From assembly GCA_029776225.1 (NCBI GenBank), contig JAKOTR010000008.1, positions 1 through 64,000 on the forward strand: 64,000 bases of DNA, in the 5' to 3' direction. How positions within the stretch are numbered: position 1 is the stretch's first letter; each line of letters begins with the position of its first letter. This document shows, one piece after another, positions 1 to 64,000 of the stretch. Made by a program: the position numbers and the translations under genes. The notes under the pieces are model-generated. The model saw only the letters and a program-made list of their open reading frames with translations. It made no database searches and was not told the origin of the DNA. The DNA comes from Acidobacteriota bacterium. GTDB taxonomy: Bacteria > Acidobacteriota > Terriglobia > Bryobacterales > Bryobacteraceae.

Positions 1-198
1 AGCGGCGGCTTACAATCTGTGGCGGCTTCCGAAGTTGCAGAAGGCCGAAGTGTGACTGGACGCGGGACAGCGGCGTTTTTCAACACGCCGCGCCGCCGCT
101 AAGGGTTACCTTTCGCCATCCGAAGAGCCCAATCTGCCCGATTTTCGAGATTCCGGGAAGCAATCGTTCTTGCTGGATCGGGTTTTTCAACAAGCTCC
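1..198 (+). mobile_element. Right end of an insertion sequence, rest outside the window
   Basis: The segment begins with what looks like the last codons of a transposase (2-55). It ends in GGTTTTTCAACAAGCTCC (181-198), a sequence typical of IS terminal inverted repeats, reading GGAGCTTGTTGAAAAACC inward on the other strand. The next bases are TAG, or CTAG if the last C is counted, a possible target duplication. No gene is seen in 56-180. The junction lies inside the coding sequence of the neighbouring collagen-like gene. The family cannot be named because the other end and most of the transposase are missing. Confidence 0.55.
2..55 (+). CDS. Transposase C-terminal fragment (5' end outside the window)
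   Basis: Frame 2 is open from the window edge to a TGA at 53-55 and reads AAAYNLWRLPKLQKAEV. An 'AA-x-NL-x-R-x-P' ending is common at the C-terminus of DDE transposases of the IS5/IS1182 type (recalled, not searched). Its position about 125 bp inside an IS-like terminal repeat fits. Only 17 codons are visible, so the assignment rests on the motif and context. Confidence 0.4.
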   Translation, partial: AAAYNLWRLPKLQKAEV

Positions 199-1353
199 TA
201 GAGCGCCTACGCTGGGAAAAGGCCCGTACGCGTCCACAATGGCCCCGTCGGCGGCCCGCAACTTGAAAACTTTTCTAAGTTTGGAGTCGCTCACCCAGAT
301 GTGGGCTCCGTCAAACGCCAACGCAGACGGACCGTCACCCACCTCAAAACTCACTGGCTGTTTGTTCTCGTACCACCGCAACAGCGCAATCGACATCGTG
401 CTCGGTCCGGTAGGCCCGGCCGGGCCCTGTGGGCCCTGAGGTCCCTGAGGCCCCATCAGTCCCGCCGGGCCCTGTGGCCCTTGCAGCCCTTGCGGTCCCT
501 GGGGCCCCACAGGCCCCGTTGCGCCCTGCTGCGCCAGCAGCGCCCACTCCGGACTTGCACCGGGCTGGCGGCCCATGTTGGAGTCGGCCAGGCTGATGTA
601 GCTCGAACCGCTGAAGAACACAGCGTCACCTCTCTGGTAAGTGGCGCCACTGTCCCACACGCCTTTGAAAGTCACCGGTGGTCCTTGCGGTCCGGCCGGT
701 CCCGCGGGTCCCTGGGGTCCCGTCGGCCCCGCTGGTCCTTGCGGTCCTTGCGGTCCTCGGGGCCCTGGCGGTCCCGGCGGCCCTTCCGGCCCCGGCGGCC
801 CGATAGGCGCCGTCACGTAGTATCCGTACAGATCCACAACCAGGTGCGTGTCGTCGGTGGCCAGCACCTGAATGCTCCCGTCGGCGCTGGCCGGAACCAC
901 CGTCGCATTCCCGATGATCCCGCCTTTGTCGGCATTCAGCACCACCGTCCCCGGCCACGGCCGCCCTGCCTCCCATGCGCTCAGATATCCCACCCCCTTG
1001 CCTTCCGGCGGAACCACCACAAAGTGCGCCAGGTACGCCTTCGCCGCAGGCACGTTGCAATTGGATTTCGCCACCGGAATCGTTCGCGCCTTGTTGCCCG
1101 AAAGCATCGGAGGACCAAACGGGCCGCTCTTGCCCTGGCCCTCCCGTGTATCCACGAGGCGGCAGGGCGTGATCGGAACAAAGGCAAACGAGTCCACGCC
1201 GGCCTGTGCGATCGAAGCCTGTTTGCGCGCCGGTGCAGGCGCGGGTATCTGTTGGGACCATCCGCGCGGCGCCCAGGCCGGCAACGAGACCACGCCCAGG
1301 AGAACCGTGGCGGCGCCGAAAAACACGGGAACGTAACGTGCTGGTTTCTTCAT
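187..1353 (-). CDS. Collagen-like secreted protein, 3' end truncated by an IS
   Basis: Surface or exported structural protein of 388 residues from the ATG at 1353; this start gives a clean signal peptide (MKKPARY, then a hydrophobic run) and matches the paralogue downstream. After the signal comes an acidobacterial domain opening [15 protein letters not shown] (about 45-180), then GPxGPx collagen-like triplets. Next is a segment resembling carbohydrate-binding module 5/12 (aromatic W-x-YxxGDxV pattern, about 237-285), absent from the paralogue. More triplets follow, and a single propeller-like unit (DGAHIWV). The paralogue has six such units. Here the frame runs into the IS terminal repeat after ...VGAL, and the last residues and stop come from the IS. 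It is probably a damaged gene, although the N-terminal domains are intact. Confidence 0.75.
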
Positions 1354-1430
1354 AAGCAATGAATTGTGTGTAGGCTGCGTGCGGAGAACGCGCACGGTGC
1401 GGCACGCACCTCATGCGCGCCGAGAAAGAG

Positions 1431-1439
1431 ATATTATCA
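1431..1439 (-). promoter_or_regulatory. Extended -10 promoter of the truncated collagen-like gene
   Basis: Minus-strand TGATAATAT fits an extended -10 element (TGnTAATAT) and predicts a start near 1424 and a 71-nt leader. The leader shares long identical blocks (around GAGGTGCGTGCCG and CACAATTCATTGC) with that of the paralogue, so the duplicated unit included the promoter. Confidence 0.5.
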
Positions 1440-1563
1440 CTCGGTTACCGGATTCGCCGACGAGCCTCACCGTTGAAACAAGGGCGGATTAACGCTTCTG
1501 GTCGAGAAGTCTGGAGCGAGGCCGGGCTGTTGCGGCGCGCCCGGCCTCGCGCGCGGTGCAGTA

Positions 1564-3066
1564 CTACAGTTTCGAGACTGTGTCCTCGCCGTTATTCGCT
1601 ACCCAGATGTTGGTCCCGTCAAACGCCACGCCCCATGGAAAGCGTCCCGTCGTGTACGTGCCTAACAGGCTCCCGTCGCTGGCCCGCAACTTCGTCAAAC
1701 TGTCGCTGCCGTTATTCGCCACCCAGATGTGGGTTCCGTCGAATGCCACACCGTATGGCTCGATTCCTACAGCGAAGGTGCCGAGGACCTCCCCGTCGCT
1801 GGCGCGCAACTTCGTCACGCTGTTGCTGCCGCAATTCGTCACCCAAATGTTGGCCCCGTCGAACGCCACACCCCTTGGGTTGGTTCCTACGGCGAAGGTG
1901 CCGAGGACCGCCCCGTCGCTGGCCCGCAACTTCGTCACGTTGTTGCTGGCCCAATTCGCCACCCAGATGTTGGCCCCGTCGAACGCCACGCCCTCGGGAC
2001 CGAGTCCCACCCAGAACGTGCCTAACACCGCCCCGTCGCTGGCCCGCAACTTCGTCACGTTGCTGCTGCCCCAATTCGTCACCCAAATGTTGGCCCCGTC
2101 GAACGCCATGCCCCTTGGATGGGTTCCCACCGCGTACGTACCTAACGCGCTCCCGTCGCTGGCCCGCAACTTCGTCACGCTGGCGCTGAGGGTATTCGTC
2201 ACCCAGATGTTGGTCCCGTCGAACGCCATGCCTGTCGGTCCGTCGCCCACCGTAAGCTTGGCCGCCTCATTGATTTCGTACCACCTCAACAGAGCAATCG
2301 ACTTCGTGTTCGGTCCGGGAGGCCCGGCCGGGCCTTGTGGGCCCGTAGCGCCTTGAGGCCCCGGAGGCCCCACCGGCCCTTGGGGCCCTTCCAGCCCTTG
2401 TGGTCCCTGGGGCCCCGCCGGGCCTTGCGGTCCTTGCGGTCCTTGCGGCCCTTGCGGTCCTTGCGGTCCTCGGGGCCCTGGCGGTCCCGGAGGCCCTTCT
2501 GGCCCCGGAGGCCCCGCAGGCGCCGTCACGTAGTATCCGTACAGATCCACAACCAGGTGCGTGTCGTCGGTGGCCAGCACCTGTATCGCCCCGCCGGCGC
2601 CGGCAGGAACCACCGTCGCATTCCCGATGATTCCTCCTTTGTCGGCATTCAGCACCACCGTCCCCGGCCACGGCCGGCCACCTTCCCACGCGCTCAGGTA
2701 CCCCACCCCTTTGCCTTCCGGCGGCACCACCACGAAGTGAGCCAGATACGCCTTCGCCGCCGGCACGCCGCAGTTGGATGCCGGAACCGGAATCGTCCGC
2801 GCCTTGTTGCCCGACAGCATCGGAGGACCAAACGAGCCGCTCTTGCCCTGGCCCTCCCGCGTATCCACGAGGCGGCACGGCGTGATTGGAACGAAGGCAA
2901 ACGAGTCCACGCCGGCCTGTGCGATCGAAGCCTGTTTGCGCGCCGGTGCAGGCGCGGGCATCTGTTGGGACCATCCGCGCGGCGCCCAAGCCGGCAACGA
3001 GGCCAGGCTCAGGATCACCGCAGCGGCGCCGAAAAACGCGGGAGCGTAACGCACTGGTTTCTTCAT
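1564..3066 (-). CDS. Collagen-like secreted protein with six-unit propeller repeat domain
   Basis: Intact paralogue of the preceding gene, 500 residues from the ATG at 3066; the extra in-frame codons upstream lie in the conserved leader and are not counted. Order: signal peptide (about 1-30), the [15 protein letters not shown] domain (about 45-180), a collagen-like GPQGPQGP stretch (about 183-262), then six near-identical 40-residue units. Each unit carries DG[TA][NH][13 protein letters not shown] and GTxxVGxxPxGVAF, as in NHL/YVTN-type beta-propellers; six units fit one closed propeller. There is no anchor motif. Likely an exported adhesin or structural surface protein. The N-terminal half is nearly identical in DNA to the other copy, so the tandem duplication is recent. 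Confidence 0.8.
1570..2262 (-). repeat. Six in-phase 120-bp tandem repeats (propeller units)
   Basis: The block GGCCCGCAACTTCGTCA recurs with small changes at 1681, 1801, 1921, 2041 and 2161, exactly 120 bp apart. Each period encodes one 40-residue propeller unit. Differences fall mostly in the variable loop following IWV.N. Such exact phasing and high DNA identity favour gain and loss of units by recombination. Confidence 0.9.
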
Positions 3067-3152
3067 AGGCAATGAATTGTGTTTGGAATGTGCGGACAAC
3101 GCGCACGGTACGGCACGCACCTCCGGCAGGGACCGCGCGCGCCGGAAAAAAG

Positions 3153-3161
3153 ATTTTAACA
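3153..3161 (-). promoter_or_regulatory. Extended -10 promoter of the intact collagen-like gene
   Basis: Minus-strand TGTTAAAAT is an extended -10 element at the position equivalent to that of the paralogue, with CCGG/CCGA just upstream in both. It predicts a start near 3146 and an 80-nt leader. Confidence 0.45.
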
Positions 3162-3228
3162 TCCGGTTGACTTAAGCCTGAACCCCGGGGTACCGCCGGG
3201 CTGCGAACGTATTCCTAACTTCTGCGGC

Positions 3229-3234
3229 TATACT
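3229..3234 (+). promoter_or_regulatory. -10 box just upstream of the nitrilase gene
   Basis: TATACT ends 7 nt before the ATG at 3242, so transcription would begin on or within a base or two of the start codon. No Shine-Dalgarno sequence is present. This is a leaderless arrangement. Confidence 0.4.
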
Positions 3235-3241
3235 CGTTGTG

Positions 3242-4492
3242 ATGAAACTTGCGATCGCTCTTCTGGGCGCGGCTTGCGCCTTCGCCACCGAATTGCCGAT
3301 CCCCGAGGGTTGGAAACCCTGGGCTCAACGGCCCGAAATCGCCCCTCGTACTTTTGTCGATCAGCAGATGCTGGCCATCTGCGGAAATAGCAACCTGGCG
3401 GCCTATGGCGGCTGGGAATACACCCTACCGGTGGAGGGCGGGAAGTGGTTCCGCCTGTCCGCGCAGTATCGCGCCGAAGGTCTCACTTACGAGCGCATGC
3501 AAGTCGTCGCGCGGCTGGACTGGAAATCGGCCGAAGGCAAGCGTGTTGGCCAGCCGGATTACGCTTACCAGATCACGCGCGAGGGAGAGTGGCGCCACGT
3601 GACCCTGGACGCTCCCGCACCTGCCGAAGCCCGCGCCGTCACCGTCCAGCTCTATCTCGGAAACGCGCCGTATGCCACCATCTGGTGGCGCAACATTTCG
3701 GTGACTGAGATCCCCGCCCCCGGCCCGCGCGAAGTAACCGTCGCGGCGGTCAACTTCTGGCCGGGCCGCTCGCCAAGTCCCGCCGAGACTATCCGCCGGC
3801 TTATCGAAATGATCGAGCAGACTGTGCCGCCGAACACCGATATCGTCGTGGCGGGAGAGGGCGTCCCGATGGCCGGCACCGGCAAGACCTACGTCGAGGT
3901 TGCCGAACCCATCCCGGGACCCACTACCGAGGCGCTCGGCGAACTCGCCAGGAAGCGGCGCATGTGGATCGTGGCCGGCATCTACGAGCGCGAGAACACC
4001 ACCGTCTATAACACCGCCGTGCTGATCAACCGCGAGGGCCGTGTTGCGGGCAAGTACCGCAAGGTTTACCTCCCGCGCGAGGAGATCGAAGGCGGGTTGA
4101 CCCCAGGTAATTCTTATCCGGTCTTCCAGACCGATTTCGGCACCGTCGGCCTGATGATCTGCTGGGACGTTCAATACCCCGATCCCGCGCGCGCTCTCGC
4201 CCTGGCCGGCGCCGAGCTGATTTTGATGCCGATCGCGGGAGGCAGCCAGACCCTGGGCAAGGCCCGCGCCATCGAGAACCACGTTTTCCTGGCCTCATCC
4301 GGATATCAGTACCCGACCGAGATTCTCGATCCGAATGGCGAGACCCTGGCCCGCGCGCAAAGACGTTCGGCCGCGGTCGCCACTATCGATCTGAACAGGC
4401 GGTATCCCGATTCCTGGCTCGGCGAAATGCGGAACCGCTTTATGAAAGAGGTGCGCTTCGACGTCCCGGTGGACCCGGGATACCCGCGGTAG
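3242..4492 (+). CDS. Secreted carbon-nitrogen hydrolase (nitrilase superfamily)
   Basis: Predicted amidase or nitrilase acting outside the cytoplasm. The ATG at 3242 starts a short signal peptide (MKLAIALLGAACAFA); a GTG one codon earlier is also possible. Residues 20-160 look like a beta-sandwich accessory domain. Residues 165-416 form the nitrilase domain with the Glu-Lys-Cys triad visible as E206 (VVAGEGVP), K274 (KYRKVYLP) and C307 (MICWDVQYP). The fused N-terminal domain and export are unlike cytoplasmic members, so the substrate may be an extracellular or cell-wall amide. It stands alone, divergent from the collagen-like genes. Substrate cannot be predicted. Confidence 0.8.
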   Translation: MKLAIALLGAACAFATELPIPEGWKPWAQRPEIAPRTFVDQQMLAICGNSNLAAYGGWEYTLPVEGGKWFRLSAQYRAEGLTYERMQVVARLDWKSAEGKRVGQPDYAYQITREGEWRHVTLDAPAPAEARAVTVQLYLGNAPYATIWWRNISVTEIPAPGPREVTVAAVNFWPGRSPSPAETIRRLIEMIEQTVPPNTDIVVAGEGVPMAGTGKTYVEVAEPIPGPTTEALGELARKRRMWIVAGIYERENTTVYNTAVLINREGRVAGKYRKVYLPREEIEGGLTPGNSYPVFQTDFGTVGLMICWDVQYPDPARALALAGAELILMPIAGGSQTLGKARAIENHVFLASSGYQYPTEILDPNGETLARAQRRSAAVATIDLNRRYPDSWLGEMRNRFMKEVRFDVPVDPGYPR

Positions 4493-4536
4493 CCCTCGGC
4501 CGGAACGGAACCGGATGCGAAGCCGCGCAGTTGCTA

Positions 4537-4545
4537 TGCTATACT
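4537..4545 (+). promoter_or_regulatory. Extended -10 promoter of rpmI-rplT
   Basis: TGCTATACT is an extended -10 box with no good -35. It predicts a start near 4552 and a leader of about 57 nt ahead of rpmI. The leader contains TCCTG...CAGGA (about 4577-4600) followed by TTCTTTT. That could be a weak hairpin relevant to ribosomal-protein autoregulation, but the pairing is short. Confidence 0.5.
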
Positions 4546-4608
4546 TTGAAAGTTCGCGGGAACTACTGTAGGTAAGTCCTGCCTGAACCCTGAATCAGGA
4601 TTCTTTTC

Positions 4609-4806
4609 ATGCCGAAGCTGAAAACACATCGTGGTGCGGCTAAGCGCTTCAAGCGGACGGGGACGGGTAAAATCGTTCGCCGCCATGCGTTTGCGCGCCA
4701 CATCCTTACGTCGAAGACGCGCGCACGGAAGCGCCGGCTGAGCCAGGATGCGGTCGTGAGTCCGGCCGATCAGCCTGTGCTCGCCCGGATGATTCCCTAT
4801 AAGTAA
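4609..4806 (+). CDS. rpmI: 50S ribosomal protein bL35
   Basis: A 65-residue basic protein beginning [18 protein letters not shown], the signature of bL35, with the usual length and a conserved C-terminal half ([15 protein letters not shown]). An AGGA at 4597-4600 gives a ribosome binding site 8 nt before the ATG. rplT follows 72 nt later. infC, which usually precedes this pair, is not upstream here: the preceding gene is the nitrilase and a promoter lies directly ahead of rpmI. Confidence 0.97.
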
Positions 4807-4878
4807 GCGCCGAGTGCGGTCGGAGTGCGGGGCACGTACCCGTACCGCCTCATAAAGAAGCAGTAGAAGGAGGAAAAC

Positions 4879-5238
4879 GTGCCTAGAGTTAAACGCGGAA
4901 CCCACCGGGTTGCGAAGCGCCGCAAAACGCTGAAGGCGGCGTCCGGTTATTTTCTCACCAAGAGTAAACTGAACCAGGCGGCACAGGAAGCCGTCGAGAA
5001 GTCGCTCCGATATGCCTACGTTGGCCGGAGGCAGAAGAAGCGCGATTTCCGGTCCCTATGGATCGTGCGGATAGGGGCGGGATGCCGCCAGGCGGGCATC
5101 TCGTATAGTAAATTCATCGCCGGTTTGCGGAAAGCCGGTATCGAGCTGAACCGGAAGGTTTTGGCCCAGATGGCAGCCGACGACGAAACCTCATTCCGCC
5201 TGCTGGTGGAAAAAGCGAAGGCTGCGCTCGCCGGATAA
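4879..5238 (+). CDS. rplT: 50S ribosomal protein bL20
   Basis: A 119-residue protein beginning [19 protein letters not shown], diagnostic for bL20, an early 23S rRNA assembly protein that in many bacteria also represses its own operon. It starts at a GTG with a strong AAGGAGG (4867-4873) 5 nt before it. Length and the conserved middle ([15 protein letters not shown]) are normal. It is cotranscribed with rpmI and followed after 5 nt by the zapB-like gene, so the division genes may share the ribosomal-protein transcript. Confidence 0.97.
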
Positions 5239-5243
5239 CAACA

Positions 5244-5525
5244 ATGGAACTGCTGGAAGACATCGATTCGCTCAGCACGCTCGAGGAGCGAATCCACCAG
5301 GCGATCGAACTGGTGACGCGATTGCGCCGCGATGTGGAGACGGCGCAATCGGAGAAAGCGGCCGTAATGGCCGAGCGCGACGCCGCCCTGCAAGAGGTGG
5401 CCGCCGCGAAGGACCAGATCTCACGGCTCACCCAGGAGATTCAGATGCTGCGCGACGAGCGCAAGCAGGTACGCAGCCGGATTGAACGGCTGCTTGGCCA
5501 GATCGATGCCCTGAGTGTAAGCTGA
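5244..5525 (+). CDS. Short coiled-coil protein, ZapB-like
   Basis: A 93-residue protein, charged and helical almost throughout, with heptad spacing of Leu, Ile and Val from about residue 15 to 85. It lies 10 nt upstream of zapA, and small coiled-coil genes in this position are commonly ZapB-type division factors that act with ZapA at the FtsZ ring. There is no sequence motif beyond the coiled coil, so the role is inferred mainly from position and form. Confidence 0.6.
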   Translation: MELLEDIDSLSTLEERIHQAIELVTRLRRDVETAQSEKAAVMAERDAALQEVAAAKDQISRLTQEIQMLRDERKQVRSRIERLLGQIDALSVS

Positions 5526-5535
5526 GCGGGTTCCC

Positions 5536-5829
5536 GTGGCCGACAAACATACTGTCCAGGTCACGATCTTTCACCAGACGTACACTCTCCGTACGTCCGG
5601 AGACGAAGAAGAAGTCCAGCAGCTTGCCGACACGGTCGACCGGCTGATGTCGGCCATCGCCGCCAGATCAGCCAGCGCCGATTCCTTACGGATTGCGGTG
5701 CTGGCGTGCCTCCATTTGGCCGACCGGCTCCGCAGCATCGAAAACGAACTGGCGCAACTGCGGCAGCGCGTCGAGGAAAAGAGCGAGCGGTTCCGGCTGC
5801 TGCTGGACCAGGCCCTCGAAGGCCGCTAG
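5536..5829 (+). CDS. zapA: Cell division protein ZapA
   Basis: A 97-residue protein with the ZapA pattern: an N-terminal strand-rich part (VQVTIFHQTYTLRTSGDEE), then a helix with LADTVDRLM, then a long C-terminal coiled coil. ZapA promotes FtsZ protofilament bundling. The start is GTG at 5536, 10 nt after the coiled-coil gene. In many bacteria zapA is followed by 6S RNA, rny and ymdB; here it is followed by rsmB, and ymdB with a 6S candidate lies 19 kb away. Confidence 0.88.
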   Translation: MADKHTVQVTIFHQTYTLRTSGDEEEVQQLADTVDRLMSAIAARSASADSLRIAVLACLHLADRLRSIENELAQLRQRVEEKSERFRLLLDQALEGR

Positions 5830-5895
5830 CCCGCCGGAGCAGGGTGGCTTCACCCGGTCGCGCCCGTTTTTGATGCCCGCGAACCCCGGCAACCG

Positions 5896-5901
5896 TATCA
5901 T
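5896..5901 (+). promoter_or_regulatory. -10 box just upstream of rsmB
   Basis: TATCAT ends 6 nt before the GTG start at 5908, so a transcript would begin at or next to the start codon. No Shine-Dalgarno sequence is present. Confidence 0.35.
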
Positions 5902-5907
5902 GATCCA

Positions 5908-7056
5908 GTGAGTATCTCCCCCGCACGTTTGACCGCTTTTGAAATCCTCAGGCTTGTGGAAGGCGGCGGCTATGCGTCCGACCTGCTCGCCTCGCGCACC
6001 GCGGCCCTGGATTCGCGCGATGCCGGTCTGGCCGAGGAGATCGTGCTGGGAGCCCTCCGCGTCCAGGCGCAATTGGATTTCCTGATCCAGCACTTCTCCG
6101 AGCGCCCGGCCGGGCGCCTCGACCCCGAGGTCCGCATCGCGCTCCGCATGGGCATTTACCAGATCCGTTATCTCACCCGAGTGCCCGCGCACGCCGCCGT
6201 GAGCGAGAGCGTCGAGCTGGTGAAGCGCGCGCGCAAGCGCTCCGCCGCCGGGTTTGTCAACGCGGTGCTGCGTAAAGTGGACCGCAGCCCGGTCGCGTGG
6301 CCCGGCCGCGCCATCGAGCTCTCCCATCCCGCCTGGATGCTCGACCGCTGGGAGCGCCGCTACGGGCTGGAAACGGCCATGAAAATCGCGCGGGCGAACC
6401 TGGCGACTCCGGAAACATACGTGCGGATCACCGGATCACCGCCTCCCGGCGCCGAACTCGAGGCCACGGACGTGCCCGGCGCCTACCGGCTTGTTGCCGG
6501 CTCCGCGCGCGGCCTCCGCATTCAGGACATCGGGTCGCAAGCCATCGTTCCGCTGCTCGAACTCGAAGCCGGGCAGACGTTTCTGGACGTTTCGGCCGCC
6601 CCGGGGAACAAAACCGCGCAGGCGATGGAATCCGGCGTCCGCGCCGTGGCCTGCGACGTCCATTTCCGGCGCCTCGCGCCGATGCGCGGGCTGGGCTGCG
6701 ATCTGGTGGTGATGGACGCCACCCGCCCGCTGCCCTTTCGCCGCCGCTTCGACCGGATCCTGCTCGATGCGCCCTGCTCGGGCACCGGCACGCTCGCCCG
6801 CAACCCTGAGATTAAGTGGCGGTTGCGGCCCGAAGACCTGCCCGCGCTGCAAGAGCGGCAAACCGCCATGTTAAGAAATGCGCTGGAACGCCTTGCGCCC
6901 GGCGGACGTCTGGTTTATTCAACGTGTTCTCTGGAGCCGGAAGAGAACGAAGACGTAATTCAGAAAGTGCCTGCGCGAGTGCTCCGGCTGTGGCAGCGTC
7001 TGCCGGGCGTTGATCCCGGTGATGGATTTTTCGCCGCTGTGTTAACATCGGACTAG
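5908..7056 (+). CDS. rsmB: 16S rRNA (cytosine-967-C5)-methyltransferase
   Basis: SAM-dependent m5C methyltransferase modifying 16S rRNA. An N-terminal NusB-like RNA-binding domain (about 1-130) is followed by the catalytic domain. Visible motifs are the SAM loop DVSAAPGNKT (227-236), the motif IV PCSGTG with Cys290, and STCSLEPEEN with the nucleophile Cys340. At 382 residues it is shorter than E. coli RsmB (about 430), mainly in the linker. It starts with GTG, and rpe follows after 7 nt, so the two are cotranscribed. Confidence 0.92.
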   Translation: MSISPARLTAFEILRLVEGGGYASDLLASRTAALDSRDAGLAEEIVLGALRVQAQLDFLIQHFSERPAGRLDPEVRIALRMGIYQIRYLTRVPAHAAVSESVELVKRARKRSAAGFVNAVLRKVDRSPVAWPGRAIELSHPAWMLDRWERRYGLETAMKIARANLATPETYVRITGSPPPGAELEATDVPGAYRLVAGSARGLRIQDIGSQAIVPLLELEAGQTFLDVSAAPGNKTAQAMESGVRAVACDVHFRRLAPMRGLGCDLVVMDATRPLPFRRRFDRILLDAPCSGTGTLARNPEIKWRLRPEDLPALQERQTAMLRNALERLAPGGRLVYSTCSLEPEENEDVIQKVPARVLRLWQRLPGVDPGDGFFAAVLTSD

Positions 7057-7063
7057 CCGCTAA

Positions 7064-7738
7064 ATGATTCAAATTGTTCCTTCAATCCTGTCAGCAGATT
7101 TCGCCCGCCTGGGAGAGGAAATCCAGCGAGTCGAACAGGGCGGCGCCACGATGTTGCACCTGGACGTCATGGACGGCCATTTCGTGCCCAATCTGACCAT
7201 TGGGCCGCCGGTGGTGAAATCCATCCGCAAAATCACGAAGATGACCCTGGATGTGCATTTGATGATCACCGACGCGGACAAATACGCGCCGGTGTTTATC
7301 GAAGCCGGGGCCGACCAGGTGTCCGTACACCAGGAGGCTTGCCCTCACCTGGACGGCACGATACGCGCCATCCAGGCCGAAGGCGTTCCGGCGGGCGTCG
7401 TTCTGAATCCGGCTACTCCGGTGTCGGCGCTCGAGGACGTGCTGTATCTGGTGGACTACGTCCTGATCATGAGCGTCAATCCGGGCTTTGGGGGGCAGAA
7501 GCTCATTCCGCGGTGCCTTGACAAGGTGCGGCAACTGGCGCGCCTCCGCAAGGAGCTGGGGTTGAAGTTCGCCATCGAGATCGATGGCGGCGTCAACCTG
7601 GATAACATCGGCGACATCGTGCGGGCAGGCTGCGACTGGCTCGTAAGCGGAGCTTCCATCTTCCATAGTCCCGACCCGGCGGCCACCGTCGCGAAGATGC
7701 GCGCGCTGGCGCAGGAGGCGATGACAATCCGGGTATAG
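7064..7738 (+). CDS. rpe: Ribulose-phosphate 3-epimerase
   Basis: Interconverts ribulose-5-phosphate and xylulose-5-phosphate in the pentose phosphate pathway. It is a 224-residue TIM barrel with family signatures: IVPSILSADFARLG at the N-terminus, HLDVMDGHFVPNLTIG with metal and catalytic residues, MSVNPGFGGQ and EIDGGVNLDNI. The length is standard. It follows rsmB by 7 nt. Confidence 0.96.
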   Translation: MIQIVPSILSADFARLGEEIQRVEQGGATMLHLDVMDGHFVPNLTIGPPVVKSIRKITKMTLDVHLMITDADKYAPVFIEAGADQVSVHQEACPHLDGTIRAIQAEGVPAGVVLNPATPVSALEDVLYLVDYVLIMSVNPGFGGQKLIPRCLDKVRQLARLRKELGLKFAIEIDGGVNLDNIGDIVRAGCDWLVSGASIFHSPDPAATVAKMRALAQEAMTIRV

Positions 7739-7777
7739 CAACCCTGGCGTGGAATGGGAACGTCGAAAGTGGGACAA

Positions 7778-7786
7778 TGCTAGAAT
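7778..7786 (+). promoter_or_regulatory. Extended -10 promoter of bamD
   Basis: TGCTAGAAT matches the extended -10 consensus, predicting a start near 7793 and a leader of about 57 nt before the ATG at 7850. Confidence 0.5.
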
Positions 7787-7849
7787 CGCCCGGAGAGATG
7801 CAGGTTATTGCCAACAACCCGCGGTCTGATGACCTGTGTGAGTGAGGCT

Positions 7850-8986
7850 ATGAAGGTTCATCGAAACTTGTTAACCTACGGCGTCGTGGCAGTGCTCGTT
7901 GCCGGTTTGACCGCTTCCTGCGGTTTCCGGCGCAAGAAGTACGAAAACCCGATCACCAAGGACACTGAACAGCCGGACAAGATCCTGTTCGACAAGGCGA
8001 TCAACGACATCGAACGGGGGCGCTACGAGATCGCGCGCCTGACCCTCAACACCCTGATCAACACGTACGACCAGAGCGAGTACCTGGCGAAAGCGAAGCT
8101 CGCCATCGCCGATAGCTGGTTCCGTGAGGGCGGCTCGCACGGGCTTGCGCAGGCCGAGGCCGAGTACAAGGATTTCATCCTCTTCTACCCGACCATGGAA
8201 GAAGCGGCCGAGGCGCAGGAAAAAGTCTGCATGATCCATTACAGGCAGATGGAAAAGCCGGACCGCGACAACACCCACGCCGTTCGGGCCGACGAAGAGT
8301 GCCGGCAGTTGCTCGTACAGTTCCCCAACAGCAAGTTCGCGCCGCAGGCCGAGCAGAGACTCCGCGAGATCCAGGAAGTGCTGGCCGAAGCCGAGTACCG
8401 CGTGGGCTCGTTCTATTACACCAAGGGCGTTTACTATTCGTCGGCGAATCGCCTTCAGGCGCTCACTAATCATTACCCGCTTTACAGCCAGGCGGACCAG
8501 GCACTGTGGAAGCTTGGCGATTCCTACGCCAGGATGGGCCCGAATTTCCGCGACCGGGCCGCCGCGGCCTTTGCGAGAATCGTCAGGGAATACCCGCTCA
8601 GTCCCCTCGTCGATCAGGCGAAACAGCGGCTGACCGCTATGGAAGAACCCATTCCCGAACCCGACCCCGTGGCTCTGAACCGCATGAAGTACGAGCTAGC
8701 GAACCGGCGCAAGCCGGGGGTGATGAGCCACTTCTGGGGCATCTTCCGGAAGAGTCCCGACGTGAGCATGGCCGCCAAATCCGGCGCCCCGGCGATGGAG
8801 ACACTGCGGCCCACGATTCCAGTCACGGTGCCCACCGAGACCGCGGGCGGAACTCCCAGTGCCGACGTCACCGCGTCGCCGATTACCGGCCCCTCGGCGC
8901 TTGATACCCAGCCCGACGCTCGCCAGAACCCGCCGAAGGCCAAGCCCGCGGAACAGGCAGCGCCGGCCCAGCCTCCTCAGCAATGA
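7850..8986 (+). CDS. bamD: Outer membrane assembly lipoprotein BamD
   Basis: Lipoprotein of the BAM complex that inserts outer-membrane beta-barrels. The ATG at 7850 gives a lipoprotein signal with lipobox LTASC; an earlier in-frame ATG would bury it. TPR-like helices follow (about residues 45-280) with typical phrases such as YEIARLTLNTLINTYDQSEY and YPLSPLVDQAKQRL. The C-terminal 100 residues are a Pro/Ala-rich tail not found in E. coli BamD, making the protein longer (378 residues). The TGA overlaps the ATG of the response-regulator gene, so their translation is coupled. Confidence 0.88.
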   Translation: MKVHRNLLTYGVVAVLVAGLTASCGFRRKKYENPITKDTEQPDKILFDKAINDIERGRYEIARLTLNTLINTYDQSEYLAKAKLAIADSWFREGGSHGLAQAEAEYKDFILFYPTMEEAAEAQEKVCMIHYRQMEKPDRDNTHAVRADEECRQLLVQFPNSKFAPQAEQRLREIQEVLAEAEYRVGSFYYTKGVYYSSANRLQALTNHYPLYSQADQALWKLGDSYARMGPNFRDRAAAAFARIVREYPLSPLVDQAKQRLTAMEEPIPEPDPVALNRMKYELANRRKPGVMSHFWGIFRKSPDVSMAAKSGAPAMETLRPTIPVTVPTETAGGTPSADVTASPITGPSALDTQPDARQNPPKAKPAEQAAPAQPPQQ

Positions 8987-9645
8987 GCCGAATTCTTTTG
9001 GCAGATGACAGCCCCCATGCCCAGCGGATGGGGGAACGGATTCTGCGGGAGGAAGGATTCGAGGTGGTCACCGTCACGGACGGCGAGACCGCGCTCATCC
9101 GCTTGCCGGACGTCGATCCGGACCTCATTATGGCCGATGTGTTCCTCCCGCAACACTCGGGATACGACGTCTGCAAGTACGTCAAGAATCACCCGAAGCA
9201 CAAGCACGCGCGCGTCGTTCTTCTGGCGGGCCTGCTCGAACCCGTGGACGAAGCGGAAGCCGGACGGGTGAAGGCCGACGCCATTCTGAAAAAGCCCCTG
9301 GAGGCTTCGGCTGTCCTCGCGACGGTGCGCCCGCTGATCGAAGCCGCCAGAGCCGAGCGCGAAGCGATTCGCGATGCCGCCGCAAGCGCTCCTCCCGCTC
9401 CCGCCATTTCGGCGCAGGAGCCCGCTTCGGCCGCGCCTCCTAAACAGGAGCCTGTTCCGGCGGGCCAGCTTAAGCAGGAGCCCGTCGCAGCCGGGCAGCC
9501 CAAGCAGGAGTCCGTCGCGGCCGGGCAGCCGGAAGGGATCGACCGCGAACGCGTGCGCGCCGCCGTCACCATCGCGCTCGATCAGGCGATGCCCGCCATG
9601 ATCGACGAGATTACCGCCCGCGTCCTCACCGCTCTGGACAAGTAG
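8983..9645 (+). CDS. Response regulator receiver protein with repetitive linker
   Basis: A CheY-like receiver domain (about 1-122): acidic pair in LLADDS, phospho-acceptor Asp in IMADVFLP, conserved Lys in KKPLE. Then comes a low-complexity linker of QEP/AGQ repeats of about 10-11 residues (PKQEPV.AGQ, 145-180), and a short C-terminal amphipathic helix (RERVRAAVTIALDQAMPAMI). There is no DNA-binding or enzymatic output domain. The ATGA overlap with bamD suggests an envelope-related role, but no histidine kinase is nearby. Confidence 0.8.
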   Translation: MSRILLADDSPHAQRMGERILREEGFEVVTVTDGETALIRLPDVDPDLIMADVFLPQHSGYDVCKYVKNHPKHKHARVVLLAGLLEPVDEAEAGRVKADAILKKPLEASAVLATVRPLIEAARAEREAIRDAAASAPPAPAISAQEPASAAPPKQEPVPAGQLKQEPVAAGQPKQESVAAGQPEGIDRERVRAAVTIALDQAMPAMIDEITARVLTALDK

Positions 9646-9686
9646 CCGGTCCGAGCCTGGTTTACGCCGCCGGCGCATAGGCCGGA

Positions 9687-9695
9687 TGCTATCCT
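9687..9695 (+). promoter_or_regulatory. Extended -10 box upstream of yajQ
   Basis: TGCTATCCT ends 11 nt before the ATG at 9707, predicting a leader of only a few bases with no Shine-Dalgarno sequence. Confidence 0.4.
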
Positions 9696-9706
9696 TAGCT
9701 TGTCTT

Positions 9707-10207
9707 ATGCCCGACAACAGCTTTGATATCGTTTCCAAGATCGATCTGAACGAAGTGAACAATGCGATCCACCAGGCCAGAAAGGAAGTCCAGACGCGAT
9801 ACGACCTGAAGAACACCAAATCGCAAATCGAGCTGAACGAAAAAGAGAAGAAGATCGTGCTTTCCAGCCAGGACGATTTCAAGCTCCGGGCGGTGACCGA
9901 AATCCTGGAGCAGAAGCTGGTGAAGCGCGGCGTGCCGCTGAAGGGTCTTTCCTATGGAGACGTCACGCCCGCGGCCGGTTCCACCGTTCGCCGGGAAATC
10001 AGCATTCAGCAGGGCATACCGATTGAGAAGGCGCGCGAGATCGTGAAAACGATCAAAGACAGCAAAATCAAAGTGCAGGCTTCGATTCAGGGAGACCTCG
10101 TGCGGGTGAGCGGCAAGAGCCGTGACCTGCTGCAGGAAGTCATTCACATGCTCAAGCAGCGCGACTTCGGAATCGACATGCAGTTCACGAATTACCGGAC
10201 GTTTTGA
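9707..10207 (+). CDS. yajQ: YajQ family nucleotide-binding protein
   Basis: Conserved cytoplasmic protein of the UPF0234 family; homologues bind RNA or tRNA and, in Xanthomonas, cyclic di-GMP. The ATG at 9707 (MPDNSFDIVSKIDLNEVNNA) matches the family start; an earlier TTG is discounted. Typical features are QTRYDLKNTKSQIELNE, GLSYGDVTPAAG and the C-terminal LKQRDFGIDMQFTNYR. The length (166) is normal. The alpha/beta hydrolase gene begins one base after the stop. Confidence 0.93.
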   Translation: MPDNSFDIVSKIDLNEVNNAIHQARKEVQTRYDLKNTKSQIELNEKEKKIVLSSQDDFKLRAVTEILEQKLVKRGVPLKGLSYGDVTPAAGSTVRREISIQQGIPIEKAREIVKTIKDSKIKVQASIQGDLVRVSGKSRDLLQEVIHMLKQRDFGIDMQFTNYRTF

Positions 10208-10208
10208 A

Positions 10209-10859
10209 GTGAGCAGACTCGAATCCCTGATGTTGGAAGGGCCGGCGGGCAAGCTCGAAGCGCTGCTGGAGATACCCGATGGGGAGCCGGTGCGCGCTTG
10301 CCTCGTCTGCCACCCTCACCCGCTCTACGGCGGCACCATGCACAACAAGGTCGTGCATCGCACGGCCCGCGGCTTACGACGCGCGGGAGGCGCCGTGTTG
10401 CGCTTCAATTTCCGCGGCGCGGGAAGGAGCGAGGGGAGTTACGCCCAGGGAATCGGTGAACTCGAGGACGCGCGAGCCGCGCTCGGCTGGCTGCGGGAAC
10501 GCTACCCTTCCCTGCCCTACACGTTGGCCGGTTTTTCCTTCGGCGCCCGCATCGCGCTGGCGTTGGGATGCACGGAGGAACGGCCGGAACGGGTGATCGC
10601 GCTCGGGCTTCCGACCCACTGGCCTCTGCCCGAAGGTCTGCCCGGCTGCACGGTTCCCAAGGTCTTCATCCAGAGCACCCGCGACCAGTTCGGCCCCAAG
10701 GAGGAACTGGAAGCGCTGTTCGCGCAGTTACCGGAACCGAAACGGCTGATCTGGATAGAGGCGCAGGACCACTTCTTCGCCGGGGCGCTCGACCGCCTTG
10801 AGGAGACAATTCGTGGTCTTGATGGGGAAACGCCGGCCCGCTACGGGACGTTCGCGTGA
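10209..10859 (+). CDS. Alpha/beta hydrolase, dienelactone hydrolase-like
   Basis: A small cytoplasmic alpha/beta hydrolase of about 216 residues. Visible features are the oxyanion region CHPHPLYGGTMHNKVV, FNFRGAGRSEG, the nucleophile elbow GFSFGA (catalytic Ser) and a late His in QDHFF; the Asp is in STRDQFGP. This pattern is typical of a widespread family annotated as alpha/beta hydrolase or dienelactone hydrolase-like, with no firm substrate. The GTG at 10209, one base after yajQ, is preferred; an ATG at 10230 is possible. Its 3' end overlaps the opposing receiver gene by 19 bp. Confidence 0.75.
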   Translation: MSRLESLMLEGPAGKLEALLEIPDGEPVRACLVCHPHPLYGGTMHNKVVHRTARGLRRAGGAVLRFNFRGAGRSEGSYAQGIGELEDARAALGWLRERYPSLPYTLAGFSFGARIALALGCTEERPERVIALGLPTHWPLPEGLPGCTVPKVFIQSTRDQFGPKEELEALFAQLPEPKRLIWIEAQDHFFAGALDRLEETIRGLDGETPARYGTFA

Positions 10860-11290
10860 CGCAATTCGCGTTCCACACGGCGCGTCGCGCGCTCGCTGAT
10901 CAGGTCCGCTACCCTGCTGAGCAATCCGGGCAGGTCTTCGGGCTCGATCAGAACGGTGTCCCTGGAGTTCCGCGAGCCGCCACGGGGCTTCGAATTTTGG
11001 TAGGTGGTGATGAGCGCGGTGGCCGGCTTATAGTCCATCATGCGGGCGTGCGCCAGCACCTTAAGCCCGGCCTCGGGCGACTCCATCCGGAGGTCGCTCA
11101 ACACCAGTTCGTACTCACGATTATCCAGCTTGGCCACCGCTTCGGCTGCGGAGGCGGCCGCGTCTACACTATAACCGCCTGCTTCCAGAACGGTTTGCAA
11201 AGTCAGGCGGGAGGTCAGATCATCGTCGACAAGCAGCACACGGGCCAAATCCAGGTTTCGACTCCGTGGCGTGCGATGAGACTTCGCCAT
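10841..11290 (-). CDS. Single-domain response regulator
   Basis: A CheY-like receiver (VLLVDDDLTSRL, phospho-acceptor Asp in LVLSDLRME, Thr in ALITTY). It is followed by a degenerate end: the usual switch Lys region reads TVLIEPEDL, so the KP motif is missing and signalling may be atypical. About 149 residues from the ATG at 11290; a TTG at 11314 is also possible, and the AGGAAAGGA between the two would serve the ATG at slightly long spacing. No output domain or kinase neighbour. Confidence 0.75.
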   Translation of the reverse strand: MAKSHRTPRSRNLDLARVLLVDDDLTSRLTLQTVLEAGGYSVDAAASAAEAVAKLDNREYELVLSDLRMESPEAGLKVLAHARMMDYKPATALITTYQNSKPRGGSRNSRDTVLIEPEDLPGLLSRVADLISERATRRVERELRHANVP

Positions 11291-11538
11291 CTGGGGCTGA
11301 TATCCTTTCCTCAAATTTAAGTCTAACCTAGGCCCTGGAAAAAAGCACGGTTTATTTGATTGCTGGAACTACTACACTGATAGTACTACGTATATTAGAA
11401 TTTTCTAAGCCAGATCGACACCCGCCCGGCGCCCCGCCGCGCATCGGGAACCACCCCGCTCAACAACTGTGAAACTTGCGGCGTGGCCAGGGGGAGCAGG
11501 TTTGCCGAAAACAGGGGCGGGTAGTGGCCTGTTTGAGG
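11291..11538. other. Intergenic stretch without a gene
   Basis: About 250 bp between two minus-strand genes, more AT-rich than its surroundings near 11340-11410. It holds a small inverted repeat TTAGAA-TT-TTCTAA (11395-11408) in an AT-rich setting, possibly part of the promoter of the receiver gene or the end of the NYN-domain transcript. No open frame is convincing. Confidence 0.5.
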
Positions 11539-12200
11539 TCAGGCCCACTCAGCCGGCCGAACGATTAGCTCCCCGTTGCGCGCCGGCGCCGGATTAGGCA
11601 ACTGGCAGCAAGCCAAATCTCGTTTACTGATGAAGCGAACAGTGGAGGTTACGCGAGCCAGCTTTTTGGGCACGGACTTGCGTTCGTAATCGGGGTACAG
11701 TAGCACGACTGGCTTTCTATTTTCCTCCTTCACGATGCGGAGAGGTTCAACCAGATCAGTGTCCGACGAAACAACCACAGCGGCATCGTACTGGTCTGTG
11801 TAGCCATCCCGTAGGAGGTGCGATGCCAAGTTCACGTCGGACGCCTTTTCTTCGGTATTGTGAACCATCACGTACTGCATACCATTCGCCTTGGGATAGA
11901 CCAGCGGGATCGGTTCAACAAGCGGACGGCAGACTCGCCTTGTGGCAAAGTTGCCGATATGGATAGTCAGGCACGGAAGGCCGGCAAGCGCTCTAATGTA
12001 TGCGTCTTGCCGCTGCGGCTGGCCGTCGTCAGTTCTCCCCGTTACGAGCGAGGTGTAATAGCGCACCCTCAGCAGCACGTCGTCATCCGGATGAGGCGCT
12101 GAACAAGGGCGGCAACATTCAGCCATTTCAGTTCTGGGTGTCGTTTGAGGGCTCTATGGTATAGATTGAAGCCATCTACGTATGCCTGTACCCGTGGCAA
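11539..12200 (-). pseudogene. NYN-domain (PIN-like) ribonuclease gene, frameshifted
   Basis: NYN proteins are PIN-fold nucleases. The start is probably the TTG at 12200, 7 nt after GGAGG (12208-12212), reading VQAYVDGFNLYH with the first catalytic Asp. This frame ends in a stop soon after LVQRLIRM. The rest of the domain (DDDVLLRVRYYTSLVTGR, then VVSSDTDLVEPL with the acidic pair) continues in another frame from about 12105. One deleted base, or an assembly error, near 12095-12115 explains the break; no slippery heptamer is visible there. Both halves match the family in order and spacing, so this is one gene. It has a strong promoter and a leader hairpin. Confidence 0.75.
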
Positions 12201-12220
12201 GGGGGTACCTCCAAAACAGG

Positions 12221-12244
12221 AAGGGCTGCCTTGCGGCAGCCCTT
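12221..12244 (-). terminator. Perfect 10-bp hairpin in the NYN gene leader
   Basis: AAGGGCTGCC pairs perfectly with GGCAGCCCTT across a 4-nt loop. Read on the minus strand it is followed by CCTGTTTT and then directly by the GGAGG ribosome binding site. It lies within the predicted 5' leader, so it could act as an attenuator or block ribosome access rather than end an upstream gene; none is recognised upstream. Confidence 0.55.
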
Positions 12245-12287
12245 CAGTCAATAGCGATGAAATCTACTGACGGGTAAACTCAACTAA

Positions 12288-12316
12288 AGTATAGAACAAC
12301 GCCCGAAGCTGTTCAA
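12288..12316 (-). promoter_or_regulatory. Sigma-70-type promoter of the NYN gene
   Basis: Minus strand TTGAAC (12316-12311), 17-bp spacer, TATACT (12293-12288): five of six matches at both boxes. It predicts a start near 12281 and an 81-nt leader including the hairpin. This is among the best promoters in the window. Confidence 0.65.
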
Positions 12317-12734
12317 GGTTCTTTCGGCCCGCCGTTGGGCCATAACTGAGGCATGATTATCCATCCAAGCGAACCATAAGATCGGGGCTTGTCATGAACG
12401 GACGTCGGGGCTAGGCCATCGGGAGAGAAGCTGACGGGCGAGCCACTGGAAGATCCCAACCCGGAAATCCGGCCGCCGCAGGCTCGGCAGGGCTTGTGGG
12501 CCGGCACGGTCTGTCGTGCTGTTTCTGCATGCACTACAACTTAGGGCCGGAGCATCACACGCTTTGCACGATGCTGGTTGTGAAGGCGGGAATTGCAGGC
12601 CCCTTTGGGGTGAGATCGCCGGCTTGCTGGACAACAGTTCGGCGGCAAGCTGGACGTGTGCGTGGCCTCTTCTGTGCTTGTGGAGTATCATGATGTCCAA
12701 GTAGTACTGCCAACAAGGCATTAGGAGTAGGGGC
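12317..12734. other. Intergenic stretch without a recognised gene
   Basis: About 420 bp between the NYN promoter and the UBP zinc-finger gene. Short open frames exist on both strands, but none shows a family motif, a ribosome binding site or plausible composition. It may be decayed accessory DNA. Confidence 0.5.
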
Positions 12735-13019
12735 ATGCCCAGAGAATGCACGCATTTGAATCAGATTCGGGTCCGGACGACGGACAAGTACGTGTGCGAG
12801 GATTGCATCAAGACGGGCGACAGCTGGGTTCACCTGCGCCTGTGCTTGAGCTGCGGGCATGTCGGGTGCTGCGATTCCTCGAAAAACAAACATGCGACGC
12901 AGCACTTCCGTTCCACCCAGCACCCGCTCATCCGGTCGATCGAGCCCGGAGAGGCGTGGGTCTGGTGTTACCAGGACGAGGTATACGCGAAACCTGCGGA
13001 GCCAATGCCCCCGCTGTGA
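12735..13019 (+). CDS. UBP-type zinc finger protein
   Basis: A 94-residue stand-alone ZnF-UBP domain. The zinc ligands are laid out as in the family: an N-terminal C-x-H, then CEDC, CLSCGHVGCCDSS, and H residues in NKHATQHF and STQHPL, followed by WVWCYQDE. In eukaryotes this fold binds the C-terminal tail of ubiquitin; bacterial stand-alone copies exist and their ligand is unknown. The start ATG follows TTAGGAGTAGGGGC. wrbA begins 31 nt downstream, suggesting an operon. Confidence 0.88.
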   Translation: MPRECTHLNQIRVRTTDKYVCEDCIKTGDSWVHLRLCLSCGHVGCCDSSKNKHATQHFRSTQHPLIRSIEPGEAWVWCYQDEVYAKPAEPMPPL

Positions 13020-13050
13020 AGGGAGCATCTAATCAGATGGAGAGAGCACA

Positions 13051-13674
13051 ATGAGTGTGAACGTTCTGATCGCCTTTTACTCAAGAAACGGTTCGACGGA
13101 AGCGCTCGCGCGGGCCATTGCTGAAGGGGCAAAGTCGGAAGGCGCAGAAGTGCGCCTGCGGCGCGCGCGCGAGGTGGTAACGGAAGAAGTCATGGCCAAG
13201 GCAGACGGCTGGCTGGAGAACGCCCGGCGCATGAACGCTCAATACGAAGAGCCGACTCCGGCCGACGCCGAGTGGGCCGACGCGATTATCTTCGGGACGC
13301 CGACGCGATTCGGGAACGTGAGTTCCGAGTTGAAGGCGTACATCGATTCGCTGGGAGGCATTTGGGCGCAGGGAAAGCTGGTGGGTAAGGCCGGATCGGC
13401 TTTCACCTCCACCTCAACGCCTCACGGCGGGAACGAGAGTACGATTCTGACGATGTACAACTTCATGGCCCATCTCGGGTTGATTATCGTTCCGCTGGGC
13501 TATGCCAACCCTCTCGTTTTTCGGGCGGGCACGCCCTACGGCGCATCGACGGTCTCCGGACAGACGTCCACGCCGCCAACGGCCGACGATCTCGAAGTTG
13601 CGCGCTTCCAAGGCCGCCGCGTTGTGCAGGTGGCGGAAGCGCTCAAAATGGCCGCCGCGGCGCAAACAACGTAA
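13051..13674 (+). CDS. wrbA: NAD(P)H:quinone oxidoreductase, WrbA type
   Basis: Flavodoxin-like FMN enzyme that reduces quinones by two electrons, thought to protect against oxidative stress. Visible are the phosphate-binding loop AFYSRNGSTEALA, FGTPTRFGNVSSELK, the segment STSTPHGGNESTI typical of WrbA, and PLGYANP. The 207 residues are the usual size. A GGAGAGAG sequence precedes the ATG. Confidence 0.93.
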   Translation: MSVNVLIAFYSRNGSTEALARAIAEGAKSEGAEVRLRRAREVVTEEVMAKADGWLENARRMNAQYEEPTPADAEWADAIIFGTPTRFGNVSSELKAYIDSLGGIWAQGKLVGKAGSAFTSTSTPHGGNESTILTMYNFMAHLGLIIVPLGYANPLVFRAGTPYGASTVSGQTSTPPTADDLEVARFQGRRVVQVAEALKMAAAAQTT

Positions 13675-13686
13675 CGGCGGAGAGCC

Positions 13687-14391
13687 TCACCGGGGCCGGG
13701 ACAGCGAAATCTCCGCGGCGATCGCGCCGTGCATGGCCGCCAGCCGAACGGGCTTCGGAATGCCGGCGCCGCTCAGCGTGCCACAGAGGTCGAGGGCCGC
13801 GGCGCGGTTTCCTTGGGACAGAAAACCTTCGGCGCAGACCAGCCCGGCCCCGGCGGCCGCCGCACGTACCCGTCCCTTAGTGCGAGTAAGTGCGCGCTGA
13901 AGTGCCTTTGCCGCCTCGGCCCCGCCTATCGTCCCCAGCGCCCACGCCGCCGCTTCCGCCACGAGCGGATCGGCGTGATCGAGCAGCTTCGAGAGGGCTG
14001 GAACGGCCTTTGCGTCCCTGCGGTAGCGAATCGAATTGATGACGCCCACCAGGGGCCCGCCCTTAGCCTTTGTCAACGCGTCGCGAAGGGCGTCGTCGAC
14101 CGAGGGATGGTTGATGGGCTGGAGTGCGTTCCGTGCATAGGTGCTGAAGCGCTCGTCCGTCAGCATGGAGGCGAGCACGGGCACTGCGTCGGGCGTGCCC
14201 ACCACGGCCAGGCGCTGGCAGCACTTGGCTTTCGCGAAGTCGGTGGAGTTGGGGTCCTTCAACACCGCTATGAGCTCGGAGGGGCTGAGCTTGTCGAACT
14301 GTTCCGGCTGGAGTTCGGGCGGCGGCTCCAGCCAAAGGCGCCCGGATTTCTTCGCCGGGGCCGGTTTCGGAGGAGTAGCAGGGGCTTGCAT
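13687..14391 (-). CDS. HEAT-repeat protein
   Basis: A 234-residue protein from the ATG at 14391. After a Pro/Ala-rich N-terminus come four to five alpha-helical repeats of about 30 residues (for example DAVPVLASMLTDERF, KAVPALSKLLDHADPLVAEAAAWALG) typical of HEAT or PBS-lyase HEAT scaffolds. There is no signal peptide or catalytic motif. It starts 12 nt after the stop of the oxidoreductase gene and is likely cotranscribed with it. Function unknown; a protein-binding scaffold is the most that can be said. Confidence 0.75.
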   Translation of the reverse strand: MQAPATPPKPAPAKKSGRLWLEPPPELQPEQFDKLSPSELIAVLKDPNSTDFAKAKCCQRLAVVGTPDAVPVLASMLTDERFSTYARNALQPINHPSVDDALRDALTKAKGGPLVGVINSIRYRRDAKAVPALSKLLDHADPLVAEAAAWALGTIGGAEAAKALQRALTRTKGRVRAAAAGAGLVCAEGFLSQGNRAAALDLCGTLSGAGIPKPVRLAAMHGAIAAEISLSRPR

Positions 14392-14402
14392 ACCGTTTCT
14401 CC

Positions 14403-15704
14403 CTATACGCGCCAGGGTTCCCGCATAGCTCGAGCGCGGAGGCGGTTGGCTTCTTCGTCGCCGGGAAATTCCTTCTTCACAGGGTCCCAAACAACCTTTC
14501 GTCCCAACTGGAACGCAATGTACGCCGCATGGCAACTGATGTGCGAGTTCGCTACGACCTCGGCGTTCGCGCGGGGTTGCTTACGCGAGCGGACGCAATT
14601 GAGGAAGTCCTGGGTGTGGTACGCCAGCGCGAGGCGCGCTTCCGTAGTGGGCCGGAGAAGCGGACGGAGGTTTTCCGAGACCTCGATCTTGCCGCTGTCG
14701 CCGGTTTCCACCCAACCTTCCTCGCCGACAAAACGCACCGTATTCGCCCCGAGGCCGAGACGGCCCTGGCGGCCTTCATCGACCATCTCCAGCTTTAAGC
14801 CGTCCGCGAACCGGCAGTGCACCGCGTAAGGGCCGTTGTTGTCGCCTTCCGGCACGTATTCCACCGGCTGCGTGTCTTCCCTCTGCGCGGCCCAATGGCA
14901 AAGGTCCACAGTGTGAGAGCCCCACTCGAGGATGCCGCCGGCATGGAAATCGTAGACGTTGACCCAACCCCAGTCCGGGGCATAGCGGGAGTTATAGGGG
15001 CGCCACGGCGCCGGACCGAGCCATCTGTCCCAATCGAAGACCTCCTTGGGCGGCTCGGGTTCGGGCGGCAGCCATCCGCGGTGCGGCAGCGGCGGCCAGC
15101 TTTGCCACGGGCCCACATTCGCGTACACCGCCTGCAGCTTTCCCAGCCGCCCGGTGTGCACCAGTTCCACCGCGAGCTCGAAATTGCCGCCGTTGCGCCG
15201 CTGGCAGCCGGCCTGAAAGATGCGGCCGTAGCGGCGGAAAGCAGGCGCGATCGCCAGCGTCTCCTCGATCGTCATCGAGATGGGCTTTTCGCAGTAAACA
15301 TCCTTGCCGTGCTGCGCGGCAAGGATGGACATGGGAGCGTGCCAGCGGTCGCCCGTGGCGATGAGCACGGCGTCGATATCTTCGCGGGCCAGCAGCTCGA
15401 ACTGGTCCGAATACATGGCGCAGTCGCGGTTCTGGTAGCGCTGATCGACCATTGTTTTAATGGCTTCGCGGCGTTCGTTGCGGACGTCGCACACCGCCAC
15501 GAAGCGCACTTCGCGATAGCTGAGAAAAGCGCGCAGGTCGGTTTCTCCGCGAACTCCGGTGCCGATGCCGCCCATCACGATTTGATCGCTAGGGGCGACG
15601 GCGCCGGCGCGGCGGCCCAGAACGGAGCTGGGGACCACCATGGGAGCAACCGCGCCTCCCACGGCCTTCGCGAACCCGCGCCGCGAGATGGGGCGCTTGT
15701 CCAT
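14403..15704 (-). CDS. Tat-exported Gfo/Idh/MocA family oxidoreductase
   Basis: NAD(P)-dependent sugar or glycosyl oxidoreductase, here with an N-terminal Tat signal (SRRGFAKAVGGAVAP). The Rossmann region contains VMGGIGTGVRGETDL, and the family signature YCEKPISMTIEE carries the catalytic Lys. The C-terminal alpha/beta domain has GGILEWGSHTVDLCHWA, as in the Tat-exported planctomycete and acidobacterial subfamily. At 433 residues it fits that subfamily. Exported members probably use a tightly bound cofactor. Substrate unknown; the closest functional neighbour is the exported enolase-superfamily enzyme about 1 kb away. Confidence 0.85.
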   Translation of the reverse strand: MDKRPISRRGFAKAVGGAVAPMVVPSSVLGRRAGAVAPSDQIVMGGIGTGVRGETDLRAFLSYREVRFVAVCDVRNERREAIKTMVDQRYQNRDCAMYSDQFELLAREDIDAVLIATGDRWHAPMSILAAQHGKDVYCEKPISMTIEETLAIAPAFRRYGRIFQAGCQRRNGGNFELAVELVHTGRLGKLQAVYANVGPWQSWPPLPHRGWLPPEPEPPKEVFDWDRWLGPAPWRPYNSRYAPDWGWVNVYDFHAGGILEWGSHTVDLCHWAAQREDTQPVEYVPEGDNNGPYAVHCRFADGLKLEMVDEGRQGRLGLGANTVRFVGEEGWVETGDSGKIEVSENLRPLLRPTTEARLALAYHTQDFLNCVRSRKQPRANAEVVANSHISCHAAYIAFQLGRKVVWDPVKKEFPGDEEANRLRARAMREPWRV

Positions 15705-15814
15705 AGACTTCCTCCCTTCCAGGAACTCGTGAACCCTGGATCGGTGTTAGGATACACGAAATTCCCGGACGAGGCTATTCTCGCGGCTGCGATTCGATTT
15801 TGCCTTCAGGCCGG

Positions 15815-16585
15815 TCAGGCTGCGCGATCGCCCCGCTCGCGTTCCCGTTCGATTCTTTCAGCCTGTTCGCGCGGCAGAGCCCGTTCCGCCTCTCTGGCGG
15901 TTACGACTCCGGCCAGCCCCACTGCGCGGTAAGCGCCGTAGGCGATCACGCCGCCGAGCAGAGGCGCGAGGATGAACAGCCAAAGCTGCTTCACTGCCCA
16001 GCCGCCCGCAAAGAGGGCTGGTCCGATGCTGCGCGCCGGGTTGATCGAGGCGTTCGTCACCGGGATCGCCACGAGGTTGGCCAGCGCGAGCGCCAGGCCG
16101 ATCGCCAATCCCGCGAAGCCTACCGGCGCCCTGAGGTCGGTGGCGCCAAGGACCGTGAACACGAGCAGGAAAGTCAGAACCGTTTCGGCGAGAAAGGCCG
16201 TGCCCCAGCCGTACCCTCCGGGCGAGTGAATTCCGAAGCCGTTTGCGGCGAGCCCCTGCACACCGGCGTCATAGCCTCCGGCAACTCCCTTGGCCACGAT
16301 CAGCAGCACGGCAGCCGCGGCAATTCCCCCGACAATCTGCGCTGCCCAGTATCCGCCGGCGTGCCTCCGGTCCATCTTCCCGCTCAGGAGCAATCCCAGG
16401 GTCACCGCGGGATTGAGATGGGAGCCGGAGACCGGACCGACCGTATAGATCATCGCCAGCAAAGCCAGCCCGAACGCCAGGGCGATTCCGAGCGCCCCGA
16501 TTCTGTCGCCGGCAAGCACGGCGGCGCCGCAGCCTCCAAAGACGAGCACAAATGTGCCGATGAACTCAGCTACATAGCGATGCAT
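15815..16585 (-). CDS. aqpZ: Aquaporin (MIP family), AqpZ-like
   Basis: Membrane channel with six helices and two half-helices. The ATG at 16585 follows GGGGGAGAGCT and begins MHRYVAEFIGTFVLVFGG. The two NPA boxes are at 58-60 (SGSHLNPAVTLG) and 182-184 (TNASINPARSIGPAL); Arg185 after the second box is the selectivity-filter Arg. A compact filter typical of water-selective aquaporins is likely, though a glycerol role cannot be excluded. The C-terminus ends in a charged tail (AERIERERERGD). It is divergent from the enolase-superfamily gene. Confidence 0.9.
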   Translation of the reverse strand: MHRYVAEFIGTFVLVFGGCGAAVLAGDRIGALGIALAFGLALLAMIYTVGPVSGSHLNPAVTLGLLLSGKMDRRHAGGYWAAQIVGGIAAAAVLLIVAKGVAGGYDAGVQGLAANGFGIHSPGGYGWGTAFLAETVLTFLLVFTVLGATDLRAPVGFAGLAIGLALALANLVAIPVTNASINPARSIGPALFAGGWAVKQLWLFILAPLLGGVIAYGAYRAVGLAGVVTAREAERALPREQAERIERERERGDRAA

Positions 16586-16615
16586 AGCTCTCCCCTTCCC
16601 CCGCTTTGGGATGTA

Positions 16616-16625
16616 GCAATATTGC
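16616..16625. promoter_or_regulatory. Palindrome in the aqpZ/enolase intergenic region
   Basis: GCAATATTGC, a perfect 10-bp palindrome midway in the 88-bp divergent promoter region. It is a candidate operator; no regulator is assigned. Confidence 0.3.
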
Positions 16626-16673
16626 GGCCAAACCATTTACTTCCAGCAGCGATGCTGATAAGCTCTGATCGCT

Positions 16674-18056
16674 ATGGCTACACCAAGATGGAGTCGCAGG
16701 AAGCTCTTAATGGGCGCGGCGGTGCTTCCCGGCATTTTCAAAATGACCGAGAACAAAGCCGGCGCGCAAACAAACAGATCGCAAGGGTTCAACACGCACT
16801 CCGCTCCGAGCCAGCTCAAGATCACGGACATGCGAGCTGTGCTCATCGCTTCGAATTACGACTACCCGATCATCCGCATCGACACCAATCAGGGCGTTTA
16901 CGGATTGGGTGAAGTACGCGACGCCGGCAGAGAGGGCACGGCGCTTGTACTCAAGCCGCATCTGATCGGCAGGAATCCGCTTGCAATCGAGCCGCTGCTG
17001 GACAGGATCCGCGTCTTTGCCGGCCAGCAGAGGGTCGGCGGAGGGTACAGCGCCGTGGATATGGCGCTGCACGACATTGCCGGCAAGGTGTACGGCGTTC
17101 CGGCCTGGCGCCTCATCGGTTCGAAGTACCGCGACCGGATCCGCATCTACTGCGATACGGATCAGAGCAGGGACCCGAAGGTTTTCGCCGAACGCCTCAA
17201 GAAGAGGAAGGAGATGGGCTTCACCTTCTTCAAGATGGACCTGGGCACCAGCCTTGTGCGGGACAAGCCAGGCGCAATCAACAGCTACGGGACCGCTACA
17301 ACAAAGGGCTTGGAATATTTGGGCGAGTACATCCAGGCCGTGCGGGACGTCATTGGTTGGGACGCACCGCTTGCAACGGACCACTTCGGCCCGCTTACGC
17401 TCAACGACAGCATTCGCTACGCGCGTGCTTTCGAGAAATACGACCTCGCCTGGCTGGAGGACATGATCCAGGTAGGACACCTCGGCTGGGGCGGCGACGC
17501 GCCGAGGAACTGGCGTGCATACAAGGAGCTTTGCGACTCGACCACGGCTCCGATCGCGACCGGCGAAAGCCTCTTCGGTCTGGAAGAAGGCTTCAAAGCT
17601 TTCATAGATAATCGCGCCATCGATATCATCCATCCCGATCCGTTGACTTCCGGCGGCATCCGCGAAACCAAGCGCATCGCCGATTACGCAGAGTTGCACG
17701 GCATTCAAACGGCGATCCACTTCGCCGGCTCTCCGGTGGGCTGCATGGCGTGCGTGCACATGGCCGCGACGCTGAAAAACATGCTGGCCATGGAAAATCA
17801 CGCCGTCGATATTCCCTGGTGGGGCGACCTCGTTACCGGCCCGTCGAAGCCCATCGTGAATCGCGGCTATATCACCGTGCCCGACACGCCGGGGCTCGGT
17901 ATCGAGTTGAACGAGGAGGTGGTGAAGGAGCACATCCGCAAGGGTGGTTACTTCGAGCCGACGCCCCAGTACGACGACTACATCCTCGACCATTTCCGGA
18001 CCGGCGGGCCGTATCCGCACCTCGACGAGCACGGCAAGCTGGTCATCAGCCGCTAG
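16674..18056 (+). CDS. Tat-exported mandelate racemase / muconate lactonizing enzyme family protein
   Basis: Enolase-superfamily enzyme, probably a sugar-acid dehydratase or epimerase. The N-terminus carries a Tat signal (SRRKLLMGAAVLPG). The capping domain (about 45-170) precedes the barrel. Metal ligands can be placed in TDHFG (Asp), WLEDM (Glu) and TGESL (Glu); the second-strand motif is KMD, and a candidate general base His lies in AIHFAGSP. At 460 residues it is longer than usual because of the signal. It is transcribed away from aqpZ and ends before a strong hairpin. Substrate unknown. Confidence 0.85.
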   Translation: MATPRWSRRKLLMGAAVLPGIFKMTENKAGAQTNRSQGFNTHSAPSQLKITDMRAVLIASNYDYPIIRIDTNQGVYGLGEVRDAGREGTALVLKPHLIGRNPLAIEPLLDRIRVFAGQQRVGGGYSAVDMALHDIAGKVYGVPAWRLIGSKYRDRIRIYCDTDQSRDPKVFAERLKKRKEMGFTFFKMDLGTSLVRDKPGAINSYGTATTKGLEYLGEYIQAVRDVIGWDAPLATDHFGPLTLNDSIRYARAFEKYDLAWLEDMIQVGHLGWGGDAPRNWRAYKELCDSTTAPIATGESLFGLEEGFKAFIDNRAIDIIHPDPLTSGGIRETKRIADYAELHGIQTAIHFAGSPVGCMACVHMAATLKNMLAMENHAVDIPWWGDLVTGPSKPIVNRGYITVPDTPGLGIELNEEVVKEHIRKGGYFEPTPQYDDYILDHFRTGGPYPHLDEHGKLVISR

Positions 18057-18070
18057 AGTATTTGCCGCAG

Positions 18071-18092
18071 AGGGCCGCGCACGCGCGGCCCT
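18071..18092 (+). terminator. GC-rich hairpin after the enolase-superfamily gene
   Basis: AGGGCCGCGC and GCGCGGCCCT form a perfect 10-bp stem with minimal loop, 15 nt after the stop codon. It is followed by CCTCCTTC rather than a clean T run, so it may need Rho or act as a mRNA 3' end stabiliser. Confidence 0.55.
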
Positions 18093-18111
18093 CCTCCTTC
18101 AAACGCGCCCC

Positions 18112-18125
18112 GTGACGGAAGTCAC
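18112..18125. promoter_or_regulatory. CRP/FNR-family operator upstream of the hemerythrin sensor
   Basis: GTGAC-GGAA-GTCAC, a perfect dyad with the TGAC-N4-GTCA layout recognised by FNR, DNR and NNR-type regulators. Its centre is 42 bp upstream of the start codon at 18161, where an activator site would place transcription almost on the ATG. Confidence 0.5.
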
Positions 18126-18160
18126 TGTGCCCCGGGCGGTTGTGCTCTAGCCTGGGATTG

Positions 18161-19408
18161 ATGAGCGAACTGATCGATAACCAAGCCCAACGCGTACGGA
18201 CTCTGAAGGACATCATCAAGCGGCTGCACGCCGGAGAAGCGCCCGAGACGGTAAGAGCCAGTCTGCGGGAGCTCGTGCAGAAAACCGACTACGCCGAGAT
18301 CATGGCCATGGAGCAGCAGTTGATCGCCGAGGGAATGCCTGTCAAAGAAATCCAGGCGATGTGCGATCTGCACTCCCAGGTCACGCGGGACGTGCTCGTG
18401 CAACTGGAGCCGGCGCCCCTGGAGCCCGGCCATCCCATCGACACGTTCCGCCGTGAGAACCAGGCGTTGCGCGGCGTGCTGGCGCGGATCAAACAGGCGC
18501 TGGGCGCGGCGAGGGCAGCCGCGGATGAAGCGGCGGCGGCGCAGCCACTGCTCGAATTGCGGCAGGCCTTCAACGACCTGATGGACATCGACAAGCACTA
18601 TCAGCGCAAGGAACACCTGCTGTTCTCCTGCCTGGAGCGCCATGGGATCACGGGCCCATCGAAGGTCATGTGGGGGAAGGACGACGAGATCCGCGACCTG
18701 TTGAAGGAAGTCGGCAGGGCGTTCCGTGATAGGGTTCCGCTTCCCGAACTGGCGAAGCGAACGGAGGCGGCCGTGGCTGCGGTGGAGGAGATGATCTACA
18801 AAGAGGAGCAGATCCTCTTTCCGGTATGCCTCAAGAATTTCACGGCTGATGAGTGGGCGGAAATTTGGGCGTCCTCCCCGCGTTACGGCTGGTGCCTTGT
18901 GGAGCCGCGCGAAGGATATCGTCCTCGCGAGTCGGCCCAAGCGGAAACCGTGGGCCAGGCAGGCCGCGGCGGCGTGCAGCTTCCCACCGGGTATCTGAAC
19001 ATCGAACAACTGCTGGGGATCTTTTCCACGCTTCCCGTCGATCTCACCTTCGTGGATGAGAACGACCGCGTGGCGTTTTTCTCGGAAGGACCCGACCGGG
19101 TGTTCGCCCGCAGCAGAGCGGTCATCGGGCGCAAGGTGCAGCACTGCCATCCTCCCCGCAGCGTGGAGGTGGTGGACCGCATCCTGAGCGATTTCCGTGA
19201 AGGGCGGCAGAACGTCGCCGAGTTCTGGATCAACTTCCAGGGCCGCTTCGTCCACATCCGCTATTTCGCAGTGCGGGACGCCAACGGAAAATACCTGGGG
19301 ACCCTGGAGGTCACACAGGATATCACCAAGATTCGCGAGCTAAGCGGCGAGCGCCGGCTTCTGCAATACGACGAACCCGCCGCGGTCCCGGCGGAGCAAG
19401 TGCAGTAG
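18161..19408 (+). CDS. DUF438 / hemerythrin / PAS domain protein
   Basis: Predicted cytoplasmic gas or redox sensor of 415 residues. Order: DUF438 (about 1-75, with MSELIDNQAQRVRTLKDIIKRL), a hemerythrin-type four-helix bundle (about 90-245), then a PAS domain (about 285-395, GRKVQHCHPPRSVEVVDRIL). Candidate diiron ligands are H in PGHPIDTFRREN, DKHYQRKEHLLF and EEMIYKEEQILFP. Such proteins are found in anaerobes and facultative bacteria and are linked to NO or O2 response. There is no kinase or DNA-binding output. The FNR-like dyad upstream supports regulation by oxygen or nitrogen oxides. Confidence 0.85.
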   Translation: MSELIDNQAQRVRTLKDIIKRLHAGEAPETVRASLRELVQKTDYAEIMAMEQQLIAEGMPVKEIQAMCDLHSQVTRDVLVQLEPAPLEPGHPIDTFRRENQALRGVLARIKQALGAARAAADEAAAAQPLLELRQAFNDLMDIDKHYQRKEHLLFSCLERHGITGPSKVMWGKDDEIRDLLKEVGRAFRDRVPLPELAKRTEAAVAAVEEMIYKEEQILFPVCLKNFTADEWAEIWASSPRYGWCLVEPREGYRPRESAQAETVGQAGRGGVQLPTGYLNIEQLLGIFSTLPVDLTFVDENDRVAFFSEGPDRVFARSRAVIGRKVQHCHPPRSVEVVDRILSDFREGRQNVAEFWINFQGRFVHIRYFAVRDANGKYLGTLEVTQDITKIRELSGERRLLQYDEPAAVPAEQVQ

Positions 19409-19416
19409 CCGCGGCG

Positions 19417-20190
19417 TCATTGGACCGCGAACGGATAAGCTACTACCAGCCAGCGCTGCCCCGGCGCGAGCATCGTAATGGCATACTGGCCAGGTTCGAG
19501 CGGCGCGGCGGGGCGCAGTTCGAAGACGTCTTTCGCGACCGCACGATATTCAAGCGCGGGTGCGGGGCCCTCCCGCAGTTGCATCGGGCCTTCGCGGAAC
19601 ATATCCGCCTTGACCGTGTGCCACTGCCGGTAATCGCCCTTCGCTTCGAGCTTGACCAACTGCCAGTCTCTCCGGGAGCTGATTCCTCGGACGTAGAATA
19701 AGGGGCTCGCCTCGCGCACCGTCAGTTCCGCGGCGGGCCTCTCGATCACGTAGCGCCTGTGCTCGGTCGGCGTCATGCCCCGCCAGCCCGGATTGATTTC
19801 GGGAAAGATGGTGGTGGAGGGCAGCTTCAGGAATGTGCCGCCCTCGCAATAGTAAACGCCGCGTTCAGCGGGCAGCCCTGGCACCGCCGTGCTTGGTCTG
19901 TCGGGCTTGGGAAATGCCTGCGCGTAGAGCATCGCGTTGAGCACCGGCGCGGTCGCTCCGTGATTCTTGAGTTCAATCAGCGCCGCGGGAGAAGTATCGA
20001 AATTCGTGTTGCCGGCTCTCGCGGCAAGCCCGATGGCGTTTGCAATCGTGCTCTCCGGGAGCTTTGCCTTCAGCATCGCCGAGACATCCGCATTCGTCAG
20101 CGGCCGCCCGCTCTCTTGCGGCACGGCCAGCAGAGCGGAGGTAATGACAGCGAAGGCGGCTTTGTAGAACAGCGGAATCGCGCGAAGCAA
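19417..20190 (-). CDS. Secreted protein of unknown function
   Basis: A 257-residue protein with an N-terminal signal peptide (about 1-25). Residues 30-95 contain LTNADVSAMLKAKLPESTIANAI and FDTSPAALIELKNHGA, a short helical module seen in many acidobacterial exported proteins (recalled). The rest is beta-rich and ends in ...GQRWLVVAYPFAVQ. No enzyme motif. It converges with the hemerythrin gene, 8 bp from its stop. Confidence 0.65.
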   Translation of the reverse strand: MLRAIPLFYKAAFAVITSALLAVPQESGRPLTNADVSAMLKAKLPESTIANAIGLAARAGNTNFDTSPAALIELKNHGATAPVLNAMLYAQAFPKPDRPSTAVPGLPAERGVYYCEGGTFLKLPSTTIFPEINPGWRGMTPTEHRRYVIERPAAELTVREASPLFYVRGISSRRDWQLVKLEAKGDYRQWHTVKADMFREGPMQLREGPAPALEYRAVAKDVFELRPAAPLEPGQYAITMLAPGQRWLVVAYPFAVQ

Positions 20191-20339
20191 CGTGCCCCCC
20201 CGATGGCTCTAGTTCGATTTTAGCAACCGTGCCGTGCGCTCAGCGGGGAACCGGCTGACCTGCTTGTTATACGCCAATTGCGCACAGTAGAGGGACGTGG
20301 CCGAGGCTGGCAGGCAACGACGTCGGGCGAGACGGTGAC

Positions 20340-20762
20340 ATGAAAACGAAACGGACATTGAAGAAGGCCGCGGCGAAGAAGGTTAGGAGGAAGCGGCCCA
20401 CGGTAGGAGCGCAGATTATCGAAGGCCTGGAACAAGCTATCGCGTAGTCCCGCGGCGAAAACAAGAACGCGCGTGTAACGCTGGTTCAAGTGCCGGAAAT
20501 CGACGTGCGCGAAGTCCGCAGGAAGATGGGGCTGAACCAGGCGCAATTCGCGACTAAGTTCGGCCTACCGCCGGCCACGCTGAGGAACTGGGAACAGGGC
20601 CGGTCGCGCCCGGACGCCCCCACGCGCGTACTCCTGGCCGTCATCGCCAAGCACCCGGAAGCAGTGGAGGACGTGCTGAGAAAGGCGAGCCAGTCAGTTC
20701 ACGGCGATCGAGGAGCGGACTGGGGCCGCGGCGCCGTTCAGCAGCAGCTCGGCCGCGACTAG
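20340..20762 (+). pseudogene. HTH antitoxin-like (XRE/HigA type) gene with in-frame stop
   Basis: From the ATG at 20340 the frame reads a basic N-terminus and GAQIIEGLEQAIA, then TAG at 20445-20447. The same frame goes on with SRGENKNARVTLVQV and a complete HTH domain: VREVRRKMGLNQAQFATKFG, LPPATLRNWEQGRSRPDAPT, AVIAKHPEAVEDVL. This is the usual layout of an orphan or HigA-like antitoxin, where a Trp or aromatic residue often stands at the stop. Translation could restart at GTG 20490 and give the HTH domain alone. No toxin gene is recognisable on either side. Likely a decaying toxin-antitoxin remnant. Confidence 0.7.
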
Positions 20763-20870
20763 CAGGCGGACCCGCAGCACGCACGGCTCGATGGCTCCTT
20801 TGCCCGTCAAAATCATTACAGTTTACGCATCCTGAACCGCTCCGGCGGCGGCTGCCGTTTCCTGCCGGCC

Positions 20871-21659
20871 CTAAGATGTGTACGTCTCCAGAGCACGGCC
20901 CGCCGGGATAATTTCGACGGTTTCGATGGCGAGCAGCCTTTCGAGCAAACGCTCGAGATAGGAGGACCGAATGGGACCCCAGCCCTCCCCATCCAGGCCG
21001 TGGGTGTTGAAGATCAGCCAGCCGCTTTCACGAGCCAGCAGCCTTTCGATTTCGCGATCGAGGGCGGCTTCGGCGGAGCCGGGCCCGAAACTCGTGCAGG
21101 TCAGCTTGACTTGTCCCTTATGCGGCAAAGGGTTGATCGCCGTATGGCCCGTCCTGAACGCCCGGACCCGCGTTGGCAGCCAGCGCTCTAATTCGGGCGT
21201 GGAGGCATTATAGGGGAAATTGAAAACTGCCTTTTTCGGATCGAATCCCTCCAGCTCGTTGGAAAAAACGTCGAGGCACTTGTTCACCAGCTCCTTGGCC
21301 TGTTCGAGAGGCATCTGCGTCAGGTTCTCGTGGCGGTATCCGTGAGGCATGATTTCGTGTCCCCGGCGCTGCAATTCATTCCAGAGTTTGAAATCGCCCC
21401 ACGGCGAGTTCCTGGTGTATTCGTTCACGTACTCGGGGGCGGGAGAGCCCGCGGCCAGGACGTTCAGGCAAGCTGACAACTTGTACTTCTCGAAGATTTC
21501 GGCCGTTCGAGTAAACGATTTCCGGAAGCCGTCGTCGAAGCTGAGCGTGAGGAGATGTGTTTTCCTGGGAGCGCCGGCGTGGGCCTTTTGCTCCGGGGCG
21601 GCCAGTGCTGCCGTGGCTGCCCCCAAGGTCTTTAGAAACGTCCGTCGAGAGTGGCTCAT
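20871..21659 (-). CDS. Tat-exported polysaccharide deacetylase
   Basis: NodB-homology (carbohydrate esterase 4) protein of 262 residues. The ATG at 21659 has GGAG 9 nt upstream and opens a Tat signal (SRRTFLKTLGAATAAL). Motif 1 TLSFDDGF has the Asp-Asp pair; motif 2 MPHGYRHENL gives the metal-binding His pair. The late motif with the second catalytic His may be in IFNTHGLDG. Probably removes N- or O-acetyl groups from an extracellular or cell-wall polysaccharide. Confidence 0.85.
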   Translation of the reverse strand: MSHSRRTFLKTLGAATAALAAPEQKAHAGAPRKTHLLTLSFDDGFRKSFTRTAEIFEKYKLSACLNVLAAGSPAPEYVNEYTRNSPWGDFKLWNELQRRGHEIMPHGYRHENLTQMPLEQAKELVNKCLDVFSNELEGFDPKKAVFNFPYNASTPELERWLPTRVRAFRTGHTAINPLPHKGQVKLTCTSFGPGSAEAALDREIERLLARESGWLIFNTHGLDGEGWGPIRSSYLERLLERLLAIETVEIIPAGRALETYTS

Positions 21660-21841
21660 GGCGATGATCTCCATGGCTGCGGGAATCTGAAGCTGCGGGA
21701 CGCGGCAGCCTAACGCCGCCAGCGCCGCACCTGTCTTGTACTCTGCAGAGGATAGCGCACACAATAACGGTGCACAAACGGATGCGTCTGTTGATCAGCA
21801 ACGGGGGGCGGCGTAGAGCCTATTGATAGGGTTTGGGAGCC

Positions 21842-21935
<94 letters not shown>

Positions 21936-22012
21936 GCGGCACGTGGACATAGGCATGGTAGCACACTTCAGGGCCGGAGAGTGTTTTCCCCGCAGGGACG
22001 CCGCGGCGCCGG

Positions 22013-22021
22013 TGCTATAGT
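22013..22021 (+). promoter_or_regulatory. Extended -10 promoter of pyrE
   Basis: TGCTATAGT ends 8 nt before the ATG at 22030, so the transcript would begin within 1-2 bases of the start codon. No ribosome binding site is visible. Confidence 0.5.
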
Positions 22022-22029
22022 GACTCTTG

Positions 22030-22629
22030 ATGAGCGAACCAAAAGATCCCGTTCTCGACCTCTTCTTCCAGACAGGGGCGTATCTGAAGGGCCATTTCCG
22101 CCTGACCAGCGGCCAGCACAGCCCCGAGTACCTCCAGTGCGCGCTCGTGCTGCAATATCCCGAGCACGCCGAAAAGCTCGGGGCGCAGCTCGCCGCCGCG
22201 CTGAAAAAGATCACGGACCAGGCGCCGCGGGTTGTGGCCTCGCCTGCGCTGGGCGGCGTCATCATCGGGCACGAGGTGGCGCGCGCGCTCGGCGCCAGAG
22301 CCATCTTTACCGAGCGCGACGCGTCGGGCAAGATGATCCTGCGCCGCGGCTTTTCGGTCGAACCCGGCGAAGCGGCGGTGGTTGTCGAGGACGTGGTCAC
22401 GACCGGCGGCAGCACGCGCGAGGTCGTGGAATGCCTGACGGCGGCGGGCGCGCGGGTGCTGGCGGCCGGCTCGATCATCGATCGCAGCGGCGGCCGCGCC
22501 GAGGTCGGCGTGCCGAGGGTTGCACTCGCCACCCTCACGGTAACCGCTCATCCGCCGGAGGACTGCCCCCTGTGCCGCGAGGGCATTCCGGTGACGAAAC
22601 CGGGCTCCCGCCCCACTCCCGTTGCTTGA
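22030..22629 (+). CDS. pyrE: Orotate phosphoribosyltransferase
   Basis: Converts orotate and PRPP to orotidine monophosphate in pyrimidine synthesis. A type I PRTase fold is visible: substrate region YLKGHFRLTSGQHSPEYLQ, ASPALGGVIIGHEVAR, and the PRPP loop VVVEDVVTTGGST. About 199 residues, normal for the family. The ATG at 22030 is chosen over a TTG one codon earlier. Its TGA overlaps the ATG of truA (TGATG), so the two are cotranslated. Confidence 0.94.
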   Translation: MSEPKDPVLDLFFQTGAYLKGHFRLTSGQHSPEYLQCALVLQYPEHAEKLGAQLAAALKKITDQAPRVVASPALGGVIIGHEVARALGARAIFTERDASGKMILRRGFSVEPGEAAVVVEDVVTTGGSTREVVECLTAAGARVLAAGSIIDRSGGRAEVGVPRVALATLTVTAHPPEDCPLCREGIPVTKPGSRPTPVA

Positions 22630-23372
22630 TGCGCCGCATCCGGATCACAGTCGCCTACGACGGCACAGACTTTCACGGCTGGCAGATTCAACCCGACCTC
22701 CCCACGATTCAGGGCGCGCTTCAGAACGCCGTTTCGGAAATCGAAGGCCGCCCGGTGCAGGTGGACGGCTCCGGGCGCACCGACGCCGGAGTGCACGCCC
22801 TCGCGCAGGTTGCCGCGTTCTCGATCGCGAACCCGATCCCAACGCCCAACCTGAAGAAGGCGCTCAACCGGCTGCTGCCGCCCGCCATCCGCGTGCTCTC
22901 GGCCGAGGAAGCCGCCCCGGACTTCCACCCGCGCCGCCACGCCCGCTCAAAAACCTACGAGTACCGCATCTTTCGCGGCGAGGTCTGCTCGCCGTTCGAG
23001 CGGCAGTACGTCCTTCACCATCCCTACCCGCTCGATACGGACCGCATCATCGAGGCCGCGGCGGTGTTCGCCGGCGAGCACGATTTCACTGCCTTCGCGG
23101 CCTCCGACGTCAGCGACGCGGAAGGCCGCTCGAAGGTGCGCACGATTTTCTCGACCGTCGCGCGCGTTGAGGAGGACCGCCTCATCTACCGGGTCCGCGG
23201 CAACGGTTTCCTCAAACACATGGTGCGCAACCTGGTGGGCACGCTGCTGGAATGCGGGAAAGGGAACCTGACTCCGGACGACATCCGCAGGCTGCTGGTT
23301 CCCGGCTGTGGCGTGAAAGCCGGCCCGACCGCCCCCGCCCGCGGCCTGTTTCTCGTCGAGGTGGAGTACTGA
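22629..23372 (+). CDS. truA: tRNA pseudouridine(38-40) synthase TruA
   Basis: Isomerises uridines 38-40 in the tRNA anticodon arm. Family signatures are ITVAYDGTDFHGWQIQ at the N-terminus, GSGRTDAGVHALAQVA with the catalytic Asp, SKTYEYRIF, and GNGFLKHMVRNLVGTL. At 247 residues it is of normal size. It overlaps the end of pyrE by one base. Confidence 0.96.
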   Translation: MRRIRITVAYDGTDFHGWQIQPDLPTIQGALQNAVSEIEGRPVQVDGSGRTDAGVHALAQVAAFSIANPIPTPNLKKALNRLLPPAIRVLSAEEAAPDFHPRRHARSKTYEYRIFRGEVCSPFERQYVLHHPYPLDTDRIIEAAAVFAGEHDFTAFAASDVSDAEGRSKVRTIFSTVARVEEDRLIYRVRGNGFLKHMVRNLVGTLLECGKGNLTPDDIRRLLVPGCGVKAGPTAPARGLFLVEVEY

Positions 23373-23384
23373 GGCCGTGCCGGG

Positions 23385-24182
23385 TCAGGCGTGCGAGGCC
23401 CTTCCCTTCCACGCCTCCAGCCGGTGTGCGCGCTTGGCCTCGTACATCGCGCGGTCGGCGTCGGCCAGACCGTCGCGCAGCGGGCGGCCGGTCGTCTTGG
23501 CGATTCCCCAACTGAACCGTATCGCGGTCACGCCGTGGTGGCGGATGTAGAAATTCTTCAGGTGGTCCTCGATACCCTGCATGCGCGACTTCACCAGTTC
23601 CGCGTCCGAGGTCCGGAAAAAGATGACGAATTCGTCGCCGCCCCAGCGGAAGGCCAAGTCTTCGTCGCGAATCGAGCTGCGGATCAGGTGGCCCACGCCG
23701 CGCAAAATCTCGTCGCCCACCAGGTGGCCGTAGACGTCGTTGAGGGTTTTGAAATCGTCCATATCGCAGACCACCACCATGCCCTCGAAACCGTGCTCCT
23801 CGTCAATCCAGCGCGACAGGGCGGAGCGGTTCAGCAAACCCGTCAGGGGATCCCGATCGAGCTGCCCGGCGGTCTCCTTGCGAAGCCGGATGATTTCGTC
23901 GGTCAGGCTGCGGAGCTGGTTCTTTTGGCTCTCCAGCCGCACCGCGATCACCACCAGGGCCAATGCGAGCGCGACCTGAAGCGGCGCATAGGCAAGGAGC
24001 GCCTGCTGGCCCGCGGGAATCAGGCTCACAAGCAACAGCGAGGCCGCGCCGCGGCCAATCCAAAGCATGGCCCAGAAGACAACCGCGCTCCGCGAAAGCG
24101 AACTGCGCAAGTAGAACAGCACCCCGCAAAACAGCAGGGTGATCAGAAATTCGACTGAGAACGGCAGGAGCCAGGGCGACAT
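23385..24182 (-). CDS. Diguanylate cyclase, membrane-anchored
   Basis: Makes cyclic di-GMP. Three predicted membrane helices occupy residues 1-85, a short coiled coil follows (86-108), then the GGDEF domain (109-265). The active-site motif is intact at 181-185 (RWGGDEF), and an inhibitory I-site RDED sits at 172-175, five residues before it, so product inhibition is expected. No periplasmic sensor domain is present; the membrane part may itself sense. The gene starts 3 nt after the ymdB stop and is probably cotranscribed with it. Confidence 0.93.
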   Translation of the reverse strand: MSPWLLPFSVEFLITLLFCGVLFYLRSSLSRSAVVFWAMLWIGRGAASLLLVSLIPAGQQALLAYAPLQVALALALVVIAVRLESQKNQLRSLTDEIIRLRKETAGQLDRDPLTGLLNRSALSRWIDEEHGFEGMVVVCDMDDFKTLNDVYGHLVGDEILRGVGHLIRSSIRDEDLAFRWGGDEFVIFFRTSDAELVKSRMQGIEDHLKNFYIRHHGVTAIRFSWGIAKTTGRPLRDGLADADRAMYEAKRAHRLEAWKGRASHA

Positions 24183-24185
24183 CGC

Positions 24186-24971
24186 TCAGCGATCGCGCTC
24201 TACCGTGAAACGGCGCACGGAGATCGCTTTCCCGGTGGTCTCGTCTACTTCCACGATCACAGAGTGCAATTCTACCTTACCGCGCGCCGCTTCCATACGC
24301 ACGGGAATTCCGGTAAGAAAGCGGCGCAGAACAATACTCTTTTCGACCCCGATGATCGAATCGTACGGTCCCGTCATGCCGGCGTCGGTCTGATACGCGG
24401 TCCCGCCCGGCAGAATGCGTGTGTCGGCGGTGGCCACATGGGTATGGGTCCCGATCACGGCGGACACCCGCCCGTCCAGGTACCAGCCCATCGCGGCCTT
24501 TTCGCTGGTAATTTCGGCGTGGAAGTCCACCAGCTTCACTTTGACGGAGGGATCGAGCGAGGCCAGGATTTCGTCGGCCTTCCGGAAGGGGTCGTCGATG
24601 GCCAGCATGTGGGTGCGTCCCTGAAGGTTGATCACGGCCACTTCCACGCCGTTGCGCGCCCGGCCCACGTGCACCCCGCAGCCCGGACTATGCCCCGGAT
24701 AGTTCGCCGGTCTCAGCAGCCGCGGCTGGCGGTCCAGGTAGTCGTAGATTTCGCGCTTGTCCCATATGTGGTTGCCCGACGTAAGGACGTCGATGCCCAT
24801 GGCGAACAGCTCTTCGGCCACGAGCGGCGTTATGCCGAAACCGCCGGCCGCGTTCTCCGCGTTGGCGACCACCAGATCAATGTTCTCCGCCGAAATGATG
24901 CCGGATAGACATTCGGCGACAATGCGGCGGCCAGGGGATGCGAATATATCCCCGATAAAAAGAAGGTTCAT
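24186..24971 (-). CDS. ymdB: YmdB-family metallophosphoesterase
   Basis: TIGR00282-type phosphodiesterase; the Bacillus homologue hydrolyses 2',3'-cyclic nucleotides and affects biofilm and motility. Metal-ligand motifs are visible in order: GDIF, NAENAAGGFGI, SGNHIWDK, DFHAEITSEK and GTHTHVATAD. 261 residues is normal. In many genomes it follows rny near zapA and 6S RNA; here a 6S candidate lies directly upstream on the same strand. Confidence 0.93.
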   Translation of the reverse strand: MNLLFIGDIFASPGRRIVAECLSGIISAENIDLVVANAENAAGGFGITPLVAEELFAMGIDVLTSGNHIWDKREIYDYLDRQPRLLRPANYPGHSPGCGVHVGRARNGVEVAVINLQGRTHMLAIDDPFRKADEILASLDPSVKVKLVDFHAEITSEKAAMGWYLDGRVSAVIGTHTHVATADTRILPGGTAYQTDAGMTGPYDSIIGVEKSIVLRRFLTGIPVRMEAARGKVELHSVIVEVDETTGKAISVRRFTVERDR

Positions 24972-25002
24972 TCAAATCTCGGGTGCTGCTGGGTGGAAAG
25001 AA

Positions 25003-25201
25003 GGAGCGCCCCGTGCGCGTGGCGGCCGCCGTCATTGACCCTCGTTTGTACAAGGGTGGGTGTCCCCCGAGCGCCATCAGGCTTCTCTTTCGCTCTTATC
25101 GAGCCAGAGCTTGCTCACCGGCGCAACCACCGAGTCGGACTCCCAATATCTGAGTGTTAGGTTCAAATATTGGCGAAACCGGCCAGCCTCGAATACGCTC
25201 C
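25003..25201 (-). ncRNA. ssrS: 6S RNA candidate
   Basis: A 199-nt minus-strand RNA is predicted from a start at 25201 to GGAGCG/CGCTCC end pairing (25201-25196 with 25008-25003), followed by a T-rich tract. The right arm resembles known 6S RNAs in order: GGTGAGCAAGCTC, then GAAAGAGAAGCCTGATGGCG, compared with GGTGAGCATGCTCGG and CGAGAAGCCTTAAAACTGCG in E. coli. The outer stem includes a second paired block (GGCTGGCCG with CGGCGGCC). Length, open central region, extended -10 promoter and place upstream of ymdB all fit. 6S RNA binds the sigma-70 holoenzyme and mimics an open promoter. A covariance-model search would settle it. Confidence 0.7.
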
Positions 25202-25207
25202 GAAACG

Positions 25208-25216
25208 ATCATAACA
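25208..25216 (-). promoter_or_regulatory. Extended -10 promoter of the 6S RNA candidate
   Basis: Minus-strand TGTTATGAT places the start about 7 nt downstream at 25201, the first base of the GGAGCG that closes the RNA. Confidence 0.55.
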
Positions 25217-25314
25217 CGAAGTACGCCGTATTACGCACGAAATTGACGCTGGGGGTGTCGTATCGTTTTCCAATGGCGCCCGCGGACGGGTGGCGGTGTC
25301 CAAGCGGCTGGGCT

Positions 25315-25569
25315 CTAATCAGGTTCATCAAGGGCCGCAGCCGCCGCCCTCCTCGACCCGCCCGTGATCTTGGGAGCCCTGACACCTGCAAATGGACCGG
25401 GCGGGGGATCGGTGGGACGAAAACGGCTCAGCTTACGGGCGCCCGCCAACAGAACCGCCACAGGAAGCACGATCGGCACGAAGATCAGCCCGGCCCAATG
25501 GCCCACAGGAAACGGCCGCCGCGGGCGAATGGCTTGGAGCGGCGATAACATTCGGCGCCACACGACCAT
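25315..25569 (-). CDS. Small predicted membrane protein
   Basis: An 84-residue frame beginning MVVWRRMLSPLQAIRPRR, with one clear hydrophobic segment (about residues 26-43, WAGLIFVPIVLPVAVLLA) and a Pro/Arg-rich tail. The basic N-terminus followed by a helix suggests a single-pass inner-membrane protein. A TACACT box lies directly before the ATG. No family is recognised. The 6S candidate begins 100 bp downstream. Confidence is moderate because GC-rich DNA yields many such frames. Confidence 0.4.
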   Translation of the reverse strand: MVVWRRMLSPLQAIRPRRPFPVGHWAGLIFVPIVLPVAVLLAGARKLSRFRPTDPPPGPFAGVRAPKITGGSRRAAAAALDEPD

Positions 25570-25714
25570 AGTGTACGACCCGCCCGGAAACGGCGGAACG
25601 GTGACCGGCGCCTAACCTGTGCGATCAGACTGCATCACGGCGCACGGCCCGTCGAAACCGGGCGGCCCGAAGGTCCTGGAGCGGGGCGCCCGCGGAGGCC
25701 GCCGAACGTCTATC

Positions 25715-26143
25715 ATGGCTTTCATAACCGTTTATCTGTACTACATCGGCAAGCCGCGCGATCCGAACGCCAACCGGATGGCGGCGGAGTATATCAAGCG
25801 CACCACGCGTTATCTGAACTGCGAGATGCGCGAGATACGCCCGGAGCGCTTCGATCCCTGGGCGCGACATCCCGCCGCCATGAAGGTGCTGCTCGACGCC
25901 GGGGGCCGCGCGCTGGATTCGGCCGCCTTCACCGCCCTGGTTTCACGGGCAGAGCTGGAAGCCCGCGATCTTGTCTTCATCGTCGGGGGCGCGGACGGGT
26001 TGCCGGAGGGATGGCGCCCGCGCGCGGACCTGCTGCTCTCGCTCTCGCCGATGACGTTCCCCCACGAATTCGCCCGCGTGATGCTGGCCGAACAGATCTA
26101 CCGCGCCGCCACGACGCTGCGAGGCCACCCGTACCCCCGCTAA
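25715..26143 (+). CDS. rlmH: 23S rRNA (pseudouridine-1915-N3)-methyltransferase
   Basis: SPOUT-fold enzyme that methylates pseudouridine 1915 in helix 69 of 23S rRNA. From the ATG at 25715 the protein has 142 residues. Family hallmarks are the SAM knot FIVGGADGLPE, LSLSPMTFPHEFARVMLAEQIYRA and the end LRGHPYPR. The frame extends upstream but without similarity. Confidence 0.92.
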   Translation: MAFITVYLYYIGKPRDPNANRMAAEYIKRTTRYLNCEMREIRPERFDPWARHPAAMKVLLDAGGRALDSAAFTALVSRAELEARDLVFIVGGADGLPEGWRPRADLLLSLSPMTFPHEFARVMLAEQIYRAATTLRGHPYPR

Positions 26144-26177
26144 ACGGGGCCGCACCGGCATAGGCAAGCCGCCGATC

Positions 26178-27116
26178 GTGTATCTTCAAAATGTGAAGCA
26201 TCGCCTGGCTCCGTGGCTCGTTCTGCTCCTGCTGGCGGGGGTTTGCGGCGGCATTATCGCCGGCGTGGCCGCCTACCGCGCGCGCTCGGCTTCCACCGCC
26301 GGTCTTCTCAGGCGGCTGCCGGCGCAGAATTCCGTCGTGCTCTACATCGATTTCGCCGCCCTGCGGCAGGCGGGCATCATGGAGATGCTTACCGCATCCA
26401 CGGTGGCCCAGGAACCCGAGTATCGCGCTTTCGTCGAGCAAACCGCCTTCGATTACACGCGCGACCTGGATGCCGCCCTGGTGTCGTTCGGCAGCACGGG
26501 CACCTTTTTCTTTCTGCGCGGGCGTTTCGATTGGAAGAACCTGAACAACTATACGATCAAGCAGGGAGGCACCTGCACCAACGCCTTCTGCCGCGTGGAA
26601 GGCAGCACGGCCGAGCGGAAAATCTCCTACTTTCCTCTCCGCAGGGACATCATGGCGCTCGCCGTCAGTGCCGACGAGTGGGCGGCCCTTCTGTTGCAGA
26701 CGCGCCGTCCTGAGCCGGAGTTGACGGCGATACCGGAGGACCCGGTCTGGTCAATCATCGGCCCCGAGGCTTTGAAGAAGAAAGAATCGCTTCCGCCGGG
26801 CACGCGCATGTTCGCCAGCGCGCTGGAAGGCGCAGAAAGAATCGTACTCTCGCTCGGGCCGGAAGGCGAAGCCCTGCGGCTGCGGCTCGATGTCACCTGC
26901 CGCGATGTTGCGGCCGCGGTTGACCTCGCAACGCAACTGACTGCCATCACCCAACAGCTTCGCAGCCTTATCCTTCGCGAAGACCAGCAGCCCAACCCCA
27001 ACGACCTTAGCGGGGTGCTGACGGCCGGAACGTTCGCAAGCGAGGGCCGGCGCGTCACCGGCCGCTGGCCCATCCAGCGCAGCTTTCTCGAGACCCTGGC
27101 GGGAGGCGGCGGATAG
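26178..27116 (+). CDS. Membrane-anchored protein of unknown function
   Basis: A 312-residue protein with an N-terminal membrane anchor (about 12-35, WLVLLLLAGVCGGIIAGVAA) and a large extracytoplasmic domain. That domain begins LLRRLPAQNSVVLYIDFAALR and resembles, in outline, exported proteins in which each protein is scored by small strand-helix units. There is no catalytic motif. Start at GTG 26178; GTG 26193 is also possible and would be near-leaderless behind TATCTT (26181-26186). The PfkB kinase follows after 23 nt. Confidence 0.6.
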   Translation: MYLQNVKHRLAPWLVLLLLAGVCGGIIAGVAAYRARSASTAGLLRRLPAQNSVVLYIDFAALRQAGIMEMLTASTVAQEPEYRAFVEQTAFDYTRDLDAALVSFGSTGTFFFLRGRFDWKNLNNYTIKQGGTCTNAFCRVEGSTAERKISYFPLRRDIMALAVSADEWAALLLQTRRPEPELTAIPEDPVWSIIGPEALKKKESLPPGTRMFASALEGAERIVLSLGPEGEALRLRLDVTCRDVAAAVDLATQLTAITQQLRSLILREDQQPNPNDLSGVLTAGTFASEGRRVTGRWPIQRSFLETLAGGGG

Positions 27117-27139
27117 ATCTTGCGGGAGGCAACGGCTAG

Positions 27140-28093
27140 ATGATGAAGCCTGCGGGCGTGCTGTGTTGCGGCAGCATCGTTCTCGACATTGTGGTCCGGC
27201 CGGTGGACCGGTTCGTATTCAACAGCTCGGTGTGGGTGGACGCCATCGAGCAGCAGCTTGGGGGCAACGGCGCGAGCACATCCTACGCGCTGGCGCTGCT
27301 CGGAGTGCCGGTGCGCCTGCTCGGCGCGGTCGGAAGCGATCCGTTCGGAGAATTCGCCCTCGCCCGCCTGCGGAGCGCCGGCTGCGATGTGAGCAACGTC
27401 CGCGTGCTGGACGACCGCACCGCGACGACCGTTTCGGTGGTGAACTCCGCCGGCGAACGCCTGCTGCTGCACCGGCCGGGCGTGAGCGTCTGCGCTTTCG
27501 CGGAGCCCATCGAGTTCTCACCGCGGCTCACCGCGGGTCTCTCCCATTTCCACTTCGCGAATTTTTACTCACTGCCAAGGCTCAGAACGCGTGCCGCCGA
27601 GACCGTCCGTGCCGCACGCGCCGCAGGCCTTACGGTATCCGTCGATACGGGATGGGATTCGCAGGGCCGCTGGCTCGAGGATCTCGGCCCCTGCCTGCCG
27701 ATGACGGACTTGCTGTTCGCCAACGAAAAAGAAGCGCGCATCCTGACCGGGATCGAGGACCCGCGCGCCGCGGGGCTGCGCCTGTGCGAGTTGGGCGCCG
27801 GGACCGTGGTGGTGAAACTCGGGGGCGAGGGCTGCCTGGTGCTGCGGGAAGGGATTCAGATTTCCGCGTCGGCCTACGACGTTCCCGTGCTCGACACCAC
27901 CGGCGCGGGGGATTGCTTCGCCGGAGGCTTTCTCGCCGCGCTGGGGCGGGGCGCGTCATTGCAGGAAGCGGCGCAGTTCGCCAACGCCGTCGCGGCGCTG
28001 AGCATCCAGACCCTTGGGGCCACGGCGGGCCTGCGGTCTTACGAAGAGACGGCTGCGTGGATGTCCGCCGCCAAACTCGCCGCGACTACATAG
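27140..28093 (+). CDS. PfkB-family carbohydrate kinase
   Basis: Ribokinase-like sugar or nucleoside kinase of 317 residues. Visible: N-terminal signature GGNGASTSYALALLG, lid region, and the C-terminal DTTGAGDCFAGGFLAAL with the anion hole and catalytic Asp. Substrate cannot be told from sequence; ribokinase, fructokinase or adenosine kinase activities are all possible. GGGAGG (27123-27128) lies a little far upstream of the ATG. The 3' end overlaps the opposing gene by 8 bp. Confidence 0.87.
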   Translation: MMKPAGVLCCGSIVLDIVVRPVDRFVFNSSVWVDAIEQQLGGNGASTSYALALLGVPVRLLGAVGSDPFGEFALARLRSAGCDVSNVRVLDDRTATTVSVVNSAGERLLLHRPGVSVCAFAEPIEFSPRLTAGLSHFHFANFYSLPRLRTRAAETVRAARAAGLTVSVDTGWDSQGRWLEDLGPCLPMTDLLFANEKEARILTGIEDPRAAGLRLCELGAGTVVVKLGGEGCLVLREGIQISASAYDVPVLDTTGAGDCFAGGFLAALGRGASLQEAAQFANAVAALSIQTLGATAGLRSYEETAAWMSAAKLAATT

Positions 28094-29588
28094 AACCGTA
28101 CAGATCCAGATCCAGGGCGGCTTCAGCTCCCTCCTGAATAGTCACCACCTTGACGGGAACACTTTTGAAGTCCTGCTCCCGCGGGCTGTCGAATTCGAAC
28201 GAGCTGAAAACCTGGTAGTCGCCGGGCGGCAGGCCAGGAAAGCGGTAGACCCCCTCGGCATCGGAACGCGCCATGCGGATTCCGCCGAGCCGGACGCGCA
28301 GTTCCGGGTCGAGCGCGTCCAGGAAGACCGGCGCCCCGGCCACAGGGGCGCCTCCTGGCGCAGTCACTTTGCCGGACAGCACGGCCGGCCGGGAACTCAC
28401 GGTGACTACCACCTCGACGGTCCGGCCGGGAAGAGCCTCCACGACGTTCAGTTCGGGCGCATCCTGAGCACGGACCGACCGCACGTAATACTCCGGCGAG
28501 GTCTGCACCGTGGCGACGTACTCCCCGGGCATCACCTCAAGGACGCCGTTCCCTGTCAGCATGGGGGGCGGTTGAGGAATCGGGAGCTGCTCCGAGAGAC
28601 CTTGGCGCTTGAGGGAAATTGTGATTCGCTTGGGGTCAACCGGTTTCGCTTCGCTCTCCTCGATGCGGATCCTCACCAGGGGTATGGCGGCGGCGGTCAG
28701 CACGACTTGGTTCGCGCCGCTGCGGATGCGGAGCTTGCCATAGGCGGCCACCGAACCGGACGCGGCGCGCCCCAGCAGTTCGTAATCGCCGGGGGCGAGC
28801 TGGTCAAACGTGAACTCTCCCGCCGCGTTCGGCGTGGTCTGCTTGCTGCCGGTATCCGAGAACAACCACACCGAAGACACCGGCGCTCCCGTGATTCGGC
28901 CTCGCAGATAGCCGAGACTGCCGGCCACAGGCTGTATGTCGATGGGGCCGGTTTCGCTGTCAAGGTTTACGGAAACGGGAGCCGGCGAGGGCTGTCCAAA
29001 GAAAGTGGGCAGCAGACTGCGCTCGTCCTCCAGCTTCTGAGGTCCAGTGCGAATGTAGTAGACGCCGGGCTGAAGACCCGCTATGCGATAGATGCCGCGG
29101 TCGTCCGAAACGGCGGATCCGGCGGCGCGCAGCGGCCGGCTATCCGCCAGATAAGCGGTGACGGTGTTGCCTGGAAGGCCGATTCCGTTTTCGTCCAGCA
29201 CGGTTCCGCTCACCGCTCCCAGGCGCCTCAAGCGGAGTTCGCAGGAGAATTCGGAGTCCGCGCCGAGAACGATTGGGGCGCCCGCTCCGTCCCATCGTTT
29301 CTGCCCGTACCGCGCCGGCTGATATCCCGCGCGGCTGGCCGTGAGGAAGTATGTTCCCGCCGGCAGTCCTTCGAAGCGGAAGTTGCCGCCCGATCCGGTC
29401 AGCACGGTCTTGAGCGGGAGTTCGTAGCCGTTCCGCACGGTGGTCAGGGCCACACGGGAGCGAGCCAGCGGGCGCGCGGCGGCGTAGTCCAGAACCGTGC
29501 CTTCCAGGACGGCGCCCACGGCAAGGCGGGCGGGCACACCGGTGACCACGCAAGCCAGAAGCAGCGGAAGGGCGGCACGAAGGCGCAT
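28086..29588 (-). CDS. Secreted protein with repeated carboxypeptidase-regulatory (Cna-B-like) domains
   Basis: Exported protein of 500 residues from the ATG at 29588, with a signal peptide (MRLRAALPLLLACVV). Four or more beta-sandwich repeats follow, each with the carboxypeptidase-regulatory pattern: GTVLDYAAARPL then FRFEGLPAGTYFLTASRAGY; VSGTVLDENGIGLPG then YRIAGLQPGVYYI; LRGRITGAPV then FTFDQLAPGDYELL; LSGKVTAPGGAPV then YRFPGLPPGDYQV. These are stalk or binding modules, common in Acidobacteriota surface proteins. No catalytic domain. It follows the RodZ-like HTH gene by 28 bp on the same strand. Confidence 0.8.
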   Translation of the reverse strand: MRLRAALPLLLACVVTGVPARLAVGAVLEGTVLDYAAARPLARSRVALTTVRNGYELPLKTVLTGSGGNFRFEGLPAGTYFLTASRAGYQPARYGQKRWDGAGAPIVLGADSEFSCELRLRRLGAVSGTVLDENGIGLPGNTVTAYLADSRPLRAAGSAVSDDRGIYRIAGLQPGVYYIRTGPQKLEDERSLLPTFFGQPSPAPVSVNLDSETGPIDIQPVAGSLGYLRGRITGAPVSSVWLFSDTGSKQTTPNAAGEFTFDQLAPGDYELLGRAASGSVAAYGKLRIRSGANQVVLTAAAIPLVRIRIEESEAKPVDPKRITISLKRQGLSEQLPIPQPPPMLTGNGVLEVMPGEYVATVQTSPEYYVRSVRAQDAPELNVVEALPGRTVEVVVTVSSRPAVLSGKVTAPGGAPVAGAPVFLDALDPELRVRLGGIRMARSDAEGVYRFPGLPPGDYQVFSSFEFDSPREQDFKSVPVKVVTIQEGAEAALDLDLYGSM

Positions 29589-29616
29589 GGAAAACGCCGC
29601 GCGGCGTCGCGCCGCT

Positions 29617-29883
29617 TCAGGAATTCGAAGAGGTCCGAGAACGGTAATAATCCAGCAGCCTGGCTTCCTCGAACCCGATCTCACGAGCATACTGGCGTAT
29701 GTAACTCGTGTTGTAAATCCCTCCCGGCAGTTGCTTGAAGTCTCCGGCTTCGATGGCCTGGAGGAAGCGCATGCTTATCTTCGTGTTATCGGCGATCTGG
29801 CGGAGTGAAATCCCTTTTTTCTCACGAAGAGCGGGCAGATTGAGGCGGTTGTCCACGGCAAAACTCGAAGCGTTTTTCCCCAT
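29617..29883 (-). CDS. RodZ-like helix-turn-helix protein
   Basis: An 88-residue protein that is almost only an HTH_25 domain as found at the N-terminus of RodZ: LPALREKKGISLRQIADNTKISMRFLQAIEAGDFKQLPGGIYNTSYIRQYAREIGF. The transmembrane and periplasmic parts of RodZ are missing, so it is a free cytoplasmic domain, either a regulator or a MreB-binding fragment. ATG 29883 is preferred; ATG 29928 is in frame. Divergent from the PEGA-domain gene. Confidence 0.8.
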   Translation of the reverse strand: MGKNASSFAVDNRLNLPALREKKGISLRQIADNTKISMRFLQAIEAGDFKQLPGGIYNTSYIRQYAREIGFEEARLLDYYRSRTSSNS

Positions 29884-30065
29884 TCTGGAACTCGTCCCGA
29901 TCTCACTGGGGTGAATTGGAAAGCCCATGCTAGCACAAACCGCTTTCCGTGGTATTCTCGGTGGTTAATTAAGAAAAAGCAAAGACTCTTCGCCGCGGCA
30001 CGCCGGGGTGGAAGGGCCGGTTTTGTGTTGCTTCACGCCGGCTTCCCGGCCCGTTCCTCCGCGGA

Positions 30066-32891
30066 ATGGCGTGCAAGATGTCGTTCTCTGAACAATCAAA
30101 AGGCCTTCACGAAAACAAAAAGATATTGGGTCAGGGCGGAATGGTGTGCGATGAGCCGGTCGAGCCCGGTGAGAACGCCGCCCAACCGCCGGAGCAACGC
30201 GACGAGCAGGCGCGTTCCGAAGCTAAGGCGCGCTGGCTCGATCAGATCCGCAGCGCGCTGCAGAGCGAAGATTACGGGCGCGCGAGCAGCCTGATTGCAA
30301 GCGCGGAGGCGGAGTTCCCCAACGACGAGGAGATCCTGGAGGTAAAGCGCAAATCCAGCCAGGCCGCGGAAAACGTGGCGGAGGCAAAGAAGCTCCTGGC
30401 CCTGGGGCAGAGCCTGTGCGCGCAGCAGTTATACGACGAAGGGGTTGCGCAGGTGCGCCGCGCGCGCGAACTCGCTCCGAAGAATCCCGCAATCCGCGGC
30501 GCCTTGCTCGACATGCTGGTGGAGCGGGCGCGCATTCTCATCGACACGGACCTGCCCGCGGCCGAGCCGCTGATCCAGGAGGCGCTCGAAATCGATCCGG
30601 CTCACGCGCTCGCCAAGAGCCTGCGCACCCGCGTGCTCGACCACAAGCGCGACCAGGCGGTGATCCGCTGCTTCACGCAGGCGCGGCAATTGCGCGCCGC
30701 GGGCGAACTGGACAAAGCGCTGGCCGAGACCGAGCAGTGCCTGGCCATTTACCCGCTTGACCCACGCCTGGTGCAACTGCGGGAAATCCTGAGCAAGGAA
30801 TTGGAGCGCAGCCGGGTGAAGAAGACCGGCGGCGCCGATCTTGCGGAACCGCAACAGCCCGAACAGGACAGCGCTCCGGCTCCCAGCAGCACGGCGGAGA
30901 TGGAGAGACCGCCCGAAGCGGCGCCGGAGGCTTCAGCCGTGGAGACGACGGCGACGACAGGGGAGACAACGGTGACGACTCCGCCTCCGCCGCAGCCAGA
31001 GCCTCCTCCGCCCGCAGCCGCTTCAGTGGCGGAACCGCCTGCCGCGCCCTCGCCCGATGCCGCTGCAGTTCCAGAAACGCCCGCGCCCTCGCCTGATGCC
31101 GCTGCAGTTCCAGAAACGCCCGCGCCTTCACCCGCAGCCGCTCCGGTTGCGGAAACGCCCGCGCCAGCTTCTTCGCCAACCGGCGAACTGCCCGCCGGCG
31201 CGGCTCCAGCAGCAAGTGCGACTCCAGAGGCGGCGACTCCGGCTCCGCCGCAGCCCGAACCTGCCTCGTCCCCTGCCGCTTCAGTTGCGGAACCGCCTGC
31301 CGCGCCCTCGCCCGATGCCGCTGCCGTTCCGGAGACGCCCACGCCCTCGCCCGATGCCGCTGCAGTTCCAGAAACGCCCGCGCCTTCGCCTGCAGCCGCT
31401 CCGTCTGCGGAAACGCCCGCGCCCGCTTTTTCGCCAACTGGCGAGCTGCCCACCGGCACGCCTCCAGCAGTGAGCGCGACTCCAGAGGCGACTTTACCAG
31501 TTCCGCCGCAGCCCGAGCCTGCCTCGCCCTCTGCTGCTTCAGTTGCGGCACCGTCTGCCGCGCCTCCGCCCGATGCCGCTGCGCTTCCGGAAACGCCCGA
31601 GCCTTCGCCCGCAGCCGCTCCGGTTGCGGAAACGCCCGCGCCAGCTTCTTCGCCAACTGGCGAGCTGCCCGCCGGCGCCCCTCCAGCAGCGAGCGCGCCT
31701 TCAGAGCCGACGTTGCCGTCTGCCACAGCGCCTGTGCCGGAGCCTTCATCGCAGCAGCCGGAAACTGCTCCATCCGCCGCCGCTGCACCATCGTCCACCG
31801 AGGCGCCGGAGCCGCTGCCCGAGCCCAAGCTCGAGGTGGCGGTGAACCAGTCCGCCAAGTGGGCGATCGTCAGTGGCGCGGCGGCGTTCGCCGCAGTCCT
31901 GCTCACGATTCTCACCTTCACGGCGCTGCACCCGAGCGGCGACGACAGGATCACGTTTGAAGTGCGCACGCAGCCGCCGGGCGCGCTGGTGCGTGTCGAC
32001 GGGAAGATTGTCGGGACTTCAAATCTCCCGCTCACCGTTTCGCCGGGCACATACCAGTTGGAGGCTACACTGGACGGATACTTGCCTGCTTCAAAGTCGA
32101 TCGCGGTGTCTGAGAGCGCGGGCCCCGTGGAGTTGGTGCTTGAACCGGCGCCGCAAACCGTCCGGCTGTTCACGGATGCCGCCGAGGGCACGGTCACGCT
32201 GGACGATCAGCCGCCCCGCGACCTGCTCGACGGGCAGTTGTCACTCGACTCCGTTGCTCCCGGCACACACACTCTCAGAATTGCCGCGCGGAACAGCGAG
32301 GCGGTTATTACGTTCGAACTCGTACCGAACGGCGTGCCCCACATCACCAGCCCGCCGGCAGTGAAGAATGTAGCGGCGCTGGTGGTGGGCAGCTTCGGAA
32401 ACCGCGCGCGGATCTACAGCAGCATCGCGCCCGCAAAGGCGGAAATGGACGGCCAGCCTGCGGGTGAGGTCCTGGCGGAGGGACTGGAGTTGAGCGGCCT
32501 TGCTCCGGGTCCCCACGAACTCAGCGTGAGCAACGGCGGGACGCTCATTCGGAAGGTGATCGAAACCGGCCAGGCCCCGGTGCTGACCGTGTTCCTGGAA
32601 GCCGATCGGAATATCGGAACGCTTCTGATCGTGGCCGGCGAGGAAGGCGCCGACGTGTATCTCGACGGCGTCAGGTATCCCCGCCAGACCGGCCCCGGAG
32701 GCCTGTTGCGCATTCAACGCACGCCGAGGCAGTACCGCGTACGCGTGGCGAAACCGGGATTCCAGGAGACCGCCGAACAGACGGTGCAAGTCGTCAAGGG
32801 CTCGGAAAGACGCGTGGTCTTCAAGCTCGTCCCCTTGCCCACAAGCGCACCTCTGGTGATCCACGGAGCGCCGCCGGGCACGACACGATAA
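30066..32891 (+). CDS. TPR / Pro-Ala-rich / PEGA-domain membrane protein
   Basis: A 941-residue single-pass membrane protein. The cytoplasmic part has helical TPR-like repeats (about 50-260). It is followed by a Pro/Ala/Glu-rich spacer (about 265-595) built of three 86-residue repeats containing APSPDAAAVPETP units. A membrane helix lies at about 597-620 (WAIVSGAAAFAAVLLTIL). Outside are PEGA-type beta domains: VRTQPPGALVRVDGKIVG, then three diverged copies, the last with GADVYLDGVRYPRQ. PEGA domains are surface or wall-associated modules. The start may be ATG 30066 or 30078. The long spacer is the size needed to cross a wall or reach a partner, but the topology is inferred. Confidence 0.75.
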   Translation: MACKMSFSEQSKGLHENKKILGQGGMVCDEPVEPGENAAQPPEQRDEQARSEAKARWLDQIRSALQSEDYGRASSLIASAEAEFPNDEEILEVKRKSSQAAENVAEAKKLLALGQSLCAQQLYDEGVAQVRRARELAPKNPAIRGALLDMLVERARILIDTDLPAAEPLIQEALEIDPAHALAKSLRTRVLDHKRDQAVIRCFTQARQLRAAGELDKALAETEQCLAIYPLDPRLVQLREILSKELERSRVKKTGGADLAEPQQPEQDSAPAPSSTAEMERPPEAAPEASAVETTATTGETTVTTPPPPQPEPPPPAAASVAEPPAAPSPDAAAVPETPAPSPDAAAVPETPAPSPAAAPVAETPAPASSPTGELPAGAAPAASATPEAATPAPPQPEPASSPAASVAEPPAAPSPDAAAVPETPTPSPDAAAVPETPAPSPAAAPSAETPAPAFSPTGELPTGTPPAVSATPEATLPVPPQPEPASPSAASVAAPSAAPPPDAAALPETPEPSPAAAPVAETPAPASSPTGELPAGAPPAASAPSEPTLPSATAPVPEPSSQQPETAPSAAAAPSSTEAPEPLPEPKLEVAVNQSAKWAIVSGAAAFAAVLLTILTFTALHPSGDDRITFEVRTQPPGALVRVDGKIVGTSNLPLTVSPGTYQLEATLDGYLPASKSIAVSESAGPVELVLEPAPQTVRLFTDAAEGTVTLDDQPPRDLLDGQLSLDSVAPGTHTLRIAARNSEAVITFELVPNGVPHITSPPAVKNVAALVVGSFGNRARIYSSIAPAKAEMDGQPAGEVLAEGLELSGLAPGPHELSVSNGGTLIRKVIETGQAPVLTVFLEADRNIGTLLIVAGEEGADVYLDGVRYPRQTGPGGLLRIQRTPRQYRVRVAKPGFQETAEQTVQVVKGSERRVVFKLVPLPTSAPLVIHGAPPGTTR
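31021..31790 (+). repeat. Three 258-bp repeats inside the PEGA-domain gene
   Basis: The phrase encoding SVAEPPAAPSPDAAA begins near 31023, 31281 and, as SVAAPSAAPPPDAAA, near 31539, so the period is about 258 bp (86 residues). Inside each repeat is a 39-bp subrepeat (PSPDAAAVPETPA) present twice in copies one and two and reduced in copy three. Expansion by slippage or recombination is likely. Confidence 0.8.
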
Positions 32892-33018
32892 GAAGACCAA
32901 GCCTTCGGGCGCGGGAACGCACTCGTTCAATATAATGAATGCGGCCGGCGGCGGCCTGCTCCGTAGGCCGGGATGAGATCCGGCTGTCTGGTTTCAGTTT
33001 CTATCCCAAGGAGCAACC

Positions 33019-35184
33019 GTGACCGATCTTACGCGCAGGGTATTCATCGGCTCCACCGCCGGGTTTGTTTTTGCCGGCGGCTCGGCCGCGCAGCAGCAGC
33101 CGGAGTGGTTCGATCGCCCGATGCGGTGGGCGCAACTGACGCTGGTGGAAAACGATCCGGGCCGCTACGACCCGGGTTTCTGGCTGGACTATTTCCGCCG
33201 CACGCATTCCGACGCGGTGTGCCTGAGCGCCGGCGGCTGCGTCGCGTACTATCCGACGAAGATCCCGCTGCATTACAAGTCGCCCTGGATGAAGGACACG
33301 GACCCGTTCGGGGAGCTGGTGGCCGGCTGCCGCAAACTCAATATGGTGGTGGTGGCGCGAACCGATTCGCACGCCGCGCACCAGGACGTCTACGATGCGC
33401 ATCCGGACTGGATCGCGGTGGATGCTCAGGGGCGCAAGCGCCGCCACTGGGCCAGTCCCGATCTTTGGGTCACGTGCGCTCTCGGTCCCTACAATTTCGA
33501 GTTCATGACCGAGGTGACGCGCGAGATCGTCTCGATGTATCGCGTGGACGGGATCTTCACGAACCGCTGGGCCGGCAGCGGCATGTGCTACTGCGAGCAC
33601 TGCCAGAAAAACTTCCGGGCGGCGTACGGAATGGACCTGCCGCGCACGAACGACCCGCGCGATCCGGCGCGGCGCAACTACCTGCTCTGGCGCCAGCAGC
33701 GGTTGTTCGAACTCTGGCGGTTGTGGGACTCCGAGATCCGCAAGATCAACCCCAACGCGCGCTACATCGCCAACGCGGGCGGAGGCGCGATGAGCGATCT
33801 CGATATGAAGACCATCGGCGAACTGGCGCCGACGCTGTTTGCTGACCGGCAGGCGCGCCGCGGGTTGATGCCGCCCTGGACGAACGGGAAGAACGGGAAG
33901 GAATACCGCGCCACGCTGGGGCGCAAAGCCATCGTGGGCATCTTCAGCGTGGGAGTCGAGGAGCCCCACCGCTGGAAGGACTCGGTGCAGCGCGGCGAGG
34001 AGATCCGCGTCTGGGTGGCCGATGGCATCGCCAACGGCCTGCGCCCCTGGTTCACCAAGTTTTCCGGTTATCTCTACGACCGCCGCTGGCTCAAGGTGGT
34101 CGAAGACATTTACAACTGGCATTACCGGTGTGAACGCTACCTGCGGAACGAAGAGCCGCTGGCGCGCGTGGCCATGGTGTATTCGCAGCAGACGGCGATG
34201 TTTTACGGCGGACCGCAGGCGCAGCGGAAGGTGGAAGACCACACGCTCGGCATGTATCACGCGCTGATCGAAGCGCGCGTGCCGTTCGAGATGGTACACG
34301 ACCGCCTTCTGGACGCGGAGCACGTCGACAAATTCAAGCTGCTGATCCTGCCGAACATCGCGGCGCTCTCCGACGCCCAGTGCGAGCAGCTTCGCCGTTA
34401 CGTCGCCCGCGGCGGAAGCATTCTCGCCACCTACGAAACATCGCTGTACGACGAGTGGGGCGAGCGCCGCTCCGACTTCGGTCTCGCGGATCTGTTCGGC
34501 GCGTCCTTCCGCGGGCTGGAAGGACCGGTGCGGAACTCGTATCTGAACATCGAGAAAGACCCGGCCACCGGCGGCTTCCATCCTATCCTCGCGGGGCTTG
34601 AAGATGCGGGGCGCATCATCAACGGCGTGCTGCGAGTGGATGCCGTGCCGCGCGGCAAGATCGTGAACCCGCCGCTGACGCTGATCCCTTCCTATCCCGA
34701 CCTGCCGATGGAAGCCGTGTATCCGCGGGTCCCGAAGACAGACATTCCCGGCGTGTTCCTGCGCGAAATGGGAAAGAGCCGCATCGTGTACTTCCCGTGG
34801 GACATCGACCGCGTTTTCTGGGAAGTGATGGCGCCCGACCACGGCACGCTGCTCGCCAACGCCGTGAAATGGGCAACCAACGAGGACCCGCCAGTGGAAG
34901 TGACGGGACCGGGCGTGCTCGACATTACCGTGTGGCGGCAGAAGGAATCGATGACGGTTCACCTGGTGAACCTCACGAATCCGATGATGATGAAGGGACC
35001 ATTCCGGGAAATCTATCCTGTTGGAGAGCAGAGGGTGCGCGTGCGCCTGCCCGGCGGCCTTCGGCCGCGCAAAGTCCAGTTGCTCGTAAACGGCGGCACA
35101 CCACGAACGCAAGAGGCTCAGGGATACCTCACGGTCTTCGTGCCGTCGATTTCCATCCATGAAGTAGTCGCTATCGATCTGTAA
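33019..35184 (+). CDS. Tat-exported glycoside hydrolase-like protein
   Basis: A 721-residue exported protein. GTG 33019 follows AAGGAG, and a Tat-like signal (LTRRVFIGSTAGFVFAGG) begins the protein. The N-terminal half is a TIM-barrel of the kind called 'hypothetical glycosyl hydrolase 6' or alpha-amylase-like, with NMVVVARTDSHAAH, YRVDGIFTNRW and a Cys pair in CYCEHC. The middle (about 390-620) resembles the beta-galactosidase trimerisation domain (KFKLLILPNIAALSDAQCEQL, YVARGGSILATYET). A C-terminal beta domain follows. Likely acts on an extracellular oligosaccharide; substrate and catalytic residues are not certain. Confidence 0.75.
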   Translation: MTDLTRRVFIGSTAGFVFAGGSAAQQQPEWFDRPMRWAQLTLVENDPGRYDPGFWLDYFRRTHSDAVCLSAGGCVAYYPTKIPLHYKSPWMKDTDPFGELVAGCRKLNMVVVARTDSHAAHQDVYDAHPDWIAVDAQGRKRRHWASPDLWVTCALGPYNFEFMTEVTREIVSMYRVDGIFTNRWAGSGMCYCEHCQKNFRAAYGMDLPRTNDPRDPARRNYLLWRQQRLFELWRLWDSEIRKINPNARYIANAGGGAMSDLDMKTIGELAPTLFADRQARRGLMPPWTNGKNGKEYRATLGRKAIVGIFSVGVEEPHRWKDSVQRGEEIRVWVADGIANGLRPWFTKFSGYLYDRRWLKVVEDIYNWHYRCERYLRNEEPLARVAMVYSQQTAMFYGGPQAQRKVEDHTLGMYHALIEARVPFEMVHDRLLDAEHVDKFKLLILPNIAALSDAQCEQLRRYVARGGSILATYETSLYDEWGERRSDFGLADLFGASFRGLEGPVRNSYLNIEKDPATGGFHPILAGLEDAGRIINGVLRVDAVPRGKIVNPPLTLIPSYPDLPMEAVYPRVPKTDIPGVFLREMGKSRIVYFPWDIDRVFWEVMAPDHGTLLANAVKWATNEDPPVEVTGPGVLDITVWRQKESMTVHLVNLTNPMMMKGPFREIYPVGEQRVRVRLPGGLRPRKVQLLVNGGTPRTQEAQGYLTVFVPSISIHEVVAIDL

Positions 35185-35264
35185 ATTCAAGCTTCATCCG
35201 GTTCGCGAGAACGGGCCGCAAGTTGCTTGCGAAACGGCGGGCAGCTTAGCGACGTAACACCTAT

Positions 35265-36101
35265 ATGCGGGTTGCCTGCCTGCTGACGCTGTGCTCAGCG
35301 GTTTCCTGCGCGCAAGATGCCCGGGAAATTCTTGTCCGGTCTCTCGCCCGGCATAACGAGAATTCGAAGCTTTCGCGCGACTTTACGTTCGTGGAGCGCA
35401 CCGAAATCCGCAACCTGAACGATCAAAGCGGCAAGGGCGGGAGGTCGCGCACCTACGAGGTAAGACTCTTTGCCGGGTCACCCTATCGCCGGCTGATTGC
35501 GCGCGACGACAAGCCGCTCTCCCCGGACGAAGACAGGGAGGAACAGCGGAAACTACTCGAATGCATCGAGCAACGCCGCAAGGAGACGGCTGAGGAGCGC
35601 GCCAGGCGCATCGCCGAGTGGGAGAAGAAAAGACGGGAGTTCCGCGAACCCCTCGCCGAGATCCCGAAGGCGTTCCACCTGAAAATCGTAGGCGAAGAGA
35701 CTGTGAACGGGATCGATACCTGGGTTATCGAAGCCCTTCCCCGCGCCGGCTACAAGCCCGGCCCCGGCTATTCGCGGTTCTTCCCGAAAATCAAGGGCCG
35801 CTTCTGGATTTCCAAGACGGATTACGGCTGCGTGAGGGCCGGCGCCGAGGTCCTGGAGACAATTTCGTACGGATTGATTCTCGCCCGGGTGCAAAAAGGC
35901 TCGCGCATGCAATTCGAACAGGCGCGGATACAGGGCGGCGTCTGGGTTCCCACGCGGGTCGAAGCCACCGCGGCGCTCCAGGTCGCTCTCCTCAAGCACA
36001 TGCACACCGGATACGAAATCACTTACAAGGACTACCGCAGGTTCGAAGTCGAGTCGTCGCATCTCATGGGACTTCACGAACTCGCCGAGCCGGCGCGGTA
36101 A
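35265..36101 (+). CDS. Secreted protein of unknown function, LolA-like
   Basis: A 278-residue protein with a short signal peptide (MRVACLLTLCSAVSCA). A charged helical section (about 85-125, RKETAEERARRIAEWEKKRR) interrupts a beta-rich fold. Segments such as FHLKIVGEETVNGIDTWVIE and KGRFWISKTDYGCVRAGAE are like those of the LolA/outer-membrane lipoprotein sorting superfamily. The role is not known. It is 80 bp downstream of the large glycosidase-like gene, same strand. Confidence 0.6.
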   Translation: MRVACLLTLCSAVSCAQDAREILVRSLARHNENSKLSRDFTFVERTEIRNLNDQSGKGGRSRTYEVRLFAGSPYRRLIARDDKPLSPDEDREEQRKLLECIEQRRKETAEERARRIAEWEKKRREFREPLAEIPKAFHLKIVGEETVNGIDTWVIEALPRAGYKPGPGYSRFFPKIKGRFWISKTDYGCVRAGAEVLETISYGLILARVQKGSRMQFEQARIQGGVWVPTRVEATAALQVALLKHMHTGYEITYKDYRRFEVESSHLMGLHELAEPAR

Positions 36102-36207
36102 GCGTACGCATCCGCCTGGAGCGGGAGGCTGGCGAGGGCAGGCGTGGCGACAGACGCCAATCGTCCCAACTCACGCCCGCGCCCAGGCTCCTCTCAGGGG
36201 CCCGAAA

Positions 36208-37683
36208 TTATGAGCACCATCTCCGCTGGCGAACAATCGGGTTCTGCAACACCTCGAGGGCCAGATTCACGTCTTCCACAATCTGAAAGTCGTACATGCC
36301 CACGCAGATGAAATCGGCGCCGTTTTCGAAGGCGTATTTAAATGCCTTCTTTGGCTCCAGCGCGCCCGCCGCCAGGATCTTGAACGCGATCCACGGTTCC
36401 GGCAGGTTCCGCATGTAGGCGATTGTCTCTTCCGGGTTCGTACACCAGATGTTGTCATTCTCCTTCTCGCCCACGCGAGCGGACCAATAGTCCACGGAGT
36501 GCAGCGTTTTCATCCAGAAATCCGGCCGCAGACCATTCTCGACGCAGCCCTTCACTGTCTCCAGCTTGTGAGCGCCGATGCCGGCAGGCAGCCCGTTCTT
36601 GCGGACAAGGTCCAGAGCCTTCGCGATCAGGTCAAACCGGCCCTTGGCGACAAGTTCGTCGGCCACGCCGCCCTGCACGTAGCACGCGCACGCCCCGCAG
36701 TCGATGGATTTCTGCGTCATTTCGAGAAGGTTTGTACCGCCGCAGTCGGAGATGAACTGGATCTTGCCGCCGGCGCGCCAGTACTGGGTGATCACGTCGC
36801 AAAGCGCCGGATTGGTGAGGATCGTATTCACACCGCAGGATTCGGCAAGATCAAACGTCTCGAAGACCTTGTTGCGGTCGTGGTACGCCTTCACGAGCTT
36901 GGAAACATAGATCAGGTCGCGCGCATGCGCCCAGCCGCCGATCAGGTTGCCGCCGAGAATCATCCGGCTGAGCGTGACGTTGCCGATCTTTGCCGTGGGC
37001 AGCTGGCCTTTCAGGTCTCTGAGGCTGCTGAACTCAAAGCTCTTCACCGTTGCGCTGGCGATGGCGACATCCCTGGGATTGTGCCTCAAAAGGTTCACTT
37101 CTTCGAAGCTCTTCCAGCCATGCTTCTTCAGCACAGCCAGGGTGAAGGCGCCGAGAAACGGAAGGCCGACCAGGCCCGCCAGCAACTCGCGCCGCTGCAC
37201 GGAGGCCACCGGCGCGGTCTGGCCTCGAACCGCCCTGTTCCGGCGCAGCAGCGCTTCGATGCCAAGGGATTTCGCCGGAAACGCGAGAATCGCCACCAGG
37301 GCAAACAGTTCGACCAGGTTCTTGTTCACGATGAGATATTGCCCCTCGCTGACCCCGCTCACCGGGCCGAACAGCGGCGGATAGGCGAGGTAATACAACG
37401 CCAGCAACCCGATGCCCGCCAGCGCCGCCGGCCGGATCAAAACCCCCAGCATGAGGGCAAGGCCGATCAACGTCAGGCCCCAGATGTTGAGCTGGTCGCT
37501 GATCCGGACAATAGCTTCGTTAGCGCCCATCCAGTGAAACAGCGGGGCAAATGGGCCGGTGCTGAATTTCAGATAGCTGGCCGAACTCCAGCCCGGGGTA
37601 GTGAGCTTCGCCCAGCCCTCGTACAAGAAATGCCACCCGATAATAATTCGAAGTAGTGCAAGCGGATAGTGCATTCGAGACAT
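36208..37683 (-). CDS. DoxX-family membrane domain fused to a TIM-barrel domain
   Basis: A 491-residue fusion. Residues 1-150 are a DoxX-like four-helix membrane domain (MHYPLALLRIIIGWHFLYEGWAKL at the start, GLALMLGVLIRPAALAGIGL). After a linker comes a second membrane-targeting segment with a Tat-like motif (QRRELLAGLVGLPFLGAF, about 163-180). Residues 225-491 look like an aldo-keto or radical-type TIM barrel: ILGGNLIGGWAHARDL, FDLAESCGVNTILTNPAL, GAGALEPKKAF-like loops and DFICVGMYDFQIVEDV. A CGACACY cluster stands near the middle. Frame is continuous and there is no internal start or break, so the fusion looks real. Its stop is the last of a minus-strand run with the TonB receptor and glycosidase. 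Confidence 0.75.
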   Translation of the reverse strand: MSRMHYPLALLRIIIGWHFLYEGWAKLTTPGWSSASYLKFSTGPFAPLFHWMGANEAIVRISDQLNIWGLTLIGLALMLGVLIRPAALAGIGLLALYYLAYPPLFGPVSGVSEGQYLIVNKNLVELFALVAILAFPAKSLGIEALLRRNRAVRGQTAPVASVQRRELLAGLVGLPFLGAFTLAVLKKHGWKSFEEVNLLRHNPRDVAIASATVKSFEFSSLRDLKGQLPTAKIGNVTLSRMILGGNLIGGWAHARDLIYVSKLVKAYHDRNKVFETFDLAESCGVNTILTNPALCDVITQYWRAGGKIQFISDCGGTNLLEMTQKSIDCGACACYVQGGVADELVAKGRFDLIAKALDLVRKNGLPAGIGAHKLETVKGCVENGLRPDFWMKTLHSVDYWSARVGEKENDNIWCTNPEETIAYMRNLPEPWIAFKILAAGALEPKKAFKYAFENGADFICVGMYDFQIVEDVNLALEVLQNPIVRQRRWCS

Positions 37684-37737
37684 TCGGGACTCTCCGAGTC
37701 GTTAATAGCCGCTGACATCAGCGTTGTTTGAATTGTG

Positions 37738-39093
37738 CTAATTGGTCACCACTGCAGGATTTTGAGCGCTCCCGCAGACAAGGTATTGGGGTGCGCTCGT
37801 GAGCTGCAGCGAGACTTTTCCGTCCGCGACGGGGAGCGTCCCCTTGCTTTCTCCTTTGTGCCCGACAACGAGGCACGGTCCTTTCTCAACAGGTATGCTG
37901 ATCGCGCCGGGTGAGGCTACCGTCCACGCAACGAGACGGGTCGTCCGCTGCTTGCGGAAAGCGAGCACATAGTCGCCGGGCCGGCCGGCAGAAAGCGTCT
38001 TTTCAAAACGGTAACCCTTCAGCACTTCGGTAAGAGTTCGCGCGGCCCAGTATGCGGGTTTCGGCGTGTAGACGGGGTTCTGACCTTCGTGATAGGGATA
38101 ACGGACCAGGCCGCAATTGTGCTCCGGGTTGCGAGGATTGGGACCATCGTCGTGCCAGTCATACCAAATGGAGAGCGGGATGCCGCATGCGATGTTTATC
38201 AACCACTGCCGCGCAAGCAGCTCGCCCTGCAGCTCATCGTTCATCCCTTCTCGCATCCGCGCCCACCCGAGCAAGGTTTCCTTGCTGTACATCGAAGCCC
38301 AACCCCACTCACCCTGGATGATCGGGATGACTTTGCCTTTGGGCGCATACTTAGCAATCAACGCGCGCAGCTCCTCGTACTCCGGTATCACAGTCTCGGG
38401 GTCCTGGAACCGGTAAGGATGAACCGTTACGGCAGACCAATAACGCAGCAGCCCCGCCTTGAAACATGCTTCCAAATACGGCATGTCGATCAATGAGGTT
38501 GCCGGCCCGACGTAGATCTCCTTGGGAACAGCTTCCTGAAGTGCCTTCCCAACGGCCAGGGCAAGTTTTGTATAGGCCTCAACCGACGGGCTGGTCTTTC
38601 TCTTCACATTCGGTTCGTTCCACATCTCCCACAAAACACCCTTGCCGCGGTACCGGCGGGCCGCTGCTACGGCCCACCGCGCGAACGCCTCGCGCGCCTC
38701 GTCGGTGTGGGGAAATTCCCCGTTATCGTAGAGAGAGTTCCGGCCGTTGAATATCATGAGGGCTCTCATCTTGTGCTTGTCCAGCGAGGCCATGAGCCGG
38801 TCGTAAGCCGAAAAGTCATACTTGCCGCGCTCGCGCTCCGTCAGCCCCCAGATCAGATCCATGCGGATCCAGCGGAGACCGGTGCTGGCCAGCATTTCCA
38901 TCTCCCCCGGGCGCGCGTCGGTGAAGTGGATGTTCACTCCCAAATTGTCTGGGATGGCAGGATTAACCGGAATTTGCGCTAACGCTGCAACTGTTATCCC
39001 AAGAACTGATAAGACCAACTTAAAAAACAAGACGAGTGCGCGCTTCGACACAACCAAGCTCCCATCACAGGTATTCGTGTCCATTTGAGCCAT
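37738..39093 (-). CDS. Secreted clan-A glycoside hydrolase (GH39/GH5-like)
   Basis: Retaining TIM-barrel glycosidase of 451 residues with an N-terminal signal or anchor (about 15-40). The acid/base is E160 in WEMWNEPN and the nucleophile is E262 in IIQGEWGWAS, the classic clan-A pair about 100 residues apart. The C-terminal 100 residues form a beta domain. A GAGGAG is 10 nt before the ATG. It lies downstream of the TonB receptor with a strong hairpin between, so it likely acts on the oligosaccharide the receptor imports. GH family assignment is by layout, not alignment. Confidence 0.8.
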   Translation of the reverse strand: MAQMDTNTCDGSLVVSKRALVLFFKLVLSVLGITVAALAQIPVNPAIPDNLGVNIHFTDARPGEMEMLASTGLRWIRMDLIWGLTERERGKYDFSAYDRLMASLDKHKMRALMIFNGRNSLYDNGEFPHTDEAREAFARWAVAAARRYRGKGVLWEMWNEPNVKRKTSPSVEAYTKLALAVGKALQEAVPKEIYVGPATSLIDMPYLEACFKAGLLRYWSAVTVHPYRFQDPETVIPEYEELRALIAKYAPKGKVIPIIQGEWGWASMYSKETLLGWARMREGMNDELQGELLARQWLINIACGIPLSIWYDWHDDGPNPRNPEHNCGLVRYPYHEGQNPVYTPKPAYWAARTLTEVLKGYRFEKTLSAGRPGDYVLAFRKQRTTRLVAWTVASPGAISIPVEKGPCLVVGHKGESKGTLPVADGKVSLQLTSAPQYLVCGSAQNPAVVTN

Positions 39094-39145
39094 CGCCGTT
39101 AGTCTCCTCGGCTAGTGTCAACGCTCCCAAGCGCAACCGCATAAC

Positions 39146-39179
39146 AGGGAGAGGCGAACTTCAACGAAGGCCTCTCCCT
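39146..39179 (-). terminator. Intercistronic hairpin between TonB receptor and glycosidase
   Basis: AGGGAGAGGC (39146-39155) pairs perfectly with GCCTCTCCCT (39170-39179), with an inner CTTC/GAAG pair, making a stem of about 14 bp. No clean T run follows on either strand, so it may stabilise the receptor transcript or partially terminate, leaving less glycosidase mRNA than receptor mRNA. Confidence 0.6.
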
Positions 39180-39268
39180 CCCTATGACGCTGCCACCAGC
39201 AAGGCGAGTCCTCCGCAGTCAGCGGTAGAACCCGCCTCGCTTCATGGCCAGATCGCCACGCGTCACGG

Positions 39269-42200
39269 TTAAAAGGCGAGTTTTGCGCCAATTTGCACCG
39301 CACGCATCGCGTGGCACCATGTAATCGCACCAACCTGAACGCCTCCAATACCACTTAGAGGCATACCCCAGTTCGTGATGTTCAGAGCGTTAGTTGCATC
39401 GACTCTAAGCTGCAGTTGGCCAGCCTCCCCCAACATCGGGAGTCCAACACTCTTGGCCAACGAGAGGTCAACATTTTTGAATCCGGGTCCACGCAAAATA
39501 TTGCGTCCGGAATTGCCGAAGGTGTATGGATCGGGTGCAGCAAAGGCACTCGGGTCGAACCACAAATCGATAGTTGGATTCGGCACAGTGCCCTTGCCGA
39601 TTCTGTTCGGGCGCCATGCGCCGGAAAGCGCTCCGCTCAGGTTTGCTCCGCTCATCGTTGGCGTAAAAGGAGCGCCGGACAGCAATCGGAACATCGAAGA
39701 CAACTGCCACCCTCCGACCAGCGCGTCAAGCACGCCTCCCCTGTTAAGCATGCGCCTTCCCTTTCCGAATGGAAGCTGGTAGACGAAGCCTCCACTCGCA
39801 TTGTGGGTACGGTCGTTATCCGAAATGCCGTAGTTCGCCATCGGGTCACTCCCAATCTGCCAGGTTCCCGAGCCTGAATCCCATCCCCATCCGGTGTTTG
39901 TATCCAGGTTCTTAGAAAAGGTATAGCTGGCCAGGAAAGAGAAACCTCTCGAGAAATGGCGTTGAACACTGAACTGCACGCCGTGATAGACCGAAGAGCC
40001 GTCGCTGAGCAGCGCATTTATGGTCTGGAATTGAGGGTACGGCCGCTTGAGTTGCGCGTCACCCGGCCCGAGTTTGTCGGCGGGAACTTGATTCAGGTCC
40101 CGATAGAAAGTCAGGTTGACACCCCTCGTATATATGTAACCAACCTTGAGCACGGTATCAGCCAACTGCCGCTGGATGCTGAACTGTGCCTGGTGAGTGT
40201 AGGAAATGGGAACCTCTCTCGGACTGTAGTTCACGCTTTGACCGTTCATGAGACTCGCGGGCCTGTCGGCCGGTGTTGGAAACATGATCGCGCCAGCGTG
40301 CGGACCTTGCGCGAGATTCGGGTATGCAAAGACGGCGCCGGCTGGAGTTGGTCCCAACGTAAACACCGGAGTCAACTGGTCCGTGGTGCTCAGTGAACCC
40401 TGTAAGGACCAGCCGTAGGATCCGCCGGCCGAGTCGAGGTAGTTAGCTCCGCTCCACGGAATCTGATATGTTCCGTATGCTGCGCGGATTGCCCATCCCG
40501 GCTTGGGTGACCAGGCAAGTCCAATCCTGGGGGCAACCGATTGCGCACTGTCCTGCAGCGCACGGCGCCCCTGCTGGCCCGCGTACCAGATGGCGCCAGG
40601 AGTATTCGTGGCCGGGTTGATCAGATCGGGATCGAAGCTTGCGAGCCGGTCGTGCACTTCTGTAAATCCACCCTGATAGAGCCAACGGATGCCAACATTC
40701 AGCGTAAGGTTGTGCCGCAGCTTGAAATCGTCCTGCGCGAACCCCTGTGTGCTTTGAATCCGGAAGCCTCGCCAGGGTGCGATAGGACCGATTCCCCACC
40801 AGTTAGGCAGACCAAACAGGAAGTCGGCAAAGCCAAGGCCATTGACGGTGCCAGGCGCGCCGCCGGTTGGCGTCCGCGAGAACAGGCCACTGAAGCTGAA
40901 GTTGCCGGCACTCATATCTCCCCATGCGGATGTGTTGCTGAACCCGTAGCCGTATTCGACGCCGAACTTCAGGAAGTGTCTTCCTTTATTCCAGCTCAGA
41001 ACATTAGACGGATTGAATCGACCCTGCTTGTTTCGGGTAGTCACCCCGCCACCGATCCCCGATCCTCCAATTTGTCCGGAAATCGAAATTCTGGGGAAGA
41101 TATCGTAAATCGTGTTTATCAAACCCAGTTGCTGGGGATACCCCTTATTGGCGCTTGGCGTTTCTCCCCGGTGCGGCCATACAAATCCAGCCAGTCGCAG
41201 TTCGTTTACCACTGTGGAGCTCGCAACCCAGACGTGGGACACCTGCATTTGATTCGCACGCATCCGGAATTCACTGTGGTTTTGCGGGCGCGGATCGGCC
41301 ATGGTGATGAGCTGCTGACCCAGCAGAATGGACGCGTTGAGCCTGTGACTGGAATTGATGTTGTAGTCACCCCTCGCGGTCAGCCACCACCTGTTGTTGT
41401 TCGCTCTATCCGCCCAGTAGTAGTTTTCGATCAACCCGGGCAGGTTGGGTTCGGGGAAATAGGAGGCGATCTTCTGCGCTACGGGATCGATCTGTGTGGG
41501 ACTCATCCTGTTTCCCGGAAGAGGCGTGCGCACCCACTCTCCGTTTACCTGGCGGAGGCTGTACGGGTCGTGGATAACTATCGGTTGAGCTTGCTGGAGC
41601 AGCGCGCTGAAATCCCCCGTTCTTGTTGCGCTATCGGGGAAGGTGTAGAAACCCGATGTATGCGAATAGTTCAGGAGGCGCTGGAAGCAGACGAAGAAGA
41701 AGGCTTTGTCACGGACGATGGGCCCTCCGAGGCTTCCCCCGAATTGATTCCAACGAACTTGGGGTTTTTCCTGCCCGCGAAGGTTTCTGAAGTAGTCCGA
41801 GGAGTTCAGGGCCTCATTTTGGACGTCGTAAAACACGGAGCCGTGGAGTTCATTGGTCCCCCCTTTGGTGATGACGTTGAATACGGCCTGGCCATTGCCG
41901 TACTCCGCGCTGAAATTGCCGACGGCCCACTTGACCTCGGCGATCGCCTCGTTGGGGACCTTCATCTCGCCGGAACTCTGGGTGTTCACGAAGGTCGCGT
42001 TACCGCCGTCAACGAGGAAGCTGCCTGTGTAGCCGCCTTGCCCGTTGGCGCGAATATCGTCACCGCTTCCTCCGCCTCCGACATATCCAACGTTTCCCGG
42101 AATCAACTGCGTAAAGCTCCACCAGGTCCGGCCAACACTGGGCAGCTCTGCCATTTCCGTTGCGGTGATGGTTACGCTGTGCTCGGAGGACTCCGTTTGC

Positions 42201-42583
42201 AGCAGAGGCGTTTGCGCTTCCACCATCACCTGAGTCGTTGTCGATCCGACGTTGAGCCGAGCGTCAACCGTAACGATTTCCAAGCGAACTGTGATGGGGC
42301 GATGAACGACTGTTTCGAAGCCTTCCTTGGCAAAACTTAATACATACTCACCGGGCTGAACGGCCAGCACCCGGTAAATGCCGACCTCGTTTGTCGTCTC
42401 GGTGAGAACGACATTAGTATTAACATTCCTTATTGTCACCGTCGCGCCGGCGATGACTGCACCTGTTGAATCAAAAACAGTGCCACGGATCTCGCCGGCA
42501 TTGGGGTTTTGTGCTTGTAGCTGGGGTATTGCCAGGAAGCATACCAACGCGGCCACCAGGATCGGTATGGATATTCCTTTCAT
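39269..42583 (-). CDS. TonB-dependent receptor with carboxypeptidase-regulatory N-terminal domain (Oar-like)
   Basis: Outer-membrane receptor of 1104 residues. ATG 42583 follows two GGAG sites and a signal peptide (MKGISIPILVAALVCFLAI). Residues 30-115 are the carboxypeptidase-regulatory domain (GEIRGTVFDSTGAVIAGATV); the plug follows (VTITATEMAELPSVGRTWW), then the barrel (VGNFSAEYGNGQAVFNVITKGGTNELHG and many aromatic strands), ending in a terminal Phe (...QIGAKLAF) as expected of barrel proteins. Such receptors in Acidobacteriota are abundant and most likely import oligosaccharides. It heads a minus-strand group with the glycosidase and DoxX fusion; promoter TTGACA-18-AACAAT lies upstream. 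Confidence 0.88.
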   Translation of the reverse strand: MKGISIPILVAALVCFLAIPQLQAQNPNAGEIRGTVFDSTGAVIAGATVTIRNVNTNVVLTETTNEVGIYRVLAVQPGEYVLSFAKEGFETVVHRPITVRLEIVTVDARLNVGSTTTQVMVEAQTPLLQTESSEHSVTITATEMAELPSVGRTWWSFTQLIPGNVGYVGGGGSGDDIRANGQGGYTGSFLVDGGNATFVNTQSSGEMKVPNEAIAEVKWAVGNFSAEYGNGQAVFNVITKGGTNELHGSVFYDVQNEALNSSDYFRNLRGQEKPQVRWNQFGGSLGGPIVRDKAFFFVCFQRLLNYSHTSGFYTFPDSATRTGDFSALLQQAQPIVIHDPYSLRQVNGEWVRTPLPGNRMSPTQIDPVAQKIASYFPEPNLPGLIENYYWADRANNNRWWLTARGDYNINSSHRLNASILLGQQLITMADPRPQNHSEFRMRANQMQVSHVWVASSTVVNELRLAGFVWPHRGETPSANKGYPQQLGLINTIYDIFPRISISGQIGGSGIGGGVTTRNKQGRFNPSNVLSWNKGRHFLKFGVEYGYGFSNTSAWGDMSAGNFSFSGLFSRTPTGGAPGTVNGLGFADFLFGLPNWWGIGPIAPWRGFRIQSTQGFAQDDFKLRHNLTLNVGIRWLYQGGFTEVHDRLASFDPDLINPATNTPGAIWYAGQQGRRALQDSAQSVAPRIGLAWSPKPGWAIRAAYGTYQIPWSGANYLDSAGGSYGWSLQGSLSTTDQLTPVFTLGPTPAGAVFAYPNLAQGPHAGAIMFPTPADRPASLMNGQSVNYSPREVPISYTHQAQFSIQRQLADTVLKVGYIYTRGVNLTFYRDLNQVPADKLGPGDAQLKRPYPQFQTINALLSDGSSVYHGVQFSVQRHFSRGFSFLASYTFSKNLDTNTGWGWDSGSGTWQIGSDPMANYGISDNDRTHNASGGFVYQLPFGKGRRMLNRGGVLDALVGGWQLSSMFRLLSGAPFTPTMSGANLSGALSGAWRPNRIGKGTVPNPTIDLWFDPSAFAAPDPYTFGNSGRNILRGPGFKNVDLSLAKSVGLPMLGEAGQLQLRVDATNALNITNWGMPLSGIGGVQVGAITWCHAMRAVQIGAKLAF

Positions 42584-42643
42584 CTCCTTAATCTCCTGCT
42601 TCCAGGGTTGTTGCGGCTCGATCGCTCGACCCTGTGCTGCCGG

Positions 42644-42673
42644 ATTGTTGCGCCCACTAGCGAAGGTTGTCAA
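42644..42673 (-). promoter_or_regulatory. Promoter of the TonB receptor gene
   Basis: Minus strand TTGACA (42673-42668), 18-bp spacer, AACAAT (42649-42644). It predicts a start near 42637 and a 54-nt leader. The palindromes at 42713-42764 would lie about 75-125 bp upstream of this start. Confidence 0.5.
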
Positions 42674-42712
42674 TAGAACAACTGCCCTTTACGGTATGGA
42701 TTCCCCGTGGAA

Positions 42713-42728
42713 ACGTTCTGCAGAACGT
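42713..42728. promoter_or_regulatory. Perfect 16-bp palindrome (candidate operator)
   Basis: ACGTTCTGCAGAACGT reads the same on both strands. It sits between the divergent receptor and regulator genes, upstream of both promoters. Confidence 0.55.
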
Positions 42729-42738
42729 AACATGTTAC
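42727..42738. promoter_or_regulatory. Perfect 12-bp palindrome overlapping the first
   Basis: GTAACATGTTAC, overlapping the 16-bp palindrome by two bases. The half site CATGTTAC recurs at 42782-42789, 50 bp away. Confidence 0.5.
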
Positions 42739-42746
42739 TTGCGTAA

Positions 42747-42764
42747 TGCAATGAAACAATTGCA
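42747..42764. promoter_or_regulatory. Inverted repeat TGCAAT-N6-ATTGCA
   Basis: Six-base arms, 18 bp overall, in the same intergenic region. A third candidate operator for the divergent genes. Confidence 0.45.
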
Positions 42765-42853
42765 CATCGTCGTGATACTGGCATGTTACAGCTTCCCGGA
42801 TCGAAGGCGGGATTTCGAACGAAAACTTGTGCGCGCTGTCGCGGATGGCCGTG

Positions 42854-42862
42854 TGCTATACT
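42854..42862 (+). promoter_or_regulatory. Extended -10 promoter of the membrane regulator gene
   Basis: TGCTATACT, identical to the element in front of rpmI, predicts a start near 42869 and a 15-nt leader before the ATG at 42884. Confidence 0.5.
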
Positions 42863-42883
42863 GGCTCGCCAAAGGGAAGTTTG

Positions 42884-44134
42884 ATGGCCACGTCTTCCCA
42901 CAGGGGCCAGTCCTGGCTTCCAGAAACAGACGCCGAGCGTGACGCCATCCGTCAGGAACTCGAGCGGATTCTGGCAAGCGAACTCTTCGCCAACAGCAAG
43001 CGCTACCCAAGCCTCCTGAAATACATAGTGGAGGAAACCCTCGCCGGCAGGGCGGAAAACTTGAAGGAACGCACAATAGGCATCGAGGTTTTCGGCCGCG
43101 ACCCGTCCTATGACACGAACGCAGACCCCATAGTGCGGATATCGGCGGCCCAGGTGCGGCACCGGTTGGCGCAATACTATCGCAATCTCGGCTGCGTAGG
43201 CGATGTGCAGATTGAATTGCTGCCTGGCTCGTATGTGCCCCATTTCCGCCGGCTTGGAAGCCCGCCCGACGCCGCCTGGGAGACGCAGAAGGAAGAGACT
43301 GCCACACCCGATGGAGCTCCCGTTCCCGGCGAGAGGCGCACGAAGCCGGCGTGGCTTGTTATTGCGGGGCTGCTCATTGTTCTGGGTGTGCTGTCCTGGT
43401 TCGTGATGACACGGTGGAGCGTCCCTGACGCCGTGTCGGCATTTTGGGGACCGGTGTGGGACGCCTCGAGCATTGTGGTTTGCGTTCCCGGCAACTTTCC
43501 GACGCCAGAGAACCCAACCCAGACATCCGGCGTGGCTGTGCCGGAGCGGGACCCCGGCACACCGCTGAGCATCAGCGAATCCCTGCGTTTGAATTCAATC
43601 ACTTGGCCGGATGCGACGGTGCTGTATTCTGTGGTCGGATTCCTCCAGGCGCAGGGAAAGCAATTTCGCGTCCGCCGGGACCGGGACCTGCTGTTCTCCG
43701 AAATCCGATCCAGCCCTGCGGTAATGATTGGCGGTCCCTACAACAACCAATGGCTGAAGCGGCTGACGAGCCGGTACCGGTTTACCTACGAGAGGGAGGA
43801 AGGGGAGAGCTGGATTCGCGATGCGGAGAATCCGTCCCGAAGGAATTGGAAGGTAGACGTGAACGCCCCCTACACCAGCTTCGACGTGGATTACGGAATC
43901 GTCTCGAGGGTTTGGGATCCCACGATCGAACACTGGGTAGTCGTGGCATCCGGCATTGCATCCTACGGCACCATCGGGGCAGGCGAATTCCTCACCTCTG
44001 ACAAACACCTTGCAATTCTGGCGCAGGAAGCGCCCAAGGGCTGGGAGAGAAAGAACCTACAGGTGGTATTCGTGACGAAAGTCCTCAATGGGAACGCAGG
44101 GCCCCCGCAGATTCTGGCAATCCATGTCTGGTAG
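42884..44134 (+). CDS. Membrane-spanning regulator-like protein of the Solibacter type
   Basis: A 416-residue protein with a three-part plan. Residues 20-123 form a conserved helical, presumably DNA-binding domain: RQELERILASELFANSKRYP, KERTIGIEVFGRDPSYDTNA, DPIVRISAAQVRHRLAQYY, LLPGSYVPHF. One membrane helix follows (156-175). The rest is a periplasmic domain (VVCVPGNFP, GGPYNNQWLKRLTSRYRFTY, ASGIASYGTIGAGEFLT). I recall this family as numerous in Solibacter and often mis-annotated as adenylate cyclase. The plan is like ToxR/CadC one-component regulators. The gene is divergent from the TonB receptor and precedes the symporter and galK. The regulatory role is inferred. Confidence 0.65.
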   Translation: MATSSHRGQSWLPETDAERDAIRQELERILASELFANSKRYPSLLKYIVEETLAGRAENLKERTIGIEVFGRDPSYDTNADPIVRISAAQVRHRLAQYYRNLGCVGDVQIELLPGSYVPHFRRLGSPPDAAWETQKEETATPDGAPVPGERRTKPAWLVIAGLLIVLGVLSWFVMTRWSVPDAVSAFWGPVWDASSIVVCVPGNFPTPENPTQTSGVAVPERDPGTPLSISESLRLNSITWPDATVLYSVVGFLQAQGKQFRVRRDRDLLFSEIRSSPAVMIGGPYNNQWLKRLTSRYRFTYEREEGESWIRDAENPSRRNWKVDVNAPYTSFDVDYGIVSRVWDPTIEHWVVVASGIASYGTIGAGEFLTSDKHLAILAQEAPKGWERKNLQVVFVTKVLNGNAGPPQILAIHVW

Positions 44135-44251
44135 AAACCAAACCGGCCCCCAGAGAGCATGGCGGCCCGGGCCGCAAGCGGTCTTATCCGCCCGTCTGCC
44201 CCTGAGTCTCCGCCGCAGGCCTTCAAAGGTAAGCTCAACGCCCGCCTCGGG

Positions 44252-44270
44252 CGTGTGATACACTCACACG
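44252..44270 (+). promoter_or_regulatory. Inverted repeat upstream of the symporter gene
   Basis: CGTGTGA-TACAC-TCACACG, perfect 7-bp arms with a 5-nt gap, 14 bp before the GTG start. As DNA it resembles a CRP-like TGTGA/TCACA site with one base fewer between arms; as RNA it makes a stem-loop just before the ribosome binding site. Confidence 0.4.
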
Positions 44271-44284
44271 TCGAGGTTTTTTGC

Positions 44285-45934
44285 GTGACACTCGCAACGG
44301 TAGACTACCTGGTCCTTGTATTGTATTTCGCCTTTGTCATCGGGATCGGCTGGCTGCTGAAGAAGAAGGTCTCCACCAGCGAAGATTTTTTGACTTCGGG
44401 CCGTTCCCTGCCTGTCTGGATCACCAGCCTGGCCTTCATTGCAACCAACCTGGGCGCGCAGGAAGTGATCGGCATGTGCGCCTCGGGCGCCAAGTACGGC
44501 ATTATGACGGCGCACTTCTACTGGGTGGGCGCGATCCCCGCCATGCTGTTCGTGGGCGTGTTCATGATGCCGTTCTACTACGGCAGCCGCGCGCGCTCCG
44601 TGCCCGAGTACCTGAAGCTGCGTTTCGACGAGAAGACGCGCACCTTCAACGCTGTGACGTTCGCCGTCATGACCATCTTCTCATCGGGCATTTCGATGTA
44701 CGCGCTGGGGCTGCTCTTCCAGTTGATGCTGGGATGGAGCTTCACCGCGTCCGTGCTGCTGTCGGCGGTTATCGTTCTTGTCTACACCTACCTCGGTGGG
44801 CTGACCAGCGCGATCTACAACGAGGTGCTGCAATTCTTCCTGATCGTGCTGGGCTTCGCGCCGCTCGCCGCGCTGGCGGTGTACCGCGCGGGCGGCTGGG
44901 AGGGCATCCAGCAGCGGCTCCCGAGCATGATGACCCGCGCGTGGCAGCCCATGACCAGCGGGGACAACCCCATGGGCGTCGGCATTTTCGCCATGGTGGC
45001 CGGACTGGGCTTCGTGCTGTCGTTCGGATACTGGTGTACCAACTTCCTGGTTGTACAGCGGGCTATGGCGGCCGATTCGATGTCGTCCGCGCGCAATACG
45101 CCGCTGATCGCCGCGTTTCCGAAAATGCTCATGCCGGCGATCGTGATCGTGCCCGGCCTTGCGGCGGTGGCGCTCTCGATGATGGGCACCGGCTACACGA
45201 TTCCGGTGAAGGAGGACGGCGGGCCGAACTACGACCTCGTGATGACGACGCTGATGGCGCAGTTCTACCCGGCTGGAATGCTCGGCGTGGGCATCACGGC
45301 GCTGATGGCGTCCTTCATGTCCGGCATGGCGGGCAACGTGACCGCGTTCAACACGGTGTGGACCTACGACATTTATCAAAGCCACATCCGCAAGAACGCG
45401 CCCGACTCGCACTATTTGATGATGGGGCGGGTGGCCACCGTGTTCGGGACGGCGCTTTCGGTGGGAACCGCCTATTTGGCGCAGTACTTCAACAACATCA
45501 TGGATTTCCTCCAGCTCGTCTTCGGCGTGGTCAACGCGCCGCTGTTCGCGACGTTCCTGCTCGGCATGTTCTGGAAGAGAACGACCAGCAACGGAGCGTT
45601 CATCGGGCTGCTGACGGGCACGCTCTCCGCGCTGGCGACGCTCGCGCTCACGGTGGCCGAGAACAAGGGCGGCTGGCTTGGCGTGCTGCACGAGTTCCCC
45701 TCCAGCATGGCGCAGAATTTCTGGATTGCGATCATCGCCTGGACCACCTGCTTCCTCGTGACTCTCGGCGTGAGCCTGGTCACAGAGCCGAAGCCGGTCA
45801 GCGAGCTGAAGGATTTGGTTTGGGGCGCTACCAAGATGCCGGAGACGGGGCACGAGCCGTGGTACAAGCGGCCCGCCGTGCTGGCGGTCGTGGTGGCGGT
45901 AATCTGCATTTTGCTCAATATTTGGTTCCGTTAA
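44285..45934 (+). CDS. Sodium:solute symporter (SSS family)
   Basis: Inner-membrane sugar or solute uptake carrier with 13-14 membrane helices over 549 residues. GTG 44285 has GAGG 8 nt upstream and starts MTLATVDYLVLVLYF; the frame open further upstream lacks similarity. Family features: SEDFLTSGRSLPVWITSLAFIAT, ARSVPEYLKLRF and the QRAMAADSMSSAR signature; helix 1 and 8 sodium-site residues are in the usual places. Close in form to SglT-like galactose or glucose carriers. It is followed by a two-helix membrane protein and galK, which supports galactose as substrate. Confidence 0.87.
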   Translation: MTLATVDYLVLVLYFAFVIGIGWLLKKKVSTSEDFLTSGRSLPVWITSLAFIATNLGAQEVIGMCASGAKYGIMTAHFYWVGAIPAMLFVGVFMMPFYYGSRARSVPEYLKLRFDEKTRTFNAVTFAVMTIFSSGISMYALGLLFQLMLGWSFTASVLLSAVIVLVYTYLGGLTSAIYNEVLQFFLIVLGFAPLAALAVYRAGGWEGIQQRLPSMMTRAWQPMTSGDNPMGVGIFAMVAGLGFVLSFGYWCTNFLVVQRAMAADSMSSARNTPLIAAFPKMLMPAIVIVPGLAAVALSMMGTGYTIPVKEDGGPNYDLVMTTLMAQFYPAGMLGVGITALMASFMSGMAGNVTAFNTVWTYDIYQSHIRKNAPDSHYLMMGRVATVFGTALSVGTAYLAQYFNNIMDFLQLVFGVVNAPLFATFLLGMFWKRTTSNGAFIGLLTGTLSALATLALTVAENKGGWLGVLHEFPSSMAQNFWIAIIAWTTCFLVTLGVSLVTEPKPVSELKDLVWGATKMPETGHEPWYKRPAVLAVVVAVICILLNIWFR

Positions 45935-45941
45935 AGGTCAT

Positions 45942-46130
45942 ATGTGGGATCTTAGATTGCCTGCCGGTTTATTTTTTCTTGGGCTGGGACTAATACTGAC
46001 CGTCTACGGCTTGCTGGTCCCCGCGCAAGCGGCGCTGGTGCCGGACGTCAACGTGAATCTGTATTGCGGCGCCGCGATGGGCGTGTTCGGGCTGATTATG
46101 CTGCTGATGGCGTGGCGGAGGTCCTCGTGA
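45942..46130 (+). CDS. Small two-helix membrane protein
   Basis: A 62-residue frame between the symporter (7 nt) and galK (GTGA overlap), with two hydrophobic helices: LRLPAGLFFLGLGLILTVYG and GAAMGVFGLIMLLMAW. The tight spacing and overlap with galK point to a real gene. It may be a small partner of the symporter. No family recognised. Confidence 0.6.
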   Translation: MWDLRLPAGLFFLGLGLILTVYGLLVPAQAALVPDVNVNLYCGAAMGVFGLIMLLMAWRRSS

Positions 46131-47266
46131 GAGAGGCGTTCGCGCGGGTTTTCGGCAGCGCCCAGGGCGTGCGCGTGTTTCGCGGTCCGGGGCGCGTGAA
46201 TCTGATCGGCGAGCACACGGACTACAATCTTGGGTTCGTGCTGCCGATGGCGCTCGACCTGGCGTGCTTCACCGCCGTGGCGCCGAACGGCGGGGACAAG
46301 CTGCGAGTGTATTCGGAGGACATGCAGCAGTCGCGCGAATGGACCGTGAAGGACCTGGAGTCGCTCGAGCCCGCGCACGACTGGGGCGACTACGTCGCCG
46401 GCGTGGCGCAACAGTTGGTGCGCGCGGGTTATCCCGTGGCGCCGGTGAACCTGCTGATCCGCAGCACCGTACCGGTGGGTTCGGGGCTGAGTTCATCCGC
46501 GGCGCTGGAGACTTCCACGGCGCTGGCGCTGCTCGGCGACCGGCGCATGGAGCCGCTCGAGCTGGTGCGGCTGTGCAGGCGGGCGGAAAACGAGTTCGTC
46601 GGAATGCCGTGCGGCATCATGGACCAGTACATCTCCGTGTTCGGCAGAGAAGGCGCGGCGGTGAAGATAGACTGCCGGAGCCTCGAGCATGAGGTGGTTC
46701 AGTTGCCGCCGGATGTCGCCATCATCGCGGTGAACACGATGGTGAAGCACGAACTGGGGCAGTCGGCATACCGCGACCGCGTGCGCGAGTGCGCCGAAGC
46801 GGTCGAGGTGATCCGCGGGATTCGCCCCGGAGTGGAAAGCCTGCGCGACGTGGATGTAGCCACGTTCGAGATTGCGGCGGAACAGATTCCCCCCGTGCCG
46901 CGCAAGCGCGCGCGCCACGTGGTGACCGAAGACGCGCGGGTGGAAGCGTTCATGGCGGCTTCCAAGCGAGGCGACCTGGAAACCATGGGAGCGCTTTTCG
47001 TGGCCTCCCACCGGAGTCTGCAAAACGATTACGAAGTGAGCTGCGAGGAACTGGATTTCCTTGTGGATACGGCCCTGGGCCTGCCCGGAGTTTTGGGCGC
47101 CCGTATGACGGGCGGCGGCTTTGGCGGGTGCACCGTAAATCTGGTGCGGCCGCAAAACGCAGAGGAATTCTCAGAGAAAATTACCGCAGCGTATAAAGAG
47201 CGTTTCGGGATCACCCCGGCCGTCTATCGGTGCAAACCTTCGGCGGGCGCGGGGGAGATTTGCTGA
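46127..47266 (+). CDS. galK: Galactokinase
   Basis: GHMP kinase that phosphorylates galactose to galactose-1-phosphate, first step of the Leloir pathway. GTG 46127 has GGAGG 6 nt upstream and overlaps the preceding stop; an upstream in-frame ATG is not supported. All three signatures are present: GPGRVNLIGEHTDYN, the ATP loop PVGSGLSSSAALE, and TGGGFGGCTV. 379 residues is normal. galT and galE are not in the window. Confidence 0.94.
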   Translation: MREAFARVFGSAQGVRVFRGPGRVNLIGEHTDYNLGFVLPMALDLACFTAVAPNGGDKLRVYSEDMQQSREWTVKDLESLEPAHDWGDYVAGVAQQLVRAGYPVAPVNLLIRSTVPVGSGLSSSAALETSTALALLGDRRMEPLELVRLCRRAENEFVGMPCGIMDQYISVFGREGAAVKIDCRSLEHEVVQLPPDVAIIAVNTMVKHELGQSAYRDRVRECAEAVEVIRGIRPGVESLRDVDVATFEIAAEQIPPVPRKRARHVVTEDARVEAFMAASKRGDLETMGALFVASHRSLQNDYEVSCEELDFLVDTALGLPGVLGARMTGGGFGGCTVNLVRPQNAEEFSEKITAAYKERFGITPAVYRCKPSAGAGEIC

Positions 47267-47393
47267 CCCAGACCCCCTTTTAGCGCGAGCCAGCAACACG
47301 AAAAAAACCGTTATAGCAGGAAGGCCAACCCCTTCCCAAACTTATACGCGCCCACGCTCAAAGTTAATCGGAGATTTTACGATTTTTTTTGCA
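47267..47393. other. Intergenic stretch between galK and the csp promoter
   Basis: Noncoding, increasingly AT-rich toward 47390, ending in a run of eight T residues (47383-47390) just before the csp promoter. No terminator with a clear stem follows galK. Confidence 0.5.
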
Positions 47394-47421
47394 TTGTCTT
47401 TTGCGCGGGTTGTGGTATAAG
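47394..47421 (+). promoter_or_regulatory. Promoter of the csp leader
   Basis: TTGTCT (47394-47399), 16-bp spacer, TATAAG (47416-47421), with TG one base ahead of the -10 (TGGTATAAG). Both boxes are good; start predicted near 47428. Confidence 0.6.
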
Positions 47422-47427
47422 TTTAGG

Positions 47428-47500
47428 GAGTATTTGGCGCTGTTGCTATTCGCTGGATGAACAGAGGGACCGCGAAGGCACTTCGCGGTCATTTTTGTTT
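47428..47500 (+). ncRNA. Short leader RNA or sRNA upstream of csp
   Basis: Between a clear promoter and a clear intrinsic terminator lies about 70 nt with no credible open frame. It could be an independent sRNA or the attenuated leader of the cold-shock gene 142 nt further on. No known RNA family recognised. Confidence 0.45.
47468..47500 (+). terminator. Intrinsic terminator in the csp leader
   Basis: GACCGCGAAG and CTTCGCGGTC form a perfect 10-bp stem with a 3-nt loop, followed by ATTTTTGTTT. The best intrinsic terminator in the window, yet it lies between the promoter and csp. Confidence 0.8.
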
Positions 47501-47641
47501 CAGCGCCGGATGGGAGACGGTGCAGTTTAGACGTTGTTCGAACCGCCCGCGGCAGGGCCTTCCAAGGCATGCGCGCGGGGCGCGCGGCTTTCACAGGCGG
47601 CGGATGGCTAGGCGCACGTAGTGCAAGAGAAGGATTCGAGA

Positions 47642-47845
47642 ATGAAGGAAAAAGGTACTGTGAAGTGGTTTAATGCGGCCAAGGGTTATGGCTTCATTCA
47701 AAGGGAAAACGGCGAAGACGTGTTTGTGCACTTCTCCGCTATCCAGGCGCCCGGTTACCGCACCCTGGACGAAGGCGCCAGCGTAGAATTCGCCGTCAAG
47801 AAGGGGCCAAAAGGCCTTCAGGCCGAAGACGTAAAAGTCATCTAG
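47642..47845 (+). CDS. csp: Cold-shock domain protein
   Basis: A 67-residue single-domain RNA chaperone. From the ATG at 47642 (AAGGA upstream) it reads [20 protein letters not shown] with RNP1 (KGYGFI) and RNP2 (VFVHFSAI) motifs and the usual C-terminal [10 protein letters not shown]. It follows a promoter, a terminator hairpin and a 140-nt GC-rich leader, so expression may depend on read-through or on leader folding. Confidence 0.96.
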
Positions 47846-47879
47846 CCGCCCCGCTCCGATTGACCGGTTCGTATCATCC

Positions 47880-47944
47880 AGGCGCAAATCCCGAACCACC
47901 GTTCCACCACAGTGGGTGCGAGTGGCTGGGTTTGCGCCTTTTTC
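47880..47944 (+). terminator. Terminator of csp
   Basis: AGGCGCAAATCC (47880-47891) pairs with GGGTTTGCGCCT (47928-47939), with further pairing inside (CCAC/GTGG), followed by TTTTCG. A branched stem-loop of about 60 nt with a T run. Confidence 0.7.
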
Positions 47945-47995
47945 GTTCGACCGGGCCTCGTTAGAAACCGTTTTTTTCGCGCGCGCAGAAGACCG

Positions 47996-49096
47996 TCAGA
48001 TCAGCATTCGCCAGTCCGGCTCGAAAGTCCCGGCGCGGTGGCCGCGCCACATGTCGAGCGCCTGGGCGCAGAATGCCGTTGAGACCGGATTCACGTAGGG
48101 AAGTAGTTGGGCTCCCTTGCGGCCGAAATAGAATCCGCCGTCGATCCTCGGTCCGGAATCACACGCCTGGAATTCGCCGATTATGGCGGCCTCCCGCGCG
48201 GCGGCCTCGCAATCGAGCGGCATAACGCCGAGAGCAGCGGCGAAAAGCCGTACGCGCAGCAGTTGCGCGTAGACGTCGGACCGCTCAAACAGCGGCGCGG
48301 TTCTGGCGAGCAGGACAGCGGTGTGCGCGATGCCCTCGCAAAGCGCTTCCGCGCACGCCGGGCGATCGGCGCACGGCAGCAGTCCTTCGAGGAAGTAGCA
48401 GTAGGCGTGCAGCCTGTCCATGACGCGCTCCCCGACTCCTTCCCCGGTGGGGAATGCAGTATGGCCGCACAGAGCCCACTCGAGCACCTGTTCGTACAAG
48501 CCGCCGAAATCGGCGCGCCCGGTCTCTTCTGCCAGTTCGCGCCAGGCGAGGGCGGCCTTCAACTGATAGCAGCCCGGACTCCGCGACCAGCGGCGGTCGC
48601 GGGCGGCCGGAGTCTTTGACGGCAGTTCGAGAACCGGGTGAAACTCCGGCCCGCCGCCGAAGTCCCGGGCCATGAACTCGGCACAGCGGATAGCGGCCTG
48701 GAGGAACTCATTGTCGCGCGAGCGCCGCCATAGAGCCAGAAGGCCGCGCGCAATAATTCCGGTATCGAAAAAGTAGGCGAGGGCTTCCGGTACGATGCCG
48801 TCGTTGGCGCACTCGAACGGCATGGCGCGAAGCGTGTCGTCCCATGCCGCGCGCGCGAGGAATCTGCCGGCGCGCACCGCCGCGTCGAAGCACTCCGGAT
48901 CGCCTCCCGCGCCGTGGAGGTGCAGAAGGGCGCTAACGGCGTAACCGGTGATTTCTGTGGAAACGAGGGCATTGCGGCCCAGATCGGAACGATAATAACG
49001 GGCAACGCCGCCCGAAGATTCCTGTATCCCCGACTGCATAAACCACTGGCTCGCAGCCTGCAACCGGGAGTTGAGAGTTTCAACGATGTTCAGCAC
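47996..49096 (-). CDS. Toroid-like protein of unknown function
   Basis: A 366-residue protein without signal peptide. It is almost all helical, with repeated hairpins and phrases such as STEITGYAVSALLHLHGAGG, RAGRFLARAAWDD, RCAEFMARDFGGG, DRLHAYCYFLEGLL and NPVSTAFCAQALDMW. These resemble alpha/alpha six-hairpin or terpenoid-cyclase-like toroids, used by many glycosidases and epimerases. Conserved acidic or aromatic residues are consistent with a sugar-active enzyme, but none is diagnostic. A tandem direct repeat sits immediately upstream of the start. Function unknown. Confidence 0.6.
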   Translation of the reverse strand: MLNIVETLNSRLQAASQWFMQSGIQESSGGVARYYRSDLGRNALVSTEITGYAVSALLHLHGAGGDPECFDAAVRAGRFLARAAWDDTLRAMPFECANDGIVPEALAYFFDTGIIARGLLALWRRSRDNEFLQAAIRCAEFMARDFGGGPEFHPVLELPSKTPAARDRRWSRSPGCYQLKAALAWRELAEETGRADFGGLYEQVLEWALCGHTAFPTGEGVGERVMDRLHAYCYFLEGLLPCADRPACAEALCEGIAHTAVLLARTAPLFERSDVYAQLLRVRLFAAALGVMPLDCEAAAREAAIIGEFQACDSGPRIDGGFYFGRKGAQLLPYVNPVSTAFCAQALDMWRGHRAGTFEPDWRMLI

Positions 49097-49100
49097 AAGC

Positions 49101-49149
49101 CTTAAGGGTAGAGTTTCAAACGTACTTTAGGGGTAAAGTTTCAATCGTA
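49101..49149 (-). repeat. Two 24-25 bp direct repeats upstream of the toroid-like gene
   Basis: CTTAAGGGTAGAGTTTCAAA plus CGTA (49101-49124), followed directly by CTTTAGGGGTAAAGTTTCAA plus TCGTA (49125-49149). They lie 5 bp before the start codon of the minus-strand gene, where a regulator dimer or an early transcript element could act. Confidence 0.6.
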
Positions 49150-49182
49150 GGCGACCGAAAAGCGGCAGTCAACCGAACGGCA

Positions 49183-51507
49183 TCACCCCCACCGGGCGTG
49201 GCGCTTGCGGTCGGGGCCGGATGCGGAATCGACGTATGAGAACTGCAGCCTCCGTTCGAGCGCTTCCACGCGATCCAGGCGGACCACCACCCGGTCGCCG
49301 ATCGAAAACTCACGGCGGCTTCGCTCACCGATGATCTTGCGGGTGTTCTCGTGGTAAGTGTAGCGGTCGCCCTGCAGCGTTTCGAGCGGGACAAGCCCTT
49401 CCACGAACAAATCTTCCAGCTCGACGAAGAATCCGAAGCGGGTTGTGCTGACGATGAGTGCGCGGAACTCCTCGCCCAGCCGCTCAGCCATGAACTTCAC
49501 CTTCTTCCACTCCACAAGTTCGCGTTCTGCTTCCTCGGCTCGGCGTTCGCTTTGCGAGCACTCGGCGGCAATCGTCTGCGCCGCTTGCGGCGTGAGGGCG
49601 GGTTGGGGCGATTTCGCGAGCACGGAGCGAAGGACGCGATGCACGATGAGGTCGGGATAGCGGCGGATCGGCGAGGTGAAGTGCGTGTAGGTATCCGCTG
49701 CCAGCGCGAAGTGCCCGGTGTTCTGGGCGCTGTAGCGCGCCTGCTTAAGCGACCGCAGCATCAGATAGCTCAGGATGCGCTCCTCGGGCTTGCCTTCGAT
49801 CCTGGCGGCGAGCCGCTGGTAGTTGCGCGAAGAAACGTTAAGGCTTGGCTGCGCGAGCACGATGTCGCGGCGCACCTTCGTGCCGTCGCGGCGGCGGTCC
49901 ACCACGGAATACTTCTTGACGGGAATCGCTCCGATCCCGAGCGAGTGACCGAAACGGGCGGCCAGTTCCTCGAACTCCATGACGCGCTGTGGATCGGGAG
50001 GCTCGTGGATGCGGAAAATGGACGGCACTTCGAGATGTGCCAGGTGGCTCGCCACCGCCTCGTTGGCCGCAAGCATGAACTCTTCGATGATGCGGTGGGC
50101 GATGTTTCGCGGCGCACGGCTCACGCCCACCATCTGGCCCCATTCGTCGAACTCGATGAGCGGCTCGGGAAGATCGAAGTCGATGGATCCGCGCCGCATG
50201 CGCTTGCGGTTGAGAATCAGCGCCAGCTCGCGCATCAGTTCGAACCGGGGGACCAGGTGCGCATAGCGCTCGCGCTGGCCGGGGTCGCCTTCGAGCACCA
50301 GATGCACGTTGGTGTAGGTCATCCGCTCGACGCTGCGTATGACCCCGCTGGTGAACTCCTGGGAAATGACGTCGCCGCGGTGATCCAGTTCGAGCAGCAC
50401 GGAGAGAACGAGCCGGTCCTGCCGCGGGTTGAGCGAGCAGATCTCCGTGGAGAGCTCGAGCGGCAGCATGGGAATGGCGCGGTCGGGGAAGTAGACGCTG
50501 GTGCCGCGAAGCCGCGCCTCGATGTCAATCGGAGTGCCCGGCTTCACGTAATGGCTGACGTCGGCGATGTGAACGTGCAGCAGATAGTTGCCGTTGGGTA
50601 ATTTATCGACCCAGACGGCGTCGTCGAAATCGCGCGCCGTTTCACTGTCGATGGTCACCACGTCCATGCCGCGAAAATCGGTGCGGCCAACGAGTTCGTC
50701 CGCGCGAATCGAACTCGGGATGCTTTGGGCCTGCTCGATGACTTCCGGCGGGAAGCGGTGCGGCAGGTGAAGCTTGCGGATGATGATCTCCACGTCCACG
50801 CCAAAGTCGTCCGGATAGCCGAGCAGCTCGATCACGCGGCCGGTCGCGTTGCGGTGCGCATCGGGAAACTGCATGATTTCCACGTTGACGATCATGCCGT
50901 CCAGTTCCGCTACGTCCGAGATTTCGAGCGGAGGAGCGCCGATACGGTCCGCGGCCGTGCCGCGAGCGGGCATTTCAAATCCCGGCGGAATTTCGATCCA
51001 CTGCCGGATCCGGTCGTCGTGCGGGATGACGAAGTTGCCGTGCGAGCGGACGCGGAATTCGCCGACGACGGTATAGTGCGCGCGCTGGAGAACGCGGACG
51101 ATTTCGCCCTCAGCGCGGCCGTCCGGGCCGATGCGGCCGATGCGCACCAGCACGCGGTCGCCGTGCATGGCCTTCTCGGCGGATGCAGGCGGGATGAAGA
51201 TATCGCCGCGAATGCTTTCATCGAGATGATCGGTGATGACGAAGCCGTAGCCGTCGCGGTGCATATGCAGGCGTCCCGCGGCGAATTCGCGGCTGCGGCT
51301 GGTGACGACGTACTGCCCGCTGCGCAGCTCGACCAAATCGCCGCGGCCGGCCAGCCGGGCGAGCGCGGATTCAAGCTCTTCCCGCGCCGCGCCGCGCGCT
51401 CCGAGTTCGCGGACGAGTTGCTTGAAACTTGCACGCGCGTGGGGCGCCTTCGCGATATGTTCGAGGAGATCGGAATCGGTCCAGTGTGCCGCACGATCGG
51501 CAGGCAT
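49183..51507 (-). CDS. rnr: Ribonuclease R
   Basis: Processive 3'-5' exoribonuclease of 774 residues from the ATG at 51507. Order: N-terminal winged helix (about 1-70), two cold-shock domains (about 75-240), catalytic RNB domain (about 250-600) with the acidic cluster VTIDSETARDFDDAV, then a C-terminal S1 domain (about 660-745, FRALIVSTTRFGFFVEL). The C-terminus is short and basic. Length and order match bacterial RNase R. Upstream in-frame codons add no homologous sequence. Confidence 0.95.
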   Translation of the reverse strand: MPADRAAHWTDSDLLEHIAKAPHARASFKQLVRELGARGAAREELESALARLAGRGDLVELRSGQYVVTSRSREFAAGRLHMHRDGYGFVITDHLDESIRGDIFIPPASAEKAMHGDRVLVRIGRIGPDGRAEGEIVRVLQRAHYTVVGEFRVRSHGNFVIPHDDRIRQWIEIPPGFEMPARGTAADRIGAPPLEISDVAELDGMIVNVEIMQFPDAHRNATGRVIELLGYPDDFGVDVEIIIRKLHLPHRFPPEVIEQAQSIPSSIRADELVGRTDFRGMDVVTIDSETARDFDDAVWVDKLPNGNYLLHVHIADVSHYVKPGTPIDIEARLRGTSVYFPDRAIPMLPLELSTEICSLNPRQDRLVLSVLLELDHRGDVISQEFTSGVIRSVERMTYTNVHLVLEGDPGQRERYAHLVPRFELMRELALILNRKRMRRGSIDFDLPEPLIEFDEWGQMVGVSRAPRNIAHRIIEEFMLAANEAVASHLAHLEVPSIFRIHEPPDPQRVMEFEELAARFGHSLGIGAIPVKKYSVVDRRRDGTKVRRDIVLAQPSLNVSSRNYQRLAARIEGKPEERILSYLMLRSLKQARYSAQNTGHFALAADTYTHFTSPIRRYPDLIVHRVLRSVLAKSPQPALTPQAAQTIAAECSQSERRAEEAERELVEWKKVKFMAERLGEEFRALIVSTTRFGFFVELEDLFVEGLVPLETLQGDRYTYHENTRKIIGERSRREFSIGDRVVVRLDRVEALERRLQFSYVDSASGPDRKRHARWG

Positions 51508-51771
51508 GATTCCAATTAAGCACAGTTGGGGGTTGGGTAGTGGCGGCACGGGAGTCGTGACCCAGTGCCAGGAGCGCGATAGCAGGGGACGGGAAGTGCT
51601 GGCGCGCGAACACGCGAGGTGGAAGCCGCACTCCCGCTCAAACCGCAACGGGTGGTGGAGAACGGGAACATAGAACGTGTAATTTCTTCCTTGTCAAAAG
51701 ACCCACAGGTTCCGGAAATCAGCTACTTGGAATTGGAATGCTGCGTGCATTCCGCGGCAGCCGGAGGTGTA

Positions 51772-52650
51772 ATGCGTCATCTTGCGATCGTCACGTTGAC
51801 CCTCTGCGTTTGCGTGGAGCCGGCACTGAGCCAGCAGGAAACAGCGCGGCAGGACACCGTCCCCATCTACCAGGTCACGGTGGAGCGGCGCAGCATTCGC
51901 GCGCTGAACTACGGCCACCGCAGCGCGCCGACGAAGATCGATTTTCAGGGGACCGTTCTTTTGCCCAGAGCGCACGGCGAAGCCAGAATCGTCAACCGGG
52001 GCGGAGTGGTCGAGATCGACAGCAAATTCGAAAAGCTCGATGCGCCCACGCGGTTCGGGCCGGAATATCTCACTTACGTTCTGTGGGCGATCACGCCCGA
52101 TGGCCGTCCCGTCAGCCTGGGCGAGCTCCTGACAGACGCATCGGGAAAGAGCAGGCTCAAGGCGACGACCTCGTTGCAGACCTTCGGGCTGATCGTCACC
52201 GCCGAACCTTATTTCGCGGTCACCCATCCCAGCAACATCGTGGTCCTGGAGAACATTCCGCGGCGGGACACCGTGGGCAAGGTGGAAGAGGTGGCGGCGA
52301 AGTATGAACTGCTTCCACGCAGCGGAGGCGCGGTCGCGGCGCAGACCGTGGAGATGCAGCAGCCCGCTCCGGTTTCAAAAGGGATTCCGCTGAGCCAGTA
52401 CGAAGCGCTGCTGGCGCTCTACCAGGCGCGGAATGCCGTTCAGATTGCCCGCTCGCAGGGCGCGGACCGCTACGCCGGGGACACCCTGCAGAAGGCGGAC
52501 GAACTCTACCGGATGGCGGACAAGCTGTATCGCGAAAAGCCCAAAGACAAGCGCGTCGCAACGCTCGCGCGGGAGGCCGTGCAGAAAGCGGAGGACGCGC
52601 GCACGATCGCGCAGAGACGGATGCAAACCGTATCGCACACGGCCCGCTGA
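51772..52650 (+). CDS. Secreted protein with C-terminal DUF4398-like helical domain
   Basis: A 292-residue protein with a signal peptide from the ATG at 51772 (GGAGG upstream). The N-terminal half is a beta domain (VERRSIRALNYGHRSAPTKI, GEARIVNRGGVVEIDSKFEK). The C-terminal 90 residues are helical and basic (YQARNAVQIARSQGADRYAG, LQKADELYRMADKLYREKPK), as in DUF4398 proteins, which often precede OmpA-like domains. No OmpA domain here. Likely periplasmic; role unknown. Confidence 0.65.
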   Translation: MRHLAIVTLTLCVCVEPALSQQETARQDTVPIYQVTVERRSIRALNYGHRSAPTKIDFQGTVLLPRAHGEARIVNRGGVVEIDSKFEKLDAPTRFGPEYLTYVLWAITPDGRPVSLGELLTDASGKSRLKATTSLQTFGLIVTAEPYFAVTHPSNIVVLENIPRRDTVGKVEEVAAKYELLPRSGGAVAAQTVEMQQPAPVSKGIPLSQYEALLALYQARNAVQIARSQGADRYAGDTLQKADELYRMADKLYREKPKDKRVATLAREAVQKAEDARTIAQRRMQTVSHTAR

Positions 52651-52749
52651 CGAGCTTGGGCGGCCCGCCTCACGGTTGGGCAGCCGGAAGCGGCGCCGCA
52701 AGCAAACCGCTGACGGCCGTTGTTGTCGATCGTGATAAAACTAGAGAAC

Positions 52750-53655
52750 ATGATCCAGACACGGCGTCATTTCCTATCCGCTTCGGCAGGGCTTGCCGCC
52801 GGCTCCCTTGCTTTCGCCGCGGCCAAAGACGAAATTTCCCTGGCCGCGTGGTCAATCGTGAATAGCTTCCGAGCCGGGAAATGGAAGAATCTCGACCTGC
52901 CCCGCCTGTGCCGCGACGAGTTTCGGGTAACCGGACTGGAGTTCGTCAACCAGTTCTTCGAAAATCCCACGCTCAACTATTTGCAGCAATTGAAGCAAAA
53001 CGGCCGGGACTACGGCATCACGTTCGTCAGGATCATGGTCGACAACGAGGGGAACATGGCCGCCGTGGACAAGGCCGAGCGCATGCAGGCTGCCGTGGCG
53101 CACCGGAAGTGGGTGGACATCGCGCACTATCTTGGCTGCCGCGACATCCGCTGCAATATGCGCGGCGAGCGGCCGGACTGGAAGCAGGACAAGGACCTGA
53201 TCAACCGCGCCGCCGAGAGCTTCCAGGACCTGTTGGAGTACAGCAAAGGATCGAGCCTGGACATCGTGATCGAAAACCACGGAGGCGCTTCCTCGGATCC
53301 GGACATTCTCGTTGGCCTCATGAAGGCCGTGAATAACCCGCGTTTCGGTACTCTGCCGGATTTCGGCAACACGAACCCAGGCGACGACCCGTACGAGGTG
53401 CTCCGGAAATTGATGCCCTATGCCAAGGGCGTGTCCGTAAAGGCAAGCTGGGCCGAAGACGGTACGCACCCGCGCTATGACCTCGAGAAGATGATCAAGA
53501 TCTGCCAGGAGTTCGGTTACAAAGGCTTCTGGGGTATCGAATCGAGTTTCGGCCGCCGGAGCCGCCCGGCCACGCCGGATGAGATCTGGCAGAACGAAGT
53601 CAAGGGCGTCATGCTGACCAGGGCGGTTATCGAGCGCACGGTGATGAAGGGCTAG
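52750..53655 (+). CDS. Tat-exported sugar phosphate isomerase/epimerase-like protein
   Basis: Xylose-isomerase-like TIM barrel of 301 residues. From the ATG at 52750 a Tat signal is present (TRRHFLSASAGLAAGSLA). Metal-ligand candidates lie in VIENHGG (Glu), LPDFGNTNPGD (Asp), SVKASW (Lys region) and GIESSFG (Glu). Most sugar isomerases of this family are cytoplasmic; this exported group is common in Planctomycetes and Acidobacteriota and may act on free sugars or glycosides. Its end overlaps the opposing alpha-galactosidase by 4 bp. Confidence 0.82.
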   Translation: MIQTRRHFLSASAGLAAGSLAFAAAKDEISLAAWSIVNSFRAGKWKNLDLPRLCRDEFRVTGLEFVNQFFENPTLNYLQQLKQNGRDYGITFVRIMVDNEGNMAAVDKAERMQAAVAHRKWVDIAHYLGCRDIRCNMRGERPDWKQDKDLINRAAESFQDLLEYSKGSSLDIVIENHGGASSDPDILVGLMKAVNNPRFGTLPDFGNTNPGDDPYEVLRKLMPYAKGVSVKASWAEDGTHPRYDLEKMIKICQEFGYKGFWGIESSFGRRSRPATPDEIWQNEVKGVMLTRAVIERTVMKG

Positions 53656-55742
53656 CGCCCCGCGGCCGTCCCCGGCCGCTCGATCTTTACCCAGACGAAC
53701 TGCTTGGTTTCGGGAATCCTGGCGCGGAGCTTGCCGGATGCGATCGAAACGGAACCAGCTCCTCCCAATACGGTCACTGAGTACTTCGGCGCCCCGAACA
53801 TAGGTACGGAAAATTCCCACTCCGGCGAGGGGTTCAGTTCGCGGAAGAGCAGGGCGTATCCGCTTTGACCGTCTTTCGCCACCGAGACGAAGCCGGTCCA
53901 CGCCACGCCGTCCGGCGCCTCTCCAATCGGAATGATCGAACCGGAAAAGATGCCGGCGCGCTCCTGTTTCCAACGCGCGATGAGGGGCGGCAGTTCCTCG
54001 AAGTAAGACGCCGGCAGATTGGAAATCTCAAACCAGCCGAGCGGGTTTGAGAACATGACCGTGGCGAACAAGTAAGAGGGCGAGTATTGAGCCGGCCCGA
54101 GCGGATCATCGGGATAGAGCTGCGTGTTGCGGGAGTTATTCAGAAACTCCATCCGCAGCCGGGCCGGGTCCACGTACTGCGCCAGTTTCCACAGGTTCCG
54201 CAAAGTATGGTGCGGCCAGTAGCGGTGCCAGTCCGTGTAGCGGTTTTCGACGAACAGCGGTCCGACGTTGATCATTCCGAAATAGCCGGGACGCACCTGG
54301 GCCGTCACGTCAAGATCGAAGCTCACGGCCCCGCGCGATTCCTCAAGCACGCGGTCGAAGAACCGCCGCAGGTTGCGTTCGGCGGTCTTGGAGTTCGCCC
54401 TCACGCTGTCGATCTTGACGTAATCCACCCCGAACGTCCGGTGGAGTTCCAGGATCTTGGCGGCGTCTTTCTCCCAGTTCGCGAAATCGTTGCTCGAGTC
54501 GGGAGCGAACCACAGACCGAACCGCATTTTGCTGGCGGCGGCAAGCTTAATGATGGGCGCAAGCCCGTTCGGGAAACGCTCGGGATTCACGTTCCAGAAT
54601 TCGGGATCCGCATCCCAATAGCCTGCCCAGACGCCTCCGGCCCTGACGGAGTTTGAACTGGCGCCCTTCTGCCAACCGTCGTCGATCTGTATGACGTCGA
54701 CCCCGAGCTTCGCGCCAGCGTGTACCTCCTTGGTGAGGAACTGCTCGTTGATGCGGCCGTCGCGCGAGCGGTCGCCCCAGGTGTTGCTCAGAAACATGGC
54801 GTCGCGCTTGGGATCGTAGACGCGCAACTGCCGCTGGTAGGCGTGCAGCGCCTCGATCCGGCCAACGCGGCCACGCGAATAACTCAGCACGACGTGGCGG
54901 TAACCCTCGCCGGGCCCGTCCGTTCCCTGCCCCAACAGGCCGATGCGCCAGTTCTGCGGCTCGAAGGTGAGATCAACCTCGTTCTTTACCGGCCGCGCGT
55001 GCGGCAGCGGCGCTTCCTTCAGAAAGATCAGTCCGTTCCCCGTGAGCGTGTTCTCAACGATGAAGAGGTTGCCCGGAAGGCGGAGAGGCTCGGCGGTGTG
55101 CAGCAGCCATTCGTTCTCGAACACGAGTTCGTTGTGATTATCGGTCTGGTCCGCGAGGCGCACCTGCGTGAGCCTGAGGTGCTGAGGCGCAAGGTCAAGC
55201 ACCTCCATTGCGTCGGCAATGATCTTCTGCTGCCGCGCTTGCTGCCCGCGGTCCACTTCGATTCCCGACGCCGTGCCGCCCTGTTCCCCGGCGCTCGTCG
55301 AAGCCGGACCGGCCCCCGTCCCAACGGCGGTCAACTGCACCGAGATGCCGCGCGCGTCCGGAAACACCTGGAAGCGGTAGGTCAGCCTCACGGAGCCCGT
55401 GGTGGCCAGTTCAACCACGAGAGATTCGGCCTCGACCGGGCTGAACCTGCCGGTTTTCTGCGTGAAGGTCACTTCGCGCTTCTCCTCCGGGAGCGCCGCG
55501 GCGGGATAGGGCGCGGGCTGCGAAGAGGGGCGCGCAAGCCACTCGACGTTGTTGTCGAGGTCGCGGAAGGAAACGGCATAGAGCAGGCCGTTGACGACTC
55601 TCCATTTCCGCTCGACGTGGGAATTCGCGATGGTCAGTTCGGCGCCGTCAAATTGCGCGCGGCAGGATGGCAGGCCCGCGGCAAATGAGCAGGCGGCGGA
55701 CAGGAGAAAAACGCAGAGTACTCGCATCAGATTGGCCATCAT
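53652..55742 (-). CDS. Secreted alpha-galactosidase-like glycoside hydrolase (clan D, GH36/GH27)
   Basis: A 696-residue exported enzyme, ATG 55742 or 55727 (MRVLCVFLLSAACSFAAG signal). A beta domain (about 25-300) precedes the TIM barrel: DVIQIDDGWQKG, NPERFPNGLAPIIKLAAASK, RFGLWFAPDSS, then VDYVKIDSVRANS with the nucleophile Asp. A C-terminal beta domain follows. This is the clan-D layout of alpha-galactosidases and related enzymes. It complements the galactose locus at 36-47 kb, though not adjacent. The pairing with the convergent isomerase gene may be accidental. Confidence 0.8.
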   Translation of the reverse strand: MMANLMRVLCVFLLSAACSFAAGLPSCRAQFDGAELTIANSHVERKWRVVNGLLYAVSFRDLDNNVEWLARPSSQPAPYPAAALPEEKREVTFTQKTGRFSPVEAESLVVELATTGSVRLTYRFQVFPDARGISVQLTAVGTGAGPASTSAGEQGGTASGIEVDRGQQARQQKIIADAMEVLDLAPQHLRLTQVRLADQTDNHNELVFENEWLLHTAEPLRLPGNLFIVENTLTGNGLIFLKEAPLPHARPVKNEVDLTFEPQNWRIGLLGQGTDGPGEGYRHVVLSYSRGRVGRIEALHAYQRQLRVYDPKRDAMFLSNTWGDRSRDGRINEQFLTKEVHAGAKLGVDVIQIDDGWQKGASSNSVRAGGVWAGYWDADPEFWNVNPERFPNGLAPIIKLAAASKMRFGLWFAPDSSNDFANWEKDAAKILELHRTFGVDYVKIDSVRANSKTAERNLRRFFDRVLEESRGAVSFDLDVTAQVRPGYFGMINVGPLFVENRYTDWHRYWPHHTLRNLWKLAQYVDPARLRMEFLNNSRNTQLYPDDPLGPAQYSPSYLFATVMFSNPLGWFEISNLPASYFEELPPLIARWKQERAGIFSGSIIPIGEAPDGVAWTGFVSVAKDGQSGYALLFRELNPSPEWEFSVPMFGAPKYSVTVLGGAGSVSIASGKLRARIPETKQFVWVKIERPGTAAGR

Positions 55743-55803
55743 AGCAGGCCGGAGCGCGAGCGAAAGGGGAGTGCGGCCTTCTCGCGCTCCGGCGGATGCC
55801 TGC

Positions 55804-58140
55804 CTACACCTGCGGCGAGATGTAGCGCACAAAGCTCAGTTCGGAAAGCGCCTTGAGTTGCGCTACGGGCAGGCGGCCGACAATCATCTTGCCCGACTTC
55901 GGCTCGAGCAGAATTTCAAACCCGAGCTGCTTCAGCTTCGCGATCGCCGCCGGTGAAGTATCGGTCAGCCAGACCTGGATCTCGGCCTTGCCGTTGCGAA
56001 CGAACGGGGCGTTGGCCTCCGGCCGCTGGATCACCGCCGCGATGGCGGGATGCACCTTCGGGGGCGATTGAACCACGGGGGCTCCGACCCAGGCGCTCTC
56101 CGCCGCGCCGCCGAGCATAAGCCGCGCGGGAGCGCCGAGCGCCGCTACCTGTTTCGCCGCGCCAAATGTGTTTGCAGGAACCGCATCGCGCTCCCTGCCG
56201 AACACGCCCTCGTAGCTCACGCCTTCGGGCATCTCGACCGGCACCTCGACGCGGCGCGGCTGCCCGCCGTCCGTGATGGTCATTTCCTCAACGGCCACGA
56301 AGGAAGTGAATTGCGTCATCAGCCGGTAGTCGAGGCCAAGCTGTGTAATGGCGTCGCGGATGTCGGTTCTGATCGTGCCGGACTGCAGGCCGAAGTAGTC
56401 CTGCCCCATCAAGTCACTGATGCGGGCGCGCGCCCAGAGCGGCGCCAGGACGTCGTGCCGCGGTTCGGAATCCGGCAGCGTGACGCGCACGGCGCGCGAG
56501 AACTCCCGGCCGGCCATGCGCCCGCGCAACCGCACGGTTCCGCTCCCCGGCGCGCTGTATCGCCCGTGGATGATCAGGGGCTTCGCGCTGAACAGGTCCG
56601 GGATGCGCCTCGGGTAGACATCGCTGACGGCGAGATTGCCCCAGTCGATTTCGATGTCCGTCAGCAGCGGATTGCGCACCCGCTCATGGAACCGGCGTGC
56701 GGCGGCCGAGCCGTCATCGTTCAATCCAACATACTCCACTTCCCCGCGCCCGTACTTGGCCATTTCATCCAGCAGAAAGCGGTTCACCGAGCTGCCGATG
56801 CCGAAGGCGAAGATGCGCGCGTTGGGGTGTTTCTGCACTTCCGCGATGATCTCCATATCGTTGCCGACGTAGCCGTCGGTCATGAAGCAGACGACGCGGA
56901 TGTGGTCCTGCGCGTCCGAAGGTTCGAGCGCGGCGCGGATCGCCTTCATCATCTCCGTGCCGCCGCTGCCCTCAGCGCGGGCGAGGAACCGCTGTGCCGC
57001 CGCAAGGTTCTCCCGCGTCGCAGGGACGGGTTCAGGGAACAGGATGCGCGTATCGCCCGAAAACGTGATGAGGTTGAAGGTGTCCCGCGGGTTGAGTCCG
57101 TCGAGCGCGAGCTTCATGGTCTCTTTCGCTTTCTCGATGGGAAAACCCGACATGGAACCCGACGTGTCGATGACGAAAACCAGTTCCTTGGGGGTAATGT
57201 CTTCGGCGGAGATGCGTTCGGGTGGCTGGAGGATCAGCGTGAAATAGCCGCCGCGCGCCGTGCGGTGCGCCAGAACGGCGTCACGGATCGCGCTTCCGGC
57301 GACGTCGTACTTCAGCACAAAATCCTTGTTGGGCAGCACGGCCTTGTTCTTCAGGCGCACAACGGCCGCCTCCGGGCTGCGCCTTTCCACGTCGATTTCA
57401 TGCGAAGGCGATTCGATCGCATCAATCACCACGCCGGCATCCAGAGCGACTTCGAGCGAGATGTCGTGGCCGGCGCGCGTGCCCGGCCGCGCCACCGGCG
57501 GGGTGATGCGCGAAGCGTCGGGGACGCGGTCGGTGTCCGGCGACCATCCCCCGCCTTGTCTGCCCGCCGGCCGGCCGGGAATGTACCGCGGGCCGACCAC
57601 CATGGGAAAGGAGAACTCGTACCTGCCGTCTTCGTACTTCAGGGTCTCGACATAGCTGATCTCGATCCGGACCTGTTCGCCGGGCATGATGTTGGCGACG
57701 GACTGCGTGAAGATGTTGGGCCGTTGCTGGTCGAGCAATCCGGCGAGGCGGCCGGAGGCGCGGGCCGCTTCATAGATGGCGCGGGCTTCCTCGCGGCGCT
57801 TGATCTTGCCGCGGACCGTGCGGCCGCCCACGAGCATCGTCATATCGTCCACGGCCGAGTTCGGCGGAAGGGGGAAGGTGTAAACCGCTTCGATTTTCTC
57901 CGGAAACGGATTCGAAAATTCCTGGGTGACGGTGACGCGAGCGAGAAACCCGGTGATCTCGGCTTTGACATCGGTGTGCTTCAGCGGACAAGCGGCCTGG
58001 ATCTGGCCCTCGGAATCGAGGCTGAACAGCGAACCCTGTGTGACCACCCCCGAGGCGGCGGAACCGGCCCCGGGGCGAAGCCCGAGAACCACTGCGCCGG
58101 CAACCAGGGCGCATGCTGCGAGGCGCGGAAGAGAAATCAT
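55804..58140 (-). CDS. VIT and von Willebrand factor A domain protein
   Basis: A 778-residue exported protein. ATG 58140 follows GGAGGAG. A signal peptide is followed by a VIT domain (about 45-165, VTVTQEFSNPFPEKIEAVYTF) and a VWA domain (about 300-470) with an intact MIDAS (FVIDTSGSMSG). A beta-rich C-terminal part follows, ending in a short 45-residue module of alternating helix and strand (IAKLKQLGFEILLEPKSGKM). It resembles proteins called marine proteobacterial sortase targets, but no LPxTG-like signal or sortase is seen. It is last in an operon with an ECF sigma factor and an anti-sigma-like protein. Confidence 0.87.
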   Translation of the reverse strand: MISLPRLAACALVAGAVVLGLRPGAGSAASGVVTQGSLFSLDSEGQIQAACPLKHTDVKAEITGFLARVTVTQEFSNPFPEKIEAVYTFPLPPNSAVDDMTMLVGGRTVRGKIKRREEARAIYEAARASGRLAGLLDQQRPNIFTQSVANIMPGEQVRIEISYVETLKYEDGRYEFSFPMVVGPRYIPGRPAGRQGGGWSPDTDRVPDASRITPPVARPGTRAGHDISLEVALDAGVVIDAIESPSHEIDVERRSPEAAVVRLKNKAVLPNKDFVLKYDVAGSAIRDAVLAHRTARGGYFTLILQPPERISAEDITPKELVFVIDTSGSMSGFPIEKAKETMKLALDGLNPRDTFNLITFSGDTRILFPEPVPATRENLAAAQRFLARAEGSGGTEMMKAIRAALEPSDAQDHIRVVCFMTDGYVGNDMEIIAEVQKHPNARIFAFGIGSSVNRFLLDEMAKYGRGEVEYVGLNDDGSAAARRFHERVRNPLLTDIEIDWGNLAVSDVYPRRIPDLFSAKPLIIHGRYSAPGSGTVRLRGRMAGREFSRAVRVTLPDSEPRHDVLAPLWARARISDLMGQDYFGLQSGTIRTDIRDAITQLGLDYRLMTQFTSFVAVEEMTITDGGQPRRVEVPVEMPEGVSYEGVFGRERDAVPANTFGAAKQVAALGAPARLMLGGAAESAWVGAPVVQSPPKVHPAIAAVIQRPEANAPFVRNGKAEIQVWLTDTSPAAIAKLKQLGFEILLEPKSGKMIVGRLPVAQLKALSELSFVRYISPQV

Positions 58141-58194
58141 CGCACTCCTCCAATCCATGAGGGAAATGCTGTCTCGCGGGCGATCCTTTCAGAA

Positions 58195-59289
58195 TTAATC
58201 CCGCGGGCGGGTGAGATCGATCAGGACGACGTCGCTGGCGGGCTGTGTTTCCGCTTGCGGAACTTCACGAGCGGCGGCGGTGGCGGCTGTCCGCGCGGAG
58301 GCAACGCCCGGCGCGAGCATGACGGTGAACTTGCGCACAGCCGGCGGGGGATCCACAGTGTAGCTGACGCCGGCGGCGGCGCTCATGCTGAACAGCAGGT
58401 TGCGCTCCTCGTCGAAAACGGCTAAATTCCCCGGCCGGTTCGCGGTGAGCACCAGCCGGACAGGCACTCCGGGCTCCACTGGTCTCCGGGGATCCGCCGG
58501 AACAAAGTTTCCTTCCGGGGTTCTTACCAAAACCTCATAGCGGATCGGAGAAAAAGCAACCGTCTGTGCGGCCGGCGGGGCGCCGGCGCTGAACAATTGG
58601 ACAGGCGCTCCGGCGGCGCCGCTCGATCCGGCCCGGGCGGCCCCACTCGATTCGCTTTTGGACACGTCCTCCGCTACGTCCGTTGCCGTCATTTCGGCAA
58701 CCTGAGCCGGTTGAGCGGGCGCTGCGGGAGGCGGAGCGGCCGGGTGCGGCTCGGCCGTTCTCCTGGACCGCGCAACCGCCGGAGGGCGGTCCGGAACCGC
58801 CGCGGGCAACTGTGCCGGCGGAGCCTCGCTCTTAAGCTCAGGACTCTTAACTTCGGAGCTTTTCACTTCCGGTCCTTGAGCTTCGCGCGAGCCCGGTACA
58901 ACGACCTGGCGCTCGGGCTCTACCGGCGGCGCTTCCGCTTTTCTATATTGCGCTACCTGAATCTCATCGCCGGGCTGCGTTGTTCGAACGGCGATAATCG
59001 CGACCGCAGCGGCAGTGGCCAGCGCTCCGGCGAGCGCCCAACCGCGAGGACGCCGCATCCATCCGGCGGCGCGCCCCAGAATACCGGGCCGGGGCGCGCG
59101 CAGTGCCTGCTCGATTTGCCGGCGGCAGCGCGGATCTTCGAGCACTTCGCGGAGCGCCTCCTCGCCCACGAGCGCGTCGAATAAAGCCTGGTCCGTGAGC
59201 GCGGCTTCGTACAGCGCCCGGCGCTCCGCCTCCGTCAGAGTCCCGGTGGCGTATCCGCCGAGCAGCTTTTCGAGATCCTCGCGCTTCAT
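58195..59289 (-). CDS. Anti-sigma-factor-like membrane protein with DUF4384-like C-terminus
   Basis: A 364-residue single-pass membrane protein. The N-terminal 75 residues are helical (MKREDLEKLLGGYATGTLTE), like short anti-sigma domains but without a zinc motif. A membrane helix follows (about 93-113, WALAGALATAAAVAIIAV). Then comes a Pro/Ala/Lys-rich spacer (with EVKSSEVKSPELKSE) and a beta domain (YEVLVRTPEGNFVPADPRRP, VRLVLTANRPGNLAVFDEER) resembling DUF4384. The ATG overlaps the sigma-factor stop (ATGA), so it is most likely the partner of that sigma factor. Confidence 0.75.
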   Translation of the reverse strand: MKREDLEKLLGGYATGTLTEAERRALYEAALTDQALFDALVGEEALREVLEDPRCRRQIEQALRAPRPGILGRAAGWMRRPRGWALAGALATAAAVAIIAVRTTQPGDEIQVAQYRKAEAPPVEPERQVVVPGSREAQGPEVKSSEVKSPELKSEAPPAQLPAAVPDRPPAVARSRRTAEPHPAAPPPAAPAQPAQVAEMTATDVAEDVSKSESSGAARAGSSGAAGAPVQLFSAGAPPAAQTVAFSPIRYEVLVRTPEGNFVPADPRRPVEPGVPVRLVLTANRPGNLAVFDEERNLLFSMSAAAGVSYTVDPPPAVRKFTVMLAPGVASARTAATAAAREVPQAETQPASDVVLIDLTRPRD

Positions 59290-59825
59290 TTCCGCTTCTC
59301 CCACCCCCCGCCCATCCACTCCATGAGCTGCTTGCGGCAGCGCGAATCCCAGGTATAAATCGTGTTGATCGAATGCACGCCCATCAGGGCCTGAATTTCG
59401 GGAAAGCTTTTCCCTTCCAGCTTGAGGCGGAACAGTTCCTTGCAGCGCTCGCCCATGCGGGCGATCCCGGCAACCAGGCGGTCGGCGATTTCCTTGCGCG
59501 CCAGGCTCGCCTCGGGGCTCGGATCGAGGGCGGCCAGCGGGATTTCATCGCTGGATACCTGGTTGTACTCTCCCCGGCGGTGCGCTTTGCGGTGCAGGCT
59601 CATCATCTTATACCTCAAGATGCGGAGACAGAGCGGCAACAAGTCCTGAAGCTGCTCGATGTGGCTGTACTTCTCGTGGAGGAGGAGCAGCACCTCCTGC
59701 GCAAGATCCTCCGCGGCGTCCCTCGATATACGAGATGCCGCGAAAGCGATCATCCTTTCACGCAGGCAGGAAAGGATTTCTTCCTTTTCGGAAACGGCGC
59801 GTGCTGCCGGCGGCCGGGAATCCAT
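59286..59825 (-). CDS. ECF-type RNA polymerase sigma factor
   Basis: A 179-residue sigma factor with regions 2 and 4 only. Region 2 reads FAASRISRDAAEDLAQEVLLLL and LPLCLRILRYKMMSLHRKAHRR; region 4 reads RMGERCKELFRLKLEGKSFP and IQALMGVHSINTIYTWDSRC. ATG 59825 is chosen. It heads an operon with the anti-sigma-like protein and the VIT/VWA gene. The intergenic region upstream contains inverted repeats that may be its own promoter or operator. Confidence 0.9.
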   Translation of the reverse strand: MDSRPPAARAVSEKEEILSCLRERMIAFAASRISRDAAEDLAQEVLLLLHEKYSHIEQLQDLLPLCLRILRYKMMSLHRKAHRRGEYNQVSSDEIPLAALDPSPEASLARKEIADRLVAGIARMGERCKELFRLKLEGKSFPEIQALMGVHSINTIYTWDSRCRKQLMEWMGGGWEKRK

Positions 59826-59943
59826 CGCCCTCGCAATCAGGATACTGCAAGACAAGATAGCGGAACGCGGATCGCCCTCTACGGCCTACGATCCGCGAGG
59901 CGAAGTCCGCGCATGGCCTGTTTCCTCCACGTTGCACGGCGAG

Positions 59944-60011
59944 CGTCACACTGCTGCCCTATGCGAGACTATGCCTTTTGGCGCCGCAGGAATCAATGGT
60001 CAAGTGTGACG
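59944..60011. promoter_or_regulatory. Inverted repeat pair upstream of the sigma-factor operon
   Basis: CGTCACACT (59944-59952) and AGTGTGACG (60003-60011) are perfect inverted 9-mers 50 bp apart. A second pair, ATCAATG (59992-59998) and CATTGAT (60022-60028), encloses the right copy. They lie in the 300-bp region between the sigma factor and the divergent DUF355 gene. The remainder of 59826-60127 shows no gene. Confidence 0.4.
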
Positions 60012-60111
60012 TTTCTTAGCACATTGATCGTTCCCGCCCGCTCGCTCAATGCCATCCATTCGGGCGACTGCCGATCGGGGACCCGGCAAGGACGGTACGC
60101 CTCCGGCGCGG

Positions 60112-60117
60112 TATCCT
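60112..60117 (+). promoter_or_regulatory. -10 box just upstream of the DUF355 gene
   Basis: TATCCT ends 10 nt before the ATG at 60128, predicting a leader of about 4 nt; no ribosome binding site is seen. Confidence 0.35.
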
Positions 60118-60127
60118 AGTTATTCCC

Positions 60128-60610
60128 ATGGAACTCAAGGCGATTCGGTTGGAAGTGCCCGAGGGCGGAAACATCATCCTCGGGCAGACGCATTTCATCA
60201 AGACCGTCGAGGACCTTTACGAGGCCATCGTGAACACGGTGCCGCAGATGAAGTTCGGCATCGCGTTCAATGAAGCCTCGGGCGCTTGCCTCACCCGCGC
60301 CGAAGGGAACGACGAGGAACTGAAACAGCTCGCCATCCGGAACGCGAGCGCCATCGCGGCGGGGCACACCTTCGTGATCGCGCTGCGCGACGGCTACCCC
60401 ATCAACGTGCTCGGGCGCATCAAAGATGTGCCGGAAGTCTGCTCCATTTTCTGCGCTACGGCGAACCCGGTCGAGGTGATCGTCGCGGAGACGGAGCAGG
60501 GGCGCGGCGTGCTCGGGGTGGTGGACGGCTCTTCTCCAAAGGGAGTCGAAGGCGAGCAGGACAGAGCATGGCGGCACGACTTGCTGCGAAAAATCGGATA
60601 CAAGCGGTGA
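60128..60610 (+). CDS. DUF355 / adenosine-specific kinase family protein
   Basis: A 160-residue cytoplasmic protein of the PF04008 family, annotated as adenosine-specific kinase after an archaeal structure. Conserved phrases visible: [61 protein letters not shown] and [17 protein letters not shown]. The length is standard. Biochemical activity remains poorly established for the family. metY follows after 39 nt. Confidence 0.9.
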
Positions 60611-60649
60611 GGGGCCTTACCGCAAACCAGACTGGGAGCAAATCAATAG

Positions 60650-61951
<1,302 letters not shown>

Positions 61952-61968
61952 GCCGCGTTGCTGGAGGG

Positions 61969-61993
61969 AGTCCGGGGCCGCGAGCCCCGGACT
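61969..61993. terminator. Bidirectional hairpin between metY and the lactonase gene
   Basis: AGTCCGGGGC and GCCCCGGACT, a perfect 10-bp stem with a 5-nt loop, centred between two convergent genes. It has no long T run on either side, but its position suggests a shared transcript end. Confidence 0.65.
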
Positions 61994-62001
61994 AATCGCA
62001 A

Positions 62002-63159
62002 CTACGCCGGGACGAACTTCACGCACACCGGCCGGTCAACCTTCAGTTGCTTGCCGGTGGGCGTGAGGCGCCCGCTCTTGCGGTCGACGCGGAACAGCAC
62101 GATGTTGCCGCTATCCTGGTTGGCGGCGAACAGGTAGGCGCCGGTGGGATCCAGGCGGAAGTTGCGCGGCGTTTTTCCCTCGGTCGAGACCCGCTCCACG
62201 GGCTGCAGTGTTCCGTTCCGTGCGATAGAGAAAACGGCAATGCTGTCATGCCCCCGGTTGGAGCCGTACAGGAACCGCCCGGCCGCGTCCACCAGGACCT
62301 CGGCGGTGGTGCTATTGCCGCTGAAGTCTTCCGGCAAAGTCGAGACCGTCTGCAATTCCGTGAACGCACCTTTCTTGGCGTCGTAGGAGAACGCCGTCAC
62401 CGTCGACAGCAGCTCGTTGATGACGTACGCGAATCTGCCGTTGGGATGAAAGGCAAGGTGGCGCGGTCCGGAGCCGGGCTTCAGCGAGGCGAACGGAGGG
62501 TCGTTGGGAGTGAGCGTACCCTTCTCCGCGTCGAAGCGGTAGACATACAGCTTGTCCGTGCCGAGGTCGGCGGCGATAGCGAAGCGGTTATCGGGCGAAG
62601 GCTGGATGGAATGCGCGTGCGCCTGGCGCTGGCGCCGCTGGTTGACGCTCGAACCGGTGTGCTGGATGAAAGCGCTAGGTTCGGAAAGCGTCCCGTCGGG
62701 GCCTATCGGGCACACGGCAACACTGCCTCCACCGTAGTTCGCCACGAGCACGTTCTTTCCCGTCTTATCAACGGAAACAAAGCACGGGCCTGGCCCTCCG
62801 GAGGAAACCTGGTTGATTGGGGTGAGTTTTCCCGTCGCGGTGTCGATGGCGAATCCGGCTACCCCGCCGGCGCGCTTGCCTTGAAAATTGCTGATCTCCA
62901 GCGCGGCGTAGAGGCGCCGGTTCGTGGGGTCGATGGCAAGAAAGGTCGGATTTGGCGCTTCGGCGGCAAGGCCGAGCTCTTCCGTCTCGCCGCTGGCCGC
63001 GTCGAAGCGGTAGGCATAAATGCCCTTGCTCTGCTGGCCGGTGTACGTGCCGACGTAGACAATAAACTTGCCCTTGGATGAGGCTCTTTGCGCTGCCAGG
63101 GCGGCCTTGGCCAACGGCAGCCCTGCCCATGTTGACAGGAAAGATCGACGAGTGCTCAT
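62002..63159 (-). CDS. Tat-exported lactonase (6-phosphogluconolactonase-like, YbhE/Pgl family)
   Basis: A 385-residue seven-bladed beta-propeller of the 3-carboxymuconate cyclase / 6-phosphogluconolactonase family. A Tat signal is present (TRRSFLSTWAGLPLAKAAL). Typical phrases: VYVGTYTGQQSKGIYAYRFD, APNPTFLAIDPTNRRLYA, VLVANYGGGSVAVCPI, HAHSIQPSPDNRFAIAADLG and TPRNFRLDPTGAYLFAANQDSGNI. Export indicates a substrate other than cytoplasmic 6-phosphogluconolactone, perhaps aldonolactones made by exported dehydrogenases. Confidence 0.88.
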   Translation of the reverse strand: MSTRRSFLSTWAGLPLAKAALAAQRASSKGKFIVYVGTYTGQQSKGIYAYRFDAASGETEELGLAAEAPNPTFLAIDPTNRRLYAALEISNFQGKRAGGVAGFAIDTATGKLTPINQVSSGGPGPCFVSVDKTGKNVLVANYGGGSVAVCPIGPDGTLSEPSAFIQHTGSSVNQRRQRQAHAHSIQPSPDNRFAIAADLGTDKLYVYRFDAEKGTLTPNDPPFASLKPGSGPRHLAFHPNGRFAYVINELLSTVTAFSYDAKKGAFTELQTVSTLPEDFSGNSTTAEVLVDAAGRFLYGSNRGHDSIAVFSIARNGTLQPVERVSTEGKTPRNFRLDPTGAYLFAANQDSGNIVLFRVDRKSGRLTPTGKQLKVDRPVCVKFVPA

Positions 63160-63221
63160 GGCTTTAATAAGATCGCACCCGCCGGGTCAAACGCAAGCCG
63201 CCTCGGCTCAACGCGAGCCGC

Positions 63222-64000
63222 TCATTCCCTCTTCAGAAGTCCTCCCGCCTGCAAAACGCGGCGCACCTTTTTCGGCGATACGGAAAGCTTTGCGGCTACG
63301 CGCGACACCTTGCGCCCTTCCCGCTCCCAGACCTTGGGAATGATGATTCCGGCGAATTCCTCGGTGATCTGCTGGAACGTCTTTCCGCCGACCAGTCCCT
63401 GCGACCACTCCTGCAACACGGTGTCGATGGGCCCCTTCTTCAGAACGCGCGAGCGCAGCTCCTGCAAGTCGTCCCAGATGTAGTCGCGGACGTCGGGTTT
63501 CAGCAGGGCGGTGGCCGCATCGCAGCACTCCCGGGCCGCGTTAGCATCGTCGAAAAACTCGTTGGAAAAGGTGAGGCCCTGCCAGATGTAGGCGCGGGCG
63601 AGCAGGCGGGGATTCTGCGTCCGGCGCGCGAACTCGACAGCGTCGCGCGCGTACTCTGCGGCGAGCTGTGCGTGCATGGACGGCCCGGCAAGCTCCTCGA
63701 TCTGTTCCTCGAACTTCGCATTCTCCACGATGCACGCCAGTATCCGCGCACGCGCCATGAGGATGTAATCACGCTTCTCCTCGCCCAGCCGGAAGGCGGA
63801 ACCGGCTTCCTCGCCCGCACGGTCAAGTTCGCCGCTGTCCAGGTAGAGAAAGCCGCGGTTGATGTGGATGGCGCCCGTTCCGTGGTGCGTGGGATGGCCG
63901 GCGTAAATGGCGGCGGCTTCCTCCAAATGCGAAAAGGCTTCCCTGCGGAGGCGCTCCAGGCGCTCGCGTTCGCTCCCCGTCCGGTGGGACCGCGCGCGCT
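63222..64000 (-). CDS. TPR-like protein with C-terminal helix-turn-helix (5' end outside the window)
   Basis: The frame is open from the window edge (64000) to the stop at 63222; an internal TTG at 63926 is not the start, because the same frame continues upstream with ERERLERLRREAFSHL. The visible part has TPR-type helices (GAIHINRGFLYLDSGELDRA, RRTQNPRLLARAYIWQGLTF) and ends in a Fis/HTH-like helix pair (GRKVSRVAAKLSVSPKKVRRVLQAGG). Probably a regulator that binds DNA through its C-terminus. Its family is unknown. Confidence 0.7.
   Translation of the reverse strand, partial: RARSHRTGSERERLERLRREAFSHLEEAAAIYAGHPTHHGTGAIHINRGFLYLDSGELDRAGEEAGSAFRLGEEKRDYILMARARILACIVENAKFEEQIEELAGPSMHAQLAAEYARDAVEFARRTQNPRLLARAYIWQGLTFSNEFFDDANAARECCDAATALLKPDVRDYIWDDLQELRSRVLKKGPIDTVLQEWSQGLVGGKTFQQITEEFAGIIIPKVWEREGRKVSRVAAKLSVSPKKVRRVLQAGGLLKRE

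Follow-up and report, generated by a model that had tools for sequence, protein, structure and literature searches.

Between positions 55,804 and 59,825 of the window, that is, the whole 64,000-nucleotide stretch of DNA that was analysed, three genes follow one another on the minus strand, encoding an ECF-type sigma factor, an anti-sigma-like membrane protein and an exported protein with VIT and VWA domains (Table 1). An earlier reading made from the letters alone (the sequence-only reading) had placed this trio there, and our analysis bears out its layout: the first two genes indeed share an ATGA at 59286-59289, and the VIT/VWA gene lies downstream of the pair after a 36-base gap. Judging from the sequence, translation of the latter more likely starts at ATG 58140, directly preceded by GGAGG, than at ATG 58158, because the candidate promoter described below ends only 3 bases before 58158. 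A bigger fixed operon was considered and rejected, since the ORFs behind the VIT/VWA gene differ in strand and length between loci. The melibiase-like gene at 53652-55739 was likewise dismissed as an operon member; apart from a weak match in L037, none of the other sigma and VIT/VWA loci fetched contains a counterpart of it. Scanning the locus for sigma-70 promoters and terminators returned nothing exceeding shuffled sequences.

Table 1. Features of the sigma/anti-sigma-like/VIT-VWA locus, in window coordinates
Feature	Position	Strand	Remarks
ECF-type sigma factor	59286..59825	minus	179 aa; regions 2 and 4 only
Anti-sigma-like single-pass membrane protein	58195..59289	minus	364 aa; start overlaps sigma stop (ATGA)
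Predicted cytoplasmic helical anti-sigma domain, residues 3-64	59098..59283	minus	AlphaFold pLDDT about 82-97; without zinc motif
Membrane helix, residues 81-102	58984..59049	minus	AlphaFold model and sequence hydrophobicity
Outer beta-sandwich domain, DUF4384-like, residues 247-327	58309..58551	minus	core pLDDT about 95; DUF4384 in some orthologues
Bipartite promoter (predicted), TGAAAGG-N15-GCATTTCC	58162..58191	minus	between anti-sigma and VIT/VWA genes
Exported VIT/VWA protein, inter-alpha-inhibitor heavy-chain fold	55804..58140	minus	778 aa from likelier start; ORF from 58158 is 784 aa
VIT domain, residues 59-169 of 784-aa ORF	57652..57984	minus	PF08487, 5.7e-39
VWA domain, residues 325-474	56737..57186	minus	MIDAS D331, S333, S335, T401, D428
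C-terminal beta-alpha-beta-beta-alpha-beta domain, residues 720-784	55807..56001	minus	pLDDT about 87-96; no Pfam match

The three gene products

The sigma factor matches Pfam regions 2 and 4 below the respective cut-offs and scores 42.2 bits against NCBIfam TIGR02937, whose cut-off is 42.9. However weak, these Sigma70_r2 and r4_2 matches, together with a profile built from seven orthologues that retrieved four solved ECF sigma sequences of the SigH type (E 8e-5 to 4e-4), reveal the ECF arrangement, with regions 2 and 4 present and region 3 absent. On sequence grounds the protein is a divergent ECF member, since it falls below the curated cut-offs. Of 200 genomes surveyed in the order, 102 gave a sigma match (E<=1e-20) and 99 a match to the anti-sigma-like protein (E<=1e-3). 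In 101/101 loci the sigma stop and a start codon of an anti-sigma-like ORF overlap, the extent being 0-20 bases and, in 57 loci, exactly 4 (101 of 103 places were counted; a contig end leaves one ORF with just 20 codons). Such co-encoding, along with the membrane helix at 81-102, is one of the marks of class I anti-sigma factors.

The AlphaFold model of the membrane protein joins the helical N-terminus and the membrane-like helix, through a long low-confidence Pro/Ala linker, to a beta domain at about 247-327. As anticipated from the sequence, the zinc motif of common anti-sigma factors is missing: Hx3Cx2C is absent from the window protein and, as far as residue 90, from all 85 orthologues. 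PMC7406223 puts class I anti-sigma domains without this motif at about 44%. Sub-threshold zf-HC2 matches (E<=0.01) appeared in 6/85 orthologues, N-terminally in the two that were localised, and two NCBIfam anti-sigma models matched 3/85 and 4/85 orthologues but not the window protein, which yielded no Pfam or NCBIfam match and does not reach the DUF4384 gathering score. The DUF4384-like outer domain put forward in the sequence-only reading thus stands through relatives (6/85 orthologues at E<=0.01; 38.4 bits against a gathering score of 27 for PF14326 in L003), although the window protein itself has no match at E<=1. Structure searches, which addressed chiefly the protein beyond its helical N-terminus, returned only common beta-sandwich matches, with Z up to 8.

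The third product was assigned by Pfam (VIT, 5.7e-39; VWA_3, 1.1e-23). Its AlphaFold model (mean pLDDT 79.7) matches human inter-alpha-inhibitor heavy chain 1 (ITIH1) with E 1.9e-35 and superposes on 6fpz with Z 27.0 over 511 residues (3.9 A, 22% identity), the VIT domain, the MIDAS-bearing VWA domain and a following domain being arranged as in ITIH1. The MIDAS columns are invariant in a 38-row alignment. The sequence DPHFII, which we take to be the chondroitin-coupling motif at the heavy-chain C-terminus, is missing, and not even DPH occurs in the window protein; hence, we refer to an ITIH-like fold rather than to an ITIH. The C-terminal domain, reached by 36/38 aligned rows (the other two end at contig ends), has no Pfam match and no clear relative by sequence, and an assignment as a protease-prodomain-like inhibitor was discarded for want of a convincing PDB sequence match. 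By eye, two cyanobacterial rows appear unrelated in this domain. The best NCBIfam match of the protein is TIGR03788 over residues 62-659, at 536 bits (cut-off 551.65). Of the 629 model positions the alignment reaches only as far as 598, which agrees with the sortase signal having been reported as lacking. Acidobacteria are diderm, and a sortase anchor is therefore not expected. To our knowledge, neither bacterial VIT/VWA nor DUF4139 proteins have a settled role.

A bipartite motif in front of VIT/VWA and other exported-protein genes

Upstream of VIT/VWA genes, both linked to the sigma pair and unlinked, we found a common block, TGAAAGG-N14-GGCATttCC, with the same spacing in nearly all cases. 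Its version in the window, TGAAAGG-N15-GCATTTCC, has an A before GCAT (AGCAT, not GGCAT), starts three bases after the anti-sigma stop and fills 30 of the 36 bases between the genes. It is the only exact match to TGAAAGG-N12..18-GCATTTCC in the 5.18-Mb draft genome from which the window derives. Allowing two mismatches gave 16 real against 7 control matches in this genome, and a looser core 7 against 7, with no other convincing site; a near-match at 59731-59760, inside the sigma gene, was taken as background.

We then scored upstream regions with a fixed-spacing matrix derived from 18 sites preceding DUF4139-class genes, which bear no relation to VIT/VWA, and counted as matches scores above the 99.9th percentile of 3,000 shuffled sequences. 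The matrix matched 26/30 linked and 17/21 unlinked VIT/VWA upstreams (the unlinked test took in 21 of 37 places), as opposed to 0/99 sigma upstreams and 0/101 sigma 3' ends. Among the 51 loci of the first VIT/VWA relatives, mostly labelled Acidobacteria, ten matched, several of them overlapping with genomes already searched; these include five of the six in which sigma and anti-sigma genes precede VIT/VWA, L039 being the miss. The remaining 41, mostly from other lineages, had no match. These tests are not fully independent, as the 18 sites came through a pattern first noticed at VIT/VWA genes; their independent part is that the pattern leads repeatedly to the same unrelated genes. Some misses trace to wrongly called starts: L182 has a site, and G008 carries one with a single mismatch just upstream of its VIT/VWA match. 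Counts were kept as computed despite these two cases.

The genes behind the motif were inspected at the 72 distinct contexts of strict TGAAAGG-N14-GGCATNNCC sites, and classes were named after this inspection. Forty sites had been selected by eye from a list of motif matches, whereas the class counts are confined to strict sites. Fifty-seven contexts lead ten protein classes: VIT/VWA (20), DUF4139 (20; joined by BLAST, with three members run against Pfam, all above the cut-off), small exported DUF4440-like proteins (5; sub-threshold DUF4440 in two, four joined by BLAST), toroid, squalene-cyclase-like proteins (3), alpha-2-macroglobulin-like proteins with MG2 and bait-region domains (2), serpins (2), ARPP-1 (2) and, once each, an M48 peptidase, a small exported protein and an aldose epimerase. 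All 57 proteins of the named classes have a hydrophobic N-terminus, in contrast to 1 of the other 15 contexts. The latter, five of them without an ORF, look like chance, for which the control predicts 8. Both serpins, from a single genus, were matched with E 4e-106 and 2e-107 and share the hinge EEGTEAAAAT. Outside the strict-site set, L028 has directly before VIT/VWA a gene whose product shows 52% identity with the L307 DUF4139 protein. The search for a common promoter motif that the sequence-only reading had proposed as a route to the sigma regulon has thus succeeded in relatives, where the bipartite motif precedes VIT/VWA and other exported-protein genes. This wider regulon is a property of those relatives: in the window genome only the VIT/VWA site is convincing, and ARPP-1 found no match there.

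The distance between the anti-sigma and VIT/VWA genes is only 36-114 bases in 22/30 linked loci, as would be expected if VIT/VWA were the third gene of one operon transcribed from a sigma-gene promoter and the motif were incidental. We regard this explanation as very improbable, given that the motif, with its internal spacing unchanged, also precedes unlinked VIT/VWA genes and other genes, although read-through from the sigma promoter may add to VIT/VWA expression.

Distribution of the trio and of the motif

Within the order, VIT/VWA was found in 62 of the 200 genomes (E<=1e-60), and L036, which carries the label Bryobacterales, is the nearest relative with a name (78%). Matches to both sigma and VIT/VWA were obtained for 57 genomes. 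Thirty of them have VIT/VWA no more than 4 kb behind sigma and on its strand, and in the other 27 the two were not found adjacent (the assemblies are drafts, some with split contigs). Conservation of the trio, which the sequence-only reading had wished to see checked, therefore holds in part of the family, where it looks like a functional set. That reading had also named a promoter of its own and different neighbours elsewhere as findings that would detach VIT/VWA from the pair. Taken literally, both occur, and in several Blastocatellia records the gene sits behind TonB_C genes instead; yet within the family this own promoter is the common motif, which strengthens the regulatory link rather than weakening it.

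These distributions also bear on the role first suggested for the VIT/VWA protein, namely that it or a ligand of it engages the anti-sigma outer domain, by which sigma might be triggered or damped. Both domains are predicted to be extracytoplasmic, linkage is close in 30/57 genomes with both matches, and a target feeding back on its own anti-sigma would give a similar picture. Nonetheless, 45/102 sigma-positive genomes keep the pair with no VIT/VWA match at E<=1e-60, the pair was not found adjoining VIT/VWA in 27 genomes, the promoter is at VIT/VWA and not at the sigma gene, and the same promoter precedes genes for unrelated exported proteins. The suggestion is hence unsupported, and we consider a sensing partner of this kind quite unlikely. 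In G016, one of those 45 genomes, a site with a single mismatch is followed by a shorter gene that encodes the VIT and C-terminal domains. Since the VIT/VWA gene carries the promoter itself, its product looks like, and most likely is, an output of sigma rather than a ligand switching it.

We next compared the distribution of the motif with that of sigma. Across 237 family genomes, the strict pattern occurs 75 times, in 64 of them, while its reversed control gave 8 sites. Of the 180 genomes typed for sigma, it was present in 48/102 sigma-positive and 4/78 sigma-negative ones (p=1.6e-10), the window genome counting as sigma-positive without a strict site because of its AGCAT. Counted per genus, which removes relatedness between genomes only partly, the figures were 29/41 and 3/26 (p=2.9e-6). 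In the four sigma-negative genomes with strict sites, two of which have them before VIT/VWA (G186) and DUF4139 (G109), sigma could have been lost, overlooked or left out of the assembly. When one mismatch to TGAAAGG-N15-GCATTTCC was permitted, real and control counts were 89 and 24 in genomes with sigma and VIT/VWA, 56 and 16 with sigma only, 50 and 31 with neither gene, and 2 and 1 with VIT/VWA only. Outside the family, the sigma-negative genomes G013 and G023 (loci L024 and L022) carry VIT/VWA without the site.

Another ECF sigma or regulator might nevertheless read the motif, with VIT/VWA simply happening to follow the pair in some family members. No motif copy accompanies the sigma gene, 54/102 sigma-positive genomes (the window genome among them) lack the strict site, and a second ECF sigma of similar distribution could own it, as the comparison covered this sigma alone. 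Against this stand the co-distribution of motif and sigma by genome and by genus, the position of the motif-bearing gene immediately downstream of the pair in the trio, and the 41/51 first VIT/VWA loci, mostly of other lineages, without a motif match. On balance, we deem a different reader unlikely.

Autoregulation is common among ECF sigmas. This one seemingly does not autoregulate. Dyad enrichment upstream of the sigma genes gave no pair standing out as a promoter, and reading by eye found no bipartite site in common. That the sigma gene lacks the motif points to control by release from sequestration rather than by an autoregulatory loop.

A putative envelope-responsive circuit and its relation to known systems

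From the computed gene order, motif, sigma co-occurrence, downstream gene identities and predicted fold, we infer, with good confidence, a membrane-controlled ECF sigma switch with an adjoining VIT/VWA output gene. The single-pass protein would inhibit sigma by keeping it at the membrane until an envelope signal, presumably read by the long outer linker and the beta domain, frees it. RNA polymerase with the freed sigma would then start at TGAAAGG-N15-GCATttCC before VIT/VWA, the response being the exported inter-alpha-inhibitor-heavy-chain-like protein. In relatives, the same promoter would place further exported proteins under this switch (DUF4139 class, DUF4440-like, serpin, alpha-2-macroglobulin-like, toroid, ARPP-1 and others), and the sigma gene, devoid of the motif, would probably be governed by sequestration and not through its own promoter.

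These outputs may act in defence of the envelope or against proteases. The company of serpins, alpha-2-macroglobulins and the ITIH fold suggests the latter role, on which the DUF4139, DUF4440-like and ARPP-1 proteins are neutral. A bolder version, which we advance as tentative and rather doubtful, is a bacterial 'acute-phase' response: attack on the envelope by foreign proteases would be felt through the anti-sigma linker or outer domain, and sigma, once freed, would induce secreted inhibitor-like proteins whose folds are those of protease-inhibitor families in vertebrate plasma (ITIH-like, serpin, alpha-2-macroglobulin, toroid), their genes being swapped between species within one promoter-defined regulon.

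Read as a membrane-controlled switch, the previously unexplained trio becomes a regulatory circuit that can be put to the test: its promoter has been named, a regulon is proposed for it, and its outputs can be assigned to a structural class. The promoter common to serpins and alpha-2-macroglobulin-like proteins in relatives provides a handle on what VIT/VWA and DUF4139 proteins may do together, and bacteria may have here a counterpart to the plasma inhibitor families of animals. ECF/anti-sigma circuits as such are well known. A link between an ECF sigma and VIT/VWA was not found in the literature searched, which took in few subscription journals and, of PMC3174227 and PMC7406223, the parts accessible to us.

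The pair resembles RskA/RseA/RsiW-type ECF/class I anti-sigma systems in its two-domain sigma and in a co-encoded single-pass protein with predicted N-terminal helical and extracytoplasmic domains, and differs from them in a sigma below curated cut-offs, an anti-sigma-like protein without Pfam or NCBIfam match, no motif at the sigma gene and unusual outputs. The window VIT/VWA protein shares with human ITIH1 (PDB 6fpy, 6fpz) the VIT, VWA and following domains and a complete MIDAS, but is bacterial, has an extra C-terminal beta-alpha domain and lacks DPHFII. Likewise, it matches the TIGR03788 marine proteobacterial sortase target protein over residues 62-659 at 536 bits, yet stays below the cut-off, without a sortase tail and with a different C-terminal domain. 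Finally, bacterial serpins and alpha-2-macroglobulins have the same promoter upstream in relatives, which would bring them under control of this sigma.

Neighbourhoods of the VIT/VWA gene

In loci L006, L017, L018, L020, L021, L042, and L053, which come mostly from Blastocatellia-type records, the gene preceding VIT/VWA encodes a TonB_C protein that often carries a zinc-ribbon-like stretch at its N-terminus. This arrangement is a conserved neighbourhood different from the one formed with the sigma and anti-sigma genes. In a Korobacter-labelled record (L028), the product of the gene directly before VIT/VWA shares 52% identity with the DUF4139 protein encoded in locus L307, and the fixed-spacing matrix built from 18 sites before DUF4139-class genes found no promoter motif in L028. 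Behind the window's VIT/VWA gene, and separated from it by 65 bases, lies a melibiase-like glycosidase gene with no counterpart among the other sigma loci compared.

Coordinates of features discussed in this section
Feature	Position	Strand	Remarks
Melibiase-like glycosidase gene	53652-55739	-	PF02065, 1.2e-9
Near-copy of the promoter motif	59731-59760	-	Within sigma coding sequence; 1 or 2 mismatches, depending on pattern
Second VIT/VWA-like gene (L055, L058)	G000:C18:60990-62624		Window's genome
Gene directly before VIT/VWA in L028	L028:4033-5577		Korobacter-labelled record

Variants of the sigma/anti-sigma set

Two or three consecutive anti-sigma-like ORFs follow sigma in genus g10 (L218, L219, L220), and none of its three sigma-positive genomes contains a strict promoter site, i.e., the exact family pattern with an N14 spacer. 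The sigma/anti-sigma/VIT set, otherwise seen in Acidobacteria records, also occurs in two Nitrospirae-labelled ones (L003, L039), which are possibly mislabelled bins.

Promoter motif and other genes

The near-copy of the motif, which is located inside the sigma gene, was set aside as a promoter site and taken for background. The window's genome encodes a second, distant VIT/VWA-like protein (27% identity), and a looser-core scan of that genome yielded no motif match beside its gene. A one-mismatch site precedes the L297 gene (G016:C68) for a 325-aa protein that comprises VIT and the C-terminal domain of the window's VIT/VWA protein, with the intervening VWA part absent. The motif also precedes genes of exported alpha-alpha-toroid proteins of ~365-410 aa in three genera (L311, L328, L348); the two of these three that were scanned against Pfam proved squalene-cyclase-like.
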